Positions 1 to 64,000 of a DNA stretch of 64,000 nucleotides are shown here, piece after piece. The stretch is from Micromonospora sp. WMMA1947 (lineage in GTDB: Bacteria > Actinomycetota > Actinomycetes > Mycobacteriales > Micromonosporaceae): the NCBI RefSeq assembly GCF_027497355.1, contig NZ_CP114909.1:1054001-1118000 (forward strand). Direction: 5' to 3'. The first letter of the stretch is position 1; each line of letters starts with the position of its first letter. A program made the position numbers and the translations under genes. Below the pieces are notes generated by a model. It searched no databases, was not told the origin of the DNA, and saw only the letters and a list, made by a program, of their open reading frames with translations.

Positions 1-1413
<1,413 letters not shown>

Positions 1414-1466
1414 TCAACCGGCAACCGGTTTGCGAGACGTTGCGTCAATCGACAAGGCTGGGCATC

Positions 1467-2159
1467 ATGCCTGCCGCCTCGACGACTCTCCGCGTGCTCG
1501 CCGCCTCGGTCATCGCGTCGCTCTCGGTCACCGGCTGTCAGGCCCTGGACGACGCGAACGTCGCACTCGGTCGCGCCGACCTGGTCAACGACCTCGCCGC
1601 GCGGATGGACCGGGCGCTGGAGCAGACCTGGGCCGCCGACTACCAGCTCGACGGCGGCCGGACCGCCTCGATCGCGCAGACCAAGAAGCCGCTGCGGTCC
1701 ACGTACACCTGGCCCGGCGGCAAGATCACCGTGACCCAGGAGTCGGTGACCCGGTGCGCCAGCACCGCCGCCCGTACCTCCTGCACCGTCTCGCCACCGG
1801 TGCTCACCGCCGGGAAGCCGTCGGTGATCGTCTACGACGAGGCGCGCAAGCAGGGCCTGGTCACGCCGCCCGCGGTGATCCGGCTGCTCACCGACGCGGC
1901 GCTGGCGCCGGAGGCGGTCATCGAGCAGAGCGACACCACGCTCGCCGGCCGTCACGCCACCTGCGTCGACGTCACCCACGACGGGGAGCGCTTCAACGCC
2001 TGCGTGACGAACGAGGGCGTGCTGGCCAGCTTCTCCGGCACGCTCGACGGCAAGCCCGCCGAGGTGACGCTGAGCCGCTACACCGAGAGCGTCGAGGCCG
2101 CCGCGTTCGCGGTTCCGGCCGGCGCCGGTGTGGTGGACCGCCGCCCGTCCACGTCGTGA
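1467..2159 (+). CDS. Secreted lipoprotein of unknown function
   Basis: A 230-residue protein with a type II signal peptide: hydrophobic residues 8-22, then the lipobox VTGC with lipidated Cys24. It should be anchored to the outer face of the membrane. The mature part has no motif I recognise. It holds cysteines near CASTAARTSC and in the ATCVDV and FNACV stretches, which could form disulfides. I chose the ATG at 1467 because it puts the signal peptide at the N-terminus; the open frame continues upstream to 1248 but would bury it. The stop overlaps the GTG of the Nudix gene, so the two are probably co-transcribed. Confidence 0.8.
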   Translation: MPAASTTLRVLAASVIASLSVTGCQALDDANVALGRADLVNDLAARMDRALEQTWAADYQLDGGRTASIAQTKKPLRSTYTWPGGKITVTQESVTRCASTAARTSCTVSPPVLTAGKPSVIVYDEARKQGLVTPPAVIRLLTDAALAPEAVIEQSDTTLAGRHATCVDVTHDGERFNACVTNEGVLASFSGTLDGKPAEVTLSRYTESVEAAAFAVPAGAGVVDRRPSTS

Positions 2160-2980
2160 CCACGCCCGGGTTCCGGCCCGCGGCGGATCACGGGCGGCCG
2201 CCGCGACCGGACGACCTGGCGCTGCCGGTGGCCGGCCGGAAGCTGCTGACCGGCCCGGACGAGCAGCCGCTGCGCATCGGAGCGCTGTCCGGTGACCTCG
2301 CCTGGACCCCGGTCGGCACGCTCGACGGCGTCCCGGCGTGGGCGGCCGAGGTGACCGATCCGGAGTCGCTGCCGGGCCGGTGGCGCAGCTGGCGCGGCCT
2401 CGCCGCCGAGCTGCCCGCACCCCGCGCCGACCTGGCCGGGCGGGCCCTGGCCGTGGTCACCTGGCGGCGTACCCACAGGTGGTGCGGGTCCTGCCGGGCC
2501 GAACTGGCCGACGTACCGGGCGAGACCGCCCGGCGCTGCCCGGACTGCGGGCTCACCGTGTTCGTCCCGCTGTCCGTCGCGGTGCTGACCGCGATCACCC
2601 GCCCCGGCCCGGCCGGCGGCACCGAACTGCTGCTGGTCCGGCACACGCAGGGGCCGACGCAGCTCTGGGCGCTCGTCGCCGGGTTCGTCGAGGCGGGCGA
2701 GTCGCTGGAGGCGGCGGTACACCGCGAGGTCGCCGAGGAGGTCGGCCTGACCCTGCGGCGACCGGAGTACGTGGACAGCCAGCCGTGGGCGCTGTCCGGG
2801 CCGGGCACGCTGCTCGCCGGATTCACCGCCGAGGTCACCGACCCGGCCGCCGAGCCGGTCGTCGACGGCACCGAGCTGACCGAGGCGCGCTGGTTCCCGG
2901 CCGACGCGCTGCCCGCCGAGCTGCCGCCCGCGTACTCCCTGTCCCGCTGGCTGATCAACGCGGTCGCCGCCCGGCGGTGA
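2156..2980 (+). CDS. nudC: NADH pyrophosphatase-type Nudix hydrolase (NudC-like)
   Basis: Predicted to split NAD(H) into NMN(H) and AMP, and possibly to remove NAD caps from RNA, as NudC enzymes do. The 274-residue protein has the family order: an N-terminal domain, a four-cysteine zinc ribbon (CGSC ... CPDC, about residues 112-131), then the Nudix box GFVEAGESLEAAVHREVAEEVGL with the RE..EE core. The downstream segment that usually reads SQPWPFPxS is here SQPWALSGPG, so the family signature is only half kept. The GTG start overlaps the TGA of the upstream lipoprotein gene by 4 bp. Confidence 0.9.
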   Translation: MTTPGFRPAADHGRPPRPDDLALPVAGRKLLTGPDEQPLRIGALSGDLAWTPVGTLDGVPAWAAEVTDPESLPGRWRSWRGLAAELPAPRADLAGRALAVVTWRRTHRWCGSCRAELADVPGETARRCPDCGLTVFVPLSVAVLTAITRPGPAGGTELLLVRHTQGPTQLWALVAGFVEAGESLEAAVHREVAEEVGLTLRRPEYVDSQPWALSGPGTLLAGFTAEVTDPAAEPVVDGTELTEARWFPADALPAELPPAYSLSRWLINAVAARR

Positions 2981-3010
2981 CCGCAGGCCCGGGCCGCCGC
3001 CCGGCGGTGA
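2965..3010 (+). repeat. 16-bp direct repeat, 30-bp period, over the nudC stop codon
   Basis: CGCCGCCCGGCGGTGA occurs at 2965-2980 and again at 2995-3010. The first copy contains the nudC stop codon, so the repeat duplicates the end of the gene including a second in-phase TGA. The repeat core is itself palindromic. It lies between convergent genes. Confidence 0.9.
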
Positions 3011-3013
3011 GCC

Positions 3014-4633
3014 TCACACCCCCAGCAGCGTCCGCAGGTGGCGCGGCGGCGGGCAGTCGTACGCCAGCATCGCGTCGTGCCAGTCCCGCAGCGGCACGCC
3101 GTCCGGCCGGGCGGCCGCGATGTCGGCCATCTCGCTGTAGCCGACGAAGTACGTGGACAGCTGCGTCGAGGTGAGCAGCGCCCGCCGCCACTTGCCGGCC
3201 GCCTCGCCCTCCTCCTGGAAACCGCGCCCGGTCATCAACGCCATCGCCTCGGCCTCGGGCAGGTCGTCGCAGTGCACGAGCTGGTCCAGCAGCGCGTTGA
3301 TGGTCATCCGGAGCTGCATCTTGAGCTGCTGCAACCGCACCGGCAGCCCACCGAAGCCGAGCCCGGCCATCAGCTCCTCCGCGTAGACCGCCCAGCCCTC
3401 GACGAACACACCCGACTCGGTGAGCGCGCGTACCCGGGTCGGGCCGTCGTACCGCCGGGCGTGCGCGAGCTGGAGGAAGTGACCGGGCATCGCCTCGTGC
3501 ACCGTCAGGTTGCGGATCATGTGGTCGTTGTACTCGCGGTAGAACGACTCGACCCGCTGCGCCGGCCAGTCCGCCGGGGTGGGCGAGATGCAGTAGAACG
3601 TGGGCACGTCGGCCGTCTCCAGCGGGCCCGGCGAATCGCAGTACGCCACCGCCACGCCCCGCGCGAACTCCGGCATCTCCTGAATGACGCACGGGTCGCC
3701 GACCATGCTGACCAGGTCGTGGTGGCGGACGAAGTCACTCGCCTCGTCCAGCGTGACCGAGGCGAGGTCGACAATCGTGGCGTCGTCCGGGTGCTCGGCG
3801 GCGAGCAGGTCCAACGCCCGGCGTACCGTCTCGTCGTCGGCCGGACCACCGACCAGCTCGACCGACGCCGCGCGGATCTCCTCGGTGACCCGGTCGAGGT
3901 TCGCCCAGGCGCGGCGCTGCACCTCGGCGGCGCTCAGCTCGGTGTCGAGCGTGTGCCACAGCCGCGCCTCCCACCGCCGCCGGCCCAGCCGCGGGTCACG
4001 CCCCGGGCCGGAGTCGGCGGCCAAGCCCTGCCGCAGCCAGGCCACGAACTCCTCGAGCGCGGCGATCGCGTCGGTGGCCGCCGGTCCGACCCGGTCCCGC
4101 AGCGCCGGCGCCTCGGCCAGCAGGCCGGGCACCTCGTCGCGGATCAGCGCCGCCGTACCGGTGAACTGCCCGACCGCCGTCTCCGCGTGGACCCGCGGCA
4201 TGTCCCGCAGCGTCGCGCGCGCCGTCGACAGCGCATCGGGTACGGCCGACAGGCGCCCCGCGAGACTGGTCAGGCGCTCCTCCGCCGGGGCGAACGGACG
4301 GGCCAGTAGGGCGTGCAGCAGCGGTCCCGGATTGTGGCGCAGCGGATCCCACTCGTGGCCGCGGATCTCGGTGGCCTCGAACAGTCCCCGGTCGACGAGG
4401 CTGGTGAGCAGCGCGTGGTCGACGCTCTCCGCGGGGTCGAGCGCGTCCGGGTCGATCTCCGCGAGCGCGTCGGCCGCGTCCTTGAGCATCGCCTGGTCGG
4501 CGGCGAGGGCGTCGGCGGAGAGGTCGGGCAGCCGATCGTCGTAGCGGTGGTCTCCGACGGAGGTGGCCAGCCCGGGCCGGCTCTCCAGCAACGCCTCCAC
4601 GATCCGCTCCGCCAGCGGCACGAACGACTCCAT
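3014..4633 (-). CDS. DUF885 family protein (predicted metallopeptidase-like)
   Basis: A 539-residue protein of the DUF885 family, soluble, with no signal peptide or membrane segment. The strongest sign is HEAMPGH at residues 379-385, an HExxxxH-type motif at the usual place in the last third of these proteins. The N-terminal half is rich in Asp, Glu and Ala and helical, with PGLATSVGDHRYDDRLPDLS near the start, also typical. Members are often annotated as peptidases, but substrates are mostly unknown. It starts at ATG 4633 after a weak purine-rich stretch and converges with nudC. Confidence 0.88.
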   Translation of the reverse strand: MESFVPLAERIVEALLESRPGLATSVGDHRYDDRLPDLSADALAADQAMLKDAADALAEIDPDALDPAESVDHALLTSLVDRGLFEATEIRGHEWDPLRHNPGPLLHALLARPFAPAEERLTSLAGRLSAVPDALSTARATLRDMPRVHAETAVGQFTGTAALIRDEVPGLLAEAPALRDRVGPAATDAIAALEEFVAWLRQGLAADSGPGRDPRLGRRRWEARLWHTLDTELSAAEVQRRAWANLDRVTEEIRAASVELVGGPADDETVRRALDLLAAEHPDDATIVDLASVTLDEASDFVRHHDLVSMVGDPCVIQEMPEFARGVAVAYCDSPGPLETADVPTFYCISPTPADWPAQRVESFYREYNDHMIRNLTVHEAMPGHFLQLAHARRYDGPTRVRALTESGVFVEGWAVYAEELMAGLGFGGLPVRLQQLKMQLRMTINALLDQLVHCDDLPEAEAMALMTGRGFQEEGEAAGKWRRALLTSTQLSTYFVGYSEMADIAAARPDGVPLRDWHDAMLAYDCPPPRHLRTLLGV

Positions 4634-4732
4634 CCCCCGACCCTACCGATCACCCCGCCCACTCCCCGCCCTCACCACCCGTCCGTTCCCCTCCCCGCCT
4701 CGCCCTCTCGCCGCGCCCGTCCCGCCCGTTCT

Positions 4733-4799
4733 AGCGTTGATCAAGGAGTTTGTGTCCCCCTCACACCTCCATCGCCACACAAACCCCTTGATCAACGCT
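4733..4799. repeat. 67-bp intergenic inverted repeat (GTTGATCAAGG family)
   Basis: Two 23-bp arms, 4733-4755 (begins AGCGTTGATCAAGGAGTTTG) and 4777-4799 (ends CCTTGATCAACGCT), are reverse complements with one mismatch, around a 21-bp loop. No T-run follows. It lies in the 322-bp gap between two minus-strand genes; the gap otherwise holds only the next two features. Confidence 0.9.
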
Positions 4800-4854
4800 C
4801 TCAGGCAGCCGTGAGGTGCTCGGCAGGCGAGGGCGGGTCGGGCAGGTGCACCCG

Positions 4855-4925
4855 GCGATCTTGCGGTTGCTGCCCGGGCGAGTGGGGCATTTGCGACACC
4901 ACACGGGCCGGAAGTGCAAGATCGC
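4855..4925. repeat. 71-bp palindromic element, copy 1 (GATCTTGC family)
   Basis: The arms GCGATCTTGCGGTT (4855-4868) and AAGTGCAAGATCGC (4912-4925) pair at 12 of 14 positions. The whole unit, interior included, clearly resembles the element at 38442-38513. It sits directly downstream of mazG (minus strand), ahead of a G-rich tract. Confidence 0.88.
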
Positions 4926-4955
4926 GGGGGAAGGGGGGCGGGGACGCGCGGGGGG
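4926..4955 (+). other. G-quadruplex-capable tract next to mazG stop
   Basis: Four G-runs of 4-6 bases separated by 2, 1 and 6 bases fill this stretch and end exactly at the TCA that is the mazG stop codon on the minus strand. The G-rich strand is the template for mazG transcription. A second element-plus-G-tract arrangement occurs at 38442-38554. Confidence 0.7.
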
Positions 4956-5936
4956 TCAGGCGGGAGGGGTGCGTTCGGCGGCTCGGACTGCCTCGGCGTA
5001 CGCCAAGGTGGCTCGCCGGAGCGCGGCCTCCGGGTCGATGCCGGCCTGTCGGGCGGCGGCCACTGTGGCCAGCAGGCTCGCGCCGAGCCGGGCCTCCGGG
5101 TCCACCTGCGACTCGGCCAGCGGGGGCGGTACGGCCAGGCCGACCCGCCCGGCCCGGTCCAGGATCTTCGCGGCCAGCGACAGCGCGGGCTGGCTCAGCG
5201 CGATGCCGTCCAGCACCGACTCGCGGGTCTTCTCGGCCCGCTTGATCCGTTCCCAGTTCGCCTCGATCTCCTCGATCGAGCCGGCCGGCTCACCCGAGAA
5301 CACATGTGGGTTGCGCCGCACCATCTTGTCGACCAGGGTGCCCGCGACGTCGTCGACGGTCCAGCTCTTGCCCTCCGGCAGGTTCTCCGCCAGCCGGGCG
5401 TGCAGCAGCACCTGGAGCAGCACGTCGCCCAGTTCCTCGCGGAGCGCGTCGGTGTCGTCGGCGCTGATCGCGTCGTACGCCTCGTAGCACTCCTCGAGCA
5501 GGAAACCGGCCAGGGTGCGGTGGGTCTGCGCCCGTTTCCACGGGTCGCCGCCCGGGGAGGCCAGCCGGTCCATCACCTCGACCGCGTCGAGCAGCCGGGC
5601 GCCGGGCGGATCCCACGAGCCGTACATCAGCTCCAGTTCGGCCAGGCCGGGCTCGCGGGCCAGCCGCAGCCCCAGCTCGCGGGCCAGCGACTCGTCGCCG
5701 GCCGGGCCGGCCAGCCACACCGCGCCGCCGTGCGCGGCCGCGGCGTCGAGCAGCGCCTGGGTCGCGCCCTCGGTCACCACGCTCACCTCGGCGCCGGCCG
5801 TCCGGACCGCCCGGGTCAGCTCGCTCTCCGCACCGGCGAGCACAGGCGCGGAGCGTACGGCGTCCCAGGCGGCCGAGGTCAGCAGGCCGGCGGGCAGCCG
5901 GGGCGAGGTGACGAGCAGGACGATGCGGGCGGTCAT
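4956..5936 (-). CDS. mazG: MazG family nucleoside triphosphate pyrophosphohydrolase
   Basis: Predicted to hydrolyse non-canonical or damaged (d)NTPs to monophosphates, protecting the nucleotide pool. The 326-residue length is close to M. tuberculosis MazG. The first ~110 residues form an N-terminal domain starting MTARIVLLVTSP. The catalytic all-alpha part follows, with EECYEAYDAI, LREELGDVLLQVLLHARLA and the later HVFSG and ANWERIKRAEK segments. Its ATG at 5936 overlaps the stop of the SurA-like lipoprotein gene (ATGA), so the two are translationally coupled. A longer frame upstream overlaps that gene and is not supported. Confidence 0.95.
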   Translation of the reverse strand: MTARIVLLVTSPRLPAGLLTSAAWDAVRSAPVLAGAESELTRAVRTAGAEVSVVTEGATQALLDAAAAHGGAVWLAGPAGDESLARELGLRLAREPGLAELELMYGSWDPPGARLLDAVEVMDRLASPGGDPWKRAQTHRTLAGFLLEECYEAYDAISADDTDALREELGDVLLQVLLHARLAENLPEGKSWTVDDVAGTLVDKMVRRNPHVFSGEPAGSIEEIEANWERIKRAEKTRESVLDGIALSQPALSLAAKILDRAGRVGLAVPPPLAESQVDPEARLGASLLATVAAARQAGIDPEAALRRATLAYAEAVRAAERTPPA

Positions 5937-6703
5937 GCGGCTCCGGGAGCTGGCGAACCGGAGGCCGGCGCCTCCGGCGTGGAGATGTCGGTGACCGGGC
6001 CGTCCTGGTCGACGTACGGCAGGGAGTAGAAGACGAACGACTGGCCGGTGTTGACGAGCGACGGCACGCCCGTCACGCCGAACCGGGGGTTGACGCGGAC
6101 GTCCGACTTCTCGGCCTGCTCCTGCAGCGCGCTGCTGAGCGCGGTGGCGGTGCGGACGAACCCGGCCTCGCCGAACGCCTGCCGGACCTGGTCGACGCTC
6201 AGGCCCGGCTGAATCGCCCCGGTCTTCTCGAGGGCGCGGTAGACGGCCATCAGGGATTCGTCGCTGAGGTCGGCCGGGGGCAGGCTCTGCTGGAGCGTGC
6301 CGGAGAGGTCGACCCACTCGCCCCACAGCTTCGTGTACTCGGTGGTTGCCGGCATCCGGAGCGCCTGCTGGATCTGCTCCGGGGAGATCTGATCGGTGAC
6401 CTGGAGACCCTTGTCGGCCGCCACGCGCTTGCCCAGGTCGATCGCGACCAGCAGGTTCAGCACGTCCTGCCGGGTCACCGAGGACCGCAGCTCCGCCGGC
6501 GACGGCGTCTGCGGGGACTGGCTACGGACGGCGTCCGCGTACTGCCGCTGCGCGTCCTCGTAGATCGCGTCGACCCGGTCGACGGAGTAGCGGGTGTCGC
6601 CGACGTACGCGGCGACGTCCGGGGCGGAGCGGCCGCAGGCGGCGAGAGAGAGCGCGGCGAGGGCCGCGACGCTGACGGCGACGAGGGAACGGCGAGCACG
6701 CAT
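5933..6703 (-). CDS. SurA N-terminal-domain-like lipoprotein
   Basis: A 256-residue lipoprotein with an RARR-led signal peptide and lipobox LAAC (Cys23). The mature part contains a SurA-type chaperone N-terminal helical region (ISPEQIQQALRM...), but I see no parvulin peptidyl-prolyl isomerase domain, so a folding role outside the membrane is only an inference. It occupies the slot of LpqU between eno and mazG in mycobacteria, without obvious similarity to it that I can confirm by eye. Start chosen at ATG 6703 so that the signal peptide is N-terminal; a GTG three codons upstream is an alternative. It overlaps mazG by 4 bp. Confidence 0.8.
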   Translation of the reverse strand: MRARRSLVAVSVAALAALSLAACGRSAPDVAAYVGDTRYSVDRVDAIYEDAQRQYADAVRSQSPQTPSPAELRSSVTRQDVLNLLVAIDLGKRVAADKGLQVTDQISPEQIQQALRMPATTEYTKLWGEWVDLSGTLQQSLPPADLSDESLMAVYRALEKTGAIQPGLSVDQVRQAFGEAGFVRTATALSSALQEQAEKSDVRVNPRFGVTGVPSLVNTGQSFVFYSLPYVDQDGPVTDISTPEAPASGSPAPGAA

Positions 6704-6773
6704 GAGGGCCACTCTCTCACGGCGAGTACGAACCTGTGACTCCGCCCACCTCATCGCGCACCCGCCGGGACCG

Positions 6774-6857
6774 CACCGGCCAGCTCCTCGGGCTTGCTGG
6801 GTCATCGTCCGCTCGCCACTGCGGGGCTGGCAACACCGGCCAGCTCCTCGGGCTTGC
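6774..6857. repeat. 24-bp direct repeat with 60-bp period at the mfd 3' end
   Basis: The same 24 bases (core CACCGGCCAGCTCCTCGGGC) lie at 6774-6797 and 6834-6857. The right copy is in the mfd coding region and encodes KPEELAG; the left copy is downstream of the mfd stop. Confidence 0.9.
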
Positions 6858-9800
6858 CCAGGACGTCGGCCAGGAGCTGCCCGCACCACTCCAGCAACGC
6901 CTGGTCGCGCAACGGCTCGCCGCCGATCCGCCGGGTGCTCGGCCGGGGCACGCTCACCTGGTCGAGCGCCTGCTTGTAGACCGAGTCCGGGTGGTACCGC
7001 TTGAGTCGCATCTGCTTCGAGTCGGGCAGCGGCAGCGGGCCGAACCGGATGTGCTTGCCCTGCATCGACACGTCGGTCAGCCCGTAGCGGCGGGCCAGCA
7101 GCCGGAACCGCGCCACCGCGACCAGGTTCTGCACCGGCGCGGGCGGCTCGCCGTACCGGTCGGTCATCTCGGCGACCACCTCGCGCAGGCGTTCTTCGTC
7201 GCGGGCCTCGGCGAGCTTGCGGTACATCTCCAGGCGCAGCCGCTCCACCGCGACGTAGTCGTGCGGCAGGTGCGCGTCGATCGGCAGGTCGACCTTGACC
7301 TCGGCCTCCTCCTCCGTGCTCTCGCCCTTGAAGGCGGAGACCGCCTCGCCGACCATCCGGACGTACAGGTCGAAGCCGACGCCCTCGATGTGGCCGGACT
7401 GCTCGCCGCCGAGCAGGTTTCCGGCGCCGCGGATCTCCAGGTCCTTCATCGCCACGTACATGCCCGCGCCGAGTTCGGTGTGCTGGGCGATGGTGGCCAG
7501 CCGCTCGTGCGCGTTCTCGGTGAGCGGCTTCTCCGGCGGGTAGAGGAAGTACGCGTACGCCCGCTCCCGGCCCCGGCCGACCCGGCCGCGGATCTGGTGC
7601 AGCTGGGCCAGGCCGAGCAGGTCGGCCCGCTCCACGATGAGGGTGTTGGCGTTCGGGATGTCGATGCCGGACTCGACGATGGTGGTGCAGACCAGGACGT
7701 CGAACTCCTTCTCCCAGAAGCCGACCATCACCTTCTCCAGCGCCTCCTCGCCCATCTGGCCGTGCGCCACCGCGACCCGGGCCTCCGGCACCAGCTCCCG
7801 CAGCTTGCGGGCGGTCTTCTCGATCGACTCGACCCGGTTGTGCAGGTAGAAGACCTGACCGTCGCGCAGCAGCTCACGGTGGATGGACGCGGCCACCTGC
7901 CGGTCGTCGTACGCCCCGACGAACGTGAGGACCGGGTGCCGCTCCTCCGGCGGGGTGGCGATGGTGGACATCTCCCGGATGCCGGTGATCGCCATCTCCA
8001 GCGTCCGCGGGATCGGGGTGGCCGACATGGCGAGCACGTCGACCGAGGCGCGCAGCGTCTTCAGGTGCTCCTTGTGCTCGACGCCGAACCGCTGCTCCTC
8101 GTCGATGATCACGAGGCCCAGCTGCTTGAACCGGGTGGACGCCTGGAGCAGCCGGTGGGTGCCGATGACGATGTCGACGGTGCCGGCGGCGACCATCTCC
8201 AGCGTCTGCTCGGTCTCCTTCGGCGTCTGGAACCGGGACAGCTGCCGGATCGACACCGGGAACTGGCTCATCCGCTCGGCGAACGTGTTGTAGTGCTGCT
8301 GCACCAGCAGCGTGGTCGGCACCAGCACCGCCACCTGCTTGCCGTCCTGCACCGCCTTGAACGCCGCCCGTACCGCGATCTCGGTCTTGCCGTAGCCGAC
8401 GTCCCCGCAGATCAGCCGGTCCATCGGGACGGTCTGTTCCATGTCCCGCTTGACCTCCTCGATGGCGGCCAGCTGGTCGGGCGTCTCCTGCCAGGGGAAC
8501 GCGTCCTCCAGTTCCCGCTGCCACGGGGTGTCGGGGCCGAAGTTGTGCCCCTTGGACGCCTTGCGCGCGGCGTACAGCTGGATGAGCTGGGCGGCGATCT
8601 CCCGGACCGCCTTACGCGCCCGCGCCTTGGACTTCTGCCAGTCCGAGCCGCCCATCTTGTGCAGCGTGGGCTGCTCACCGCCGACGTAGCGGGACAGCTG
8701 GTCGAGCTGGTCGGTGGGGACGAACAGGCGGTCGCCGGGCTGGCCGCGCTTGCTCGGCGCGTACTCGATGACCAGGTATTCGCGGCTGGCGCCGTTGACG
8801 GTGCGCTGCACCAGCTCGACGTACCGGCCGATGCCGTGCTGCTCGTGCACGACGAAGTCGCCGGCCTTCAGCTCCAGCGGGTCGATGGTGTTGCGCCGCC
8901 GGCTGGGCATCTTGCGCATGTCGCGGGTGGAGGTGCCCCGGCCGCCGGTGACGTCGTTGCCGGTGAGCAGCACGAACTTCGACGCCTCGTCGACGAACCC
9001 GGCGGTCAGGCAGCCGCAGGACACGAGCAGCTCGCCCGGTGCGGGCGCGGCGGGCACCTCCTCGGTGAGCCGGGCGCCGAGGCCGGCGTCGCGGAGCACC
9101 TCGACGGCCCGCTGGGCGGGGCCGTGCCCCTCGAAGACGAGCGCGATCGACCAGCCCTCGCCGGCCCAGCGCTTGAGGTCGTCGACCACCCGGGCGGTCT
9201 CGCCGTGGTACAGCGGCGCCGGCTGGGCGGCCAGGCTCACCGCGATGGCGTCGTCGGGGGTGACGTCGACCTCGGCGGGCTCGTCCTCCCAGGGCTGCCG
9301 GGCCGGTGCCGCGTCCGCCTCGACCAGGCCGAACGGCGCGAGCGTCCACCAGGGCTGGCGCAGGGCGCGGGCTGCCGTGCGTACCTCGGCCAGGGTCTTG
9401 AAGGCGGCGGCGCCGAGGTCGACCGGGGCCTGGCCGCCGACGGCGGCCGCGGCCCAGCTGGCCTGGAGGAACTCCTCCGAGGTACGGACCAGGTCGTGCG
9501 CGCGGGTGCGGATGCGCTCGGGGTCGCAGAGGAGTACGTGGGTGCCGGCCGGCATGCAGTCGACGAGCAGTTCCAGCGCGTCGGCGCCGATCAGCGCGGG
9601 GGCGAGGGACTCCATGCCCTCGACCGGGATGCCCTCGGCCAGCTTGTCCAGGATCTCGGCCAGCTCCGGATGCTCGGCGGCCAGCGCGGCGGCCCGCTCC
9701 CGCACCGCCGGGGTCAGCAGCAGTTCCCGGCAGGGCGGCGCCCAGAGCTGCGCGACGCCCTCGATGGTGCGCTGGTCGGCGACCGCGAAGGTGCGGATCT

Positions 9801-10458
9801 CCTCCACCTCGTCGCCCCAGAACTCGACCCGGGACGGGTGTTCGTCGGTGGGCGGGAAGACGTCCAGGATGCCGCCGCGGACCGCGAACTCACCGCGCTT
9901 GGTGACCAGGTCGACGCGGGCGTACGCCATGTCGGTGAGCCGGCGGGCGACCTCCTCCAGGTCGGCCTCGTCCCCGGCGGCGAGCTGCACCGGCTCCAGG
10001 TCGCCGAGGCCTTTGAGCTGCGGCTGGAGCAGCGACCGGACCGGTGCCACGACGACACGCAGCGGCCCGGTGCGGCCGTGCGCGTCGGCGGCGTCCGGGT
10101 GGGCCAGGCGGCGCAGCACGGCGAGGCGCCGCCCGACCGTGTCGGAGCGGGGCGACAGGCGCTCGTGCGGCAGCGTCTCCCAGGACGGGAAGACCGCCAC
10201 CTGCTCCGGCGGCAGCAGACTGCCCAGTGCGGAGGCCAGGTCGTCGGCCTCGCGGGTGGTGGCGGTGACCGCGAGCACCGGGCGCCCCGCGCCACCGGCC
10301 GGCTCGTCGGCGGCGACCGCGGCGACAGCGAACGGGCGCAGCGCGGCCGGGGCGGTGAGGTCGAGCCCGTCGACCTGGGCGGCACCGGAGCGCGCCAGGT
10401 CACGCGCCCGGGCCAGCCCCGGGTCGGCCAGGGCGGCGGAGAAGAGTCCGGTGAGCAT
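6802..10458 (-). CDS. mfd: Transcription-repair coupling factor Mfd
   Basis: ATP-driven DNA translocase that removes RNA polymerase stalled at lesions and recruits UvrA for strand-specific repair. Its 1218 residues match the family. In order: a UvrB-like N-terminal module, an RNA-polymerase-interacting CarD-like domain (KAGDFVVHEQHGIGRYVELV, about residues 525-545), Walker A GDVGYGKTE near residue 685, the DEEQ box in IIDEEQRFGV, the motif VLVCTTIVESGIDIPNANT, and the TRCF C-terminal domain. The start ATG at 10458 is preceded by GGAAG. The C-terminal residues after KPEELAG lie next to a 60-bp-period duplication, so the tail may be recent. Position near mazG and eno is conserved among actinobacteria. 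Confidence 0.98.
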   Translation of the reverse strand: MLTGLFSAALADPGLARARDLARSGAAQVDGLDLTAPAALRPFAVAAVAADEPAGGAGRPVLAVTATTREADDLASALGSLLPPEQVAVFPSWETLPHERLSPRSDTVGRRLAVLRRLAHPDAADAHGRTGPLRVVVAPVRSLLQPQLKGLGDLEPVQLAAGDEADLEEVARRLTDMAYARVDLVTKRGEFAVRGGILDVFPPTDEHPSRVEFWGDEVEEIRTFAVADQRTIEGVAQLWAPPCRELLLTPAVRERAAALAAEHPELAEILDKLAEGIPVEGMESLAPALIGADALELLVDCMPAGTHVLLCDPERIRTRAHDLVRTSEEFLQASWAAAAVGGQAPVDLGAAAFKTLAEVRTAARALRQPWWTLAPFGLVEADAAPARQPWEDEPAEVDVTPDDAIAVSLAAQPAPLYHGETARVVDDLKRWAGEGWSIALVFEGHGPAQRAVEVLRDAGLGARLTEEVPAAPAPGELLVSCGCLTAGFVDEASKFVLLTGNDVTGGRGTSTRDMRKMPSRRRNTIDPLELKAGDFVVHEQHGIGRYVELVQRTVNGASREYLVIEYAPSKRGQPGDRLFVPTDQLDQLSRYVGGEQPTLHKMGGSDWQKSKARARKAVREIAAQLIQLYAARKASKGHNFGPDTPWQRELEDAFPWQETPDQLAAIEEVKRDMEQTVPMDRLICGDVGYGKTEIAVRAAFKAVQDGKQVAVLVPTTLLVQQHYNTFAERMSQFPVSIRQLSRFQTPKETEQTLEMVAAGTVDIVIGTHRLLQASTRFKQLGLVIIDEEQRFGVEHKEHLKTLRASVDVLAMSATPIPRTLEMAITGIREMSTIATPPEERHPVLTFVGAYDDRQVAASIHRELLRDGQVFYLHNRVESIEKTARKLRELVPEARVAVAHGQMGEEALEKVMVGFWEKEFDVLVCTTIVESGIDIPNANTLIVERADLLGLAQLHQIRGRVGRGRERAYAYFLYPPEKPLTENAHERLATIAQHTELGAGMYVAMKDLEIRGAGNLLGGEQSGHIEGVGFDLYVRMVGEAVSAFKGESTEEEAEVKVDLPIDAHLPHDYVAVERLRLEMYRKLAEARDEERLREVVAEMTDRYGEPPAPVQNLVAVARFRLLARRYGLTDVSMQGKHIRFGPLPLPDSKQMRLKRYHPDSVYKQALDQVSVPRPSTRRIGGEPLRDQALLEWCGQLLADVLGKPEELAGVASPAVASGR

Positions 10459-10613
10459 CAGTGATCACTTCCAGCGGATCGACACACGACGACGACCCCG
10501 CGTCCAGCCGGACGGGGGGTGCACCGTTCGAGCCTATCCCCCTCCACCGACGATCCGGGGCCGCCCGATGTTGGATCTTGACCAGCCGCGACCGGGCGTG
10601 GTGCGGTGGGTGG

Positions 10614-11525
10614 ATGGTCGAGTATCGGACGGTCTTCGACGCCGAGGTGGATTTCTCCAACGGCGGTGGTCTGCGCACCGACGGGTTCCGGCTGGACGTG
10701 CCGCACCCGGACGTCACCGACGACGAGGTGGCCGCGCTGCTGGTCCGGCACCTCGGGCTGCTCATGGTCGGCGAGGTACGGATCACCAACCGGACCGTCG
10801 TCGAGGAGCCGCACAAGGGCGGGCGGGGGGTGGCCGCCCCGGCCGCCGGCGGCGGGCGGAAGCTCGTCGAGCTGAGTCACGTGATCACCGAGGGCATGGT
10901 CACGCTGCCCGGCTGGCCCGGGCCGTCGATCACCGACTGGCTGACCCGGGAGGAGTCCCGGAAGCGGTACGCACCGGGTGTCGAGTTCCACGTCGCGCGG
11001 ATCAACATGATCGCCAACACCGGCACGTACGTGGACACGCCGTCGCACCGCTTCGCCGACGGCCCGGACCTGACCGGGATGCCGCTGGACCGCCTCGCCG
11101 ACCTGCCCGGCCTGGTGGTACGCGTGCCGGCCGGTACGCGCGCGGTGGACCGGCTGCTGCTCGCCCCGTACGACGTGGCCGGGTGCGCGGTGCTGCTGCA
11201 CACCGGCTGGGACGCGCACTTCGGCACCGACGGGTACGCCGCACCGGAAGCGCCCTACCTGACCGGTGACGGCGCGCAGTTCCTGGCCGAGTCGGGCGCG
11301 GCGCTGGTCGGCATCGACTCGATCAACATCGACGACATGACGGCGGCGGCAGCGGGTCAGCGCCCGGCGCACACCGGTCTGCTGGCCGCCGGCATCCCGA
11401 TCGTGGAGCACCTGACCGGCCTTTCCGAGTTGCCGCCGACGGGTTTCCGGTTCACCGCCGCCCCGCCACGGGTGGCCGGCATGGGCACGTTCCCGGTCCG
11501 CGCCTTCGCCGTCGTCGACGCCTGA
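10614..11525 (+). CDS. Cyclase-family (kynurenine formamidase-like) protein with N-terminal extra domain
   Basis: A 303-residue protein. Residues 1-70 (MVEYRTVFDAEVDFSNGG...) form a small domain I associate with short stand-alone actinobacterial proteins. A Gly/Ala linker (residues ~71-83) joins it to a cyclase/formamidase domain beginning KLVELSHVITEGM. The family metal-binding signature HxGTHxDxPxH reads N135-T-G-T-Y139-V-D141-T-P143-S-H145, so two of the usual histidines are replaced while Asp and the last His remain. Activity on formylkynurenine or similar is therefore uncertain. I chose ATG 10614 after GGTGGGTGG; the frame is open back to 10461 but that extension is low-complexity. It diverges from mfd. 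Confidence 0.8.
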   Translation: MVEYRTVFDAEVDFSNGGGLRTDGFRLDVPHPDVTDDEVAALLVRHLGLLMVGEVRITNRTVVEEPHKGGRGVAAPAAGGGRKLVELSHVITEGMVTLPGWPGPSITDWLTREESRKRYAPGVEFHVARINMIANTGTYVDTPSHRFADGPDLTGMPLDRLADLPGLVVRVPAGTRAVDRLLLAPYDVAGCAVLLHTGWDAHFGTDGYAAPEAPYLTGDGAQFLAESGAALVGIDSINIDDMTAAAAGQRPAHTGLLAAGIPIVEHLTGLSELPPTGFRFTAAPPRVAGMGTFPVRAFAVVDA

Positions 11526-11563
11526 CCCGCGCCGCCGCCCGCCACCAACCGCCAAGCGCCGGC

Positions 11564-11612
11564 TGGAACGCCATGGGTGTCAAAAGGGCGCTGAGACACC
11601 CATAGCGTTCCA
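11564..11612. repeat. 49-bp perfect-hairpin repeat, unit 1
   Basis: TGGAACGCCATGGGTGTC, a 13-base loop, then the near reverse complement ending TAGCGTTCCA (one mismatch). It lies in the gap between convergent genes and is followed 73 bp later by a second unit. Confidence 0.9.
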
Positions 11613-11636
11613 CTGACCGGCACTTCGACGCGTGAG

Positions 11637-11685
11637 TGGAACGGCATGGGTGTCAAACGGGGACGTAGACACCCATGGCGTTCCA
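11637..11685. repeat. 49-bp hairpin repeat, unit 2
   Basis: TGGAACGGCATGGGTGTC, a 13-base loop, then GACACCCATGGCGTTCCA (one mismatch). Same length and arms as unit 1 but a different loop, so the stem is better kept than the loop. Confidence 0.9.
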
Positions 11686-11706
11686 CCGAACGGGCGGCGG
11701 GCGGCG

Positions 11707-11741
11707 GGGTGAGGGGTGGGGGGTGGGGGGTGGGGGGTGGG
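11707..11741 (+). other. GGGGGGT microsatellite / G-quadruplex-capable tract
   Basis: Tandem GGGGGGT units make at least five G-runs of three or more, ending at the TCA that is the stop codon of the S66 peptidase gene on the minus strand. Length variation would be expected in such a tract. Confidence 0.8.
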
Positions 11742-12782
11742 TCAGTAGCGGACGGCGATGCGGCGCTCGACCGCGTCCACCCGGATCTCGCCGCCGTACG
11801 GGATGATCACCTGCGGGTCGGTGTGGCCCAGGTCGACGTCGAAGACCACCACCGGGTCGTCGGCGTAGGGGGCGAGCGCCGACAGGATCGCCTCCCGCTG
11901 GTCGGCGGCCCAGGCCAGCCGCTCCGCGACCGAGTGCGGCCGGTCGAAGTCCCACGCCTTGGGGCGGCCCACCACGATCGCCGGGAAGCCGGCGAGCAGC
12001 CCTCGCTCGCCCATGTTCCGCACGATCCGGAAGACCTCCTGCGCGGGCGGCAGCTCGTTCGACGTCTCCAGCACCAGCACCGACCCGGCCAGTTCGGCGG
12101 CAGAGGGAACGCGGTCGGTCGCCATCAGCCAGTGCACGATCTCCAGGCAGCCGCCCCACGTCCGGCCCCGCACCACCCGGGCCGGGCCGTGCCAGCGCCA
12201 GCCCTCGGACGGGTACATCGGCGGCTCCTCGGCCAGCGCGGCGGGATCACGCCAGTCGCACGGCTCGTCACCCCACTCGGGCGCGGCGGTCAGCTCGTAC
12301 CAGCCGGTGGTGAACAGCGCGGCGCGCAGCGAGTCGAGCGTGAGCGGGTGCGGCTTGCCGGAGCGCCCGAGGTGCACCAGCACCGAGCCGCCGTGATAGC
12401 CGACGACGCCCAGCCGGTACAGGTGGTTGAGCACGTTGGTGTTGTCCGAGTAGCCGAAGTACGGCTTCGGGTTGGCCCGCAGCACGTCGTCGTCCAGGTA
12501 CGGGGTGACGGTGATCAGGTCGTCCCCGCCGACCGTCGCCAGCACGGCGGTGATCGTCGGGTCGGCGAACGCGGCGGTCAGGTCCCGCGCCCGGTCGCGC
12601 GGGTCGGCGTCCATGACCCGGGTGGTCGGATACTCCACCGGTTCCAGCCACAGTTCGTCGCGGAGCCGGCGCAGCCCCAGCTCGTACACGTGAGGGAAGA
12701 GACCCGGCAGGCCGGCGGAGGGTGAGACGACCGCGACGCGGTCGCCCGGCTGCGGTTTGGCGGGGTAGGCGGGCACCTGCAT
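11742..12782 (-). CDS. Peptidase S66 family protein (LD-carboxypeptidase / MccF-like)
   Basis: A 346-residue cytoplasmic protein of the S66 fold, whose members trim D-amino acids from recycled muropeptides (LdcA) or inactivate microcin C-type nucleotidyl peptides (MccF). The nucleophile motif is GYSDNTN with Ser112, and the catalytic histidine lies in GHTDPQ near residue 318. VGGDDL upstream of the serine is also typical. The N-terminus starts VAVVSPSAG after a GD turn, as in the family. No clear Shine-Dalgarno sequence precedes ATG 12782. It diverges from the membrane protein at 12867 across 84 bp. Which substrate it uses cannot be told from sequence by eye. Confidence 0.88.
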   Translation of the reverse strand: MQVPAYPAKPQPGDRVAVVSPSAGLPGLFPHVYELGLRRLRDELWLEPVEYPTTRVMDADPRDRARDLTAAFADPTITAVLATVGGDDLITVTPYLDDDVLRANPKPYFGYSDNTNVLNHLYRLGVVGYHGGSVLVHLGRSGKPHPLTLDSLRAALFTTGWYELTAAPEWGDEPCDWRDPAALAEEPPMYPSEGWRWHGPARVVRGRTWGGCLEIVHWLMATDRVPSAAELAGSVLVLETSNELPPAQEVFRIVRNMGERGLLAGFPAIVVGRPKAWDFDRPHSVAERLAWAADQREAILSALAPYADDPVVVFDVDLGHTDPQVIIPYGGEIRVDAVERRIAVRY

Positions 12783-12838
12783 GATCCGACGTTAACGGCG
12801 CGGACCAGCGGTTTTCGGCCGACGAAACCCCATGAGCC

Positions 12839-12850
12839 GGGCATATGCCC
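12839..12850. promoter_or_regulatory. 12-bp palindrome in divergent promoter gap
   Basis: GGGCATATGCCC lies between the S66 gene and the divergent membrane protein. A TAGGCT hexamer at 12855-12860 stands 6 bases before the GTG at 12867 and could be a -10 element for a leaderless message. Function is inferred only from position. Confidence 0.35.
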
Positions 12851-12866
12851 GCAATAGGCTGAGGCC

Positions 12867-13895
12867 GTGAACGACGAGCCGGAGCTGCGTACCCGGGACT
12901 GGCTGCCCCGCACGGCGGCGCTGATCCTCGGCACCCTGGCGCTGGCGAGCGCGTTCATCGCCGCCTACGTCGGCGCGCTGCACAAGCCGGACCCGCGCGA
13001 CGTGCCGGTCGCCGTCGTCACGAGCGACCAGCAGGCCCAGGCCGTGATGTCCGCCGTCCGCGCCCGCACCGACACGATCAAACCGATCGGGTACGACAGC
13101 CGCGGCGCCGCCTCCGACGGCCTCACCGACCGGTCGGTGTACGCGGTCCTCAGCTCCGCCCCGGACGGCGGCCTGACGCTCGCCACCGCCAGCGCCGGCG
13201 CGCCCGCCGCCACCGAACTCGTCACCGACGTGTTCACCGAGGCGGCCCGGCAGGCCGGGGTGCCGCTCGAGGTCACCGACGACGTGCCGGTCTCCGCCGA
13301 CGACCCGCGCGGTCTGGTCCCGTTCTACCTGGCCGTCGGCGTGGTGCTCGGCGGCTACCTGGCGTCCACGGCGCTCGGCATCTCGCTCGGCACCAGCCCG
13401 CGCGACCTGCGCCGCGCCGGGCTGCGGATCGCCACGCTCGCGGTGCACGCGGTCCTGCTCGGCGTCATCGGCGCGATCCTCGTCGGGCCCGTGCTCGGCG
13501 TGTTCGCCGGTCACGTGGCGACGGTGGCGGTGGTCGGCGCGCTCGCCGCGTTCGCGGCCGGGATGGTCGCCGCCGCCGTGCAGGGCTGGCTCGGGCTGCT
13601 CGGCACCGGCATCGTGATCCTGCTGCTCGTGGTGCTCGGCAACCCCGGCTCCGGCGGCATCTACGCGCCTGAGTTCCTGCCGCCGTTCCTACGCGGGATG
13701 CACCGCTGGAACGTGCCCGGCCTGGCCACCGACCTGTTCAAGTCGGCGATCTACTTCGACTGGCGTGGCGGCGGCTGGGCGCTGACCGGGCTGCTGGTCT
13801 GGGTGGTCGTCGGCCTGGTCGGTCTGCTCACCGCGACCATGTTCCGCGCCCGCCGGCGACCCGCGCCGGGGCGGCACGCCGCCGATCAGGGCTGA
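12867..13895 (+). CDS. Multi-pass membrane protein, YhgE/ABC-2 permease-like
   Basis: A 342-residue protein: a first membrane helix at about residues 15-37, an external region to about residue 150 (VPVAVVTSDQQAQAVMSAV...), then five or so helices packed into residues 150-325. This layout, one helix, a long outer domain, then a helix bundle, resembles Pip/YhgE and ABC-2-type exporter permeases, but no ATPase partner is adjacent. The start is GTG 12867. It may be leaderless. Function unknown. Confidence 0.65.
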   Translation: MNDEPELRTRDWLPRTAALILGTLALASAFIAAYVGALHKPDPRDVPVAVVTSDQQAQAVMSAVRARTDTIKPIGYDSRGAASDGLTDRSVYAVLSSAPDGGLTLATASAGAPAATELVTDVFTEAARQAGVPLEVTDDVPVSADDPRGLVPFYLAVGVVLGGYLASTALGISLGTSPRDLRRAGLRIATLAVHAVLLGVIGAILVGPVLGVFAGHVATVAVVGALAAFAAGMVAAAVQGWLGLLGTGIVILLLVVLGNPGSGGIYAPEFLPPFLRGMHRWNVPGLATDLFKSAIYFDWRGGGWALTGLLVWVVVGLVGLLTATMFRARRRPAPGRHAADQG

Positions 13896-13978
13896 CCGGC
13901 GAACCGTCCCAGAGTGCAGATCATCACGGTGTCCCCCTCCTGTCCCCCGGGCCCACGCGGATACCATCCAGAGGAGTC

Positions 13979-13992
13979 GGACAGCGCTGTCC
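13979..13992. promoter_or_regulatory. 14-bp perfect palindrome in ppc leader
   Basis: GGACAGCGCTGTCC, 26 bases before the ppc start codon and about 15 bases after a possible -10 (TACCAT at about 13962). Position suits an operator. No regulator is named by the sequence. Confidence 0.4.
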
Positions 13993-14018
13993 TTCGTCCT
14001 CGCGTAAGGAGCGCAACC

Positions 14019-16805
<2,787 letters not shown>

Positions 16806-16814
16806 GGTGTAAGG

Positions 16815-16859
16815 AAGGGCCCCCTCTTAACGCCTAGTGCATAAGAGGGGGCCCTTTTT
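16815..16859 (+). terminator. Rho-independent-type terminator after ppc, built from a dispersed repeat
   Basis: Perfect 15-bp stem (AAGGGCCCCCTCTTA at 16815 with its complement ending at 16856), 12-base loop, then a short T-run. Both arms resemble the GTTAAC-GGGGCCCTTCC units near birA at 45847-45897. Confidence 0.85.
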
Positions 16860-16923
16860 AACGCCCGCGTGCGCCGAGCGCCGAGCGGCGTCCGACGCAA
16901 CGGCGCCCGCGCGGCGGTGTCGG

Positions 16924-17727
16924 CTAGAAGTCGCCGCCGCCGAAGTCACCACCGAAGTCCCCGCCGCCGAAGCCACCGAAGTCGCCGCCGCCGAAGTCCC
17001 CGCCGCCGAAGTCGCCACCGGCGTAGTCACCGCCACCCTGGTCGCCGCCCATGTCGCCGCCCTGGTCTCCGAAGTCCTGGCCGTCGCCGAAGCCCTCCTG
17101 GTAACCGGCGTCGTACCCCGGGTCGGCGAACGCGGGCGAGAACAGCGCGTCCGCGATCAGGAGACCGCCGACCACGCCGACGCCCGCGCCGAGCGCGGTC
17201 TTCCACCACGGCGTGGAGTACCAGCCGGCCGGCACCGGCCGCCCCTGGAACCGGCCACCCGGGTAGTAGTAGGGCGTCGCGTTCCCCGGCTGCGGGCCGG
17301 CGCGGAACGTCTGCCCCTGCACGTCGACCTGGCGCTCCTTGGTGAGCGCGCCGGCACCCTGGGCGGCGGCGAGCGGCGGCAGCTCCGGGCCCGGGTCGAT
17401 GCCCATCGCGGTACGCGCCGCCCGGATGTACGCCAGCCCTTCCAGCGCGGTCTCCCGGGCCAGCCCGAACTGGCGCGGCGTGGTCGCCTGCTCCAGCTGC
17501 GAACCGGCGGCGTTGTAGCGCTCACCGGCGTCGGCGAGCGCCTGCCGGACCGCCGGGGCGTCGCCGTGCAGGTTCATCAGCTGGCCGCCGAGCCGCTCGT
17601 ACCACCGCTGCGCCTCGGCGCGGGCGTCGGCCAGTTCGTTCGACCGACGCGATCTGCTCCCCCTCCGCCAGAACACGAACGCACCTCCGAGCAGCAGGAT
17701 CAGGACCAGCCACAACGCGAACTCCAT
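16924..17727 (-). CDS. Single-pass membrane protein with Gly-Asp-Phe repeat tail
   Basis: A 267-residue protein: a membrane helix at residues 3-20 (ALWLVLILLLGGAFVF), a basic stop-transfer RRGSRSRRS, a helical domain to about residue 120 (ADARAEAQRWYERLGGQLM...), a proline/tyrosine-rich part with PYYYPGGRFQGRPVP, a second hydrophobic patch GAGVGVVGGLLIADALF, and a C-terminal tail made almost only of G, D, F. The tail unit GGGDFGG repeats about six times from near-identical 15-base units. Start ATG 17727 puts the helix at the N-terminus. It diverges from rmuC. Function unknown. Confidence 0.72.
   Translation of the reverse strand: MEFALWLVLILLLGGAFVFWRRGSRSRRSNELADARAEAQRWYERLGGQLMNLHGDAPAVRQALADAGERYNAAGSQLEQATTPRQFGLARETALEGLAYIRAARTAMGIDPGPELPPLAAAQGAGALTKERQVDVQGQTFRAGPQPGNATPYYYPGGRFQGRPVPAGWYSTPWWKTALGAGVGVVGGLLIADALFSPAFADPGYDAGYQEGFGDGQDFGDQGGDMGGDQGGGDYAGGDFGGGDFGGGDFGGFGGGDFGGDFGGGDF
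16927..17033 (-). repeat. 15-bp minisatellite coding for Gly-Asp-Phe tail
   Basis: Units close to GAAGTCGCCGCCGCC on the plus strand repeat with some 9- and 12-base versions. All are multiples of three, so gain or loss of units keeps the frame. Confidence 0.8.
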
Positions 17728-17781
17728 GACTCGAACGTACCCACCGGGCGCTCGTCGTACCCGTTTGGCAAGCTCTTGGCC

Positions 17782-18960
17782 ATGAGCTTTGCGACGCTGG
17801 CCGTGGTGGTGCTCTGCCTCGCCGCGGGCGGCGCGGTGGGCTGGCTGGCCGCGCGGGCGCGCGCGGCGGCCGACATCGCCCGCCTGGAGGCGACGCTCGC
17901 CGCCACCCGGGCCGGTGAGGGGCGGCTGGAGCAGTCCATGCGGGCGCTGAGCTACGAGGCGACGGCGCAGTCCCAGGAGGCGGTCGCCCGCGCGGTGGCG
18001 CCGCTGCACGACACGCTGCGCCGCTACGAGCAGCGGGTGGCGGAGCTGGAGCGGGACCGGGTGGACGCGTACGCCGAGCTGCGCGAGCAGGTGCGGTCCA
18101 TGAGCGCCGTCTCGGGCGAGCTGCGCACCGAGACCAAGCAGCTGGTCGCCGCGCTGCGCGCGCCGCAGGTGCGGGGCCGCTGGGGCGAGCACCAGCTCCG
18201 CCGGATCGTCGAGGCCGCCGGCATGCTGGAGCACTGCGACTTCAGCGAGCAGGTCACCGCCGCGACCGACCACCAGGGGGTACGCCCCGACCTCGTGGTA
18301 CGGCTGCACGGCGGCCGGACGGTGGTGGTGGACGCGAAGGCGCCGTTCGACGCGTACCTGACCGCGATGGAGGCGCGCGACGAGCGCGGGCGCGACACCC
18401 ACCTGGACGCGCACGCCCGCCACCTGCGTGCGCACGTGGACGGCCTGGCCGCCAAGTCCTACTGGTCGGCGTTCGACCAGACGCCCGAGTTCGTGGTGCT
18501 GTTCGTGCCGGCGGATCCGTTCCTCGACGTGGCGCTGCAACGCGACCCGTCCCTGTTGGAGCACGCGTTCGCCCGTAACGTGGTGCTCGCCACACCGGCA
18601 ACGCTGGTGGCGCTGCTGCGCACGGTGGCCTATTCGTGGCGGCAGGAGGCGCTGGCCCGTAACGCCGCGACGGTCCACTCGCTGGCCCGCGAGCTGTACG
18701 GGCGGCTGTCCACTCTGGGTGACCACGTGGGCAAGCTCGGCAGTTCGTTGAGCGGGGCGGTGACGGCGTACAACCGCGCGGTGGGCTCACTGGAGGCGCG
18801 GGTGCTGGTCAGCGCCCGCAAGCTGGCCGAGCTGGGCGTCTCCGACGACGAGCTGGCCGCGCCGGCGCAGGTGGAGCTGGCGCCGAGACAGCCGCAGGCG
18901 CCGGAGCTGTTGGGCGCGCCGTCCACATCGGCCGAGAGGTCGACAGACGTCGACGCCTAA
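17782..18960 (+). CDS. rmuC: DNA recombination protein RmuC
   Basis: RmuC proteins limit rearrangements at inverted repeats and have a restriction-endonuclease-like fold. The 392 residues show an N-terminal membrane helix (residues 3-20, followed by AARARAAADIA), a coiled coil to about residue 115 (LRRYEQRVAELERDRVDAY), then the RmuC core: RGRWGEHQLRRIVEAAGM, HGGRTVVVDAKAPFDAYL with the putative active-site Asp/Lys, and QTPEFVVLFVPADPFL. Start ATG 17782 follows a short gap from the divergent Gly-rich gene. The nearby abundance of inverted repeats makes its presence worth noting, without proving a link. Confidence 0.93.
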   Translation: MSFATLAVVVLCLAAGGAVGWLAARARAAADIARLEATLAATRAGEGRLEQSMRALSYEATAQSQEAVARAVAPLHDTLRRYEQRVAELERDRVDAYAELREQVRSMSAVSGELRTETKQLVAALRAPQVRGRWGEHQLRRIVEAAGMLEHCDFSEQVTAATDHQGVRPDLVVRLHGGRTVVVDAKAPFDAYLTAMEARDERGRDTHLDAHARHLRAHVDGLAAKSYWSAFDQTPEFVVLFVPADPFLDVALQRDPSLLEHAFARNVVLATPATLVALLRTVAYSWRQEALARNAATVHSLARELYGRLSTLGDHVGKLGSSLSGAVTAYNRAVGSLEARVLVSARKLAELGVSDDELAAPAQVELAPRQPQAPELLGAPSTSAERSTDVDA

Positions 18961-19108
18961 CACGTCGCACGTGATGACGTAGACCGATTCGTGTCACGGA
19001 CTGATCACAAACCCAGGCCGGGTAGTGACACGTGTCGTCCTGACACGCAGGATCACCGTCACACGTGCCCTGCCCCTCGAGGGCCCTGTTCTCTGGAGGA
19101 AGAGAACG

Positions 19109-22100
19109 TTGAGTAAACCCCCCACGCGCAGCCGGCGTCCGTCCGCCGCGCTCCTGGCCTCGGTCCTCGCGGCCGGTGCCCTGACCGTCGGAGGTGGCAC
19201 CGGCACCGCGAGCGCCGCCCCCGCCGCCCCGCAACCCTCGCAGCCGACCGCCGCGAAGGCACTGGGCGCACACGACGCCAAGTTGCTCGACGAGGCCGAG
19301 GCGAAGAACGCGCCGACCGTCACGATGATCATCGCGGCGAAGAAGGGCTCGGCCAAGAAGGTCGTCGACGGCCTGACCGGCCTCGGTGCCACCGTCAGCC
19401 AGCGGTACGACCAGATCGGCTACGTGCTGGCGAAGGTCCCGACCGCGAAGGCGCTCAAGGCCGCCACGCTGCCCGGTGTCGCCGCCGTCGACCTGGACGA
19501 GACCATCAAGCTCCCCGACCCGGCGCCCGAGGCTGCTCCGAAGGGCGCGAAGACCGCCACCGGCGCCCAGACGCTCGCCGGGCCCGGCGGTGACACCGGC
19601 GCGGTGAACCCGTACATGCCGACGAACGAGACCGGCGCGGAGGCCTTCAAGGCCGCGAACCCGCAGTGGGACGGCCGCGGCGTCACCATCGGCATCATGG
19701 ACTCCGGTGTGGACCTCGACCAGCCGGCGCTCCAGACGACCACCACCGGCGAGCGCAAGATCGTCGACTGGGTCACCGCCACCGACCCGCTGGAGGACGC
19801 CTCCTGGCGCCCCATGCTGACCGAGGTCAGCGGCCCGTCGTTCACCACCTCGCTGGGCACCTGGACCGCGCCGGCCGGCAACTACCGGTTCAACGTCTTC
19901 CGCGAGAACATCACCGCGAACAGCGACGCGCGGGGTGACCTCAACCGCGACGGCGACACCACCGACTTCTGGGGCGTGCTCTACAACCCCACCACCGGTG
20001 ACGTCCGTGTCGACGCGAACCAGAACAACGACTTCACCGACGACGAGGTGATGCGGCCGTACAAGGAGAAGTTCCAGGTCGGCCACTTCGGCACGGACAA
20101 CCCGGCCACCGCGGTCCGCGAGCAGATCCCGTTCGTGGTCGAGTACCGGCGCAACGTGAACACCGCCCCGGTCGGCGGCCCCGGCCTGGTCGACTACGTC
20201 AACATCGGCATCATCGAGAGCACCCACGGCACCCACGTCGCCGGCATCACCGCGGCCAACGACATGCTTGGCAACAGCGCCTTCGACGGCGCCGCGCCGG
20301 GTGCCAAGCTGGTCTCCGCCCGCGCCTGCTCCTGGGGTGGCGGCTGCACCGCCGCGGCGCTCACCACCGGCATGGCCGACCTGGTGATCAACCGCAAGGT
20401 CGACGTGGTGAACATGTCGATCGGCGGTCTGCCGGCGCTCAACGACGGTTCGAACGCCCGCGCGGTCCTCTACAACGACCTGATCAACACCTACGGCGTG
20501 CAGCTGTTCATCTCGGCCGGCAACTCCGGTCCGGGCGTGAACACCGTCGGTGACCCGTCGGTCGCCACCGACGTGGTCAGCGTGGCGGCGAGCGTCAGCA
20601 AGGACACCTGGCTGGCCAACTACGGCTCGGTGGTCCGCAAGGACAACGCCCTGTTCAACTTCTCGTCGCGCGGCCCTCGTGAGGACGGCGGCTTCAAGCC
20701 GAACATCGCCGCCCCAGGTTCGGCCATCTCCACCGCGCCGACCTGGCAGCCGGGCAACCCGGTGCCGGAGGCGGGCTACCCGCTGCCCCCGGGCTACCAG
20801 ATGCTCAACGGCACCTCGATGGCCGCACCGCAGGCCACCGGCGCCGCCGCGCTGCTGCTGTCGGCCGCCAAGGCGACCGGCAAGGGCGTCACCCCGGCCG
20901 CGCTGCGCCGGGCCGTCTACACGTCGGCCCAGCCGATCACCGGCGTCCCGACGTACGCGCAGGGCTACGGCATGTTCAACGTGCCGGGCGCGTGGAGCCT
21001 GCTCGCCAAGGGCGTGCAGACCCGCACCTACACCTCCGAGGCGCCGGTCTGCACCGAGCTGTCGCCGAACCTGACCCGCTACGACCGGGCCTCCGGCACG
21101 TTCGTGCCGAACCCGAACGTCGGCACCGGCCTCTACAACCGCTGCGCCGCCGACCGTGGTGGCCAGAAGGTCAAGGAGAGCCGCCACTACGAGGTGAAGC
21201 TGACCCGCACCAGCGGCCCGAACAAGGGCATCAAGCACGAAGTCGCCTTCCGGGGCAACGACGGCACCTACAGCGCCCCCAAGGTGGTCTGGCTGCCGCT
21301 GAACAAGACCGTCACGGTCAAGGTGAAGGCCAAGCCGATGACCGCCGGCGCGCACGGCGCCATCATGACCGTCGACGACCCGGCCACCAACGTGGTCGAC
21401 TTCGAGGTCGCCACCGTCGTGATCGCCTCGAACCCGGTGTCCGCGCCGGCGTACTCCTTCTCGGCCGAGGGCTCGGTCGAGCGGAACAACTTCCGGTCGT
21501 ACTTCGTGACCGTCCCGCCGGGTGCGGGCGCGCTCCAGGTCAACCTGTCCGGCATCGCGACCGGCTCGCAGACCCGGTTCATCGCCATCAACCCGTACGG
21601 CGTGCCGGTCGAGAGCACCGCCAGCACCGCCTGCTACACCAACTTCTCCGACGCGGCGGTCTGCAAGCCGCAGGAGCGGGACTACCAGAACCCGCTGCCG
21701 GGCGTGTGGGAGATCGAGGTGGAGGCGCGTCGCACCTCGCCGGCGCTGGACAACCCGTTCCGGCTCCAGGCCCGCGTGCAGGGCGTCACGGTGGAGCCGG
21801 CCGTGGTCCAGCTCCCGTCGGTCACCGCCGGCACCCCGGCGCCGGTGAGCTGGAAGCTGACCAACACCTTCGGCCCGGTCCAGGTGACCGGCGTCGGCGG
21901 CCCGCTGGCGAGCGTCCGGGCCGAGCGGCCCAGCATCACCGAGGGCGCGACCCAGGAGTACGTGGTGGAGGTGCCCGCGGGCGCCACCTCGTTCACCGCC
22001 CGGATCGGCAACCCGTCCGACCTGAGTGCCGACCTGGACCTGACGGTCTTCCGCGGCACCACCCAGGTGGGGCAGTCGGCCGACGGTGACTCGGAGGAGG

Positions 22101-22402
22101 CGGTCACGCTGACCAACCCGACTCCCGGCACCTACCGGGTCGTGGTGGACGGTTACTCGATGAGCGACCCGAGCACCGCGTACGACTACCGGGACTCGTT
22201 CGCGTCCCCGGCGCTGGGCACGCTCTCCGCGCCGTCCACGCCGCTGTCCCTGGCCAACGGCGCCACCGCCACCCTCACCGGCGCGGTGACCGCCCTGTCC
22301 ACCCCGGCCGAGGGCCGGGAGCTGTACGGCGACATGGCCGTAACCACCACCGAGGGCGCTGTCGTCGGCCGCGGTTCGGTGGAGATCCTCGCGGTCAACT
22401 GA
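19109..22402 (+). CDS. Large secreted subtilisin-like serine protease (S8)
   Basis: A 1097-residue exported protease. Signal peptide residues 1-38 (basic SRRPS, hydrophobic LLASVLAAGAL, AxA-type end). An inhibitor-like prodomain spans about 50-140. The catalytic triad is Asp198 (IGIMDSGVD), His373 (STHGTHVAG) and Ser570 (NGTSMAAPQ). The ~175-residue insert between Asp and His carries two EF-hand-like loops at 277-288 and 302-313. About 450 residues of beta-rich C-terminal domains follow, resembling pre-peptidase and TPP-type modules. The start is a TTG at 19109 with GGAGGA 8 bases upstream; in-frame codons further up lack a ribosome site. A strong terminator follows. Confidence 0.93.
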   Translation: MSKPPTRSRRPSAALLASVLAAGALTVGGGTGTASAAPAAPQPSQPTAAKALGAHDAKLLDEAEAKNAPTVTMIIAAKKGSAKKVVDGLTGLGATVSQRYDQIGYVLAKVPTAKALKAATLPGVAAVDLDETIKLPDPAPEAAPKGAKTATGAQTLAGPGGDTGAVNPYMPTNETGAEAFKAANPQWDGRGVTIGIMDSGVDLDQPALQTTTTGERKIVDWVTATDPLEDASWRPMLTEVSGPSFTTSLGTWTAPAGNYRFNVFRENITANSDARGDLNRDGDTTDFWGVLYNPTTGDVRVDANQNNDFTDDEVMRPYKEKFQVGHFGTDNPATAVREQIPFVVEYRRNVNTAPVGGPGLVDYVNIGIIESTHGTHVAGITAANDMLGNSAFDGAAPGAKLVSARACSWGGGCTAAALTTGMADLVINRKVDVVNMSIGGLPALNDGSNARAVLYNDLINTYGVQLFISAGNSGPGVNTVGDPSVATDVVSVAASVSKDTWLANYGSVVRKDNALFNFSSRGPREDGGFKPNIAAPGSAISTAPTWQPGNPVPEAGYPLPPGYQMLNGTSMAAPQATGAAALLLSAAKATGKGVTPAALRRAVYTSAQPITGVPTYAQGYGMFNVPGAWSLLAKGVQTRTYTSEAPVCTELSPNLTRYDRASGTFVPNPNVGTGLYNRCAADRGGQKVKESRHYEVKLTRTSGPNKGIKHEVAFRGNDGTYSAPKVVWLPLNKTVTVKVKAKPMTAGAHGAIMTVDDPATNVVDFEVATVVIASNPVSAPAYSFSAEGSVERNNFRSYFVTVPPGAGALQVNLSGIATGSQTRFIAINPYGVPVESTASTACYTNFSDAAVCKPQERDYQNPLPGVWEIEVEARRTSPALDNPFRLQARVQGVTVEPAVVQLPSVTAGTPAPVSWKLTNTFGPVQVTGVGGPLASVRAERPSITEGATQEYVVEVPAGATSFTARIGNPSDLSADLDLTVFRGTTQVGQSADGDSEEAVTLTNPTPGTYRVVVDGYSMSDPSTAYDYRDSFASPALGTLSAPSTPLSLANGATATLTGAVTALSTPAEGRELYGDMAVTTTEGAVVGRGSVEILAVN

Positions 22403-22416
22403 GCCGCTGACACGAC

Positions 22417-22451
22417 GGAGCCCCGTCCCCTCTCGCAGGGGGCGGGGCTCC
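22417..22451 (+). terminator. Terminator between subtilase and convergent lipoprotein gene
   Basis: 14-bp stem starting GGAGCCCCGTCCCC and ending GGGGCTCC, 7-base loop, one G-T pair. No long T-run. It can serve both convergent genes. Confidence 0.8.
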
Positions 22452-22463
22452 TTCGCGTCGTCG

Positions 22464-22874
22464 TCAGGCGGGGCGGGCGGACTCGACCACGAACGGGGTG
22501 CCCTGCTGGCAGGTGGTCATCATGCCCGGTTCGGGACGGCCGGTGACCTCGACCTTGGCGCCGGCCTTGAGCACGTCACGCGGCCCGCCGACGAGCAGGT
22601 GGCCGTCGAGCAGCAGGCAGTTCGGCTCGACGCCGGCCTGCACGGTGCCGCTGATGACGGTGCCGCCGACACCCGGCGGGGTCGACGGGCCGCCCTTCCA
22701 GGAGGGGCCGGGACGCTTCGGGCTCGTGCCGGGGTCGGGCTGGCTGGTCACGGGGGCGGCTCCCGTCGTACTCGGGCTCGGGCTGGGATCGGCGGACCCG
22801 TCGCCGGGTGCGGCGCAGGCGGTCAGCGCGAGGCCGGCGAGCAGTGCGACGAGCACCGTACGAGGAGTCTTCAT
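22464..22874 (-). CDS. Small lipoprotein of unknown function
   Basis: 136 residues: signal peptide with lipobox LTAC (Cys20), a Pro/Ser/Gly-rich spacer to about residue 68, then a compact beta-rich domain (GTVISGTVQAGVEPNCLLLDG) with two further cysteines, NC and TTCQQG, that could pair. The spacer suggests a domain held off the membrane. ATG 22874 is chosen because it starts the signal peptide; the longer open frame overlaps ispH. No known family recognised. Confidence 0.72.
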   Translation of the reverse strand: MKTPRTVLVALLAGLALTACAAPGDGSADPSPSPSTTGAAPVTSQPDPGTSPKRPGPSWKGGPSTPPGVGGTVISGTVQAGVEPNCLLLDGHLLVGGPRDVLKAGAKVEVTGRPEPGMMTTCQQGTPFVVESARPA

Positions 22875-22912
22875 GGTCGGTTGGACGCGGCGGCCGGCCG
22901 ATCCGTTCCCGG

Positions 22913-23902
22913 TCAGCCGCGGGCCGCGGCGGCGGCCTTCATGTCGCGCTTGAGTTCCTGCGGCAGCGAGAACGTCAGCCGCTCGTCGGCGGTGGTGATC
23001 TCCTCGACGTCGCCGAAGCCGCGCTCGGCCAGGTACGCGAGCACCTGCTGGACCAGCTCGTCGGGCACGCTCGCGCCGGAGGTCACACCCACGGTCCGGG
23101 CGCCGGTGAGCCAGGCGTCCTCGATCTCGTGCGCGAAGTCGACCAGGTGCCCGGCACGGGCCCCGGCGTCCAGCGCCACCTCGACCAGGCGGACCGAGTT
23201 CGAGGAGTTGCGCGAGCCGACCACGATCACCACGTCGCACTCGGGGGCGATCTCCTTGACCACGTGCTGGCGGTTGGAGGTCGCGTAGCAGATGTCGTCG
23301 CTGGGCGGCGACTGGAGCAGCGGCAGCCGCTTCTTGAGCCGGGCCACCGTCTCCAGCGTCTCGTCCACCGACAGCGTGGTCTGGGAGAGCCAGACCACCT
23401 TCTCCGGGTCGCGCACGGTGACCTTGTCGACCCCGTCCGGGCCGTCCACGAGCTGGATGTGGGCGGGCGCCTCACCGGCGGTGCCGATGACCTCCTCGTG
23501 CCCCTCGTGGCCGATGAGAAGAATGTCGTAGTCCTGTGCGGCGAACCGGCGGGCCTCGTGGTGCACCTTCGTGACGAGCGGGCAGGTGGCGTCGATCGCC
23601 CGCAGCGAGCGCTGCTTGGCCTGCTCGTAGACCTCGGGGGCGACGCCGTGGGCGGAGAAGATGACGGTGGCGCCCTCGGGCACCTCCTCGTTCTCCTCCA
23701 CGAAGATCGCGCCCTGGGCCTCCAGCGTGCGCACCACGTGCTTGTTGTGCACGATCTGCTTGCGCACGTAGATCGGCGCGCCGTAGAGCTTCAGCGCCTC
23801 CTCGACGGTCTGCACCGCCCGGTCCACGCCCGCGCAGTAGCCGCGCGGGTTGGCCAGGAGCACGCGCTTGCCGGTCCGGGGAGTCGTCTCAGCGTCAGTC
23901 AC
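22913..23902 (-). CDS. ispH: 4-hydroxy-3-methylbut-2-enyl diphosphate reductase
   Basis: Last step of the MEP pathway: reduces HMBPP to IPP and DMAPP using an iron-sulfur cluster. The 329 residues hold the three cluster cysteines in [23 protein letters not shown] and [10 protein letters not shown], plus SAHGVAP and the [12 protein letters not shown] histidine-glutamate motif. The start is GTG 23902 ([17 protein letters not shown]). It diverges from xseA across 87 bp, as lytB2 and xseA lie near each other in M. tuberculosis. It would feed the prenyl synthase at 38555. Confidence 0.97.
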
Positions 23903-23989
23903 CCGCCCATCGTACGTGCCGCTCTCCCGCGCGGCAGCGGCCGCGAGGCGCACGCGGGCGCTGTCGGTCCCGGGCCGTAGGGTGGGCGG

Positions 23990-25228
23990 GTGAGCGCGGG
24001 AGAGGACGGCCGGGGGGCACCGGACGGACGGAGCACGGCCGAGGAGCCGTGGCCGGTCCGGGTGGTCAGCCAGAAGGTCGGCGCCTGGATCGCCCGCCTC
24101 GGCTGGGTGTGGGTCGACGGCCAGGTCGCGCAGATCAGCCGGCGGCCCGGCGCGAGCACCGTCTTCCTCACGCTGCGTGACCCGTCGGCCGATCTCAGCC
24201 TGACCGTCACCACCAACCGGGACGTGCTCGACGCGGGCGCTCCGGAGCTGCGCGAGGGCGCCCGGGTGGTGCTGCACGCCAAGCCCGAGTTCTACGCCGC
24301 ACGGGGCACGCTCAGCCTGCGCGCCGACGAGATCCGCCAGGTCGGTCTCGGTGAGCTGCTGGCCCGGCTGGAGAAGCTCAAGAAGCTGCTCGCGGCCGAG
24401 GGCCTGTTCGACCGGGCCCGCAAGCGGCGGCTGCCGTTCCTGCCGGGCCGGGTCGGCCTGATCACCGGCCGCGCCTCCGCGGCCGAGCGCGACGTGCTGA
24501 CGAACGCCCGCCGCCGCTGGCCCGCCGTCGACTTCCGCACGATCAACGTGGCGGTGCAGGGGCCGAGCGCGGTGCCCGACATCGTGGGGGCGCTGAAGGT
24601 GCTCGACGCCGACCCGGCCGTCGACGTGATCGTCATCGCCCGGGGCGGCGGCGGCATCGAGGATCTGCTGCCCTTCTCCGACGAGGCGCTGTGCCGGGCG
24701 GTCTTCGCCTGCCGCACCCCGGTGGTCAGCGCGATCGGCCACGAGACGGACGCGCCGCTGCTCGACTACGTGGCCGACGTGCGCGCCTCCACCCCGACCG
24801 ACGCGGCGAAGCGCATCGTGCCGGACCTGACCGAGGAGGTCCGCCTGATCGGCCAGGCCCGGTCCCGACTGGAACGGGCCGTTCGTCACCTGGTCGACCG
24901 GGAGCAGCACCGGATCGACCTGCTGCGCTCCCGCCCGGTGCTGGCCCGGCCGCAGGTGATGGTCGAGCAGCGGGCGGTGGACGTGTCCGCGCTCCGCGAC
25001 CGCGCCGGCCGGTCGCTGGAGCACCGGCTGCGGGGCGCCACCGACGACCTGCGGCACACGCTGGCCCGGCTGCGCGCGCTGTCGCCGGCGGCCACGCTGG
25101 AGCGTGGCTACGCGATCGTGCAGCGCGCCGACGGCCACGTCGTCCGCGCGGCCGCCGAGGTCGCCAAGGGCGATCCACTGCGGGTACGCCTCGCAGAGGG
25201 CGAGCTGACCGCCACCGTCGACGGCTGA
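23990..25228 (+). CDS. xseA: Exodeoxyribonuclease VII large subunit
   Basis: Catalytic chain of the ssDNA exonuclease ExoVII. The 412 residues show an N-terminal OB-fold ([20 protein letters not shown], about residues 25-110), the catalytic core with [30 protein letters not shown] and [17 protein letters not shown], and a C-terminal coiled coil ending in the LERGYAIV segment. Start GTG 23990. The small-subunit gene follows after 3 bp, forming the usual pair. Confidence 0.97.
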
Positions 25229-25231
25229 GGG

Positions 25232-25453
25232 ATGAGGGACATGACCGGGACGAAGCAGGACGAACAGCTCAGCTACGAGCAGGCCCGCGCCGAGCTGGCC
25301 TCGGTGGTGGAGAAGCTGGAGGCGGGCGGCACCTCGCTGGAGGAGTCGCTGGCCCTCTGGGAGCGCGGCGAGCAGCTCGCCGGGGTGTGCCAGCGCTGGC
25401 TGGACGGCGCCCGCGCCCGCATCGACGCCGCGCGGCAGCGTACCGAGGACTGA
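25232..25453 (+). CDS. xseB: Exodeoxyribonuclease VII small subunit
   Basis: 73 residues; binds XseA to form active ExoVII. It has the typical [20 protein letters not shown] helix, [15 protein letters not shown] and C-terminal [12 protein letters not shown]. Two starts are possible, ATG 25232 and ATG 25241 (MTGTKQ); I keep the first, 3 bp after xseA. A perfect hairpin follows the stop. Confidence 0.95.
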
Positions 25454-25454
25454 C

Positions 25455-25486
25455 GGTGGGGTTCGGCGATCGCGCCGAACCCCACC
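25455..25486. terminator. Bidirectional terminator, xseB / convergent lipoprotein
   Basis: Perfect 14-bp stem GGTGGGGTTCGGCG with a 4-base loop. It lies between convergent stops at 25453 and 25494. Confidence 0.88.
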
Positions 25487-25493
25487 GCAGAGG

Positions 25494-26333
25494 TCAGTTG
25501 AACAGGTTGTACAGCTCGGCGGGGGCCTCCACGACCTGGTCCGCCGAGGGCTTCTGGGCCGGGGCCGCGTTGCCGTAGTCGGTGTAGGTGATCTTCAGAT
25601 CCTGCGCGGCGTTCTGGCCGGCGGCCGGGATCTTGAGCACCATCTCGCTGAGCCGGCCCTGCGTGTCGACCTTGGCGGTGAACGGCACCGACTGGGCCTG
25701 CGCCCCGAGCGCGGTGATCACGGCCGGGTCGAGCGAACCCGCCTCGGCGGCCTTCGACACGTCGACGGTGCCCTCGTACGCGCCCTCGCCGGTCTGCCGT
25801 ACCTCGGTGATGCCCTGGGTGAGGACGGCGCTGCCGGCCGGGTCGAGCTTCTCGAAGTCGAAGCCCAGCGACCGGTTGCCCTTGATCCGGTTCTGGTCGA
25901 GGTGGTGGTACTTGCCGGTGTTCAGGTTCTTCACGCCGGGGATCTGCGCGGCCGCCGAGCCGCCGAGTTCCAGCTTGACCCAGCTGTCCGGCTTGGCGTG
26001 GATGAGGTCCAGCTTCATCATCAGGTCCGACGCCGGGTCGCCGATGGTCATCCGCATGTCGGCGCTCTGGCTCGGCTCGTGCACCTGCCCTTCGGCGGTG
26101 GAGCCCGCGCCGGTCATGGTGAACTTGAAGTTGCCCTCGCGGATCGCGTTCGTGGAGTCGAGCAGAGCCTGCTTGGCCGCGCTGCTGGACGCCGTGGCGC
26201 TCGGTGCGACGCTGCCGGAGGCACTCGGGGTCGCGGAGGCGCCGGAGGTCGTCGCGTCGCCGTTGCAGGCCGCCAGGCCGGGAATGAGCAGCGCCGCGGC
26301 GAACGCGGTGGCGCTGAAGCGTCGTATCTTCAC
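25494..26333 (-). CDS. LppX/LprG-type lipoprotein
   Basis: 279 residues with lipobox GLAAC (Cys22-23 region) and a Ser/Thr/Ala-rich spacer. The body matches the LppX_LprAFG pattern: [20 protein letters not shown] near the start, a run of alternating beta strands, and [10 protein letters not shown] near the end. In mycobacteria such proteins carry lipids or lipoglycans between membrane and wall; the cargo here is unknown. The start is GTG 26333 with GGAGAGG upstream, better than the open frame to 26411. It is followed at 5' by the DUF4245 gene on the same strand, 93 bp away. Confidence 0.82.
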
Positions 26334-26425
26334 GTCAACCTCTCCAGGTGGGTCGTCCGGGCTCGATGTCCCTTCTGTTCCCGGAAGCGGGGTTCCGCAA
26401 TCCCGCCTCACCCGGAGGGAGGACG

Positions 26426-27115
26426 TCAGCGCAGCGACGCGGCGAGCTTGCGCAGCTCCGTCTCGCCCGCGTCACCGACCACGATCACGGTGCGGTCCGG
26501 CTCCAGCAGGACGAGTGCCTGCTCGTTGCCGCGCGCCGTGTAGCGCTGCCAGCTCAGCCCGTCGGGCAGGTCGGCCGCGCCCTGCGGCTGCCCCTCGGTC
26601 AGCTCCGCGGACAGCAGCTTCTCCGCCGGGACGTTGCTCTCCACGAGCTGCGCGCCCCGGCCCTCCGGGGTCACGTACCCGATCCGCAGCGTCGAACCGT
26701 CCGCCTCGGTGCGGAAGCGGGCGTTCACCGTACGCCAGTCGTCACCCAGCCCGGTCGGTTCGCTGACCGGGAACACGTTCGCGGAGCGGGCCTGCTCCAG
26801 CGCGGGCGCCGGGTCGACGGTCACCGGCGAGTCACCGCCGAGGAAGCCCCGGTAGAAGGCGAGCAGCAGCGCGATCGGGACCAGCAGGATCAGCAGGGAC
26901 AGCGCCATGTCCTTCGGCGACCGCTCGGACCGGGCCTTCTCCTTGCCGGCGGGCGGCGCGGGGGTGTCCGCCACGGCGGCCGGCTCGCCCCGGTCCGCGA
27001 CGAGCGCGGGCTGCCCCTCGGGCGGGGTCGGGCCGCCGTCCGGTCGGACCGGCGGCTGTCCCTCCGGCGGGGTGGCGTCGGTCGGTGTGCGGTCGGCAGG
27101 CTGCGCGGCTTCCAC
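26426..27115 (-). CDS. DUF4245 membrane-anchored protein
   Basis: 229 residues: a disordered N-terminus with two PPEGQP stretches, one membrane helix at about residues 68-88 (MALSLLILLVPIALLLAFY), and an external domain with DDWRTVNARF and GLSWQRYTARG, the DUF4245 pattern. This family lies next to glpX in M. tuberculosis (Rv1100 beside Rv1099c), and here too it diverges from glpX. Two GTG starts are possible, 27136 and 27115; neither has a good ribosome site, and I keep the inner one. Function unknown. Confidence 0.8.
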   Translation of the reverse strand: MEAAQPADRTPTDATPPEGQPPVRPDGGPTPPEGQPALVADRGEPAAVADTPAPPAGKEKARSERSPKDMALSLLILLVPIALLLAFYRGFLGGDSPVTVDPAPALEQARSANVFPVSEPTGLGDDWRTVNARFRTEADGSTLRIGYVTPEGRGAQLVESNVPAEKLLSAELTEGQPQGAADLPDGLSWQRYTARGNEQALVLLEPDRTVIVVGDAGETELRKLAASLR

Positions 27116-27262
27116 CCGGCCATTGTCGCAGCCCACCGGGGGACGTGATCCTGGCCTCCTCCGCCCCGCCGGGACGGCGAACCTGAGATCGTGTGAGGAT
27201 CAGCGACAAAACCGGCGGCGGTGGCCGCCGGTCCCACCCCGCAACGTCGCGAGGAGGCCGCC

Positions 27263-28294
27263 ATGACAACCACCAGTACGCGGACGCCCCAGGATCTCGA
27301 CCGCAACCTCGCCCTCGATCTGGTCCGGGTGACCGAGGCCGCGGCGATGGCCGCCGGCCGCTGGGTCGGCCGGGGCGACAAGGAGGGCGGCGACGGCGCA
27401 GCGGTCGACGCCATGCGCAAGCTGATCAACTCGATTCCGATGCGCGGCGTCGTGGTGATCGGCGAGGGCGAGAAGGACAACGCCCCGATGCTGTTCAACG
27501 GCGAGGAGGTCGGCGACGGGACCGGCCCCGAGGTGGACGTGGCGGTCGACCCGATCGACGGCACCACGCTGATGAGCAAGGGCATGCCGAACGCGCTGGC
27601 GGTGCTCGCGGTGGCCGAGCGCGGCGCGATGTTCGACCCGAGCGCGGTCTTCTACATGGAGAAGCTGGCGGTCGGCCCGATGTACGCCGACGTGGTGGAC
27701 ATCAACGCCGGCGTGGCCGAGAACATCAACCGGATCGCCAAGGTCAAGGGCACCGACGCCGCCGAGGTGACCGTGTGCGTGCTGGACCGGTCACGTCACG
27801 ACGACCTGGTCAAGCAGATCCGGCGTACCGGCGCGGGGATCCGGTTCATCTCCGACGGCGACATCGCCGGTGCCATCGCGGCGGCCCGCGGCGAGTCGGA
27901 CGTGGACGTGCTGATGGGCATCGGCGGGACCCCGGAGGGCATCACCGCCGCCTGCGCGCTCAAGTGCATGGGCGGCATGATGCAGGCCAAGCTCTGGCCG
28001 AAGGACGACGACGAGCGCCGCAAGGCGCTGGACGCCGGGCACGACCTGGACCGGGTACTGTTCACCGACGACCTGGTCACCGGCGACAACTGCTTCTTCG
28101 TGGCCACCGGCGTCACCTCCGGCGACCTGCTGCGCGGCGTGCGCTACCGCTCGGGCGGGGCGTACACGCAGTCGATCGTGATGCGTTCCAAGAGCGGCAC
28201 GATCCGGGTGATCGACTCGTACCACCGTCTGGAGAAGCTCGCCCTCTACTCGGCCGTCGACTTCGACGGCCGCCCGCTGGCCGAGCAGGAGTGA
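27263..28294 (+). CDS. glpX: Class II fructose-1,6-bisphosphatase
   Basis: Removes phosphate from fructose 1,6-bisphosphate in gluconeogenesis. The 343 residues have the GlpX hallmarks: [12 protein letters not shown], the metal-binding [30 protein letters not shown] and [16 protein letters not shown] 27263 follows GAGGAGG; the open frame to 27221 has no such site. The stop overlaps the GTG of the DMT transporter gene (GTGA). In M. tuberculosis GlpX supplies essentially all growth-related activity. Confidence 0.97.
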
Positions 28295-29271
28295 GCCGAG
28301 CCGGGACGGCGGCACCACCGGCACCGCCGACGCTGTCGACCGGGCGACGTGTCGCCGGTGTCGGGTTGGCCACCGCCTCGGGCGTGATGGTCGCCGTCCA
28401 GTCCCGGATCAACGGCGAGCTGGGCGTACGCCTGGCCGACGGGATCGCCGCCGCGGTGGTCTCGTTCGGTGTGGGTCTGCTGATCCTGCTGGTGCTGGTC
28501 CCCGCCACCCCCGGTGGACGGCGGGGACTGGCCGCCCTGCGGGGTGCGTTGCGCGCCGGCTCGCTGCGCCCGTGGCAGTGCCTGGGCGGCGTGTGCGGCG
28601 CGTTCCTGGTGGCGACGCAGGGGCTGACCATCGGCGCGCTCGGCGTGGCGGTCTTCACCGTCGCGGTGGTGGCCGGGCAGTCCGGCAGCAGCCTGCTCGT
28701 CGACCGGGCCGGCATCGGCCCGGCCGGCCGTCAGCCGGTCACCCCGAACCGGCTGATCGGTGCGGTGCTCACCGTGCTCGCCGTCCTGCTGGCGGTGGGC
28801 GACCGCCTCGGTGACCCGCAGGCGCTGGCGCTGGCCCTGCTGCCGCTGGCGGCCGGGGTGGGCATCGCCTGGCAGCAGGCGGTGAACGGGCGGGTCCGGG
28901 CGGCCGCGGGCAGCGCCATGACCGCCACGCTCGTGAACTTCACAGTCGGCACGGCGGCACTGCTCGTGACCTTCGCGGTGGACCTGGCGGTACGCGGCCG
29001 ACCGGCCGGCGCGTTCCCGGACGAGCCGTGGCTCTACCTCGGCGGCCCGCTCGGCATCGTGTTCATCGCGCTGGCCGCCGCCCTCGTCCGGTTCACCGGG
29101 GTGCTGCTGCTCGGCCTGGCCACGATCGCCGGGCAGATCGTCGGCGCCGTGCTGCTGGACCTGGTGCTGCCGACCGCCGCCTCGCACCCCGGGCTGGACA
29201 CGCTGCTCGGCGCGGCGCTGACCATGGTCGCCGTGCTCGTCGCCGCCTTCGGCCCGGCCCGCCGCCCCTAA
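28291..29271 (+). CDS. DMT-superfamily transporter (DUF606/YdcZ-type, fused pair)
   Basis: 326 residues with about ten hydrophobic helices in two similar halves; each half resembles a 5-helix YdcZ/DUF606 unit ([18 protein letters not shown] in the first, [17 protein letters not shown] in the second). These proteins are putative small-molecule exporters with no assigned substrate. GTG 28291 overlaps the glpX stop. Its own stop overlaps by 4 bp the stop of the convergent epimerase gene. Confidence 0.82.
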
Positions 29272-29279
29272 CGGGCGGC
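29261..29279. terminator. Hairpin with both convergent stop codons in its loop
   Basis: GCCGCCC and GGGCGGC form a 7-bp stem around CTAAC. The loop holds the TAA of the transporter and the TAG (read on the minus strand) of the epimerase. Confidence 0.7.
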
Positions 29280-30206
29280 GGCGGGCGCGGCGGCGCGCAG
29301 GCCGGTGACCATCTCGTCGACGACCCGGTCCAGCGGCGTTCCCTCGATCCCGAACGTCTCGCTGGCGGCGGTGGAGTCCATCACGAACGGCCGGGCGAAC
29401 TGGTGCGCGGTCTCCCGCATCTCCCGGGCGAACGGGTCGGCCAGGCCACCGAGCCAGAGCACCGGGTGGGGCATCCGGGTCAGCCGGGGTGCCGGCGCCC
29501 CGGCCCGCTCCGCCGCCCGGTCGGCGAGCGCCCGCATGGACATCGGGGGCGCGCTCGGCACGTGCCAGGCCCGTCCCCAGGCCCGCGGGTCGGTGGCGGC
29601 GGCCACGAGGGTACGGGCGACGTCTCCCACGTACGTCCAGGTGTGCGGCGCGTCCCAGGCGACCGGCAGGAACACCCGCCGCCCGGCGAGCACCTTGGGC
29701 AGCACCATCATGGGCAGCGACTTGCCGCCGAGGCCGATGTAGTCGGATCCGCGTACCTCGGTGATCCGGGCCCGGCCGGCGCGGTGGGCGTCCAGGGCGT
29801 CGGCCCACATCCGGTTGCGGACCCGGCCCTTGACGCCGGTGGCGGCGAGCGGGGTGGCCTCGGTCATCGGTGCGTCGACCCGGCCGTACCCGTAGAGGTT
29901 GCCGACTGTGGCGAGCACGGCGCCGCTGCGCTCGGCGGCGGTGAGCAGGGCGGCTGCGAGCGGCGGCCAGTCCGTCTGCCACGTGTGGTACTCCGGGTTG
30001 GCGCAGTTGTAGAGCGCGTCTGCGCCCTCGGTGAGCGCGGCGAGCCGGTCCGCGTCGGCGGCGTCAGCGGCCACCCGCTCGATCGCCGGGTGCTCGGGGC
30101 CGGTGCCGCGCCGGGTCATCATGCGCACGCGCTCGCCGCGCTCGGCGAGGAGGCGGGCGGTGGCGGTGCCGACGGGACCGGCGCCGACGATCACGTGCAG
30201 TGCCAT
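29268..30206 (-). CDS. NAD-dependent epimerase/dehydratase-family oxidoreductase
   Basis: 312 residues of the extended SDR type: Rossmann motif VGAGPVGTATARLL (GxGxxG variant), YNCANPEYHTW, and a substrate part resembling NAD-dependent epimerases (YVGDVARTLVAA). The usual YxxxK catalytic pair is not obvious, so the reaction is unclear. ATG 30206 follows AAAGGTGG. The promoter lies in the 140-bp gap shared with a divergent TetR gene, flanked by two palindromes, so TetR control is likely. Confidence 0.83.
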   Translation of the reverse strand: MALHVIVGAGPVGTATARLLAERGERVRMMTRRGTGPEHPAIERVAADAADADRLAALTEGADALYNCANPEYHTWQTDWPPLAAALLTAAERSGAVLATVGNLYGYGRVDAPMTEATPLAATGVKGRVRNRMWADALDAHRAGRARITEVRGSDYIGLGGKSLPMMVLPKVLAGRRVFLPVAWDAPHTWTYVGDVARTLVAAATDPRAWGRAWHVPSAPPMSMRALADRAAERAGAPAPRLTRMPHPVLWLGGLADPFAREMRETAHQFARPFVMDSTAASETFGIEGTPLDRVVDEMVTGLRAAAPAAAR

Positions 30207-30242
30207 GACAGGTTCCACCTTTGCTGAAGCAGTTGTCCGAAG

Positions 30243-30259
30243 CGAGAGCACCGCTCTCG
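30243..30259. promoter_or_regulatory. TetR operator candidate O1
   Basis: Perfect palindrome CGAGAGC-ACC-GCTCTCG, just downstream of the -10 of the epimerase promoter. It shares the AGAGC half-site with O2. Confidence 0.72.
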
Positions 30260-30265
30260 AAACAG

Positions 30266-30294
30266 AGCATGACTCATGCGGGCGGTACCGTCAA
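30266..30294 (-). promoter_or_regulatory. Promoter of the epimerase gene
   Basis: On the minus strand, TTGACG (30294-30289) and CATGCT (30271-30266) are 17 bases apart, a sigma70-type layout. Operators O1 and O2 lie on either side. Confidence 0.65.
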
Positions 30295-30306
30295 GAGCAG
30301 TGCTCT
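30294..30306. promoter_or_regulatory. TetR operator candidate O2
   Basis: Palindrome AGAGCAGTGCTCT abutting the epimerase -35 and 41 bases before the tetR start. Further AGAGCA half-sites lie at about 30264 and 30320. Confidence 0.7.
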
Positions 30307-30346
30307 CTCTTTTGATTGCTGCTCTCATCCGTGGCAGAGTGAGGGC

Positions 30347-31033
30347 ATGGTCGCTCCCTCGCTCCGCGCCCGGGTCCGCGCCGGGATGATCGAAGAGATC
30401 AAGACGGTGGCCCGCCGACACCTGGACACCGACGGCGCGAACCTCTCCCTGCGCGCGGTGGCCCGCGACCTCGGCATGGTCTCCTCGGCGATCTACCGCT
30501 ACTTCCCCAGCCGCGACGACCTGCTCACCGCGCTGATCCTCGAGGCGTACGACGCGCTCGGCGACGCGGTGGAGGCGGCCGACGCCGGCGCCGACCCGGC
30601 CGACCTGCGCGGACGCTGGCTCGCCGTCTGCCGGGCCGCCCGCGCCTGGGCGCTGGCCCACCCCGCCGAGTACGCGCTGCTCTACGGCAGCCCGGTGCCC
30701 GGGTACGCCGCCCCCGACGAGACGGTCGCGCCGGCCCAGCGCCCACCGGTGACCCTGATCGGCATCCTGCGCGACGGACTGGCCGCCGGCCGGCTCGCCC
30801 CGCCCGGCGAGGAACTGCCCGAGCCGCTACGCGGCGACGTGACCGAACTGGTCGAGCAGATCGGCATGGACGTGCCACCCGCGCTGCTGGCCCGCGGCAT
30901 GGCCGGCTGGACCCAGCTGTTCGGGCTGATCAGCTTCGAGCTGTTCGGCCGGATCAACCGGGCGCTGCCGCACCGCGACGAGTACTTCGACCACCAGATC
31001 GGCCTGATGGCGGACCTCATCGGCCTGCCCTGA
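30347..31033 (+). CDS. TetR-family transcriptional regulator
   Basis: 228 residues: N-terminal TetR DNA-binding domain (residues ~10-55, LSLRAVARDLGMVSSAIYRYF as recognition helix-turn-helix) and a TetR_C-type ligand domain with WLAVCRAARAWALAHPAEYALLYGSPVPGY. I chose ATG 30347 because the open frame to 30221 runs through the operators. It probably represses itself and the divergent epimerase. The stop codon lies in a hairpin shared with the next gene. Confidence 0.92.
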   Translation: MVAPSLRARVRAGMIEEIKTVARRHLDTDGANLSLRAVARDLGMVSSAIYRYFPSRDDLLTALILEAYDALGDAVEAADAGADPADLRGRWLAVCRAARAWALAHPAEYALLYGSPVPGYAAPDETVAPAQRPPVTLIGILRDGLAAGRLAPPGEELPEPLRGDVTELVEQIGMDVPPALLARGMAGWTQLFGLISFELFGRINRALPHRDEYFDHQIGLMADLIGLP

Positions 31034-31048
31034 CGCCGTCGGCGTCAG
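31030..31048. terminator. Hairpin holding the stop codons of two convergent genes in its arms
   Basis: CTGACGCC-GTC-GGCGTCAG is perfect. The left arm has the TGA of tetR, the right arm the TGA of the flavoprotein gene on the minus strand. Confidence 0.8.
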
Positions 31049-32013
31049 GTGCCGTCGGAGGAGTGACCGGGGAACAGGTGCGCGGTCGGGTCGATGACGA
31101 CAGCCGCGTTGTTCACAGCCGTGGCGGCCTCGCCGAAGCCGGTGGCGATCAGGCGGACCTTGCCCGGATATTCGGTGATGTCGCCGGCGGCGAACACACG
31201 GGGCAGGTTGGTGGCCATCGCGCTGTCCACCACGATGTGCCGCCGGTCGATGTTCAGCCCCCACTCGGCGAGCGGGCCGAGGTCGGCGGTGAAGCCGAGC
31301 GCGGCCACCACCGTGTCCACCGGCAGCGTCTCCACCTCGCCGCCGCGTACGGTCAGCTCGGCGCCGGTGACGGTCTCCTCGCCGTACAGTCGGCTCACCT
31401 CGGCGTTGACGACGATCCGCACCGGCAGCGCGCGGACGCGCTCGATGGTGGCGGCGTGTGCCCGGAAGCGGTCGCGTCGGTGCACGAGCGTCACCGACCG
31501 GGCCAGCGGGGCGAGCGTGGCGGCCCAGTCGAACGCCGAGTCGCCGCCGCCGACGATGAGCACGTGCCGGTCGGTCAGCTCCGCCGGCTGCGGCACGAAG
31601 TAGACGATGCCGCCGCCGGTGAAGCTCTCCGCGACCGGCAGCGGCCGGGGCGTGAAGCTGCCGAGCCCGCCGGTGACCACCACCGCGCCGCAGCTGAACT
31701 GCTCGCCGCCCGCAAGGCCCAGCACCGGCCGGCCGTCGAGGTAGGACAGCTTCTCCGCGCGTACGCCGAGCACGTAGTCGGGGTGGAACGGCGCCGCCTG
31801 GGCGACCAGGTTCGCGACCAGCTCGCGGCCCTTGATCGCGGGGAAGCCGGCGACGTCGAGGATCAGCTTCTCCGGGTACATCGCGGTGACCTGGCCGCCC
31901 GGCTCGGGCAGCGCGTCGATCACGGCCACGGAGAGTCCGCGGAAACCGGCGTAGTAGGCGGCGAAGAGCCCGGCAGGACCGGCCCCGATCACGGCGACAT
32001 CGACCTCGCGCAT
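31045..32013 (-). CDS. Thioredoxin reductase-like ferredoxin-NADP reductase
   Basis: 322 residues with an N-terminal FAD motif (VAVIGAGPAGLFAAYYAGFRG), a second Rossmann motif for NADPH (HVLIVGGGDSAFDWAATL) and the C-terminal FAD-contacting VFAAGDITEYPGKV. It lacks the CxxC redox pair of thioredoxin reductase, which places it with the YumC/TrxR-like ferredoxin (flavodoxin)-NADP reductases. It likely passes electrons between NADPH and ferredoxin in the cytoplasm. ATG 32013. Confidence 0.9.
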   Translation of the reverse strand: MREVDVAVIGAGPAGLFAAYYAGFRGLSVAVIDALPEPGGQVTAMYPEKLILDVAGFPAIKGRELVANLVAQAAPFHPDYVLGVRAEKLSYLDGRPVLGLAGGEQFSCGAVVVTGGLGSFTPRPLPVAESFTGGGIVYFVPQPAELTDRHVLIVGGGDSAFDWAATLAPLARSVTLVHRRDRFRAHAATIERVRALPVRIVVNAEVSRLYGEETVTGAELTVRGGEVETLPVDTVVAALGFTADLGPLAEWGLNIDRRHIVVDSAMATNLPRVFAAGDITEYPGKVRLIATGFGEAATAVNNAAVVIDPTAHLFPGHSSDGT

Positions 32014-32119
32014 GGCTCACCGTCACTTTCCGCTTCGGGATCAACCCACGCTGATGCGGAAACGGTAGGCGGGCGGGTGGCCGCGGGCAAGCATGTCCCG
32101 GGGTCTGATCAACGCGCCG

Positions 32120-32779
32120 TCAGGGCAGCGTCATCCTCGGTGAGCCGAGGCGGTCGGCGTCGTCGGTGTCCCTGCGGCGGCGGAACAGGATCGCCGCCAC
32201 GACGCCGCCGAGCAGCCCGAACAGGTGGCCCTGCCAGGAGACGCGCTCGTCGGTGGGGAGGATGCCGAGCAGTTGCCAGCCGTAGAGCAATCCGACGAGC
32301 AGGCCGACGGCGAAGTTCCACCAGCTCCGCTCGACGACGCCCCGGGTGAGCAGGATGCCGAGGTAGCCGAAGATCACGCCGCTGGCGCCGACCACCACCG
32401 AGTTCGGCGACCCGGTGAACCAGACGCCCAGACCGCTGACCAGGATGATGACCCCGGTCGACCAGAGGAACCGGCGGGTGCCCGCGGCGAGCACGAACGT
32501 GCCCAGCAGGATCAGCGGGATGCTGTTGCTGTAGAGGTGGTTCCAGCCTGCGTGCAGGAACGGTGAGAAGAAGACGCCGTCGAGGCCCTGGATCCGCCGC
32601 GGGATGATGCCGGCGGTGTAGTCCAGGCCGAGCCGCAGGCCGACGTCGAGCGCCTCGATGAGGAACAGCACCGGCACGACCGCGCACATGGCGACGAAGG
32701 CGCGGCCGAGCGCCGCGTAGAACGCATCGGTGCCGAACCGGTGAGGGTCGCCGCCGCGGAGGCTGTCGGGCCAGGTCAC
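32120..32779 (-). CDS. Rhomboid-family intramembrane serine protease
   Basis: 219 residues with six membrane helices. The catalytic serine lies in VVGASGVIFG (GxSG) and the histidine in SWQGHLFGLLGG, with HAGWNHLYSNS upstream as the typical outer-loop histidine/asparagine block. It cuts other membrane proteins; targets unknown. GTG 32779; the region just upstream (TGATAGCT) may be a -10 giving a short leader. Confidence 0.92.
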   Translation of the reverse strand: MTWPDSLRGGDPHRFGTDAFYAALGRAFVAMCAVVPVLFLIEALDVGLRLGLDYTAGIIPRRIQGLDGVFFSPFLHAGWNHLYSNSIPLILLGTFVLAAGTRRFLWSTGVIILVSGLGVWFTGSPNSVVVGASGVIFGYLGILLTRGVVERSWWNFAVGLLVGLLYGWQLLGILPTDERVSWQGHLFGLLGGVVAAILFRRRRDTDDADRLGSPRMTLP

Positions 32780-32881
32780 CTACCAAGAGCTATCAGCAAA
32801 AGTGGCAGGCCGCCAGTCGAGGGCCGATACGACGACGGCGGGACACCGGGTCTCCCCGTGTGTCCCGCCGTCGCCGTGATG

Positions 32882-33571
32882 TCAGTACCAGCCCGAACTC
32901 TGCGACTTCTGCCAGGCGCCGCAGGGGGTGTCGTACCGGCCCTTGATGTAGCCGAGCCCCCACGTGATCTGGGTCGCCGGGTTGGTCTTCCAGTCGTCGG
33001 CCACCGAGGCCATCTTGCTGCCCGGCACGGCCTGCGGGATGCCGTACGCCCCGGAGGAGCTGTTGGAAGCCTTCGGGTTCCAGCCGCTCTCCTTGGTCCA
33101 GAGCTTGTCCAGACAGGGGAACTGGTCGATGCCGAAGCCCTTGTCGAGCATGATGGCGCAACCGACCTTCCGGTTGCCGCTGTACTCCGCGCACGAGGAC
33201 GGGATCGGGCCGTTGTACGGCTTGACCTTGGCCTCCGCCTCCTCCTCGGCCGCGGCCCGCTCCTTCTTGCGGGTGGCGGCGGCCGCCTCGGCCTTCTTGG
33301 CCCGCTCGGCGGCCTCCTTCGCCGCCGCTGCGGCACGCAGCTTCGCCTGGTACTCGGCGGCACGCTGCCGGGACGAGTCCACGCGGTGGTCGGACAGCCG
33401 GTCACGCTGGTACGCGTACTCCGCCTGGTCGACCTCCAGGCCGACCTGCGCGGTCAGGCCCTGCTGCTGGGTCTGTCGATCCTCACCCAGATAGAAGCCG
33501 CCGGCGACGCCCACGGAGAGCAGCGCGACAGCGGCCGTACGGGCGCCGAACCGGCTCCAGAGCCGACTCAC
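32882..33571 (-). CDS. Secreted lytic transglycosylase-like protein
   Basis: 229 residues: signal/anchor helix at about residues 13-29, an Ala/Glu/Lys-rich coiled coil (about 65-115), then a C-terminal lysozyme-like domain of the kind in resuscitation/aggregation-promoting factors, with LWTKESGWNPKASNSSSGAY and GIPQAVPGSKMAS. The Glu of KESGW is the likely catalytic acid. Two cysteine pairs may form disulfides. GTG 33571 has GAAGGGAA about 7 bases upstream, better than the in-frame ATG 30 bases earlier. Preceded by a CRP-like site. Likely cleaves peptidoglycan during growth. Confidence 0.87.
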   Translation of the reverse strand: MSRLWSRFGARTAAVALLSVGVAGGFYLGEDRQTQQQGLTAQVGLEVDQAEYAYQRDRLSDHRVDSSRQRAAEYQAKLRAAAAAKEAAERAKKAEAAAATRKKERAAAEEEAEAKVKPYNGPIPSSCAEYSGNRKVGCAIMLDKGFGIDQFPCLDKLWTKESGWNPKASNSSSGAYGIPQAVPGSKMASVADDWKTNPATQITWGLGYIKGRYDTPCGAWQKSQSSGWY

Positions 33572-33754
33572 GAAGTTTCCCTTCGTCGGGGGCAGGGACA
33601 CGGCACGCGCATGACCGGGTTCGGGTCACGCCGGCGCCGTGAGCGCACCGGTACCGGTGTGACTCCGGGCCGTGTCCGGCTCCCGAGTGGTAGGTGACGC
33701 TCGATGGACACCATTGCGCACAGTGAGGCCGGTGGGAAATGGCCGGGCACAAAA

Positions 33755-33768
33755 GTGATCTGCGTCAC
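33755..33768. promoter_or_regulatory. CRP-type operator candidate upstream of transglycosylase gene
   Basis: GTGATCTGCGTCAC is a GTGA-N6-TCAC inverted repeat, the core of CRP/GlxR sites. It is about 185 bp before the transglycosylase GTG and 37 bp from the PhoH stop. In M. tuberculosis and Streptomyces the rpfA-type gene is CRP-controlled. Confidence 0.6.
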
Positions 33769-33804
33769 CCTAAAAATGCGGACAAAGTAGGGCAGAAGCG
33801 GCAG

Positions 33805-35211
33805 TCAGCCGGGGATGTCCTCCAGCAGATCGGTGACCATAGCGGCGATCGGAGAACGCTCCGATCGGCTGAGCGTGACGTGCGCGAAGAGGGGATGCCC
33901 CTTCAACGCCTCGATCACCGCCGTCACCCCGTCGTGCCGGCCGACTCGCAGATTGTCCCGCTGGGCCACGTCGTGGGTGAGCACCACCCGCGACCCCTGA
34001 CCGATCCGGGACAGCACGGTCAGCAGGACGCCCCGCTCCAGCGACTGCGCCTCGTCCACGATGACGAACGCGTCGTGCAGGCTCCGGCCGCGGATGTGGG
34101 TCAGCGGCAGCACCTCCAGCAGCCCGCGCGAGGTGACCTCCTCCAGCACGTTCTCGTGCACCACCGCGCCGAGCGTGTCGAAGACGGCCTGCGCCCAGGG
34201 CGACATCTTCTCCGACTCCGACCCGGGCAGGTAGCCGAGTTCCTGACCACCCACCGCGTACAGGGGACGGAACACGATCACCTTCTTGTGCCGGCGCCGC
34301 TCCATCACCGCCTCCAGGCCGGCGCAGAGCGCCAGCGCGGACTTGCCGGTGCCGGCCCGTCCACCCAGCGACACGATGCCGATCGACTCGTCCAGCAGCA
34401 GGTCGAGCGCGACCCGCTGCTCCGCCGAGCGTCCGTGCACACCGAACGCCTCCCGGTCGCCCCGGACCAGGCGGATCGTCTTGTCCGGCAGCACCCGGCC
34501 CAGCGCCGAGCCGCGTCCCGAGTGCAGCACCAGGCCGGTGTGGCAGGGCAGGCCCGCCGCCGCGTCGACGTCGAGCGCCTCCCCCGCGTACAGCCGGCCG
34601 ATCTCCTCCTCGGCCAGGTCCAGTTCGGCCATTCCGGTCCAGGTCGGGTCGCTGGCCTGGCCGTGCCGGTACTCGTCGGCGCGCAGGCCCACCGAGGCCG
34701 CCTTCACCCGCAGCGGCATGTCCTTGCTGACGAGCGTCACCTCGCGCCCCTCGGCGGCCAGGTTGAGCGCCACCGACAGGATGCGCGCGTCGTTGGACTC
34801 GTTGCGGAACCCGGGCGGCAGCACCCCGTCGTCGGTGTGGTTCAGCTCCACCCGCAGCGTGCCGCCCTGGTCGTTGGCCGGCACCGGACGGTCCAGCCGG
34901 CCGTGGCGCACGCGCAGCTCGTCCAGCATGCGCAGCGACTGACGGGCGAACCAGCCCAGCTCGGGATGGTGCCGCTTGCCCTCCAGCTCGGAGATGACCA
35001 CCAGCGGCAACACCACCTCGTGCTCGGCGAAGCGGTGGAACGCCGCCGGGTCGGACAGCAGAACCGAGGTGTCCAGGACGAAGGCCGGTCCGGCTGGTCG
35101 AGGCTCCTCGGCCTCCGCGGCGGCGCCACGGCGGCTGCGGGTGGTCCGGCGGGTCGGGGCGGTCGAGGCCGGGGGCTGCTCGGCTCCGGCGGGGGTACGG
35201 CGAGTGGTCAC
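33805..35211 (-). CDS. phoH2: PhoH2-type protein: PIN domain fused to PhoH ATPase
   Basis: 468 residues. A disordered basic N-terminus, a PIN ribonuclease domain (from [12 protein letters not shown], about residues 43-190, with conserved acidic residues such as [12 protein letters not shown]) and a PhoH helicase-like ATPase with Walker [14 protein letters not shown] and Walker [11 protein letters not shown]. Mycobacterial PhoH2 unwinds and cuts RNA; the same is expected here. GTG 35211. M. tuberculosis phoH2 (Rv1095) lies in the matching neighbourhood. Confidence 0.94.
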
Positions 35212-35528
35212 AGGCCTGCTCCGCGGATGGGCACCCGGCCACCCGAGTTCCGCCTCTTCCGGTGCCCGGAGGACACGGGGTCGGATGCGGGCCCCGTGCG
35301 CGAGGACGCAGGTCCGGGCTGTCCGGATGGCCCGGGAAAACCCCGTGCCATGCCTAGACGCTAATCGCCACGGGGCCGCGCGGCTAGAGGCGCGCGTGGA
35401 TCATCGTGCGGTCGTCGCCGGACGTACACCCGTTCGAGTGACCGGCGCACCGGAACCGGCCGGGATGCATGCCCCCTGCGCGCACCCCGGCCGGTCGTCC
35501 ACTGCGGCGCCGCGTCGCGGCGCGGGCC
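35212..35528. other. 317-bp non-coding gap
   Basis: No convincing gene on either strand. It should hold the phoH2 promoter near 35212-35350. ACCGGCCGGG (35455-35464) and CCCGGCCGGT (35486-35495) can form a hairpin with a 21-base loop just downstream of the next minus-strand gene, a possible terminator. Confidence 0.5.
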
Positions 35529-35954
35529 TCAGCCCTGCCGGCGCACCAGCGTGCCGGCCCGGGGGCCGGCGCCGGCCGCGCCGAAGGACGATCCGGTGTA
35601 CGTGGTGCCCACCCGGCCCACGGCGCCGAGCTGAGCGGTGGCGGTGACCCGCACGGCCGGGGCGGAGCCGGGCCGGGCCGCGACCGCCGCGGGTACGGAG
35701 GTGCCGGCGAACGGCACGGCCGAGCGCCCGGCCGAGGTCACCACCGTGGGACTGGGACCGGACAGTGCGGAGGCGATCGCCGCCTGGGCGTCGCGGCGGC
35801 GGCGGTTCCAGGCGCCTCGGTCGCCGTCGAAGTAGCCCTGGCGGTAGCCGAACCGGTAGCCGATGCGGTAGCTGAGCTGGCCGTGCAGGCGACCGGCCGC
35901 GTAGCAGGTCGACCCGAGCACCAGGACGAGCACCACGGCGAGAAAGGGGGTCAT
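35529..35954 (-). CDS. Small membrane-anchored protein of unknown function
   Basis: 141 residues: membrane helix at residues 3-20 (FLAVVLVLVLGSTCYAAG), then the aromatic-glycine repeat YRIGYRFGYRQGYFDGDRG, then an Ala/Val/Ser-rich low-complexity tail. The YRxGYRxGY run has a regular 4-residue spacing. ATG 35954 overlaps the stop of the upstream gene (ATGA), so the pair is co-translated. Not recognised. Confidence 0.65.
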   Translation of the reverse strand: MTPFLAVVLVLVLGSTCYAAGRLHGQLSYRIGYRFGYRQGYFDGDRGAWNRRRRDAQAAIASALSGPSPTVVTSAGRSAVPFAGTSVPAAVAARPGSAPAVRVTATAQLGAVGRVGTTYTGSSFGAAGAGPRAGTLVRRQG

Positions 35955-36292
35955 CGCTCGTCCGTCCCGGTGAGTGGGTCGGCCACGAGCAGCCGCTCCA
36001 GGTCGTCGGTGCTGACCTCCTCGACCAGCTCGACGCTGATCCGGCAGCCGTCGAGGATCACCTCGGCCACCGACGACCGGCGGATCTCCCCGCCGGAGTC
36101 GTAGACGCGCACGCTCAGCTCGGGGCAGCCGAGGTGGGTCCGCCAGGCGTCCCACTCCCCCCGGTCGCCGACGCTGAGCGAGAGGTACCGGCACCCGCGG
36201 GCGAGGTAGAGACGCCAGGGGGCGCTCAGCCCGGCGGAGACTCCGTCCGCGATCAGCCCGAAGGCCTGGGCGCGGGTCGCGAGCTCGGTCAC
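35951..36292 (-). CDS. Small soluble protein of unknown function
   Basis: 113 residues, acidic at the C-terminus, no signal peptide. GLSAPWRLYLARGCRYLSLSVG and SVAEVILDGCRISVELVEEV suggest a compact alpha/beta fold. Starts at GTG 36292 and overlaps the membrane protein gene by 4 bp. It diverges from an XRE regulator gene across 264 bp. No known family recognised. Confidence 0.65.
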   Translation of the reverse strand: MTELATRAQAFGLIADGVSAGLSAPWRLYLARGCRYLSLSVGDRGEWDAWRTHLGCPELSVRVYDSGGEIRRSSVAEVILDGCRISVELVEEVSTDDLERLLVADPLTGTDER

Positions 36293-36348
36293 GAAACCCC
36301 CTCGGCACCCGCGGAGTGACGCATGTGAGCACTCGTCGTCTCAAGCAC

Positions 36349-36506
36349 GTGACACACCGTAAGTTGTCTCATGAGCGTGACAGTATCAGCTTTTCAGGCC
36401 GTTGCCGCCGTACTGGCGTCCATCTATTCTGCCCGGGTGACACCCCTCAGGAGCAGCACTCAATCGTTTACCGGAAACTCCGGACCATCGTCACGTCGGC
36501 GTGACA
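36349..36506. promoter_or_regulatory. Four GTGACA motifs in the divergent gap
   Basis: GTGACA occurs at 36349, 36377, 36437 and 36501 on the same strand, between the small-protein pair and the XRE gene. Spacing is irregular (28, 60, 64 bp). Could be half-sites of the adjacent regulator, but this is weak. The region is less GC-rich than its surroundings. Confidence 0.3.
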
Positions 36507-36556
36507 GCAGCGTGCCGAGCCAGCCTCTCGGGACCGACTGGCCGTACCGTCACGGG

Positions 36557-36997
36557 GTGACCGAGACGACCAACGCACGGAAGATCGCGTTCGCCACCTT
36601 CGTCCGGCGCGCGCTCGACGACGCCCGCGCGCTGCGGGCCTGGAGCGGCACCGAGGTCTCCCGGCGCACCGGCGTCTCCCGCCAGACCATCAACCGATGG
36701 GTACGCGGCGACTGGGCCAGCGACCCCGAGGCGGAACGGGTGGTCGCCTTCTGCGAAGGGCTGGGCCTCGACCCGGCAGCCGCGTTCACCGCACTCGGCT
36801 GGGACCGGGCCGCCGGGCCGCGTACCGCGCCGACACCGCCCCCGATGGATCCGGACGTGGAGGCGCTGCTGCGCCGGCTGGTCGACCCGAGCGTGTCCGA
36901 CGCGGAGAAGTTCCACATTCGAGAAACCATTCGTTACCTCGCATACCGCCCAACCTTGCCGGGCGGTGTCCGAAATAGGGGTAAACAGGCCGGGTAG
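36557..36997 (+). CDS. XRE-type helix-turn-helix DNA-binding protein
   Basis: 146 residues. Residues ~10-70 form a Cro/CI-type helix-turn-helix: LRAWSGTEVSRRTGVSRQTINRWVRGDW, with RQTINRWVRG as recognition helix. A proline-rich spacer follows, then a short helical end with DAEKFHIRETIRYLA. GTG 36557 is picked because the longer frame to 36371 is unlike protein. It probably controls itself or the divergent small-protein pair. Confidence 0.8.
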   Translation: MTETTNARKIAFATFVRRALDDARALRAWSGTEVSRRTGVSRQTINRWVRGDWASDPEAERVVAFCEGLGLDPAAAFTALGWDRAAGPRTAPTPPPMDPDVEALLRRLVDPSVSDAEKFHIRETIRYLAYRPTLPGGVRNRGKQAG

Positions 36998-37160
36998 TTC
37001 CTCAGATGGCGAAAGAACGGAAGGTCAGACCCGATCGTTTCGCCTCGGGGACGGATCGGACCCGCTAGCGTCCACGTTTGTACTGCTGAGGGCTCGTCAT
37101 CGGCGGGGGGACGGGATACAGCCGAACCCAGCCCTGCGGGACAGAAGGAGGGGTCTGTCC

Positions 37161-37514
37161 ATGACCCTGAAATGGTTGGCAGTCGTGGTCGCGGTGGTGT
37201 CGCTGACATCGTGCGTGACCGGCAACGTGGTGGTCGGCGTACTGGACGGCGGGCAGCTTCCCCTGGTCGTCAACCTTTTCGCGCTCACCACGGCCGGCAC
37301 CGCGGTCATCCTCGCCGTCGTCGCCGAGCTGCACGATCGGCTCAACGACCGGGTCAGCGCGCTCACCGAGTTCCTGGTGGCGCGGCTCAACGAGATCGAG
37401 GCGCACACCGGCGACCGCAACACCGGCTTCGTGGAGGGCTACCTGCTCAGCCACGGGCAGGAGGCGGCCGTGGTGCCGTTCGGTCGCCGGGGACGAGGAG
37501 CCGCCGAACGCTGA
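37161..37514 (+). CDS. Small membrane protein of unknown function
   Basis: 117 residues with two membrane helices (about 3-22 and 33-58, joined by VTGNVVVGVLDGGQLPLVVN), then a soluble amphipathic helix DRLNDRVSALTEFLVARLNEIEAH and a short basic end. ATG 37161 has AAGGAGGGG upstream, which settles the start; the open frame to 36966 overlaps the XRE gene. An LTSC sequence mimics a lipobox but lies inside the helix. Not recognised. Confidence 0.68.
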   Translation: MTLKWLAVVVAVVSLTSCVTGNVVVGVLDGGQLPLVVNLFALTTAGTAVILAVVAELHDRLNDRVSALTEFLVARLNEIEAHTGDRNTGFVEGYLLSHGQEAAVVPFGRRGRGAAER

Positions 37515-37581
37515 TCCCCGACGTTCCGACGTCACATCTCGGCCACGAATACGCCGCCCGGCGCGGGGTACGCTGACGCGC

Positions 37582-38406
37582 GTGCCGCCGTTGAATCTGG
37601 GCAACCAGCAGCCGAAGACCCCGCTGAACGCGGAGCACGCCTGGCGTGCGACCGCCGCCCGCGCGGGTGACGTCGTCCTCTTCTTCGACTTCGACGGCAC
37701 CTTGGCGCCCGTCGACGACGACCCCACGGCCGTACGGCCCGCGCCCAACGTGCTCACCGCGCTGGAGGCGCTCGCCCCGCACGTCCGCCGGATCGCCATC
37801 GTCTCCGCCCGCCCGGTGGACTTCCTCCGCGACCACCTCGGCGGCCTCGCCGGCATCGACCTGTACGGGCTCTACGGCCTGGAGCACAGCCACTCCGGCG
37901 GTGAGACGGTCACCGAGCCGGCCGCCCTGCCGTGGGTGCCGACCATGTCCGAGCTGGCCGAGCAGGCCCGTGCTGAACTGCCGCCCGGCGCACTGGTCGA
38001 ATACAAGCGGCTCTCCGTCGCGCTGCACTGGCGTACCGCCCCGCAGCTCGGCGGCCTGGTGCAGGAGTGGGGCCGGGCGCAGGCCGAGCGGCTGGGCCTG
38101 CGCGCCCAGCCGGGCCGGATGGTGCTGGAACTGAAGCCCCCAGTCGACCGGGACAAGGGCATGGTGATCGGCGAGACGGTCCGGGACGCCGGTGGCGCCT
38201 GGTACTTCGGTGACGACGTCTCCGACATCAAGGCGTTCGCCGCGCTGCGCGCCCGCGCCGCCGACGATCCCGACTTCATCGGTGTCTGCGTCGCGGTCGC
38301 CAACCCGGAGACGGGTCACGAGGTGGCCGACGCCGCCGACCTGACGCTGGACTCCCCCGCGGCCCTGGCCGACTTCCTCACCGCCGCCCTCCCCCACCTC
38401 CGCTGA
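37582..38406 (+). CDS. otsB: Trehalose-6-phosphate phosphatase
   Basis: Makes trehalose from trehalose 6-phosphate. The 274 residues are of the HAD fold: motif I DFDGTLAPVDDDP with Asp36 and Asp38, SARPVDFLRDHL, GLYGLEHSHSGG, LELKPPVDRDKG, and motif IV GDDVSDIKAF. GTG 37582. No otsA is adjacent in the window, so the synthase must lie elsewhere. A 72-bp palindromic element separates it from the convergent prenyl synthase. Confidence 0.94.
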   Translation: MPPLNLGNQQPKTPLNAEHAWRATAARAGDVVLFFDFDGTLAPVDDDPTAVRPAPNVLTALEALAPHVRRIAIVSARPVDFLRDHLGGLAGIDLYGLYGLEHSHSGGETVTEPAALPWVPTMSELAEQARAELPPGALVEYKRLSVALHWRTAPQLGGLVQEWGRAQAERLGLRAQPGRMVLELKPPVDRDKGMVIGETVRDAGGAWYFGDDVSDIKAFAALRARAADDPDFIGVCVAVANPETGHEVADAADLTLDSPAALADFLTAALPHLR

Positions 38407-38441
38407 CGCCCCCGGCCCCGCCCCCGAGGCCCGACCTCTCC

Positions 38442-38513
38442 GCGATCTTGCACTTGCCGCCCCGGCAAAAGGGGGCATAAGCCGCGCCCTCGGGGCCGAA
38501 AGTGCAAGATCGC
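38442..38513. repeat. 72-bp palindromic element, copy 2 (GATCTTGC family)
   Basis: Perfect 14-bp arms GCGATCTTGCACTT (38442-38455) and its complement (38500-38513). The interior aligns with that of the copy at 4855-4925. It lies between convergent otsB and the prenyl synthase. Confidence 0.92.
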
Positions 38514-38519
38514 CGAGGC

Positions 38520-38554
38520 GGGGCGGGGCGGGGCAAGGGGGCGTGGCGAGGGGG
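38520..38554 (+). other. G-quadruplex-capable tract next to prenyl synthase stop
   Basis: GGGGCGGGGCGGGG, then two more G-runs, the last directly touching the TCA that is the stop codon of the minus-strand gene. Same order (element, G-tract, stop) as at 4855-4958. Confidence 0.75.
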
Positions 38555-39325
38555 TCAGGTGCCGAAGCGGCGCTGGCGGGTGGCGTAGGAGCGCAGGGCA
38601 CGCAGGAAGTCGACCTTGCGGAAGTCGGGCCAGTTCAGCTCGCAGAAGTAGAACTCCGAGTGCGCGCTCTGCCAGAGCATGAAACCGGAGAGCCGCTGCT
38701 CGCCGCTGGTCCGGATGATCAGATCCGGGTCCGGCAGCCCCTTCGTGTAGAGGTGCTCGGAGATGTGGTCGACGTCGAGCGAGGTGGCCAGCTCCTCGAT
38801 CGTGCCGCCGCTCGCCGCGTGCTCCACCAGCAGCGAGCGGACCGCGTCGGCGATCTCACGCCGGCCGCCGTACCCGACCGCGATGTTGACCTGAGCCCCG
38901 CCGTCGCGGTCGCGGGTGCGTTCCTCGGCGGCCTTGAGCGCGGCGGCGTGCTGCGCCGGCAGTACGTCGAGCGCACCGACCATCCGCAGCCGCCAGGGGT
39001 TGCCCTCCTCGGCCAGCTCGGTGGTGAGGTCCTCGATGATCTGAAGCAGCGGGTCCAGCTCGGCGGCCGGGCGGGAGAGGTTGTCGGTGGAGAGCAGCCA
39101 GAGCGTGACGTGCCCGACGCCGGCCGCGTCGCACCAGCGGAGCAGCTCCTTGATCCGTTCGGCGCCCATCCGGTGGCCGTCGTTCGGGTCGACGAAGCCC
39201 ATCTCCCGGGCCCATCTGCGGTTGCCGTCGCACATCACGCCGACGTGTGCGGGTACGGGCTTGCCCGCGAGCTTCGCCGTCAGCCGGCGCTCGTACACGG
39301 AGTAGAGGAGTTTCCGCAGAGTCAT
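38555..39325 (-). CDS. Cis-prenyl diphosphate synthase, probably short-chain (Rv1086-like)
   Basis: 256 residues of the UppS fold. Conserved: VMCDGNRRWAREMG (P-loop-like motif), LLSTDNLSRP, VNIAVGYGGRREI, and RTSGEQRLSGFMLWQSAHSE. The variant CDGNRRWA and overall length match what I recall of M. tuberculosis Rv1086, which makes Z,E-farnesyl diphosphate, rather than the long-chain UppS. So its product is probably a short prenyl diphosphate that primes polyprenyl carriers. ATG 39325; a GTG lies one codon before. AAGG is the only ribosome-site trace. Confidence 0.88.
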   Translation of the reverse strand: MTLRKLLYSVYERRLTAKLAGKPVPAHVGVMCDGNRRWAREMGFVDPNDGHRMGAERIKELLRWCDAAGVGHVTLWLLSTDNLSRPAAELDPLLQIIEDLTTELAEEGNPWRLRMVGALDVLPAQHAAALKAAEERTRDRDGGAQVNIAVGYGGRREIADAVRSLLVEHAASGGTIEELATSLDVDHISEHLYTKGLPDPDLIIRTSGEQRLSGFMLWQSAHSEFYFCELNWPDFRKVDFLRALRSYATRQRRFGT

Positions 39326-39356
39326 CACCTTGCAGGGTAGCGACCCGCGGGAGAGA

Positions 39357-40517
39357 TCAGTGTCTCGGTGGCATATCACCTGAGGGTGTGCCGGTCCGGC
39401 GCGGTCGCGGCAGGTCCGCGCCGATCGCCATCAGGGTGCGCGCATCCAGCCGGCCGTCGCCGAGTCCCAGCTCCACCACCGTGCGGTAGACGCGCTCGTC
39501 CCGCCCGGCCGCGCCGACCGCCGCGTCGACCACCCGGCGCCGACGGGCCAGCCACGCCGCCACCGAGCTGTGCCGCAGGTGGGTGCCGAGCCGGACGCGC
39601 AGCGCGGCGGCGTACGCCCGGGCGGCCCCGGCCGGGTGGCCGGCCGCCGCCGCGCCGGCGAGCGCGCCCGAGCGCAGCGCGTAGAAGATGCCCTCGCCGG
39701 TGAACGGGTTGATCAGCGACAGCGCGTCCCCGGCCAGCAGCACCCGTCCCCGGCCGGGCGCCGGCCGGTGGGTGGACAACGGCAGGTGGTGCGCCCGCAG
39801 GTCGGTCACCGTGGCCGGGTCGACGTCGGGGAGCAGCACGGCCATCCGGTCCAGCAGGTGCGCGCGGGTCAGCGGCTCACCGCGCAGCACCTCCCCGTAC
39901 CCGACGTTCGCGCGACCGTCGCCGATCGGAAAGGCCCAGGCGTACGCGGGCCAGCGCGCCGCCGACGTGACGATGAGCTGTTCGGGCGGCCCGGCCGGGG
40001 CCGGCGCGTAGCCCCGGATGGCGAGGGCCAGGTGCCGGTCCGGGTTGACCGGGTGGCCGAGCGCGCGGCGTACCACCGATCCGGCGCCGTCCGCGCCGAC
40101 CACCGCCCGCGCGGACAGCTCTCCGTCGAGCAGCACCCGGTCGGCGGCGATCTCCACCCGGCGTACCGTGTGCCGCCGCAACTCCGCACCGGCCGCCACC
40201 GCCGCCGCCACCAGGCGTGCGTCGAACACCTGGCGGGGCACCGTGTACGCGGGCCGCGGCAGCGTCCTCGCGACGGTGCCGCCGCCGGGGCCGACCAGGC
40301 GCAGCGCGGGCAGCGGTGCGTAGCCGTCGACCGCCCCGGTCACGCCCAGCTCGGCGAGGACGTCCAGCGCGTGCGCGGCGATGCCGTCCCCGCACGCCTT
40401 GTCGCGGGGGAAGCCGGACCGGTCGAGCAGCAGCACCCGCGCGGCCCCGGCCCGCCGCGCACCGAGCGCCGCCGCGGCCCCAGCGGGCCCCGCCCCCACC
40501 ACCACCACGTCCCACAC
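39357..40517 (-). CDS. Geranylgeranyl reductase-family flavoprotein
   Basis: 386 residues with the FAD motif VVVVGAGPAGAAAALGARRAG, PRDKACGDGIAAHALD (a GGR-family hallmark), GADGAGSVVRRALG and GDALSLINPFTGEGIFYALRSG. These enzymes saturate prenyl chains such as those of menaquinone or polyprenols. It lies 31 bp upstream of the cis-prenyl synthase on the same strand, which supports a role in isoprenoid lipid metabolism. GTG 40517, with GAGGGG before it. Confidence 0.88.
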   Translation of the reverse strand: MWDVVVVGAGPAGAAAALGARRAGAARVLLLDRSGFPRDKACGDGIAAHALDVLAELGVTGAVDGYAPLPALRLVGPGGGTVARTLPRPAYTVPRQVFDARLVAAAVAAGAELRRHTVRRVEIAADRVLLDGELSARAVVGADGAGSVVRRALGHPVNPDRHLALAIRGYAPAPAGPPEQLIVTSAARWPAYAWAFPIGDGRANVGYGEVLRGEPLTRAHLLDRMAVLLPDVDPATVTDLRAHHLPLSTHRPAPGRGRVLLAGDALSLINPFTGEGIFYALRSGALAGAAAAGHPAGAARAYAAALRVRLGTHLRHSSVAAWLARRRRVVDAAVGAAGRDERVYRTVVELGLGDGRLDARTLMAIGADLPRPRRTGTPSGDMPPRH

Positions 40518-40558
40518 CCCCTCATCCTGCCCCGCCGCGCCCAGCCCCGGGCGACGAT

Positions 40559-40607
40559 CATGAGGTTGACGGCATCAACGGAGATCGAAATCGCCGCCAA
40601 CTTCATG
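40559..40607. repeat. 49-bp imperfect inverted repeat (CATGAGGTTG family)
   Basis: CATGAGGTTGACGGC (40559-40573) and GCCGCCAACTTCATG (40593-40607) pair with two mismatches. It fills the gap between two minus-strand genes. Confidence 0.75.
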
Positions 40608-40608
40608 G

Positions 40609-41466
40609 TCAACGGGGTGGGGTGGGGGTGCGGGTGGCTCGGTGCAGGGACCAGAGGGTCAGGGCGGCGGCCGTGACCAGGGGGGCGCCGTCGCGGATCA
40701 GGCCGTCGGTGCCGAGCAGCCACCAGCACAGCGGCAGGTCGATCGCGAGGACGCCGAGGGTGACGACCACCAGGGCCTTCCGCGCCCACGCCTTGTCGCG
40801 CAGCAGGAAGGCGGTGCAGAACAGCACGGCGTAGCTGACCGCGATGCCCGCGCCGAACCAGAAGATCACTGCTGGTACGGCGGCCAGCCGTCCGTCCAGC
40901 ACGGCACCGGTCGCCACCAGCGCCGGCACCAGCATCAGCGGGCTGTAGGTGAACGCCGCGACCCGGGCGGTGAGCAGCCAGCCGTTCGCCTGCGGGCGCT
41001 TCGGCGCCATCTCCCGCCAGGCGATCGTCCCGCCCTCGACGACCAGGCCCTTGCGGTGCCGGACCAGGTGGGCGCGGATCGCCTCGGAGCGGTACAGCAG
41101 CACCACCACGGCGACGCAGAGCGCGGTGAGCACGGCGAACCCGACCAGGCCGGGCAGCGCGGGCACCCCCTGCCGGGGCACGATCAGCCGCCCGACCGCG
41201 AAGATCGTGGTCACCGCCAGGATCAGCCCGAACGGCCGGGCGCCCACCCGGCCCTTGTTCACGTGGCCGATCAGCAGCAGGAAGCCGAGCGACCGGAGCA
41301 TCGCCCAGCCGGTGCGTACGGCCAGACCGAACTCCTGCTCCGGGGCGTACCAGTAGTTGAGCAGCTCGACCACGACGGTGGCCGCCGCGGTCACGGCGAG
41401 CAGCGTGGTGAGCGCCCGGACGGCGGACGGCCGCCGGCCCTCGACAGGTTCAGCGGCCGTCCTCAT
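40609..41466 (-). CDS. Multi-pass membrane protein of unknown function
   Basis: 285 residues with about eight hydrophobic segments and short loops (first helix about 18-37; others end near 280). No transporter or enzyme motif recognised. The C-terminus is basic and proline-rich. Starts at ATG 41466. The end of the gene is a G-rich stretch on the plus strand. It lies between the flavoprotein and pckG genes on the same strand. Confidence 0.7.
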   Translation of the reverse strand: MRTAAEPVEGRRPSAVRALTTLLAVTAAATVVVELLNYWYAPEQEFGLAVRTGWAMLRSLGFLLLIGHVNKGRVGARPFGLILAVTTIFAVGRLIVPRQGVPALPGLVGFAVLTALCVAVVVLLYRSEAIRAHLVRHRKGLVVEGGTIAWREMAPKRPQANGWLLTARVAAFTYSPLMLVPALVATGAVLDGRLAAVPAVIFWFGAGIAVSYAVLFCTAFLLRDKAWARKALVVVTLGVLAIDLPLCWWLLGTDGLIRDGAPLVTAAALTLWSLHRATRTPTPPR

Positions 41467-41506
41467 GGCATCCGATGGTGCCCGGCTCGGGCAACCGGCA
41501 CACCTG

Positions 41507-43348
41507 TTACTTCTGCGGCTCCGCGTCGAGGCGGGCGCGCAGCGCGTCCAGCTCGGCCCAGAGCACGCCGGGGAGCTTGTCCCCGAACTTCTCGAACCAC
41601 TCGGTGACCAGCGGCAGCTCGTTGCGCCACTCGTCCGCGTCGACCTTCAGCGCGATCCGGACGTCCTCCGGGGTCATGTCCAGGCCCTCGACGTCGAGCG
41701 CGTCCTGCGCCGGGACCATGCCGATCGGCGTCTCCACGGCCTCGGCCCGGCCCTCCAGCCGCTCGATGACCCACTTGAGCACGCGGGAGTTCTCGCCGAA
41801 GCCCGGCCAGAGGAAGTTGCCCTCGGCGTCCTTGCGGAACCAGTTCACGTAGTAGATCTTGGGCAGCTTGGACTCGTCGCCGTCCGCGCCCTTGCCCATC
41901 TCGATCCAGTGCCGGAAGTAGTCGCCGGCGTTGTAGCCGATGAACGGCAGCATGGCCATCGGGTCGCGGCGGACCACGCCGACCGCGCCGGAGGCGGCGG
42001 CGGTCGTCTCCGAGGAGAGCGTGGCGCCCATGTAGACGCCGTGCACCCAGTCGCGCGCCTCGGTGACCAGCGGGATGGTGTCCCGGCGACGGCCACCGAA
42101 CAGGATCGCGTCGATCGGCACGCCGTTGGGGTCGTAGTAGTCGTCGGCCAGGATCGGGCACTGCGTGATCGGGGTGCAGAAACGGCTGTTCGCGTGCGAG
42201 GAGAGGTTCTCGCTCTCCGGCGTCCAGTCGTTGCCCTTCCAGTCGATCAGGTGCGCCGGCGGCTCACCCATGCCCTCCCACCAGATGTCGCCGTCGTCGG
42301 TCAGCGCCACGTTGGTGAAGATGGAGTTGCCCCGGTCCAGCGTCCGCATGGCGTTCGCGTTGGTCTTCCAGTCGGTGCCGGGCGCGACGCCGAACAGGCC
42401 GTACTCGGGGTTGATCGCGTAGAGGCGGCCGTCCTGGCCGAACCGCATCCAGGCGATGTCGTCGCCGATGGTCTCGACCTTCCAGCCCGGGATGGTCGGC
42501 TCCAGCATGGCGAGGTTGGTCTTGCCGCAGGCCGACGGGAAGGCACCGGCGATGTGGTAGACCTTGCCCTCCGGCGAGGTGATCTTGAGGATCAGCATGT
42601 GCTCGGCCAGCCAGCCCTCGTCGCGCCCCATCACGCTGGCGATACGCAGCGAGTAGCACTTCTTGCCGAGCAGCGAGTTGCCGCCGTAGCCGGAGCCGAA
42701 GGACCAGATCTCCCGGGTCTCCGGGAAGTGCGAGATGTACTTGGTCTCGTTGCACGGCCACGCCACGTCCTGCTCACCCGGCGCGAGCGGCGCGCCGATG
42801 GAGTGCAGCGCGTGCACGAAGTCGGCGTCGTCGCCCATCGCCTCCAGGATCGACGACCCCATCCGGGTCATGATCCGCATCGAGGCGACGACGTACGGGC
42901 TGTCGGTGATCTCCACGCCGAACATGGGGTTCTCGGCCTCGATGGGCCCCATGCAGAACGGGATGACGTACATGGTGCGCCCGCGCATGCTGCCGCGGTA
43001 CAGCTCCGTCATCGTCCGCTTCATCTCGGCCGGCGCCATCCAGTTGTTGGTGGGGCCGGCGTCCGCCTCGTCGACGGAGCAGATGAAGGTGCGCTCCTCC
43101 ACCCGGGCGACGTCCGTGGGGTCGGTACGCGCGTAGAACGAGTTGGGCTTCTTCTCGGGATTCAGTCGGATCAGGGTGCCGTTCTCGACGAGTTCGTCGG
43201 TGAGGCGGCGCCACTCCTCATCAGACCCGTCCACCCAGACCACGCGGTCGGGGGTGGTCAGTTCCGCGACCTCACGTACCCAGGCCAGCAGCTTGGGGTG
43301 GGACGTCGGGGCCTGATCGATACCCCGAACAGCAGCCGGAGCAACCAT
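41507..43348 (-). CDS. pckG: Phosphoenolpyruvate carboxykinase (GTP)
   Basis: Converts oxaloacetate and GTP to PEP, the first committed step of gluconeogenesis. The 613 residues show GTP-type PEPCK marks: the P-loop [40 protein letters not shown] and [14 protein letters not shown] 43348 has AAGGAG upstream and starts MVAPAAVRG; the frame is open 15 codons further. It opposes PEP carboxylase in this window. An inverted repeat TTGTG-N8-CACAA lies 134 bp upstream. Confidence 0.97.
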
Positions 43349-43838
43349 GTCACTTCTCCTTGTGGTCGACGCTGACCGATCTATGGGGTGCACGAGTTCC
43401 GGCGGGCTGGTACGCCGCCTCGTGGAAACCTGGGATTGGGCTCAGCGTAAACCGGACTGCCTCGTCAGTCAGTGGGACTGGTTGTGAAGAACTGCACAAG
43501 GTACGGCCACGCTGCGGCATCACGATCTGATACCCGCTTTCGCGCGCAGTTTCACGCAAATCCTGCGGTGAACCTTCGACGGCCGGGTCCGGCCCCGGAG
43601 TGACCGAGACGTCCGACCCGGGGAAGCGTACGAACATGTCGTGAAAGACGATTCCGTGATGCGCTCCACAGATTCGCACAGCGCGTTACGCTCTGCTCAC
43701 GGATATCGAGAACGGGCGGGGCCTCCCCGAGGCGGGTGGCCCGACGGCGACGGCCGCGGCGACCGCGTCGTGGCCGACTCGCCGTTGGAGTCCGCCCGGA
43801 TACCGGACAACCGGTACTCTCGGCGGGTGGCCGCGACG
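43349..43838. other. 490-bp divergent gap, pckG / GtrA
   Basis: Holds the promoters of pckG and the first GtrA gene. An open frame on the plus strand runs from 43641 into GtrA but its N-terminal 66 codons do not look like GtrA protein. Besides the repeat at 43482 no other structure is clear. Confidence 0.4.
43482..43499. promoter_or_regulatory. Inverted repeat upstream of pckG
   Basis: TTGTG-N8-CACAA, a perfect 5-bp-arm inverted repeat. The same stretch reads TGTGAAGAACT, which also occurs upstream of the response regulator gene at 54607. Likely operator for a carbon-flow regulator, by position only. Confidence 0.4.
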
Positions 43839-44375
43839 ATGACCGGAGACCAACCGGGCGCTCCGCAGACCCGTCGGGGTCCGATCGGAGCACTGCGCGA
43901 CCGTTTCGGTCACCTCATCCACGAGTTGAGCAAGTTCGCCACCGTCGGCGGCTTCGCCTTCGTCGTGGACTTCGTCCTCTTCAACTACCTGTCCAGCGGC
44001 CGGGACATGCCGCCCCTGGCCGCGAAGACCATCTCCACGGTGATCGCCGCGACCGTCGCCTTCCTCGGCAACCGGTTCTGGACCTGGCGGCACCGGCAGC
44101 GGTCGAACCCGGCACGCGAGTACGCACTGTTCTTCTTCTTCAACGCGGTCGGCCTCGGCATCGCAGTGGCCTGCCTGGCGATCAGCCACTACGGGCTGGG
44201 CGCGATCTGGCCCGCGGTGTTTCAGACCCCCCTGGCCGACAACATCGCCAGCTTCATCGTCGGCACCGGCCTGGGAACGCTCTTCCGGTTCTGGTCGTAC
44301 CGACGGTTCGTCTTCGTCGAGGCGGGAACACCTCCCGTTCCGGCAACGAGCCACGACCGAGAGTCCGGGGCGTGA
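43839..44375 (+). CDS. GtrA-family membrane protein 1
   Basis: 178 residues with four helices in the GtrA order (KFATVGGFAFVVDFVLFNYL, KTISTVIAATVAFLGNRFWTW, FFFFNAVGLGIAVACLA, IVGTGLGTLFRFWSYRRFVF). GtrA proteins move undecaprenyl-linked sugars for wall or glycan modification. ATG 43839 puts the first helix near residue 30; GTG 43827 is possible. Stop overlaps the second GtrA gene (GTGA). Confidence 0.82.
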   Translation: MTGDQPGAPQTRRGPIGALRDRFGHLIHELSKFATVGGFAFVVDFVLFNYLSSGRDMPPLAAKTISTVIAATVAFLGNRFWTWRHRQRSNPAREYALFFFFNAVGLGIAVACLAISHYGLGAIWPAVFQTPLADNIASFIVGTGLGTLFRFWSYRRFVFVEAGTPPVPATSHDRESGA

Positions 44376-45130
44376 CGAACCGCCCATCCCGACCCGCCGG
44401 GCCCCGCCGGCCCAGCCAACTGCCTAAGGTGTTCCGCATGCCTGGAGTCCGTCTGCTGCCCGAGCGCTGGCAGAAGTTCATCCACGAGGCGCTCAAATTC
44501 GGCATCGTCGGTGGCATCAACACCGTCATCAATTACGCGGTGTTCAATGCTCTGGCACTCACGGTTTTCCGCGACGGCCAGCTGAAGGCGACAGTGATCG
44601 CGACGATTGTCGCCACGATCACGTCGTATCTGATGAATCGTCACTGGACGTACCGCGATCGACCGAAATCTGCACTTCGCCGCGAATACGTCCTGTTCTT
44701 CGTTTTCAACGGTGCTGGTCTGCTGATCGAACTCGGCGTCCTGGCCCTGGCCAAGTACGGCCTCGGCGTACACGGCCTGCTCGCGCTGAACGTCGCCAAG
44801 ACCATCGGTGTCCTGCTGGCCACGCTGTTCCGCTTCTGGTCCTACCGGACGTTCGTCTTCCAGCCGGTGCCCAAGCACGCCGAGGAGACCTGGCACTCGG
44901 TGCCGCGTGACGAGTGGGACAACGTCGCCGAGATGGACCCGGTCGCCGAGCTGGCCGAGTCGGTGAGCGAGCTGGAGGAGGAGGAACCGCCGCCGGGCGC
45001 CGGCCAGGCGGCCGACTTCCCGCCACCACGGGGCCGTCCCGCACCCGCCGACGCCGGGCTCGGCGCGCTCGGTGCCGACCTGGACGCCGAACTCGCCGCG
45101 GAACTCCAGCCCCGCCGCGCCCGCCGCTGA
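44372..45130 (+). CDS. GtrA-family membrane protein 2 with acidic tail
   Basis: 252 residues: the same four-helix GtrA core (FGIVGGINTVINYAVFNALA ... LLATLFRFWSYRTFVF) followed by an ~80-residue soluble tail rich in Glu, Pro and Ala (VAELAESVSELEEEEPPP). The paralogue next door lacks this tail. Codons in about 44500-44720 use more A/T at third positions than neighbours. GTG 44372 overlaps the first GtrA gene; ATG 44438 (MPGVRLL) is possible. A GtrA-type gene also neighbours birA in M. tuberculosis (Rv3277). Confidence 0.82.
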   Translation: MTNRPSRPAGPRRPSQLPKVFRMPGVRLLPERWQKFIHEALKFGIVGGINTVINYAVFNALALTVFRDGQLKATVIATIVATITSYLMNRHWTYRDRPKSALRREYVLFFVFNGAGLLIELGVLALAKYGLGVHGLLALNVAKTIGVLLATLFRFWSYRTFVFQPVPKHAEETWHSVPRDEWDNVAEMDPVAELAESVSELEEEEPPPGAGQAADFPPPRGRPAPADAGLGALGADLDAELAAELQPRRARR

Positions 45131-45137
45131 ACGACGA

Positions 45138-45171
45138 AAGGCCGGCACCCCTTCTCCGGGGCGCCGGCCTT
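45138..45171. terminator. Terminator after the GtrA pair
   Basis: AAGGCCGGC(A)CCCC stem, 6-base loop, complement with one bulge-like mismatch. Between convergent genes. Confidence 0.82.
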
Positions 45172-45185
45172 CTCTGTCGGACGGG

Positions 45186-45755
45186 TCAGGGCTGGTCGCG
45201 CAGGGACTTGCCCTCGGACATGTCGGCCAGGATCTCGCGCATCTCGCCGTCACCCAGGCTGTGCTTGTCGTGGTGCGCCTCGACCAGCTCGTAGAGCTTC
45301 GTCTGCACCCTGTCAACGCCCGGCACGTCGTGCAGCACCGACTGGCCGCGCTCACCCGCCGACTCGATGGTCAGCGTGCCGCAGCCGAGCAGCCGCTCCA
45401 CGAAGCGCTGGTTCATCGCGTGGTCGTTGATCCGGGTCAGCGGCAGGTCCCGCCGGTTGCGCGACAGCACCCCCTGCTGGAGCAGGACGCGCTCATTCGT
45501 GAACAGGTAGTGCGTGGTGCGCCAGACCAGAAACGGCCACAGGCCCAGCCACAGCACCAGCACCAGGGCGACCACGGCGATCGCGTAGAGCGCGATCGTG
45601 CCGCCGCTGCCGTCGGGCAGCAGAAGCCAGCCGGCGACGACCGCCGCGACGGCGAGCACGAGCACCAGGACCGGCCGGATCAGGGCCTTCCAGTGCGGGT
45701 GCAGGTGCAACACGACGTGCTCGTCCTCGGTGAGCACGTCTTCGGGGAACGCCAC
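45186..45755 (-). CDS. PH-domain (YdbT/bPH2-like) membrane protein
   Basis: 189 residues: short N-terminal soluble part, two membrane helices (about 27-48 and 54-76), then a bacterial PH domain beginning THYLFTNERVLLQQGVLSRN. M. tuberculosis Rv3278c, beside birA, has the same layout. GTG 45755 has GAGGAGG upstream and so is preferred over the frame to 45818. Function unknown, possibly membrane sensing or scaffolding. Confidence 0.85.
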   Translation of the reverse strand: MAFPEDVLTEDEHVVLHLHPHWKALIRPVLVLVLAVAAVVAGWLLLPDGSGGTIALYAIAVVALVLVLWLGLWPFLVWRTTHYLFTNERVLLQQGVLSRNRRDLPLTRINDHAMNQRFVERLLGCGTLTIESAGERGQSVLHDVPGVDRVQTKLYELVEAHHDKHSLGDGEMREILADMSEGKSLRDQP

Positions 45756-45846
45756 GGGGGAACCTCCTCGCAGAACAGGACGCGCTGACCGTAACCGGTC
45801 GCCGCGTCCGCCCGGCATCGGCCGCGCGGACGGCTGCCCGTGGTCT

Positions 45847-45897
45847 GTTAACAGGGGGCCCTTCCTCTACCGGAGGCGTTAACAAGGGGCCCTTCCT
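45847..45897. repeat. Two GTTAAC-GGGGCCCTTCC units next to the birA stop
   Basis: GTTAACAGGGGGCCCTTCCT (45847-45866) and GTTAACAAGGGGCCCTTCCT (45878-45897), 31 bp apart, same orientation. The second abuts the birA stop codon. Related arms form the ppc terminator at 16815. Confidence 0.92.
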
Positions 45898-45898
45898 T

Positions 45899-46771
45899 TC
45901 ACCGCAGGTGCAGCACGTCTCCTGCCGCCAGCCGCAGCGTCTCGGCGCCCGCCTCGACCAGGAGCTGCCCGTCGCCGTCCACGCCGGTGGCGGTGCCGCG
46001 CGCCTCCCTGCCGTCGGGCAGCAGCACCCGCACCTGGCGGCCGACGGTGGCGCACCCGGCCAGATACGCCTCACGCAGCCCACTGGCCTCCGCGTCCCCT
46101 CCGGCGTCACGCCAGCGCTCGTACCAGTCGGCGAGCGAGCGCAGCAGCGCCCGCAGCAGCGGATCCCGGTCGGTGGCGGTGGCGCCCGCGAGCTGGAGCG
46201 AGGTGGCCGGCAGCCCGGTCGGGTTCTCCGGCAGCTCGTCGGCGCGCAGCGTCACGTTCAGCCCGACACCGACGACGATCGCGGGCGGCCTGTCGTTCTC
46301 CCCGGGCACCGCCTCGGCCAGCACCCCGGCGCACTTCGCGCCGTCCACCAGCAGGTCGTTCGGCCATTTCAGCCGCGCGTCCAGCTCGGCCAGCAGGCGT
46401 ACCGCCTCGACCAGCGCGACACCGGCGAGCAGCGGCAGCCAGCCGTACCCGGTGACCGGCACCGGCGACCAGCCACGCTCGGCGTCCGCCTCGCCGGGCC
46501 GCAGCAGCACGCTCGTGGCGAGACCGGCGCGCGGCGGCGACTGCCAGACGCGGCCCCGCCGCCCCCGCCCGGAGGTCTGCCGCTCGGCGACCACCACCAG
46601 GCCCTCCGGCTCGCCGGCCCGCGCCGCGGCCACCGCGTCCGCGTTCGTCGAGCCGGTCTCGGCCAGCAGCTCCAAGCGTCGCCAGGGCCCGTTCGGCGCG
46701 ACCAGCGCGCGCCGCAGCCGGGCCGCCGACAGCGGCGGTCGGTCCAGATCGGTGTACGGCGAACCGGGCAT
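45899..46771 (-). CDS. birA: Biotin-protein ligase
   Basis: Attaches biotin to the carrier protein of acyl-CoA carboxylases. The 290 residues have AERQTSGRGRRGRVW (ATP-binding loop), KWPNDLL and GVGLNV. It lacks an N-terminal helix-turn-helix, so it is a class I ligase that does not repress transcription itself. ATG 46771. It diverges from the carboxylase beta gene across 72 bp, the gene order of M. tuberculosis birA-accD5. Confidence 0.95.
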   Translation of the reverse strand: MPGSPYTDLDRPPLSAARLRRALVAPNGPWRRLELLAETGSTNADAVAAARAGEPEGLVVVAERQTSGRGRRGRVWQSPPRAGLATSVLLRPGEADAERGWSPVPVTGYGWLPLLAGVALVEAVRLLAELDARLKWPNDLLVDGAKCAGVLAEAVPGENDRPPAIVVGVGLNVTLRADELPENPTGLPATSLQLAGATATDRDPLLRALLRSLADWYERWRDAGGDAEASGLREAYLAGCATVGRQVRVLLPDGREARGTATGVDGDGQLLVEAGAETLRLAAGDVLHLR

Positions 46772-46831
46772 CCCGCCAGCCTACGGCCCGGGTGAGGCGC
46801 ACTGCACAGCCTCAGACACCTGAACCATCGT

Positions 46832-46837
46832 TATATT
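46832..46837 (+). promoter_or_regulatory. Possible -10 of carboxylase beta gene (leaderless)
   Basis: TATATT 6 bases ahead of the GTG start; no ribosome site lies between. This suits a leaderless mRNA starting at or near the GTG. No -35 is evident. Confidence 0.5.
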
Positions 46838-46843
46838 CCACGG

Positions 46844-48427
46844 GTGACTACCGACACCGGGTTCAACATCCACACCACCGCCGGCAAGCTGGCGGACCTG
46901 GAGCGACGGCTCGACGAGGCGGTGCACGCCGGGTCGGCACGGGCGGTCGAGAAGCAGCACGCGCGGGGCAAGAAGACCGCCCGCGAGCGGATCGAGATGC
47001 TCCTCGACGAGGGCTCGTTCGTCGAGCTGGACGAGTTCGCCCGGCACCGCTCGACGAACTTCGGGCTGGAGAAGACCCGCCCGTACGGGGACGGCGTGGT
47101 GACCGGCTACGGCACCGTGGACGGCCGGCAGATCTGCGTCTTCTCGCAGGACTTCACCGTCTTCGGCGGCTCCCTCGGCGAGGTCTTCGGCGAGAAGATC
47201 GTCAAGCTGATGGACCTCGCCATGAAGATCGGCTGCCCGGTCGTCGGCATCAACGACTCCGGCGGCGCGCGGATCCAGGAGGGCGTCACGTCCCTCGGGC
47301 TCTACGGCGAGATCTTCTTCCGCAACGTCCGGGCCAGCGGCGTGATCCCGCAGATCTCGCTCATCATGGGCCCGTGCGCGGGCGGCGCGGTCTACTCCCC
47401 GGCGGTCACCGACTTCACCGTCATGGTCGACCAGACCTCGCACATGTTCATCACCGGTCCCGACGTGATCAAGACGGTCACCGGCGAGGACGTGGGCATG
47501 GAGGAGCTGGGCGGCGCCCGCACCCACAACACCCGCAGCGGCAACGCGCACTACCTCGGCACCGACGAGGAGGACGCGATCGAGTACGTCAAGGCGCTGC
47601 TGTCGTACCTGCCGTCGAACAACCTGGACGAGCCGCCGGTCTTCGACGCCCCCGCGATCCTCGACGTCACCGAGGAGGACCGGGAGCTGGACACGCTGAT
47701 CCCGGACTCGGCGAACCAGCCGTACGACATGCACCGGGTCATCGAGCACGTGCTCGACGACGGCGAGTTCCTCGAGGTGCAGCCGCTGTACGCGCAGAAC
47801 ATGGTGGTCGGCTTCGGCCGCGTCGAGGGACGCCCGGTGGGCGTGGTGGCGAACCAGCCGATGCAGTTCGCCGGCACGCTGGACATCGCCGCGTCGGAGA
47901 AGGCGGCCCGGTTCGTGCGCACCTGCGACGCGTTCAACATCCCGGTGCTCACCTTCGTGGACGTGCCCGGCTTCCTGCCCGGCACCGGCCAGGAGTGGGA
48001 CGGCATCATCCGCCGCGGCGCGAAGCTCATCTACGCGTACGCCGAGGCCACCGTTCCGAAGGTCACCGTCATCACCCGCAAGGCGTACGGCGGCGCGTAC
48101 GACGTGATGGGCTCCAAGCACCTGGGCGCGGACCTGAACTTCGCGTGGCCGACCGCGCAGATCGCGGTGATGGGCGCGCAGGGTGCGGTGAACATCCTCT
48201 ACCGCGCGGAGCTGGCGAACGCCGAGGACCCGGCCGCGGTCCGCGCCGAGAAGATCGCCGAGTACGAGGACACGCTGGCCAACCCGTACATCGCCGCCGA
48301 GCGCGGCTACGTGGACGGGGTGATCCCGCCGCACGAGACGCGTACCCAGATCGTGCGGGCGCTGCGGGTGCTGCGCACCAAGCGCGAGACGCTGCCGCCG
48401 AAGAAGCACGGCAACATTCCGCTGTAG
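46844..48427 (+). CDS. accD5: Acyl-CoA carboxylase beta (carboxyltransferase) subunit
   Basis: Transfers carboxyl from biotin to acyl-CoA (propionyl- and perhaps acetyl-CoA), giving methylmalonyl- or malonyl-CoA. 527 residues in two crotonase-like halves. Visible: [40 protein letters not shown], and [21 protein letters not shown]. Asp420 in GGAYDVM is the position that in Streptomyces PccB (Asp) versus its paralogue (Ile) sets acyl preference; Asp suggests propionyl-CoA. GTG 46844. Alpha and epsilon genes do not follow; accE is 14 kb away. Confidence 0.94.
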
Positions 48428-48434
48428 TGCGCCG

Positions 48435-48466
48435 GGTGCCCCCGCCGGTTCAGCGGCGGGGGCACC
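48435..48466 (+). terminator. Terminator after carboxylase beta gene
   Basis: GGTGCCCCCGCCG and CGGCGGGGGCACC form a perfect 13-bp stem with a 6-base loop. Shared with the convergent anti-sigma gene. Confidence 0.88.
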
Positions 48467-48470
48467 GGCG

Positions 48471-49355
48471 TCAGCAGCCCGGGTTCGCGGCCACGCACAT
48501 CCGCTCGGCCGCGACCCGGGCCATCTGCCGCACCTGTTCCTCGGTCACCCTGCCCTCGGGCGCCTGGCCCATGGGCAGGTCGGTCCGCAGCCGGCCGGCC
48601 GGGATCAGCACCGTCACCAGGTCACCCACCCGTACGACGAAGCGGTCCTCGAACAGCGGCGCGTAGCCGGGCGGCCGGCCGTTCGCCTCGTCCGGCGCCA
48701 CGCTCGCCTCGTGCCGCAGCAGCAGCGCCTCGTCTCCGGCGAAGCCGCTCGCCGCGACGTACCAGCGGTGCACGACCTCGGCGCCGGTCATCCCCCGCTC
48801 GGTGTAGACCTGGCCCGTCGTCCGCCACGCGCCGCAGGCGGCGACGGTGCCCTCCAGGTCGGCGACGAACCGGCCCGCCGCGCCGGGCGCCATCCGGTAG
48901 ACGTCCTGGGTGAGGACCGTTCCGATGGTGGTCGCGGGCTCGGTCGGCGGCTCCAGCAGGGTCTGCGACCGCGAGTAGCGCGAGCGCGGTTCCTCGGCCG
49001 GCCGCCCCTGTTCCCGGGCGCAGACCTGGAGGAGGTCGTCGACCCGGACCGGCTCGTCGAGGCCGGTCTCGCTGAGTCGCTCGCCGGTCGAAACGGGGAT
49101 GTCGGCCGGTTCCAGCATCGCCTCGGCCGCGATCTCCCCCCGTCCGTCAACGGCACCGGCGGCGGGCGGCGGCGCACCGGCCCGGTCCACGAGGGTCGCG
49201 GTGAGCGCCGCGACGACCACCACCGAGGCCGCGGCGAGCGCGGCGGAGCGTCGGCTGCGCCGCCGGGCGGTGGCCCGGATCACCTCCGGCTCCGGCCAGG
49301 TGACGTTGCGCAGATCCTGGTGCAGCAACTCCACGAGTGCGACGTCGTCAGGCAT
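48471..49355 (-). CDS. Membrane-anchored anti-sigma-like protein
   Basis: 294 residues: short cytoplasmic N-terminus, one helix at about residues 38-58 (ALAAASVVVVAALTATLV), then an outer domain with several cysteines and EVIRATARRRSRRS just before the helix. The 8-bp overlap with an ECF sigma gene fits a sigma/anti-sigma pair. It has no clear zinc-binding HxxxCxxC motif, so the way it would hold the sigma factor is unclear. ATG 49355. Confidence 0.72.
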   Translation of the reverse strand: MPDDVALVELLHQDLRNVTWPEPEVIRATARRRSRRSAALAAASVVVVAALTATLVDRAGAPPPAAGAVDGRGEIAAEAMLEPADIPVSTGERLSETGLDEPVRVDDLLQVCAREQGRPAEEPRSRYSRSQTLLEPPTEPATTIGTVLTQDVYRMAPGAAGRFVADLEGTVAACGAWRTTGQVYTERGMTGAEVVHRWYVAASGFAGDEALLLRHEASVAPDEANGRPPGYAPLFEDRFVVRVGDLVTVLIPAGRLRTDLPMGQAPEGRVTEEQVRQMARVAAERMCVAANPGC

Positions 49356-49851
49356 CTGCCGCCTCCTCCTCCAGATCCACCACGGCGAGCAGCCCGGCGA
49401 GTGCGGTCCGCCCCCGGGAAAGCCGGGCCTTGACGGTGCCGATCGGTGCCTCGGTCTCCCGCGCCACCTCGGCGACCGGCATGCCGAGCAGGTAGTGCAT
49501 GGCGATCGCGGTGCGCTGGGCCTCGGGCAGCCGGCGCAGCGCCTCGACCACCTCCAGCGTCTCGGTGCTCGGCGCCGGCACGTCCGCCACCGCGCCGTGC
49601 CGCAGGTAGGCGCGGGCCCGGCTGCGCAGGCTGCGCCAGCGGCTCACCGCGATCCGGCTCGCCACCACCCGTACCCAGGACTCCGGGTCGTCGTACCCGC
49701 GCACCGTGGACCACCGCTGCCAGGCCTTGATGTACGCCTCCTGCACGGCGTCCTGCGCCTCGGCGAGGTCACCGGTGAGCACGTAGACGAAGCCGAGCAT
49801 CCGCTGCCGGCTGCCCCGGTAGAACTCGTCGAAGCCCTCGCTGTCGGGCAC
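49348..49851 (-). CDS. ECF-family RNA polymerase sigma factor
   Basis: 167 residues: region 2 (FDEFYRGSRQRMLGFVYVLT, DAVQEAYIKAWQRW) and region 4 (LRRLPEAQRTAIAMHYLLGM, IGTVKARLSRGRTAL). No C-terminal extension. GTG 49851 with GGGGAGG upstream sets the start; the longer frame belongs to the neighbouring gene. It directs RNA polymerase to an unknown regulon, perhaps for envelope stress, given its neighbours. Confidence 0.93.
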   Translation of the reverse strand: MPDSEGFDEFYRGSRQRMLGFVYVLTGDLAEAQDAVQEAYIKAWQRWSTVRGYDDPESWVRVVASRIAVSRWRSLRSRARAYLRHGAVADVPAPSTETLEVVEALRRLPEAQRTAIAMHYLLGMPVAEVARETEAPIGTVKARLSRGRTALAGLLAVVDLEEEAADA

Positions 49852-49910
49852 CTGCCACCTCCCCGTCTTCGTGAGGGGACACGCCTGGCGGCGCGGCGCC
49901 GGTTGCCCGC

Positions 49911-50894
49911 TCAGCCGAGCAATTTCTCCAACTCGCCGAGCGGGAAGCCGCCGGCCGGAATCCGGTCGCGGACCGCCCGGCGTACCGCGACCTGCACCGC
50001 CGCGTTCGCCGGGGTGGGCACGCCGTGCAGGCGCCCGAGCAGCACGATCTCGCCGTTGAGGTGGTCGGTCTCGGCCGAGCCCGCGCCACGGGCCAGACTC
50101 TGCCAGGTGGAGCCGCCGGAGCGTTCCTCCCCGCCCACCGGCCGGTGCGACACCCGGTCGCCGCGCTCGGCGGCCTCCTCGTCGACAGTGGTGTGGGCGA
50201 TGCCCGCGGCGGCGAGCGCCGCCTCGCCCTCGGCGCGTACCCGCTTCGACAGGGTTTCCGGCACGTCCCGGCCGAGCAGGGCCTGGAGGCCGTTGCCGAG
50301 GTTGGCGAGCAGCTTGCCGTACTTCCAGCGCATCACGTCGTCCCGGACCGGCGCGACGAACCCGGCTGCGGTCAGGTCGGCGGCGACCGCCCGGGAGGTG
50401 TCGTCGGCGCCGCTCGGGTAGCGGCCGATGTGCAGCATGCCCGGGTGCGGATGGCCGTTGGCGACCACCACGCCCGGCTCCAGGTGCGTGGCGGGCAGCC
50501 ACACGCACACCGGGTGTACGCGGGCGAAGCGACGCAGCGCGGCAGGCTCGTTCGCCACGCCGTTCTGGGCCAGCACCACCGGCAGTCGCTCGCCCGCCGT
50601 CCCGCCGCCCTCGACCGGGGCGTCCGCCCAGGCGTCGAGCGCCGCCACGGTGTCCTGCGACTTCACGGTGAGGACCAGCACGGCGTCGGCCGGCAGCGGC
50701 GGCCCGTCCGGCCCCGCCACCGCGGGGAGCCGGCCGGTCACCTCGCGGTCCGGCGTGCGCAGCGTCAGACCCCGCTCCCGCAGTGCGTCCAGGTGCGCGC
50801 CGCGGGCCACGAGCGTCACGTCGCGGCCGGCGTCGGCCAGGAGTACGCCGATGGTGCCGCCGACCGCGCCCGCTCCGATGATCACGTATCGCAC
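49911..50894 (-). CDS. panE: 2-dehydropantoate 2-reductase-family protein
   Basis: 327 residues: NADPH motif IIGAGAVGGTIGVLL, VLVLTVKSQDT, LAQNGVAN, WKYGKLLANLGNGLQAL and the helical C-terminal domain ending HGVPTPANAAVQVAVR. These enzymes reduce ketopantoate to pantoate for CoA synthesis, but many paralogues act on other substrates. The gene lies between an ABC operon and a sigma factor, an odd setting for a coenzyme gene, so the paralogue option is real. Confidence 0.82.
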   Translation of the reverse strand: MRYVIIGAGAVGGTIGVLLADAGRDVTLVARGAHLDALRERGLTLRTPDREVTGRLPAVAGPDGPPLPADAVLVLTVKSQDTVAALDAWADAPVEGGGTAGERLPVVLAQNGVANEPAALRRFARVHPVCVWLPATHLEPGVVVANGHPHPGMLHIGRYPSGADDTSRAVAADLTAAGFVAPVRDDVMRWKYGKLLANLGNGLQALLGRDVPETLSKRVRAEGEAALAAAGIAHTTVDEEAAERGDRVSHRPVGGEERSGGSTWQSLARGAGSAETDHLNGEIVLLGRLHGVPTPANAAVQVAVRRAVRDRIPAGGFPLGELEKLLG

Positions 50895-50951
50895 GGGTCC
50901 GATTCTGCCCCGCCGTGGCGGGCGCGCCCGGGCACGGCGTGCCGTGGCGGG

Positions 50952-52145
50952 TCAGGAACCGGCCAACGCGTGCGCGGGAGCCATCCGGCTCGCCCGAAGC
51001 GCCGGGTAGAGCCCGGCGAGCGCACCGATCAGCACTGTCGCGCCGAGACCACCTGCGGTCGCCCAGGCGGGCACGACGGTGGGCCAGCCCTGGGTGAAGG
51101 CGTACCCGCCGGTGGCCAGCACACCGAGCACGATGCCCCCGCCGCCCCCGATCCCGGCGAGGATCAGCGACTCGGCCAGGAACTGGACCCGGATGTGCCC
51201 CCGGGTCGCGCCGAGGGAGCGGCGCAACCCGATCTCGGTCCGCCGCTCCAGCACCGAGATCACCATGGTGTTCGCCACGCCGACGCCGCCCACGAGCAGG
51301 GCGACCGCGCCTAGCCCGAGCAGCAACGCAGTCAACGCGTCGTCGGTGGCCTGCTTCGCGGCGAGCGCGTCGGAGGGCCGGGAGACGGCCACCTCGTTGG
51401 GCGCCCGTGGGTTCGCGGTCGCACCGAGCACCGCCCGTACGGCGGCGACCTGGCTCTCCGTGGCCCGCGCGTAGACCGTGGTGGGATGCCCGTCGAAGCC
51501 GGCGTACGTCTGAGCGGACTCCCACCCGATCAGCGCCGCGCTGTCCACTTCCGGCGCGAGCGGCACCGGGTCGAGCACACCCACGACGGAGAACCACCGC
51601 CCGGCGAGCCAGACCCGGACGCCGGGCGTGACGATGTCCAGCCGGGTCGCGGCCCGGGAGCCCAGCACCACCGCCGGGTAGGCGCGGGTGGCCGTTGTCA
51701 GCCACGAGCCGGTGTACATGGTGGCGCCGACGGTCTCCGGCAGGTCCTGGTGGGCGGCGAGGACGGAGATGCTGCCGGTCTGCCCGATCGGGACGTGGTC
51801 GTTGCGGTAGACGTACCCCTTGACCTGGCCGGTGGCGGCGACCGACTCGACCGGGCCGATCCGGCCGACCATGGCGGTGGCTTCCACAGGCAGCTTGGCG
51901 TCCTCCCCGGAGACGGTACGACCGGGCATGACGGTCAGCAGGTTGGTGCCGAGCCGGTCCAGGGTCCGGTCGAGCTCGGCCCGGCTAGAGGTGGAGATGC
52001 CGACCACCGCGACCATCGCGCCGATACCGATGGCGATGCCGAGCGCGGAGAGGAACACCCGCAGCGGGCGGGACCGCAGGCCGACCGCGCCGAGCCGGGC
52101 GATGTCGGCGAGCGCCAGCCGCCCCGGCCGGGGCGCTCGGCTCAC
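50952..52145 (-). CDS. MacB-like ABC transporter permease
   Basis: 397 residues: helix at about 30-50 ([21 protein letters not shown]), a large external MacB-PCD domain to about 265, then three helices ([40 protein letters not shown], ...[10 protein letters not shown]). The [22 protein letters not shown] segment is a FtsX/MacB signature. It pairs with the ATPase gene (4-bp overlap) and the adaptor gene upstream. Confidence 0.9.
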
Positions 52146-52828
52146 CGCTGCACCACCGGCACGTCGTCGCGCACGATCCGGCCGTCGAGCAGTTCCACCC
52201 GGCGGGGCAGTCTTCCGGCGACTGCCTCGTCGTGGGTGATCACCACGACCGTGGTGCCCGCCTGGTGCAGCTCGGTGAGCAGCTTCAACACGCTGTCGCT
52301 GGAGACCGAGTCGAGATTGCCGGTGGGCTCGTCGGCGAGCAGCAGCGCGGGTTCCCCGACGACCGCCCGGGCGATGGCCACCCGCTGGCGTTCCCCGCCT
52401 GACAGTTCGTGCGGCAGGTGGTCCAGACGGTGCGACAGGCCCACCCGCGCCAGCGCCTCCCCGGCCCGGCGCCGGCGCTGCCGGATCGGCACGCCGGCGT
52501 AGAGCAGGCCGTCGGCGACGTTGTCCAGCACCGGGGTGCCGGGCGCGAGATGGAACTGCTGGAAGACGAAGCCGATGGTGGTGGCCCGCAGCGCGGACAG
52601 CGCCCGGTCGGAGAGCCGCGCAATGTCGTGCCCGTCGATCCGGATCACCCCGGTGGACGGCCGGTCGAGCGTGCCCAGGAGGTGCAGCATGGTCGACTTG
52701 CCGGACCCGGAGGGGCCGACGACGCCGACCAGTTCCCCGACGTCGATCCGCAGGTCCAGCCCGGCGAGCGCGGTCACGCCGCCCGGATACGTGCGGGACA
52801 CCCCGTGCAACTCCACCAGTGCGCTCAC
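52142..52828 (-). CDS. MacB/LolD-type ABC transporter ATPase
   Basis: 228 residues with Walker [11 protein letters not shown]-loop FVFQQFHL, signature LSGGERQRV, Walker [14 protein letters not shown] and the H-loop VVITHDEAV. It powers the permease with which it overlaps by 4 bp. The upstream adaptor gene overlaps it by 4 bp as well, so three proteins are made from one message. Confidence 0.94.
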
Positions 52829-53946
52829 TGCGGGATCCGTACGTTCATGCCGGCGTCCAGCCCCACTCCGGTCACCTCGACCCGGCCATCGGCGAACATG
52901 CCGACCTCGACGGCCACCACCCGGGTGGACGTCACATCGACGACCTCCAGCCCGTACCCGCCCTCGGCGAGAGCGAGCAGCGCGCTGACCGGCACGGTGA
53001 GCACCCCCCGCCGTTGCTTGGAGACACGGCGCACCTCGACCGCGCCCGCGTCGCCGTCCTGCAACGCCTTCTGGTCGTTGACCTCGACCGTCACCGGCAC
53101 CCGTGCACCGGTCTCACCGTCGCCGGCAGCGGGCGCAGGCTGTTCCGCGGCGGGTGCCGCCGGTGCGGCGTCGTCCCCCACCGTGTGCACCACGCCGGGC
53201 ACCGACCGCCCGTCCGGCAGCGTGACGCTCACCTTCGCCCCGGGGGTGGCCCACGCGGCGTCGGCCTGTGCGACGGCCGCGGTGACCAACCGGTCCGTGC
53301 CGGTCCAGGTGAACACCTCGGCGGGTACGGTCGCGCCGACGCGCACCGAGTGCCGCGCGATGCGTACCGCGCCCGGCGCGAAGAGAACCTGCCCCGGTTC
53401 GACCCGTCCGGTCTCCTCCCGGCCCAGGTCCCGCTGCCAACGCTTGACCGCGTTGGTGGTCGCCGACGAGAACGTCTGGTCCACGCTGAAGCCGGAGTAG
53501 CCGAGCGCGCGCAGGTTGCGCTCGAACTGCTCGACGTCACGGCCCTCCAGCGGGGCCGCGAGCGTCCGGTACATCGGCAGCGGACCGTACATCAGCACGA
53601 CCGGTTTCTCGTCGACCCGCAGCAGGCTCCGACCGCGCTTGACCACTGTCCCTCCCGCCGCCAGCCAGGTGACCGTGCCGGTGGCCTCGGACCGCACCGG
53701 GGTGGCCGCGCCGTAGCCGACCGTGCCGTCGAGAACCGTGTACTCCACCAGGTCACCCCGGGTCACCTGCACGGTACGGCCGGCCCGGGGATCCCGCGGG
53801 GGCGGGTCGTCCCCGCGGGTACCCAGTCCGAGGGTGGCGGCTGCAGCCACGGCGAGAAGCGCCATGCCGGCCCCCGCCACCAGCCAGGTACGCATCCGTC
53901 GGCGTCGCCGTCGGCCGCCGACGGTCACCTCGCTCTCCCCGCTCAC
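52825..53946 (-). CDS. Membrane fusion (adaptor) protein with peptidoglycan-binding domain
   Basis: 373 residues: signal anchor (about 19-38), HlyD/MacA-like beta parts ([26 protein letters not shown] and the late [13 protein letters not shown]), and a PG_binding_1 domain between ([20 protein letters not shown] ... VKRWQRDLG). In a monoderm such an adaptor can link the ABC pump to the wall. GTG 53946 has AGGGAACAGG upstream; the frame to 54162 overlaps the lipoprotein gene. Confidence 0.87.
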
Positions 53947-53984
53947 CCTGTTCCCTTCGTCCACACCCGCCGGGTCTCGCCCGC

Positions 53985-54551
53985 TCAGCCCACGCCCGGG
54001 CCGGGGGTGGCGGGCGCCCCCACGATCGAGCCGCAGGCCGCCGCAGCCCGCTTGGCGCCGGCGCTGCCGGAGTCCCAGAGCGGCTTGCCGTCCTCCGACT
54101 CGGGCTGGTAGCCGTCGGGGCCCGGGTCGGGGAAATCGGGCGCACCCTTGGTCTGCATGCACCGCGCGTACTCGCGGGCCTTCGCGATCTCCTCAGGCGC
54201 GAGGGCCGGCTTGTCCTCCAACCCTTGTGGGACCGGCGGGTTGAGGTCGTTGCACTTGACCTGCGCGGCGCGGAACTTGGGGTCGGCCTTGACCGCCCGG
54301 GCGTCACCGCCGAACTCGATCCGGCCCTTGGCGTCCGGGTCGGAGACCTTGACGCCCTCCTCTCGCAGGCAGGCCACGTACTTGCGGACACCCTCGACAT
54401 AGGCGGTGACGGCCTCTCCGCTGGCCACGGCCGACGGGGTACCTCCCGCGGTGGCGACGGACGGCTCCTTCGCGTCGCCGCCGCACCCCGCGGTGACGAG
54501 CATCAGCGCCGCCGCGCCGAGCGCCGCACCTACTGCTGTGGGAACCCGCAC
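53985..54551 (-). CDS. Four-cysteine lipoprotein with internal duplication
   Basis: 188 residues, lipobox VTAGC (Cys23). The mature part has two similar halves: YVACLREEGVKVSDPD with Cys61 and Cys100, and YARCMQTKGAPDFPDPGPDG with Cys131 and Cys173. The CMxxxGxPxFPDP pattern occurs in many actinobacterial lipoproteins. GTG 54551 with AAGGAG. It heads the adaptor-ATPase-permease operon and faces the two-component pair across 175 bp. Confidence 0.83.
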   Translation of the reverse strand: MRVPTAVGAALGAAALMLVTAGCGGDAKEPSVATAGGTPSAVASGEAVTAYVEGVRKYVACLREEGVKVSDPDAKGRIEFGGDARAVKADPKFRAAQVKCNDLNPPVPQGLEDKPALAPEEIAKAREYARCMQTKGAPDFPDPGPDGYQPESEDGKPLWDSGSAGAKRAAAACGSIVGAPATPGPGVG

Positions 54552-54610
54552 GGTGCCATCTCCTTCTGGTCGGTCGGGTGAGCTGTCGACAGGCTAGGAC
54601 GGGGCCTGTG

Positions 54611-54632
54611 AAGAACTCGTCAAGAAGTTGTG
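54611..54632. promoter_or_regulatory. Tandem 11-bp repeat, OmpR-type site candidate
   Basis: AAGAACTCGTC followed by AAGAAGTTGTG: 8 of 11 bases identical in two adjacent 11-bp units, the spacing used by OmpR/PhoB-family regulators. It overlaps a TTGACG on the minus strand that may be the -35 of the lipoprotein operon. Confidence 0.55.
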
Positions 54633-54726
54633 GGATCACCGTGCGGGTCGGCCCGGCGGGGTTCCTGCGGGCATCGCGTACGGGTGATGATGGCGGGGTT
54701 CTGCTGCTGCCGGACGGGGGGAACCG

Positions 54727-55416
54727 TTGGTCGCGCGCATACTGGTCGCCGAGGACGACCGGAAACAGTCGGAGCTGCTCCGGGCCTATCTCGAGCACGA
54801 GGGCCACCACGTGTACGTGGTGGCCGACGGCAAGTCAGCCCTGGACCGGTGCCGGAGCAATCCGCCCGACCTTGTCGTCCTGGACGTGATGATGCCGTTG
54901 GTGGACGGCTTGGACGTCTGCCGGATCCTGCGCGCGGAGTCGGACGTGCCGATCATGCTGCTCACCGCGCGCAGCACCGAGGACGACATGCTGCTCGGCC
55001 TCGACCTGGGCGCCGACGACTACGTCACCAAGCCCTACAGTCCACGGGAGTTGGCCGCGCGGGTCCGGGTGCTGCTGCGCCGGTCGGGCCGGGGCGGCAG
55101 CGAGGCGGAGGTGCTGCGGGTCGGTGACTTGGTCGTCGACGTGGACCGGTTCGAGGCGCGGGTCGCGGATCGGGTCGTGCCGCTGACCGCCAAGGAGTTC
55201 GGCATCCTGCGGACGCTTGCCGCCGAGCCGGGCCGCGTGTTCACCAGGGCGCAGATCATTGACAGGGCCTTCGGCTTCGACAGCTACGTCGTGGAGCGGA
55301 CGGTGGACGCGCACGTGATGAACCTGCGTCGCAAGATCGAGCGCGACCCGGCGGAGCCGGTCTACGTGCAGACCGTCTACGGACGGGGTTACCGCATCCC
55401 GGAGCAACCGCGGTGA
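54727..55416 (+). CDS. OmpR-family response regulator
   Basis: 229 residues: receiver domain with the phosphorylated Asp53 (VVLDVMMP), Lys102 (TKPYSP), and a C-terminal winged helix (FGILRTLAAEPGRVFTRAQI, VDAHVMNLRRKI, VYGRGYRI). It begins at TTG 54727 after GGGGGGAACC. The sensor kinase gene overlaps by GTGA. Likely activates or represses the divergent lipoprotein-ABC operon. Confidence 0.94.
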   Translation: MVARILVAEDDRKQSELLRAYLEHEGHHVYVVADGKSALDRCRSNPPDLVVLDVMMPLVDGLDVCRILRAESDVPIMLLTARSTEDDMLLGLDLGADDYVTKPYSPRELAARVRVLLRRSGRGGSEAEVLRVGDLVVDVDRFEARVADRVVPLTAKEFGILRTLAAEPGRVFTRAQIIDRAFGFDSYVVERTVDAHVMNLRRKIERDPAEPVYVQTVYGRGYRIPEQPR

Positions 55417-57053
55417 GTTTCCGGTTCCGGGTGCTGCTGATGACCATGCTCATCGCGGTCACCGCCACGTCGGCAACCGCGTGGCTCACGCTGCGACAGG
55501 CGTCGCGCGAGTTCAGCGCCTCGGTCACCGCCGGTCAGGACGACATCGCGCTGATCACCTCCACGCTGGCCGGGCACGGCGGGCTCGGCACCTGGGACGG
55601 AGTGCAGGATCGCGTACGCGAGCTGGCCGGCCGCACCGGCGAGCGGATCCGGGTGGTCACCGAGACCGGCGCGGTGCTGGCCGACTCGGACCTGCTGGCC
55701 GGCCGGGCGGCCCGGGACACCACGGGGCCGCCGACGCTGGTGGACCCGCGGCCGGTGGTCCGGTTGCCGGAGGGCGACTCCGTGCCGCGCCTGGCCGAGG
55801 ACATGATGACCGCGATCGTGCAGTACCAGCGCGCGCTGCGCGACGCGTCGTGCCTGGCCGCCGCCGGCGGGCAGATCCGAGCGGAACGCCCGCTGTTCGG
55901 CGTGCCCGTGCTCGTCGCTGCCGACCCGGAGCAGCCCGCATCGGTGTCCTGCCGCAAGCAGGCCACCAAGCTCCGCCCCGCCATGACGAGCGGACAGATG
56001 GAGGGCCTGCTGCGGCCGTGCGTCAGCGGCGCCGGACGCTCGGCCGAGTGCCTTCAGCGGGTATTCATCGCGCAGACCACGGCCTTCGCCCCGCAGCCGG
56101 TGCAGGTCTACATCGGCGCGCGGGACGAGGAGCCACCGAAGCTGGCCGGGGACTCGATCACGCTGACCGCGGTGGTGGTCGCGGCCGCAGCGGTGGTGGT
56201 CGCGTTGCTGCTCAGTCGCCGGGTGCTGCGTCCCATCGCGGCGTTGACGCGGGCGTCCCGCCGGCTGGCCTCTGGTGACCTCGGCGACCGGGTCCGGGTT
56301 CGCGGTTCCGATGAACTCGCCGAGCTGGGCCGCACCTTCAACCAGATGGCTGACTCGCTGCAACAGAGCGAAGAGCGCCAACGGCGGATGGTCGCCGACG
56401 TGGCCCACGAGTTGCGCACCCCGCTGGCCAACCTACGCGGTTACCTGGAGGCGCTGAAGGACGGTGTGCTGCCCGCCACGCCGGAGGTACTCGCCTCGTT
56501 GCACGAGGAGGCGTTGCTCCAGCAGCGGATCGTCGACGACCTCCAGGATCTGGCCACGGCGGAGGCCGGGGCAATGACGCTGCACGTGGTCCGGCTCGAC
56601 CTCGCGGAACTGGCGGAGACCTGCCGGGTCAGTCACGCCGCCCTCACCGAGGGGGCCGGTGTCACGCTGCGTGTGGACGCCCCGCGCCCGGCATACGTGC
56701 AGGGCGATCCCGACCGGCTGCGCCAGGTGCTCGGCAACCTCATTCGCAACGCGACGGCGGCGAGCCGGCCGGGCGGGACGATCACCCTGGCCGTCCGCTC
56801 CACCGACGACGCCGCCTCGATCAGTGTCGCCGACACTGGCACCGGCATCCGCCCGGAGGATCTGTCGCACCTCTTCGACCGTTTCTGGCGGGCGGACCAC
56901 GCCCGAGGGCGGGAGTCCGGAGGCAGTGGTCTCGGGCTCGCCATCGCTCGGCAGATCGTCACCAACCACTCTGGCACCATCACGGCCGCGAGCCGGCCCG
57001 AAGTCGGCACCACAATGACCATCACCCTCCCGGCCGCCCGGCAGAACGGGTAG
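55413..57053 (+). CDS. Sensor histidine kinase
   Basis: 546 residues: helix 1 (about 7-24), external sensor 25-247 with four cysteines (147, 180, 203, 213), helix 2 (about 248-267), HAMP (about 268-320), H-box AHELRTPL with His332, and the ATPase domain with NLIRNATAA, DTGTGI and GGSGLGLAIA. The sensor has no domain I recognise. GTG 55413 overlaps the regulator stop. Followed by a terminator. Confidence 0.94.
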   Translation: MSFRFRVLLMTMLIAVTATSATAWLTLRQASREFSASVTAGQDDIALITSTLAGHGGLGTWDGVQDRVRELAGRTGERIRVVTETGAVLADSDLLAGRAARDTTGPPTLVDPRPVVRLPEGDSVPRLAEDMMTAIVQYQRALRDASCLAAAGGQIRAERPLFGVPVLVAADPEQPASVSCRKQATKLRPAMTSGQMEGLLRPCVSGAGRSAECLQRVFIAQTTAFAPQPVQVYIGARDEEPPKLAGDSITLTAVVVAAAAVVVALLLSRRVLRPIAALTRASRRLASGDLGDRVRVRGSDELAELGRTFNQMADSLQQSEERQRRMVADVAHELRTPLANLRGYLEALKDGVLPATPEVLASLHEEALLQQRIVDDLQDLATAEAGAMTLHVVRLDLAELAETCRVSHAALTEGAGVTLRVDAPRPAYVQGDPDRLRQVLGNLIRNATAASRPGGTITLAVRSTDDAASISVADTGTGIRPEDLSHLFDRFWRADHARGRESGGSGLGLAIARQIVTNHSGTITAASRPEVGTTMTITLPAARQNG

Positions 57054-57074
57054 TGATGCCGGCCCCGACGACAG

Positions 57075-57104
57075 GACGGCCCGCCGGCGAACCGGCGGGC
57101 CGTC
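57075..57104 (+). terminator. Terminator after the kinase gene
   Basis: GACGGCCCGCCGG and CCGGCGGGCCGTC form a perfect 13-bp stem with a 4-base loop. The 180 bp that follow up to the next stop hold nothing else I can identify. Confidence 0.88.
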
Positions 57105-57285
57105 TTCACGCTGTCAGATCTCCGTGGTGAGCACCACGCTCCTGCGGGTCGGCCATGGCCATTGACGAACGAGCCGATCCCTGTGCGGCATCGGTGCGGG
57201 TGCGCACCGTCCGTCGAGCCCGTCGCGCCGCGGACGTCAGCCGGGCTCAGCGGTCCGGATCAGGATCCTTCCGCCGTCGACGGCG

Positions 57286-57648
57286 TCAGAAGCCGCAGTA
57301 GACGTAGCTTCCGCCGTCGCTCAGCAGGTCGTCACGGACCCAGCCCTGCACACCGGTGGAGTTGTTCCGCAGGTAGGTCCAGGTGTAGCCGTCGTTGCCC
57401 ACTGTGTAGCAGTGGTAGTCCATCTGCTGCGAGATGTAGGCGATGCCGTTGATGCCACACCCGGTGCTGGAACCGCTCCGCTGCCGGGCCGCGTCCGCCG
57501 ACTTCGGCCAGTTGCTGCTGTCCTTGTCGCCGACCGTCTTCCCGCAGGCGGCGTGCGCCGAGGCCGAGGTCGCAGTGACGATCGGCGCGACCAGTACGGT
57601 CGCTGTCAGCGCAACCGCCCCGAGCGCCCCCCGTGTCGATGCTCGCAT
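57286..57648 (-). CDS. Small secreted SH3-like protein
   Basis: 120 residues: cleavable signal peptide ending SASAHA, then an SH3-type fold (YTVGNDGYTWTYLRNNSTG, VQGWVRDDLLSDGG) with four cysteines. Such domains often bind wall material. ATG 57648 (MRASTRG) is preferred over ATG 57654 because the AAGGAGG ribosome site touches the latter and is 6 bases from the former. A low-GC stretch upstream contains TTGCTG-N17-ATAGGT, possibly its promoter. Confidence 0.75.
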   Translation of the reverse strand: MRASTRGALGAVALTATVLVAPIVTATSASAHAACGKTVGDKDSSNWPKSADAARQRSGSSTGCGINGIAYISQQMDYHCYTVGNDGYTWTYLRNNSTGVQGWVRDDLLSDGGSYVYCGF

Positions 57649-57867
57649 ATCCATCCTCCTTCAGGATGTTGGTTACGGAGCGAATGGCTCGCTCCCCTGA
57701 AGCGAACCTATCGACGCATTCCTTCATTCAGCAACGTCAGGTAGTTGACAAATCACGCTGAGTCACCACTCAGGAAGTAGCAAATCGCCAGGTGAAGCTG
57801 CCTGTACGGATCGCTTGGCCGGAACGGAATTCGTCCTCGCCCCAGGTAAACAGGGCTGCGCGTCGGA

Positions 57868-58611
57868 TCAGAAAGTGATACCGGCGTCGGCCAGGGCCGG
57901 GCCGGCGAGCAACAACCCGCCGGTCGCCAGCGCGCCGAGGGCGACCACAAGGAACAGGCCAACCCAGAACAGTGCCGGGAACGGGGTGATCCGGGCGAGC
58001 TGGTCGGCGTCGGACTGCGGCATCCGGCCCCGAGCACGCTGGCGGTGCAGCTCGAACACCGGCCGTACGCCGCCGATCAGCAGGAACCAGACCGACGTCC
58101 AGGCGAACGCGGCCTGCACCTCGGGCGAGGTGTACCAGGAGACGGCGAGCACCACGCCGCCCGTGACCAGCAGTGACAGCACGCCGAACAGGTTGCGGAT
58201 CATCACCAGCATGGCCAGCAGCAGTGCCACCGCGAGCCAGAGCAGCAGCGTGATCCGGTTGCCGGCCAGCAGCCAGGCGCCGCCGAGGCCGAGCAGCGAC
58301 GGCGCGACGTACCCGGCGAGCAGCGTGAGGATCATGCCGGGCCCGGTGGGACGACCGGCGGAGAGCGTCAGCCCGGAGGTGTCCGAGTGCAGCCGGATGC
58401 CGTGCAGCCGCCGGCCGGTGAGCAGCGCGACGAGCGCGTGGCCGCCCTCGTGCGCGATGGTCACCGCGTTGCGGGCGATCCGCCAGGGCAGCCGGGCCAC
58501 GACCACCGCGAGCGCGACCACGGCGGTGACCACCACGAGCAGCGGCGGCGGGTCCGGCTGGGCGCTCATCAGCGTGTCCCAGAGCGTGGTGAGACCGTCG
58601 ATCAGGGGCAT
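57868..58611 (-). CDS. M50-like membrane metalloprotease
   Basis: 247 residues, about six helices. HEGGH at residues 54-58 is the zinc motif HExxH. It resembles the M50B-like family seen in actinobacteria; substrates unknown. ATG 58611. It is divergent from the Uma2 gene across about 100 bp. Confidence 0.82.
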   Translation of the reverse strand: MPLIDGLTTLWDTLMSAQPDPPPLLVVVTAVVALAVVVARLPWRIARNAVTIAHEGGHALVALLTGRRLHGIRLHSDTSGLTLSAGRPTGPGMILTLLAGYVAPSLLGLGGAWLLAGNRITLLLWLAVALLLAMLVMIRNLFGVLSLLVTGGVVLAVSWYTSPEVQAAFAWTSVWFLLIGGVRPVFELHRQRARGRMPQSDADQLARITPFPALFWVGLFLVVALGALATGGLLLAGPALADAGITF

Positions 58612-58710
58612 GGGCGGGGAGCCTACCGCCCCGAGCCGTGTCGCTCGACCGACCGAGTCTCATAGAGTGTGAGACTGATCGGACGAGGCGCCGGAGCGGA
58701 GGTGAGGTCG

Positions 58711-59271
58711 GTGAGCGCAGCTCCCTTGGAGCCCTACAGCTCGCACGTCGGTCCGTGGACCGAGGCCGACTACCTCGCGTTGGGCGACAGCCACGACCGC
58801 ATCGAACTGCTCGACGGGAGCCTGATCGTGAGCCCTGCCCCGAGCCGACGGCACCAGCGGGTGGCGCGACGCCTGGCGAACTCCGTCGAGCTGGCGGCCG
58901 AGCCGTCCGGCCTGTTCGTCTACGAAGCCATCAACGTGCGGCTGGGCGTGGACCGGATCGTGATCCCGGACCTCGTCGTCACGGACGCCGACGACGACGG
59001 CGTGGTCCTCGACGCCGAGCGCGTGGCGCTTGTCGGCGAGATCGTCTCGCCGGGCAATGCCGCCGCTGATCGGCTGGTCAAAATGCAGCTCTACGCGATC
59101 GCCCGAATCCCGTGGTACCTGCTCGTCGAGCAGGACGGCGACAGCCACTCGCTGCGGCTGCACCGGCTCGACGGCGCGCACTACGTCGAGGATGCAGTCG
59201 CCAAGGCGGGCGAGACGCTGAGTGTCACCGAGCCGTTCCGCTGGGCGATGGACCCGAGCGACCTGCGCTGA
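58711..59271 (+). CDS. Uma2-family (DUF820) putative nuclease
   Basis: 186 residues of the PD-(D/E)xK type: [32 protein letters not shown] and VGEIVSPGN. Lys in VKMQLYA follows. Uma2 proteins are common in actinobacteria and cyanobacteria and lack firm function. GTG 58711 follows GGAGCGGAGG; the upstream ATG at 58669 is weaker. No methylase or mobile gene adjoins, so it is not an obvious restriction system. Confidence 0.82.
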
Positions 59272-59399
59272 CCCGCACCTGTCGCGCCATCAGGGCGAAC
59301 GACGGCCGTCGATGAAAATTTCCTTTCCCCCTATTGCGATCTAGGGCACTAAGCTCCAAAGATGGGCGTCAATAGACGGACGTCCCTCTGGAGGCAACC

Positions 59400-60152
59400 A
59401 TGCCCAGCACCAGACTCTCCGTACGCCGGCTTCTCGCCGCCGGCCTGGCCGCCGCCGCCACCGCGGCCGCGGCCCTCGTGGCGACCGCCGGACCGGCCGC
59501 CGCCGCGACCACGCCCGGGATCGACGTCTCCCGCTACCAGGGCAGCATCAACTGGACCAGCGTGCGCAACTCGGGCATCCAGTTCGCCTTCATCAAGGCC
59601 ACCGAGGGCACGAGCTACAAGGACCCGAACTTCAACGCGAACTACGTCAACGCGTACAACGCCGGGGTGATCCGCGGGGCGTACCACTTCGCCCGCCCGA
59701 ACATCTCCGCCGGCTCCACCCAGGCCAACTACCTGGCCAGCAACGGCGGCGCCTGGTCGGCCGACAGCCGTACGCTGCCCGCCGCGCTGGACCTGGAGGG
59801 CAACCCCTACAGCGGCGGCTACTGCTACGGCCTGAGCACCACCGGCATGCGCAACTGGGTCCAGGACTTCCTCAACACCTACCGCTCCCGCACCGGCCGG
59901 TACGCGGTCATCTACACCACGACGAGCTGGTGGAACCAGTGCACCGGCAGCTGGAGCGGCCCGTGGGCCAACCACCCGCTGTGGATCGCCCGCTGGGCCA
60001 GCTCGCCCGGCACCCTGCCGGCCGGCGCTCCGTTCTACAGCTTCTGGCAGTACACGAGCACCGGCGCCGTCTCCGGGATCAGCGGCAACGTCGACCGCAA
60101 CTACTGGAACGGCGACCGCAGCCGGCTGATCGCGCTGGCGAACAACACCTGA
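59400..60152 (+). CDS. Secreted GH25 lysozyme
   Basis: Cleaves the glycan of peptidoglycan between MurNAc and GlcNAc. 250 residues: signal peptide 1-36 with RR near the start, then a GH25 domain: GIDVSRYQG (Asp42), FIKATEG, AALDLEGN with Asp131 and Glu133 as catalytic pair, YTTTSWW, WIARWASSPG and FWQYTS. ATG 59400 has GGAGG upstream. A terminator follows. Confidence 0.94.
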   Translation: MPSTRLSVRRLLAAGLAAAATAAAALVATAGPAAAATTPGIDVSRYQGSINWTSVRNSGIQFAFIKATEGTSYKDPNFNANYVNAYNAGVIRGAYHFARPNISAGSTQANYLASNGGAWSADSRTLPAALDLEGNPYSGGYCYGLSTTGMRNWVQDFLNTYRSRTGRYAVIYTTTSWWNQCTGSWSGPWANHPLWIARWASSPGTLPAGAPFYSFWQYTSTGAVSGISGNVDRNYWNGDRSRLIALANNT

Positions 60153-60168
60153 CAGGCACGCGACACCG

Positions 60169-60199
60169 GCGGGACCGCCTCGTCTCGGGGCGGTCCCGC
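60169..60199 (+). terminator. Terminator after GH25 gene
   Basis: GCGGGACCGCC and GGCGGTCCCGC form a perfect 11-bp stem, 9-base loop, just before the stop of the convergent small gene. Confidence 0.85.
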
Positions 60200-60215
60200 T
60201 GTCGTCGTACCGGAA

Positions 60216-60428
60216 TCAGGCTCTGCGGCGCGCGGCGGCCGGGACGGGCACCGGCGTGCGGCGCGTCAGGCGCCACGCCGTCACACCCACGACCGTGAGC
60301 GTCAGCACGCCGAGGACCGCGACCGGCGCGGACAGGCCGGCGCTGATCAGGAGCAGTACGACGTCGCCGAGCGCAACGAGCATCCACAGTGCCAGCCGCG
60401 GGCCGGTGTACCTCCGTCGGTAACCCAT
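60216..60428 (-). CDS. Small two-helix membrane protein
   Basis: 70 residues; basic start MGYRRRYTG, helices at about 11-29 (LALWMLVALGDVVLLLIS) and 34-50, then a basic tail. ATG 60428 with AGGAGG 8 bases upstream. Not recognised. Confidence 0.72.
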   Translation of the reverse strand: MGYRRRYTGPRLALWMLVALGDVVLLLISAGLSAPVAVLGVLTLTVVGVTAWRLTRRTPVPVPAAARRRA

Positions 60429-60516
60429 GTCGCGCCTCCTTCCGTCGTCGGAGGGATTCATACCCCCGAGGACGGAAAGCCATGCGAGCGAGTTTCGTGA
60501 CCGGCGGGATTCCCGG

Positions 60517-62505
60517 TCAGTTCTTGCGATCCGGCACGAAGCCCTTGGTGATGATCTCCCAGTTGGCCAGGTTGGCGTCCCAGTCCTTCGCGGGCACCTC
60601 CCAGCGCAGCGCGAAGCCCCGGTTGCTGGCGGTCGCCACACCCCGGTTGCGCACGTGGAAGCGGGTGTCGCCGTTGCGCGTCTCCAGCCAGTCCCAGTCG
60701 GCGCAGGTGCGGAAGTAGGGGTCACACTTGGTGATGCCGACCAGCTTGTAATCCCGAACGCGAGAAGCGCGGTACGGCTCCTGGCCCTTCCAGTCGGCGT
60801 AAGCGTCGGGCTTCGGCGACGGCGTCCACTGGATGAACAGCACCCGCCGGCTGCCGCCGACCTCGTAGAGCACGACGTTGTCCCGGCCGACCCGCGCCTG
60901 GAAGTTCTCCGGGATCGGCACCTTGAAGCCGTTCGGGCCGGTGTAGAGACGCCACCCGGCCGGCAGCGTGAACCCCGAGGCCGACGGGCTGGCCGACGGC
61001 GTGGGGCTGGCCGACGCGCTCGCCGCCGGGGCGCTCGGCGACGCGCTCTCGCTCGGCGCGGGCGGCGCCGCCGCCGACGCCGAGGTGCCTGCAGTCGGCT
61101 CACCGCCGTCGCCGTCGTCACCGTTGTTCAGCAGCGGCACGGCCACCACCAGGCCGACGAGCAGCAGCAGAACCAGTGCGCCGATCAGCAGGTTGCGCCG
61201 GTTGGGCGCGGACTTCTCGACAGGCAGCACCGTCGCGCGGCCGGTCGACGACGCCTCCTGCACGGGAGCCGGGCTGACCGGCGCGGAGCCGGTCACGGCC
61301 GGACTCACCGGCGCCGGGGTGTCGATGACCGGCTCTCCGTCGAGCCGCGTCTCGTCCAGCGCCGGGTCGACGCCGTCCACCCGCGCCTCGTCGTCCACAA
61401 GCGTCTCGTCGGCCGAGGGCGCCGGATCGAGCTTCGCCGTCGGGTCGGCGGGCGGCGGGGTCACCTTCGCGGTGGGCCCGGCGTCCGAGGGGGGCGCCGG
61501 CACCTTCGCCGTCGGGTCGGCGGCTGCCGCCGTACCCCCGGTTGCGGCGACCCCGGACACGGCGCCCGCCGATCGCTCGGCCTGGTCGGCCGGGCGCGGC
61601 GCGGGCACCAGCGGCGGGCGCGGCACGCGCGGACCGTTCGGCCCCGGCCGGCGTACGCCGTCCAGCAGCGAGATGCTCTTGGCGCGACGGCCGGCGGCCT
61701 TGCGCAGCATGCGCTCGGCCACCTCGGCGGTGATCCGCTCGTCCGGGTCCTTGCGGAGCAGGCCCTGGAGCACCGGCTTGAGCGGCCCGGCGTTGCGCGG
61801 CGGCGGCATCGGCTCGGTGGCGAGCGCGGCCAGCGTGGCGATCGCCGACGGGCGCGCGTACGGCGACTTGCCCTCGACGGCCGCGTAGAGCGTGGCGCCG
61901 AGCGACCAGAGATCCGCCTCCGGGCCCGCGGTGCCGTCGCGGGCGCGCTCCGGCGAGATGTACGCGGGCGAGCCGAGCACCATGCCGGTACGCGTCACGT
62001 TCGGGTCGCCGGGGATGGTGGCCAGGCCGAAGTCGGTGAGCACCACGCGGCCGTCCTCGCCGAGCAGCACGTTGCCCGGCTTGACGTCGCGGTGCATGAT
62101 GCCGGCCTTGTGCGCGGCCTTCAGCGCGTTGAGCACGCCGAGGCCGATCTCGACCGCCTTCGCCGCCGACACCGGGCCGTCCTCGGCGATGGTGTCCTGC
62201 AACGACTTCGACGCCACGTACTCCATGACGATCCACGGGTCGCCGTCGGTGCGCAGCACGTCGAAGATGCGGACCACGTTGACGTTGTTGAGGCGGGCGA
62301 TCGCCCGCGCCTCACGCAGCGAGCGCTCGCGCATCTCGCGGCGCTCCTCCGGAGTGAGGCCGGGGGGCGGGACCAGTTCCTTGATGGCCACGTCCCGGTG
62401 CAGCACCTCGTCCCGCGCCTTCCAGACGCGGCCCATGCCGCCTTGACCGAGCGGCGTGAGAAGCCGGTACCGGTCGGCGACGAGTTGGGGGAGCGCGTTC
62501 GACAT
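60517..62505 (-). CDS. Membrane Ser/Thr protein kinase (PknB-like) with external domain
   Basis: 662 residues: kinase domain 1-270 (glycine loop GQGGMGRVW, Lys42, HRDVKPGN with Asp140, DFG 158-160, SPAYISPE), a disordered juxtamembrane region 290-435, helix 439-459, then a Ser/Pro spacer and a C-terminal outer domain 511-662. Threonines in PTAKV, DETLVD and DETRLD could be autophosphorylation sites for FHA partners. The outer domain is not a PASTA repeat. ATG 62505. Confidence 0.93.
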   Translation of the reverse strand: MSNALPQLVADRYRLLTPLGQGGMGRVWKARDEVLHRDVAIKELVPPPGLTPEERREMRERSLREARAIARLNNVNVVRIFDVLRTDGDPWIVMEYVASKSLQDTIAEDGPVSAAKAVEIGLGVLNALKAAHKAGIMHRDVKPGNVLLGEDGRVVLTDFGLATIPGDPNVTRTGMVLGSPAYISPERARDGTAGPEADLWSLGATLYAAVEGKSPYARPSAIATLAALATEPMPPPRNAGPLKPVLQGLLRKDPDERITAEVAERMLRKAAGRRAKSISLLDGVRRPGPNGPRVPRPPLVPAPRPADQAERSAGAVSGVAATGGTAAAADPTAKVPAPPSDAGPTAKVTPPPADPTAKLDPAPSADETLVDDEARVDGVDPALDETRLDGEPVIDTPAPVSPAVTGSAPVSPAPVQEASSTGRATVLPVEKSAPNRRNLLIGALVLLLLVGLVVAVPLLNNGDDGDGGEPTAGTSASAAAPPAPSESASPSAPAASASASPTPSASPSASGFTLPAGWRLYTGPNGFKVPIPENFQARVGRDNVVLYEVGGSRRVLFIQWTPSPKPDAYADWKGQEPYRASRVRDYKLVGITKCDPYFRTCADWDWLETRNGDTRFHVRNRGVATASNRGFALRWEVPAKDWDANLANWEIITKGFVPDRKN

Positions 62506-62597
62506 CGCAGAGAACCGTACCCGGCCGCTGCGACGCCCACACCGTCGGCACGCCACTGTACGGCGAAGGTCGAATTCGCGACGCGTACCCTGGGGTC

Positions 62598-62810
62598 ATG
62601 TCTGCCGAGGAGCCGCTGTTCCGGATCGTCCGTGGCGTGCCCACCGCCGAGGAGCTGGCCGCTCTGGTCGGCGCGATCGTGGTGCGCACCCGCCCGGCCC
62701 AGGCCGCCGCGCCGGCCCCCGTGTCGCAGTGGGCGCGCAGCGCGCGGCCCGCCCTGGCCGGGCCGGTCGCCGGCCCCGGCGCGTGGCGGGCCTCCGGCCT
62801 GCCCCGCTGA
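62598..62810 (+). CDS. accE: Acyl-CoA carboxylase epsilon subunit
   Basis: 70 residues with the epsilon-family pattern: LFRIVRGVPTAEELAALVGAI, then SQWARSARP and GPGAWRASGLPR at the end. Epsilon binds the beta subunit and stabilises the complex. In M. tuberculosis accE5 directly follows accD5; here 14 kb separate them. ATG 62598. Confidence 0.9.
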   Translation: MSAEEPLFRIVRGVPTAEELAALVGAIVVRTRPAQAAAPAPVSQWARSARPALAGPVAGPGAWRASGLPR

Positions 62811-62910
62811 CATCCTCCTCCGCTCGCGGCGCCGGGCGGGGCTGCCGGGATCCACGTTGAGCCATTAGCCTCACTCAGGGAAACCGTGTGGTGACGGGCA
62901 GGAGGCTCCG

Positions 62911-63363
62911 ATGATCCCGGAGGACAACCAGCCAGCCGGCTGGCTGCGCGGCTACGGCGGCATCGAGGCCGACATCCGACAGATGCGGGAGTTCGCCGAC
63001 CGCCTCCAGGACGAGGTGACGCGCAACTACTCGCCGCACCTGTCCTACATCGCCGACGACATGAAGGCGCCGGTGCCCAACCCGGCAGACGCTTTCATCG
63101 AGTTGGTCCAGTTCCTCCAGGCCCACCACGACACCCAGACCGCGGCGGTGAGCGCGGTGTGGGATCTCGCGCCGGCGACCGGGCGGCTCGCCGACGCCGC
63201 CGGGCGGATCGCCGCCCGCTACGGCGACGCCGACGCGTTCTCCTCCGCACGCGTGGCCGACGTCGAACGGGCGCTGGCCGGGCCGTCCAGCGCCGTCGCC
63301 CGCCCGATGCCACCCCTGGCCGACCCCACAGCTCCCGAGCAGAGCCGGGTGATCCTGCCGTGA
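62911..63363 (+). CDS. Helical protein of unknown function (tail pair, first gene)
   Basis: 150 residues, mostly helical (IEADIRQMREFADRLQDEVTR and AFIELVQFLQAHHDTQTAAV), no signal peptide, acidic, proline-rich end. The layout is like partners of type VII secretion substrates but the WxG motif is lacking. ATG 62911 with AGGAGG upstream. Its stop overlaps the next gene. Confidence 0.6.
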   Translation: MIPEDNQPAGWLRGYGGIEADIRQMREFADRLQDEVTRNYSPHLSYIADDMKAPVPNPADAFIELVQFLQAHHDTQTAAVSAVWDLAPATGRLADAAGRIAARYGDADAFSSARVADVERALAGPSSAVARPMPPLADPTAPEQSRVILP

Positions 63364-64000
63364 TCGAACGGGGCAGCGGACGCACCTCCGGGCTGACCGA
63401 CTGGCGGCTGATGGACGTCCTCAGCATATGGGCGTGCGTGCAGGACCAGGACACCGCCGGCCAGTGGAAGCAGGTCGCCGGTTGGCGCAAGGTCTGCGAC
63501 CTCGCCCTGGCCCACCTGAGCCGCCTGCGCGAATACCGGCGCGGCCTCGCCGACGCGTGGCCACCGGAGACCAACGCCGCCGCGCGGGCGTACATCGCCG
63601 AACTCGACCAGCTCATCGAGCGCGTGCAGCGCACCCACGACGCCGCCGCCGCGAACTACGACGCGCTGGCCGCCGCCGCCCGCGCCATCGGCAGCGCGCG
63701 GGCCGAGCTGCAACCGCTGCACGAGGAGTACGAGAAGAAGCTGCGGCAGAAGCAGGCGTACGAGGCGACGATCGCCGACCCGAAGGCGGTGGCGGGCAGC
63801 CGGTTGCCGGAGCGGCCCCCGGTGACGGACGACGACCTGGAGCAGCTGAACGTACGGGCGCGCGGGTTGATGACGGGATTGAGCGGCGAACTCCAGCACG
63901 CCCAGGTCATGCTGCAGCGCCCACCAGCACCAGCCAGGCCGGGACCACGGGCCGACCCACATTCGTCCGACCCATATCTTGGCTCAGATCCGGCCCCAAT
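63360..64000 (+). CDS. Helical protein of unknown function (3' end cut by window)
   Basis: Open to the window edge, 213 codons seen. Coiled-coil-rich (ELDQLIERVQRTHDAAAANY, HEEYEKKLRQKQAYEA), with a proline-rich stretch at the end. GTG 63360 overlaps the upstream stop (GTGA). Not recognised; could be a larger protein continuing outside. Confidence 0.6.
   Translation, partial: MIERGSGRTSGLTDWRLMDVLSIWACVQDQDTAGQWKQVAGWRKVCDLALAHLSRLREYRRGLADAWPPETNAAARAYIAELDQLIERVQRTHDAAAANYDALAAAARAIGSARAELQPLHEEYEKKLRQKQAYEATIADPKAVAGSRLPERPPVTDDDLEQLNVRARGLMTGLSGELQHAQVMLQRPPAPARPGPRADPHSSDPYLGSDPAP

Follow-up and report, generated by a model that had tools for sequence, protein, structure and literature searches.

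Two palindromes in a 64,000-nt stretch of the Micromonospora sp. WMMA1947 chromosome (hereafter the window) belong to a family of fixed-length palindromes ending in GATC on both sides, which we read, with a probability of roughly 0.45, as dispersed DNA signals, kept mostly by vertical descent, that would mark gene ends in both directions and be read by a protein. The elements are neither one-off structures nor dead repeats, their tips and spacing being kept in place. A preliminary description, made from the window alone, had located the two palindromes at 38442-38513 and 4855-4925, and these coordinates are confirmed, both running in full from GCGATC to GATCGC. It had also noted at each a G-quadruplex-capable run leading into the stop codon of a minus-strand gene, which holds for both (38520-38541, then the stop at 38555; 4926-4955, then the stop at 4956), and the naming of these genes as prenyl synthase and mazG agrees with the Pfam Prenyltransf and MazG domains that they carry (Table 1). 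The statement that the element occurs twice is right for type-a copies in the window but not for the genome, where 63 exact-arm copies were found, and the window itself also contains related palindromes at 4739-4793 and 40556-40613, the latter a degenerate copy whose counterpart is intact in Micromonospora tulbaghiae (locus L128). The genes flanking the 38444 copy are convergent. Those flanking the 4857 copy are on the same strand; this copy follows the mazG stop at a distance of 32 nt and precedes the start of the next gene by 223 nt, and its other side is only 29% C (4824-4854), unlike the C-rich tract (38407-38441) at the 38444 copy. Elsewhere in the window, a 15-bp perfect hairpin with a short T-run (16815-16856) lies between convergent genes, has no GATC arms and resembles a canonical intrinsic terminator; further perfect hairpins without GATC arms stand in convergent gaps at 25454-25487, 48435-48466, 57075-57104 and 60169-60199.

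Table 1. Coordinates of the palindromes, their flanking tracts and neighbouring genes in the window, and of the IS110-family insertions in the genome
Feature	Position	Strand	Details
Type-d palindrome	4739..4793	+	55 nt, GATCAAGGAGTTTGTG...CCCCTTGATC; shares its gap with the 4857 copy
Type-a palindrome core	4857..4923	+	67 nt
G-rich tract with G-quadruplex motif	4926..4955	+	Reaches the mazG-like stop
MazG-domain gene	4956..5936	-	PF03819; stop (4956) 32 nt from the 4857 core
Trehalose-phosphatase gene	37582..38406	+	PF02358; ends before the 38444 element
C-rich tract	38407..38441	+	66% C; between otsB-like stop and palindrome; G-rich outward on the minus strand
Type-a palindrome core	38444..38511	+	68 nt, GATCTTGCACTT...AAGTGCAAGATC
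G-rich tract	38514..38554	+	71% G; G-quadruplex motif 38520-38541; reaches the uppS-like stop
Undecaprenyl diphosphate synthase gene	38555..39328	-	PF01255 (Prenyltransf); convergent partner; stop at 38555
Degenerate type-c copy	40556..40613	-	Left GATC = GACC
IS110-family element at type-a arm	G000 C1: 965841, 1478601, 3554898, 5462977		Loci L059, L063, L087, L111

The search of the full genome and of other Micromonospora genomes that the preliminary description had proposed was run with patterns of the arms. In this genome (G000, 6.31 Mb; G138, G136 and G212 denote relatives and L-numbers fetched loci), an exact 8-nt-arm pattern that permitted lengths of 56-86 nt matched 63 places and its reversed control none, so the resemblance of the two elements is not due to chance; among 50 copies drawn from these matches, lengths of 67, 68 and 69 nt occurred 36, 13 and 1 times, respectively. 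A search pattern limited to gaps of 20-50 missed the family, whose actual gap is 51-53. A covariance model trained on 36 copies of 67 nt, with at most 150 candidates scored and both strands counted, recovered at least about 90 distinct places, nearly all at full length. A looser superfamily pattern covering related arms matched 199 places in this genome and at least one place in 145 of the 151 genus genomes sampled (reversed control, 0 in each of the 151), with patchy counts of 0 to 216 per genome; all six genomes without a match are 5.1-5.9 Mb in size, and the majority may belong to Salinispora. Among the matches listed, lengths were nearly all 54-55 or 67-69 nt and the subtype arms varied by species, and an arm scan of G000 added a 48-nt class. 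With approximately 6,000 genes in the genome, an extrapolation from the 1,067 that we called in 1.12 Mb, about 200 copies mean that only a small fraction of gene ends can have an element, which counts against a gene-end signal. Among the open-licence papers searched, no title described the family. Three loci (L050 6182-6700, L074 5581-6097 and L057 6050-6565) share an array of four palindromes (b, a, c, d) of approximately 520-560 bp, the arrays being 88% and 76% identical. Related species have other GATC-tipped palindromes (GATCCGG..., GATCGAC...) of 74-75 nt (L148 8503, L150 9857, L154 8541, L158 8551, L172 8457 and L174 8251), several of them near the position that types c and d occupy in other species. 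At the contig end of G000, 11,580 of 11,580 bases repeat a stretch near the contig start (L048, L119), and the single contig seems to be an untrimmed circle with an overlap of about 15 kb.

The copies lie between genes and tend to lie at gene ends. The arm scan accepted a palindrome only if it had GATC at each end and if 10 or more of the 12 arm bases matched, and hence favours intact arms. In the fetched G000 stretches it found 148 palindromes: 119 clean-type intergenic copies, 4 clean-type copies inside called genes, 3 located at the edge of a stretch, 9 intergenic copies of mixed type and 13 other in-gene matches, which were excluded. Genes were called with our own codon-usage script trained on G000 and applied also to the other species, rather than taken from curated annotation. 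Copies mostly inside genes, which the preliminary description had named as one outcome that would tell against it, were not what we saw, as only 4 of the 126 clean-type copies fell in called genes and 119 were intergenic. Copies are enriched at convergent junctions and depleted between divergent genes: of the 119 intergenic copies (two of which, one a and one d, are counted twice through the contig-end overlap at L048 and L119), 56 lie in convergent, 50 in same-strand and 13 in divergent gaps, while convergent and divergent gaps make up 18% and 35% of the intergenic bases in the same stretches. These stretches were chosen around type-a model matches, so that the context percentages are not a random genome sample; in 8 extra stretches plus the window, the corresponding shares of intergenic bases were 17.5% and 41%. 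Within same-strand gaps, 39 of the 50 copies are nearer the upstream stop, and the nearest edge of the element lies a median of 40.5 nt behind the stop (116 gene ends with an element in the gap). The suggested location at gene 3' ends therefore stands as a tendency (56/119 convergent, 13/119 divergent, 39/50 nearer the upstream stop) and not as a universal rule, and the stop codon drops out as a fixed part of the module, since a nearby stop is common but not universal. At three loci (L064 6519, L068 6072 and L128 8719) a called stop codon overlaps the palindrome edge, and the element's own TGATC seems to supply the stop of the upstream gene.

Beyond the arms, the sequence on either side is rich in G in the outward direction for approximately 30-60 nt, somewhat shorter on sides facing gene starts. 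Of 122 type-a sides, 57 had an outward G-quadruplex motif no more than 60 nt away, so that fewer than half of the sides carry the strict motif, compared with 13 of 948 control ends that lack an element; the same motif on the opposite strand was found on 0 of the 122 sides. By side, the frequencies were 45/88 facing gene ends and 12/34 facing gene starts, against 10/350 and 3/598 in the respective controls. The G-tract belongs to the element, and palindrome plus G-tract is a real composite, in a stronger sense than first claimed because the outward tract is enriched on both sides, including those that face gene starts (12/34 vs 3/598). The same sides led us to reject the idea that the C/G tracts are a mere composition of 3' leaders, since they too are G-rich outward; they also count against a gene-end signal, as a pure terminator has no need of G-tracts facing gene starts. 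The layout recurs in other species, where the flanks of 43 intergenic elements from an 80-locus set have an outward G content of 62% and 36 of the 86 sides carry the motif within 40 nt. Read from the gene, the tract is a C-rich leader: when the element lay 40-150 nt off, 82% of convergent ends (n = 38) and 100% of same-strand ends (n = 12) had three or more C-tracts in the 40 nt that follow the stop. When the element began inside those 40 nt, the shares were 67% (n = 39) and 53% (n = 17), and at gene ends without an element they were 7%, 12%, 16% and 9%. In the 30 nt behind convergent stops with an element 40-150 nt away, base fractions were C 0.63 and G 0.21, vs C 0.41 and G 0.35-0.39 without one.

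Conservation in place was measured against G138. Of the 61 type-a copies, 49 were aligned in place (64-99% identical), and for the other 12 the fetched stretches contained no orthologous interval; L119 was left out, and the G138 stretches were selected for holding copies, so that intact copies are favoured and wholly decayed ones could be missed. Across the 49 copies, the outer 8 arm bases were identical at 779 of 784 positions (99.4%) and arm positions 9-12 at 347 of 392, whereas the interior (1120/1436) and the 30-nt flanks (2280/2940) were both 78% identical. Both arms were unchanged in 45 of 49 copies, where about 2% would be expected at the interior rate, and core length stayed the same in 41 of 49. 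In the other types the arm effect was weaker (arm vs interior: long type b, 202/208 (0.97) vs 301/397 (0.76); 48-nt class, 165/176 (0.94) vs 80/110 (0.73); type c, 147/160 (0.92) vs 141/171 (0.83); type d, 160/176 (0.91) vs 125/183 (0.68)). The arms look selected on this pattern, and the part of the preliminary description that spoke of a selected module is well supported by it. Type-a arm identity was as high in same-strand (316/320) and divergent (63/64) as in convergent gaps (400/400), a constraint that a pure terminator does not need and that counts against a gene-end signal. It would suit instead a binding site of a chromosome-organising protein (an insulator, looping or nucleoid site) that is merely tolerated in gene ends, as would the paired half-sites at fixed spacing within symmetric flanks and the G-quadruplex-capable tracts pointing outward on both sides. 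We consider this reading quite improbable, because the 66 type-a places taken from the at most 150 scored candidates are unevenly spread on the chromosome, with the five largest gaps measuring 0.29-0.73 Mb, because presence differs between close relatives, and because 6 of the 151 genus genomes have no pattern match.

How units come and go is visible at the uppS/otsB junction, the site of the 38444 copy, found in named relatives that are mostly Micromonospora, plus Salinispora, Plantactinospora and Verrucosispora. Across 30 genomes including G000, the arm scan scored 22 junctions as filled (gaps of 96-164 nt) and 8 as not (6-130 nt); on inspection the 130-nt gap, L228, held a decayed copy of the b kind, giving 23 filled and 7 empty junctions (gaps of 6-55 nt). 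The gap is 148 nt in G000 compared with 16 and 14 nt in G212 and G136, in which uppS is 97-98% identical, and C-tract, palindrome and G-tract are absent together from both. The three parts thus come and go as one cassette. With 7 of 30 close relatives lacking the unit, it is dispensable at this junction, another point against a gene-end signal. In 18 other type-a species, counted only after passing the arm scan, the arms at this junction matched G000 at 284 of 288 positions and the interior at 326 of 540; in still other species the slot is occupied by a type different from a, and the neighbouring upstream slot by c or d depending on the species.

Such turnover raises the possibility of a short, non-autonomous mobile palindrome of the REP or MITE kind, its arms read by an enzyme and gene ends serving as harmless places for insertion, an account that we regard as possible but doubtful. 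The gain or loss of a unit at one junction in close relatives (148 vs 16 and 14 nt), one slot holding differing subtypes in different species, the patchy counts of 0-216 per genome with species-dependent subtype arms among the matches listed, and the four-palindrome arrays at three loci all speak for it. However, flanking direct repeats around type-a copies showed no excess over shuffles that would indicate target duplication (best z 2.0, for 2 nt), and a search for PF01797 (Y1/RAYT) returned 0 matches and 0 candidates in either G000 or G138, both rich in copies, while the domain is present in 45 of 160 genus genomes; a RAYT was rejected as mobiliser on this ground. Copies also mostly stay put between G000 and G138 (within G138 stretches chosen around copies), and their arms are conserved in place while the interiors drift at the flank rate, which dead copies would not do. 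The 161-base query 38400-38560 had no match in plasmids or phages. A pattern scan of viral contigs returned at least 120 stretches, whose lengths, among the 80 matches listed, are scattered over 49-79, and they were therefore taken as chance matches. The original suggestion of mobility is thus upheld by presence and absence at the same junction and weakened by the lack of target duplications and of a PF01797 transposase, and by the 49 of 61 type-a copies that have an alignable copy in the orthologous G138 interval.

At least one mobile enzyme does recognise the arm. An IS110-family element, present in four copies genome-wide by its right-end 20-mer (up to 2 mismatches), abuts with its right end the GATC of a type-a arm (GATCTTGC) exactly in 4 of 4 copies, which shows that a mobile enzyme specifically targets the arm as DNA; both copies examined out of the four carry PF02371 and PF01548. 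IS110 relatives use REP palindromes and attC as targets, and the likeness here is that an IS110 element sits exactly at the arm (4/4), with the palindrome in G000 being the target and not part of the insertion sequence. This targeting leaves the purpose of the palindrome unshown. A second IS110-family element (L108, L067) lies within approximately 350 bp of other palindrome copies. MITEs have terminal inverted repeats and no coding capacity, and our elements resemble them in these two respects and in presence or absence between relatives, but differ in having no target duplication and in arms that are constrained in place while the interior drifts. REP and REPIN sequences (PMC2817692, PMC3733652) are short intergenic palindromes that number from tens to hundreds, commonly follow coding regions, form clusters and have species-specific variants; REP units are 20-40 bp with a GTAG or CGTC tag at one end, the GTAG class being tied to RAYT genes and the CGTC class apparently lacking a transposase. 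The elements described here are alike in being short intergenic palindromes of similar copy number, often behind coding regions, with clusters and species variants, but differ in their length of 48-69 nt, GATC at both ends, fixed spacing, outward G-tracts and the lack of PF01797 in the genome.

The internal structure of the element bears on whether it is read as DNA or as RNA. The type-a arm reads inward as GATCTTGC-R-N-TT-nnn-GCCC, and both ends of the element are GATC; in 36 type-a paralogs the outer eight positions were invariant, as the search pattern demanded, and positions 11-12 and 16-19 were strongly kept. Half-sites are almost always paired: in the G000 stretches, 108/111 (type a), 27/27, 30/30 and 32/32 of the four half-site kinds lay in palindromes, leaving 3 of 111 full type-a half-sites solitary, and in the G138 stretches the figures were 104/105, 29/29, 28/29 and 14/14. 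A DNA uptake sequence was rejected on these counts. Inverted uptake sequences serve as terminators in Neisseria and Haemophilus, which share with our elements an invariant arm, a free loop and a place at gene 3' ends, but here half-sites are hardly ever single and spacing is fixed.

An ordinary intrinsic terminator, its stem selected as RNA and the hairpin shared among copies by chance, is improbable, even though the hairpin is strong: in the first 40 of the 61 type-a copies the mean z was -5.6 for the core and -4.5 for the core with 35-nt flanks, the latter with a mean folding energy of -74.1 kcal/mol, and convergent gaps in the window hold the other perfect hairpins without GATC arms. No T-run follows the arms, T making up 0-14% at the first 12 outward positions in type a, so a plain U-tract terminator fails its defining test with the GC hairpin present and the T-run absent. 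Several stem pairs are usually broken (10-58, 13-55 and 15-53 unpaired in 21, 19 and 24 of 36 type-a paralogs), and the covariation along the stem that RNA selection leads one to expect was not found among these paralogs, 86.0% of cells being paired vs 86.7% after shuffling. A stem, moreover, requires neither an invariant 8-nt tip nor a fixed length, and Rfam assigned no family at gathering score in the window, the sub-threshold matches at 38380-38580 being mostly to miRNA models, that is, generic hairpins. The interior is asymmetric, and its orientation relative to gene direction was the same in 8 cases and opposite in 10; together with the lack of covariation in paralogs, this indifference makes reading as DNA more likely than reading as one RNA strand. 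Among 19 orthologs at the uppS site, some covariation was seen (9 pairs changed on both sides vs 4.2 after shuffling, with 0 of 500 shuffles as high, the sequences being related), and a role for the hairpin is therefore possible. Intrinsic terminators without a U-tract exist in actinobacteria, and the GC-rich hairpins at convergent ends are alike, but the near-invariant tips and the fixed length, common here across genera, set the present elements apart.

Beyond the genus, a loose pattern matched 34 of 394 genomes across the class, including G000 and two more genus genomes. Five genomes of family f22 had 8-56 matches and the remaining ones 0-3; family f2, of the same order, gave 1 match in total and family f21 none among the sampled genomes. 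In 20 f22 stretches from three genomes, fetched for holding matches, the copies were 65-67 nt long and, by our own count, 20 of 20 were intergenic, with a stop within 45 nt in 17 and convergent genes in 12; their flanks were 52% G outward, and a G-quadruplex motif was present within 40 nt on 5 of 40 sides. Their arms read GATCTTGGAGTT, one arm being GATCTTGGAATT in two copies, and the first twelve arm bases equal those of Micromonospora type b. The f22 copies repeat the Micromonospora layout, and relatives of the family exist in distant actinobacterial families.

RAYT-type mobility, uptake sequences and U-tract terminators having failed their tests, what is left is a DNA signal, putatively under selection, that sits at gene ends and is acquired or lost as one cassette, and judging from sequence the elements are probably a selected full stop between genes, read by a candidate protein. 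A sequence-specific protein, hypothetical at present, would bind both half-sites on duplex DNA and so form a symmetric block. Whichever gene it comes from, RNA polymerase would first make a C-rich, G-poor 3' leader, the kind on which Rho can load, and would next meet the bound palindrome, a very stable hairpin and the G-tract, so that transcription from both sides would end at the element and neither gene would be read in antisense. The need for protein binding would maintain the fixed spacing and the tips, while the tracts and the interior would need composition only. A bolder form of this proposal, which we put forward tentatively, is a dedicated two-way punctuation in which a candidate actinobacterial DNA-binding protein, or a small set of paralogs with one for each arm type and spacing class, might read the GATC-tipped pairs and, with the C-rich leaders, end transcription in both directions, the sites being gained and lost as entire cassettes that span the interval from one stop codon to the other.

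How transcription ends at convergent genes in high-GC actinobacteria without U-tract terminators is, to our knowledge, poorly settled. With known arms, a fixed spacing, natural pairs of presence and absence and a genome-wide list, the question of actinobacterial gene ends becomes directly testable, and the constant arms offer a bait with which to fish out the protein that reads them. The family also carries a warning that similar dispersed palindromes are not to be dismissed as junk repeats, as constraint in place can be measured on orthologs.
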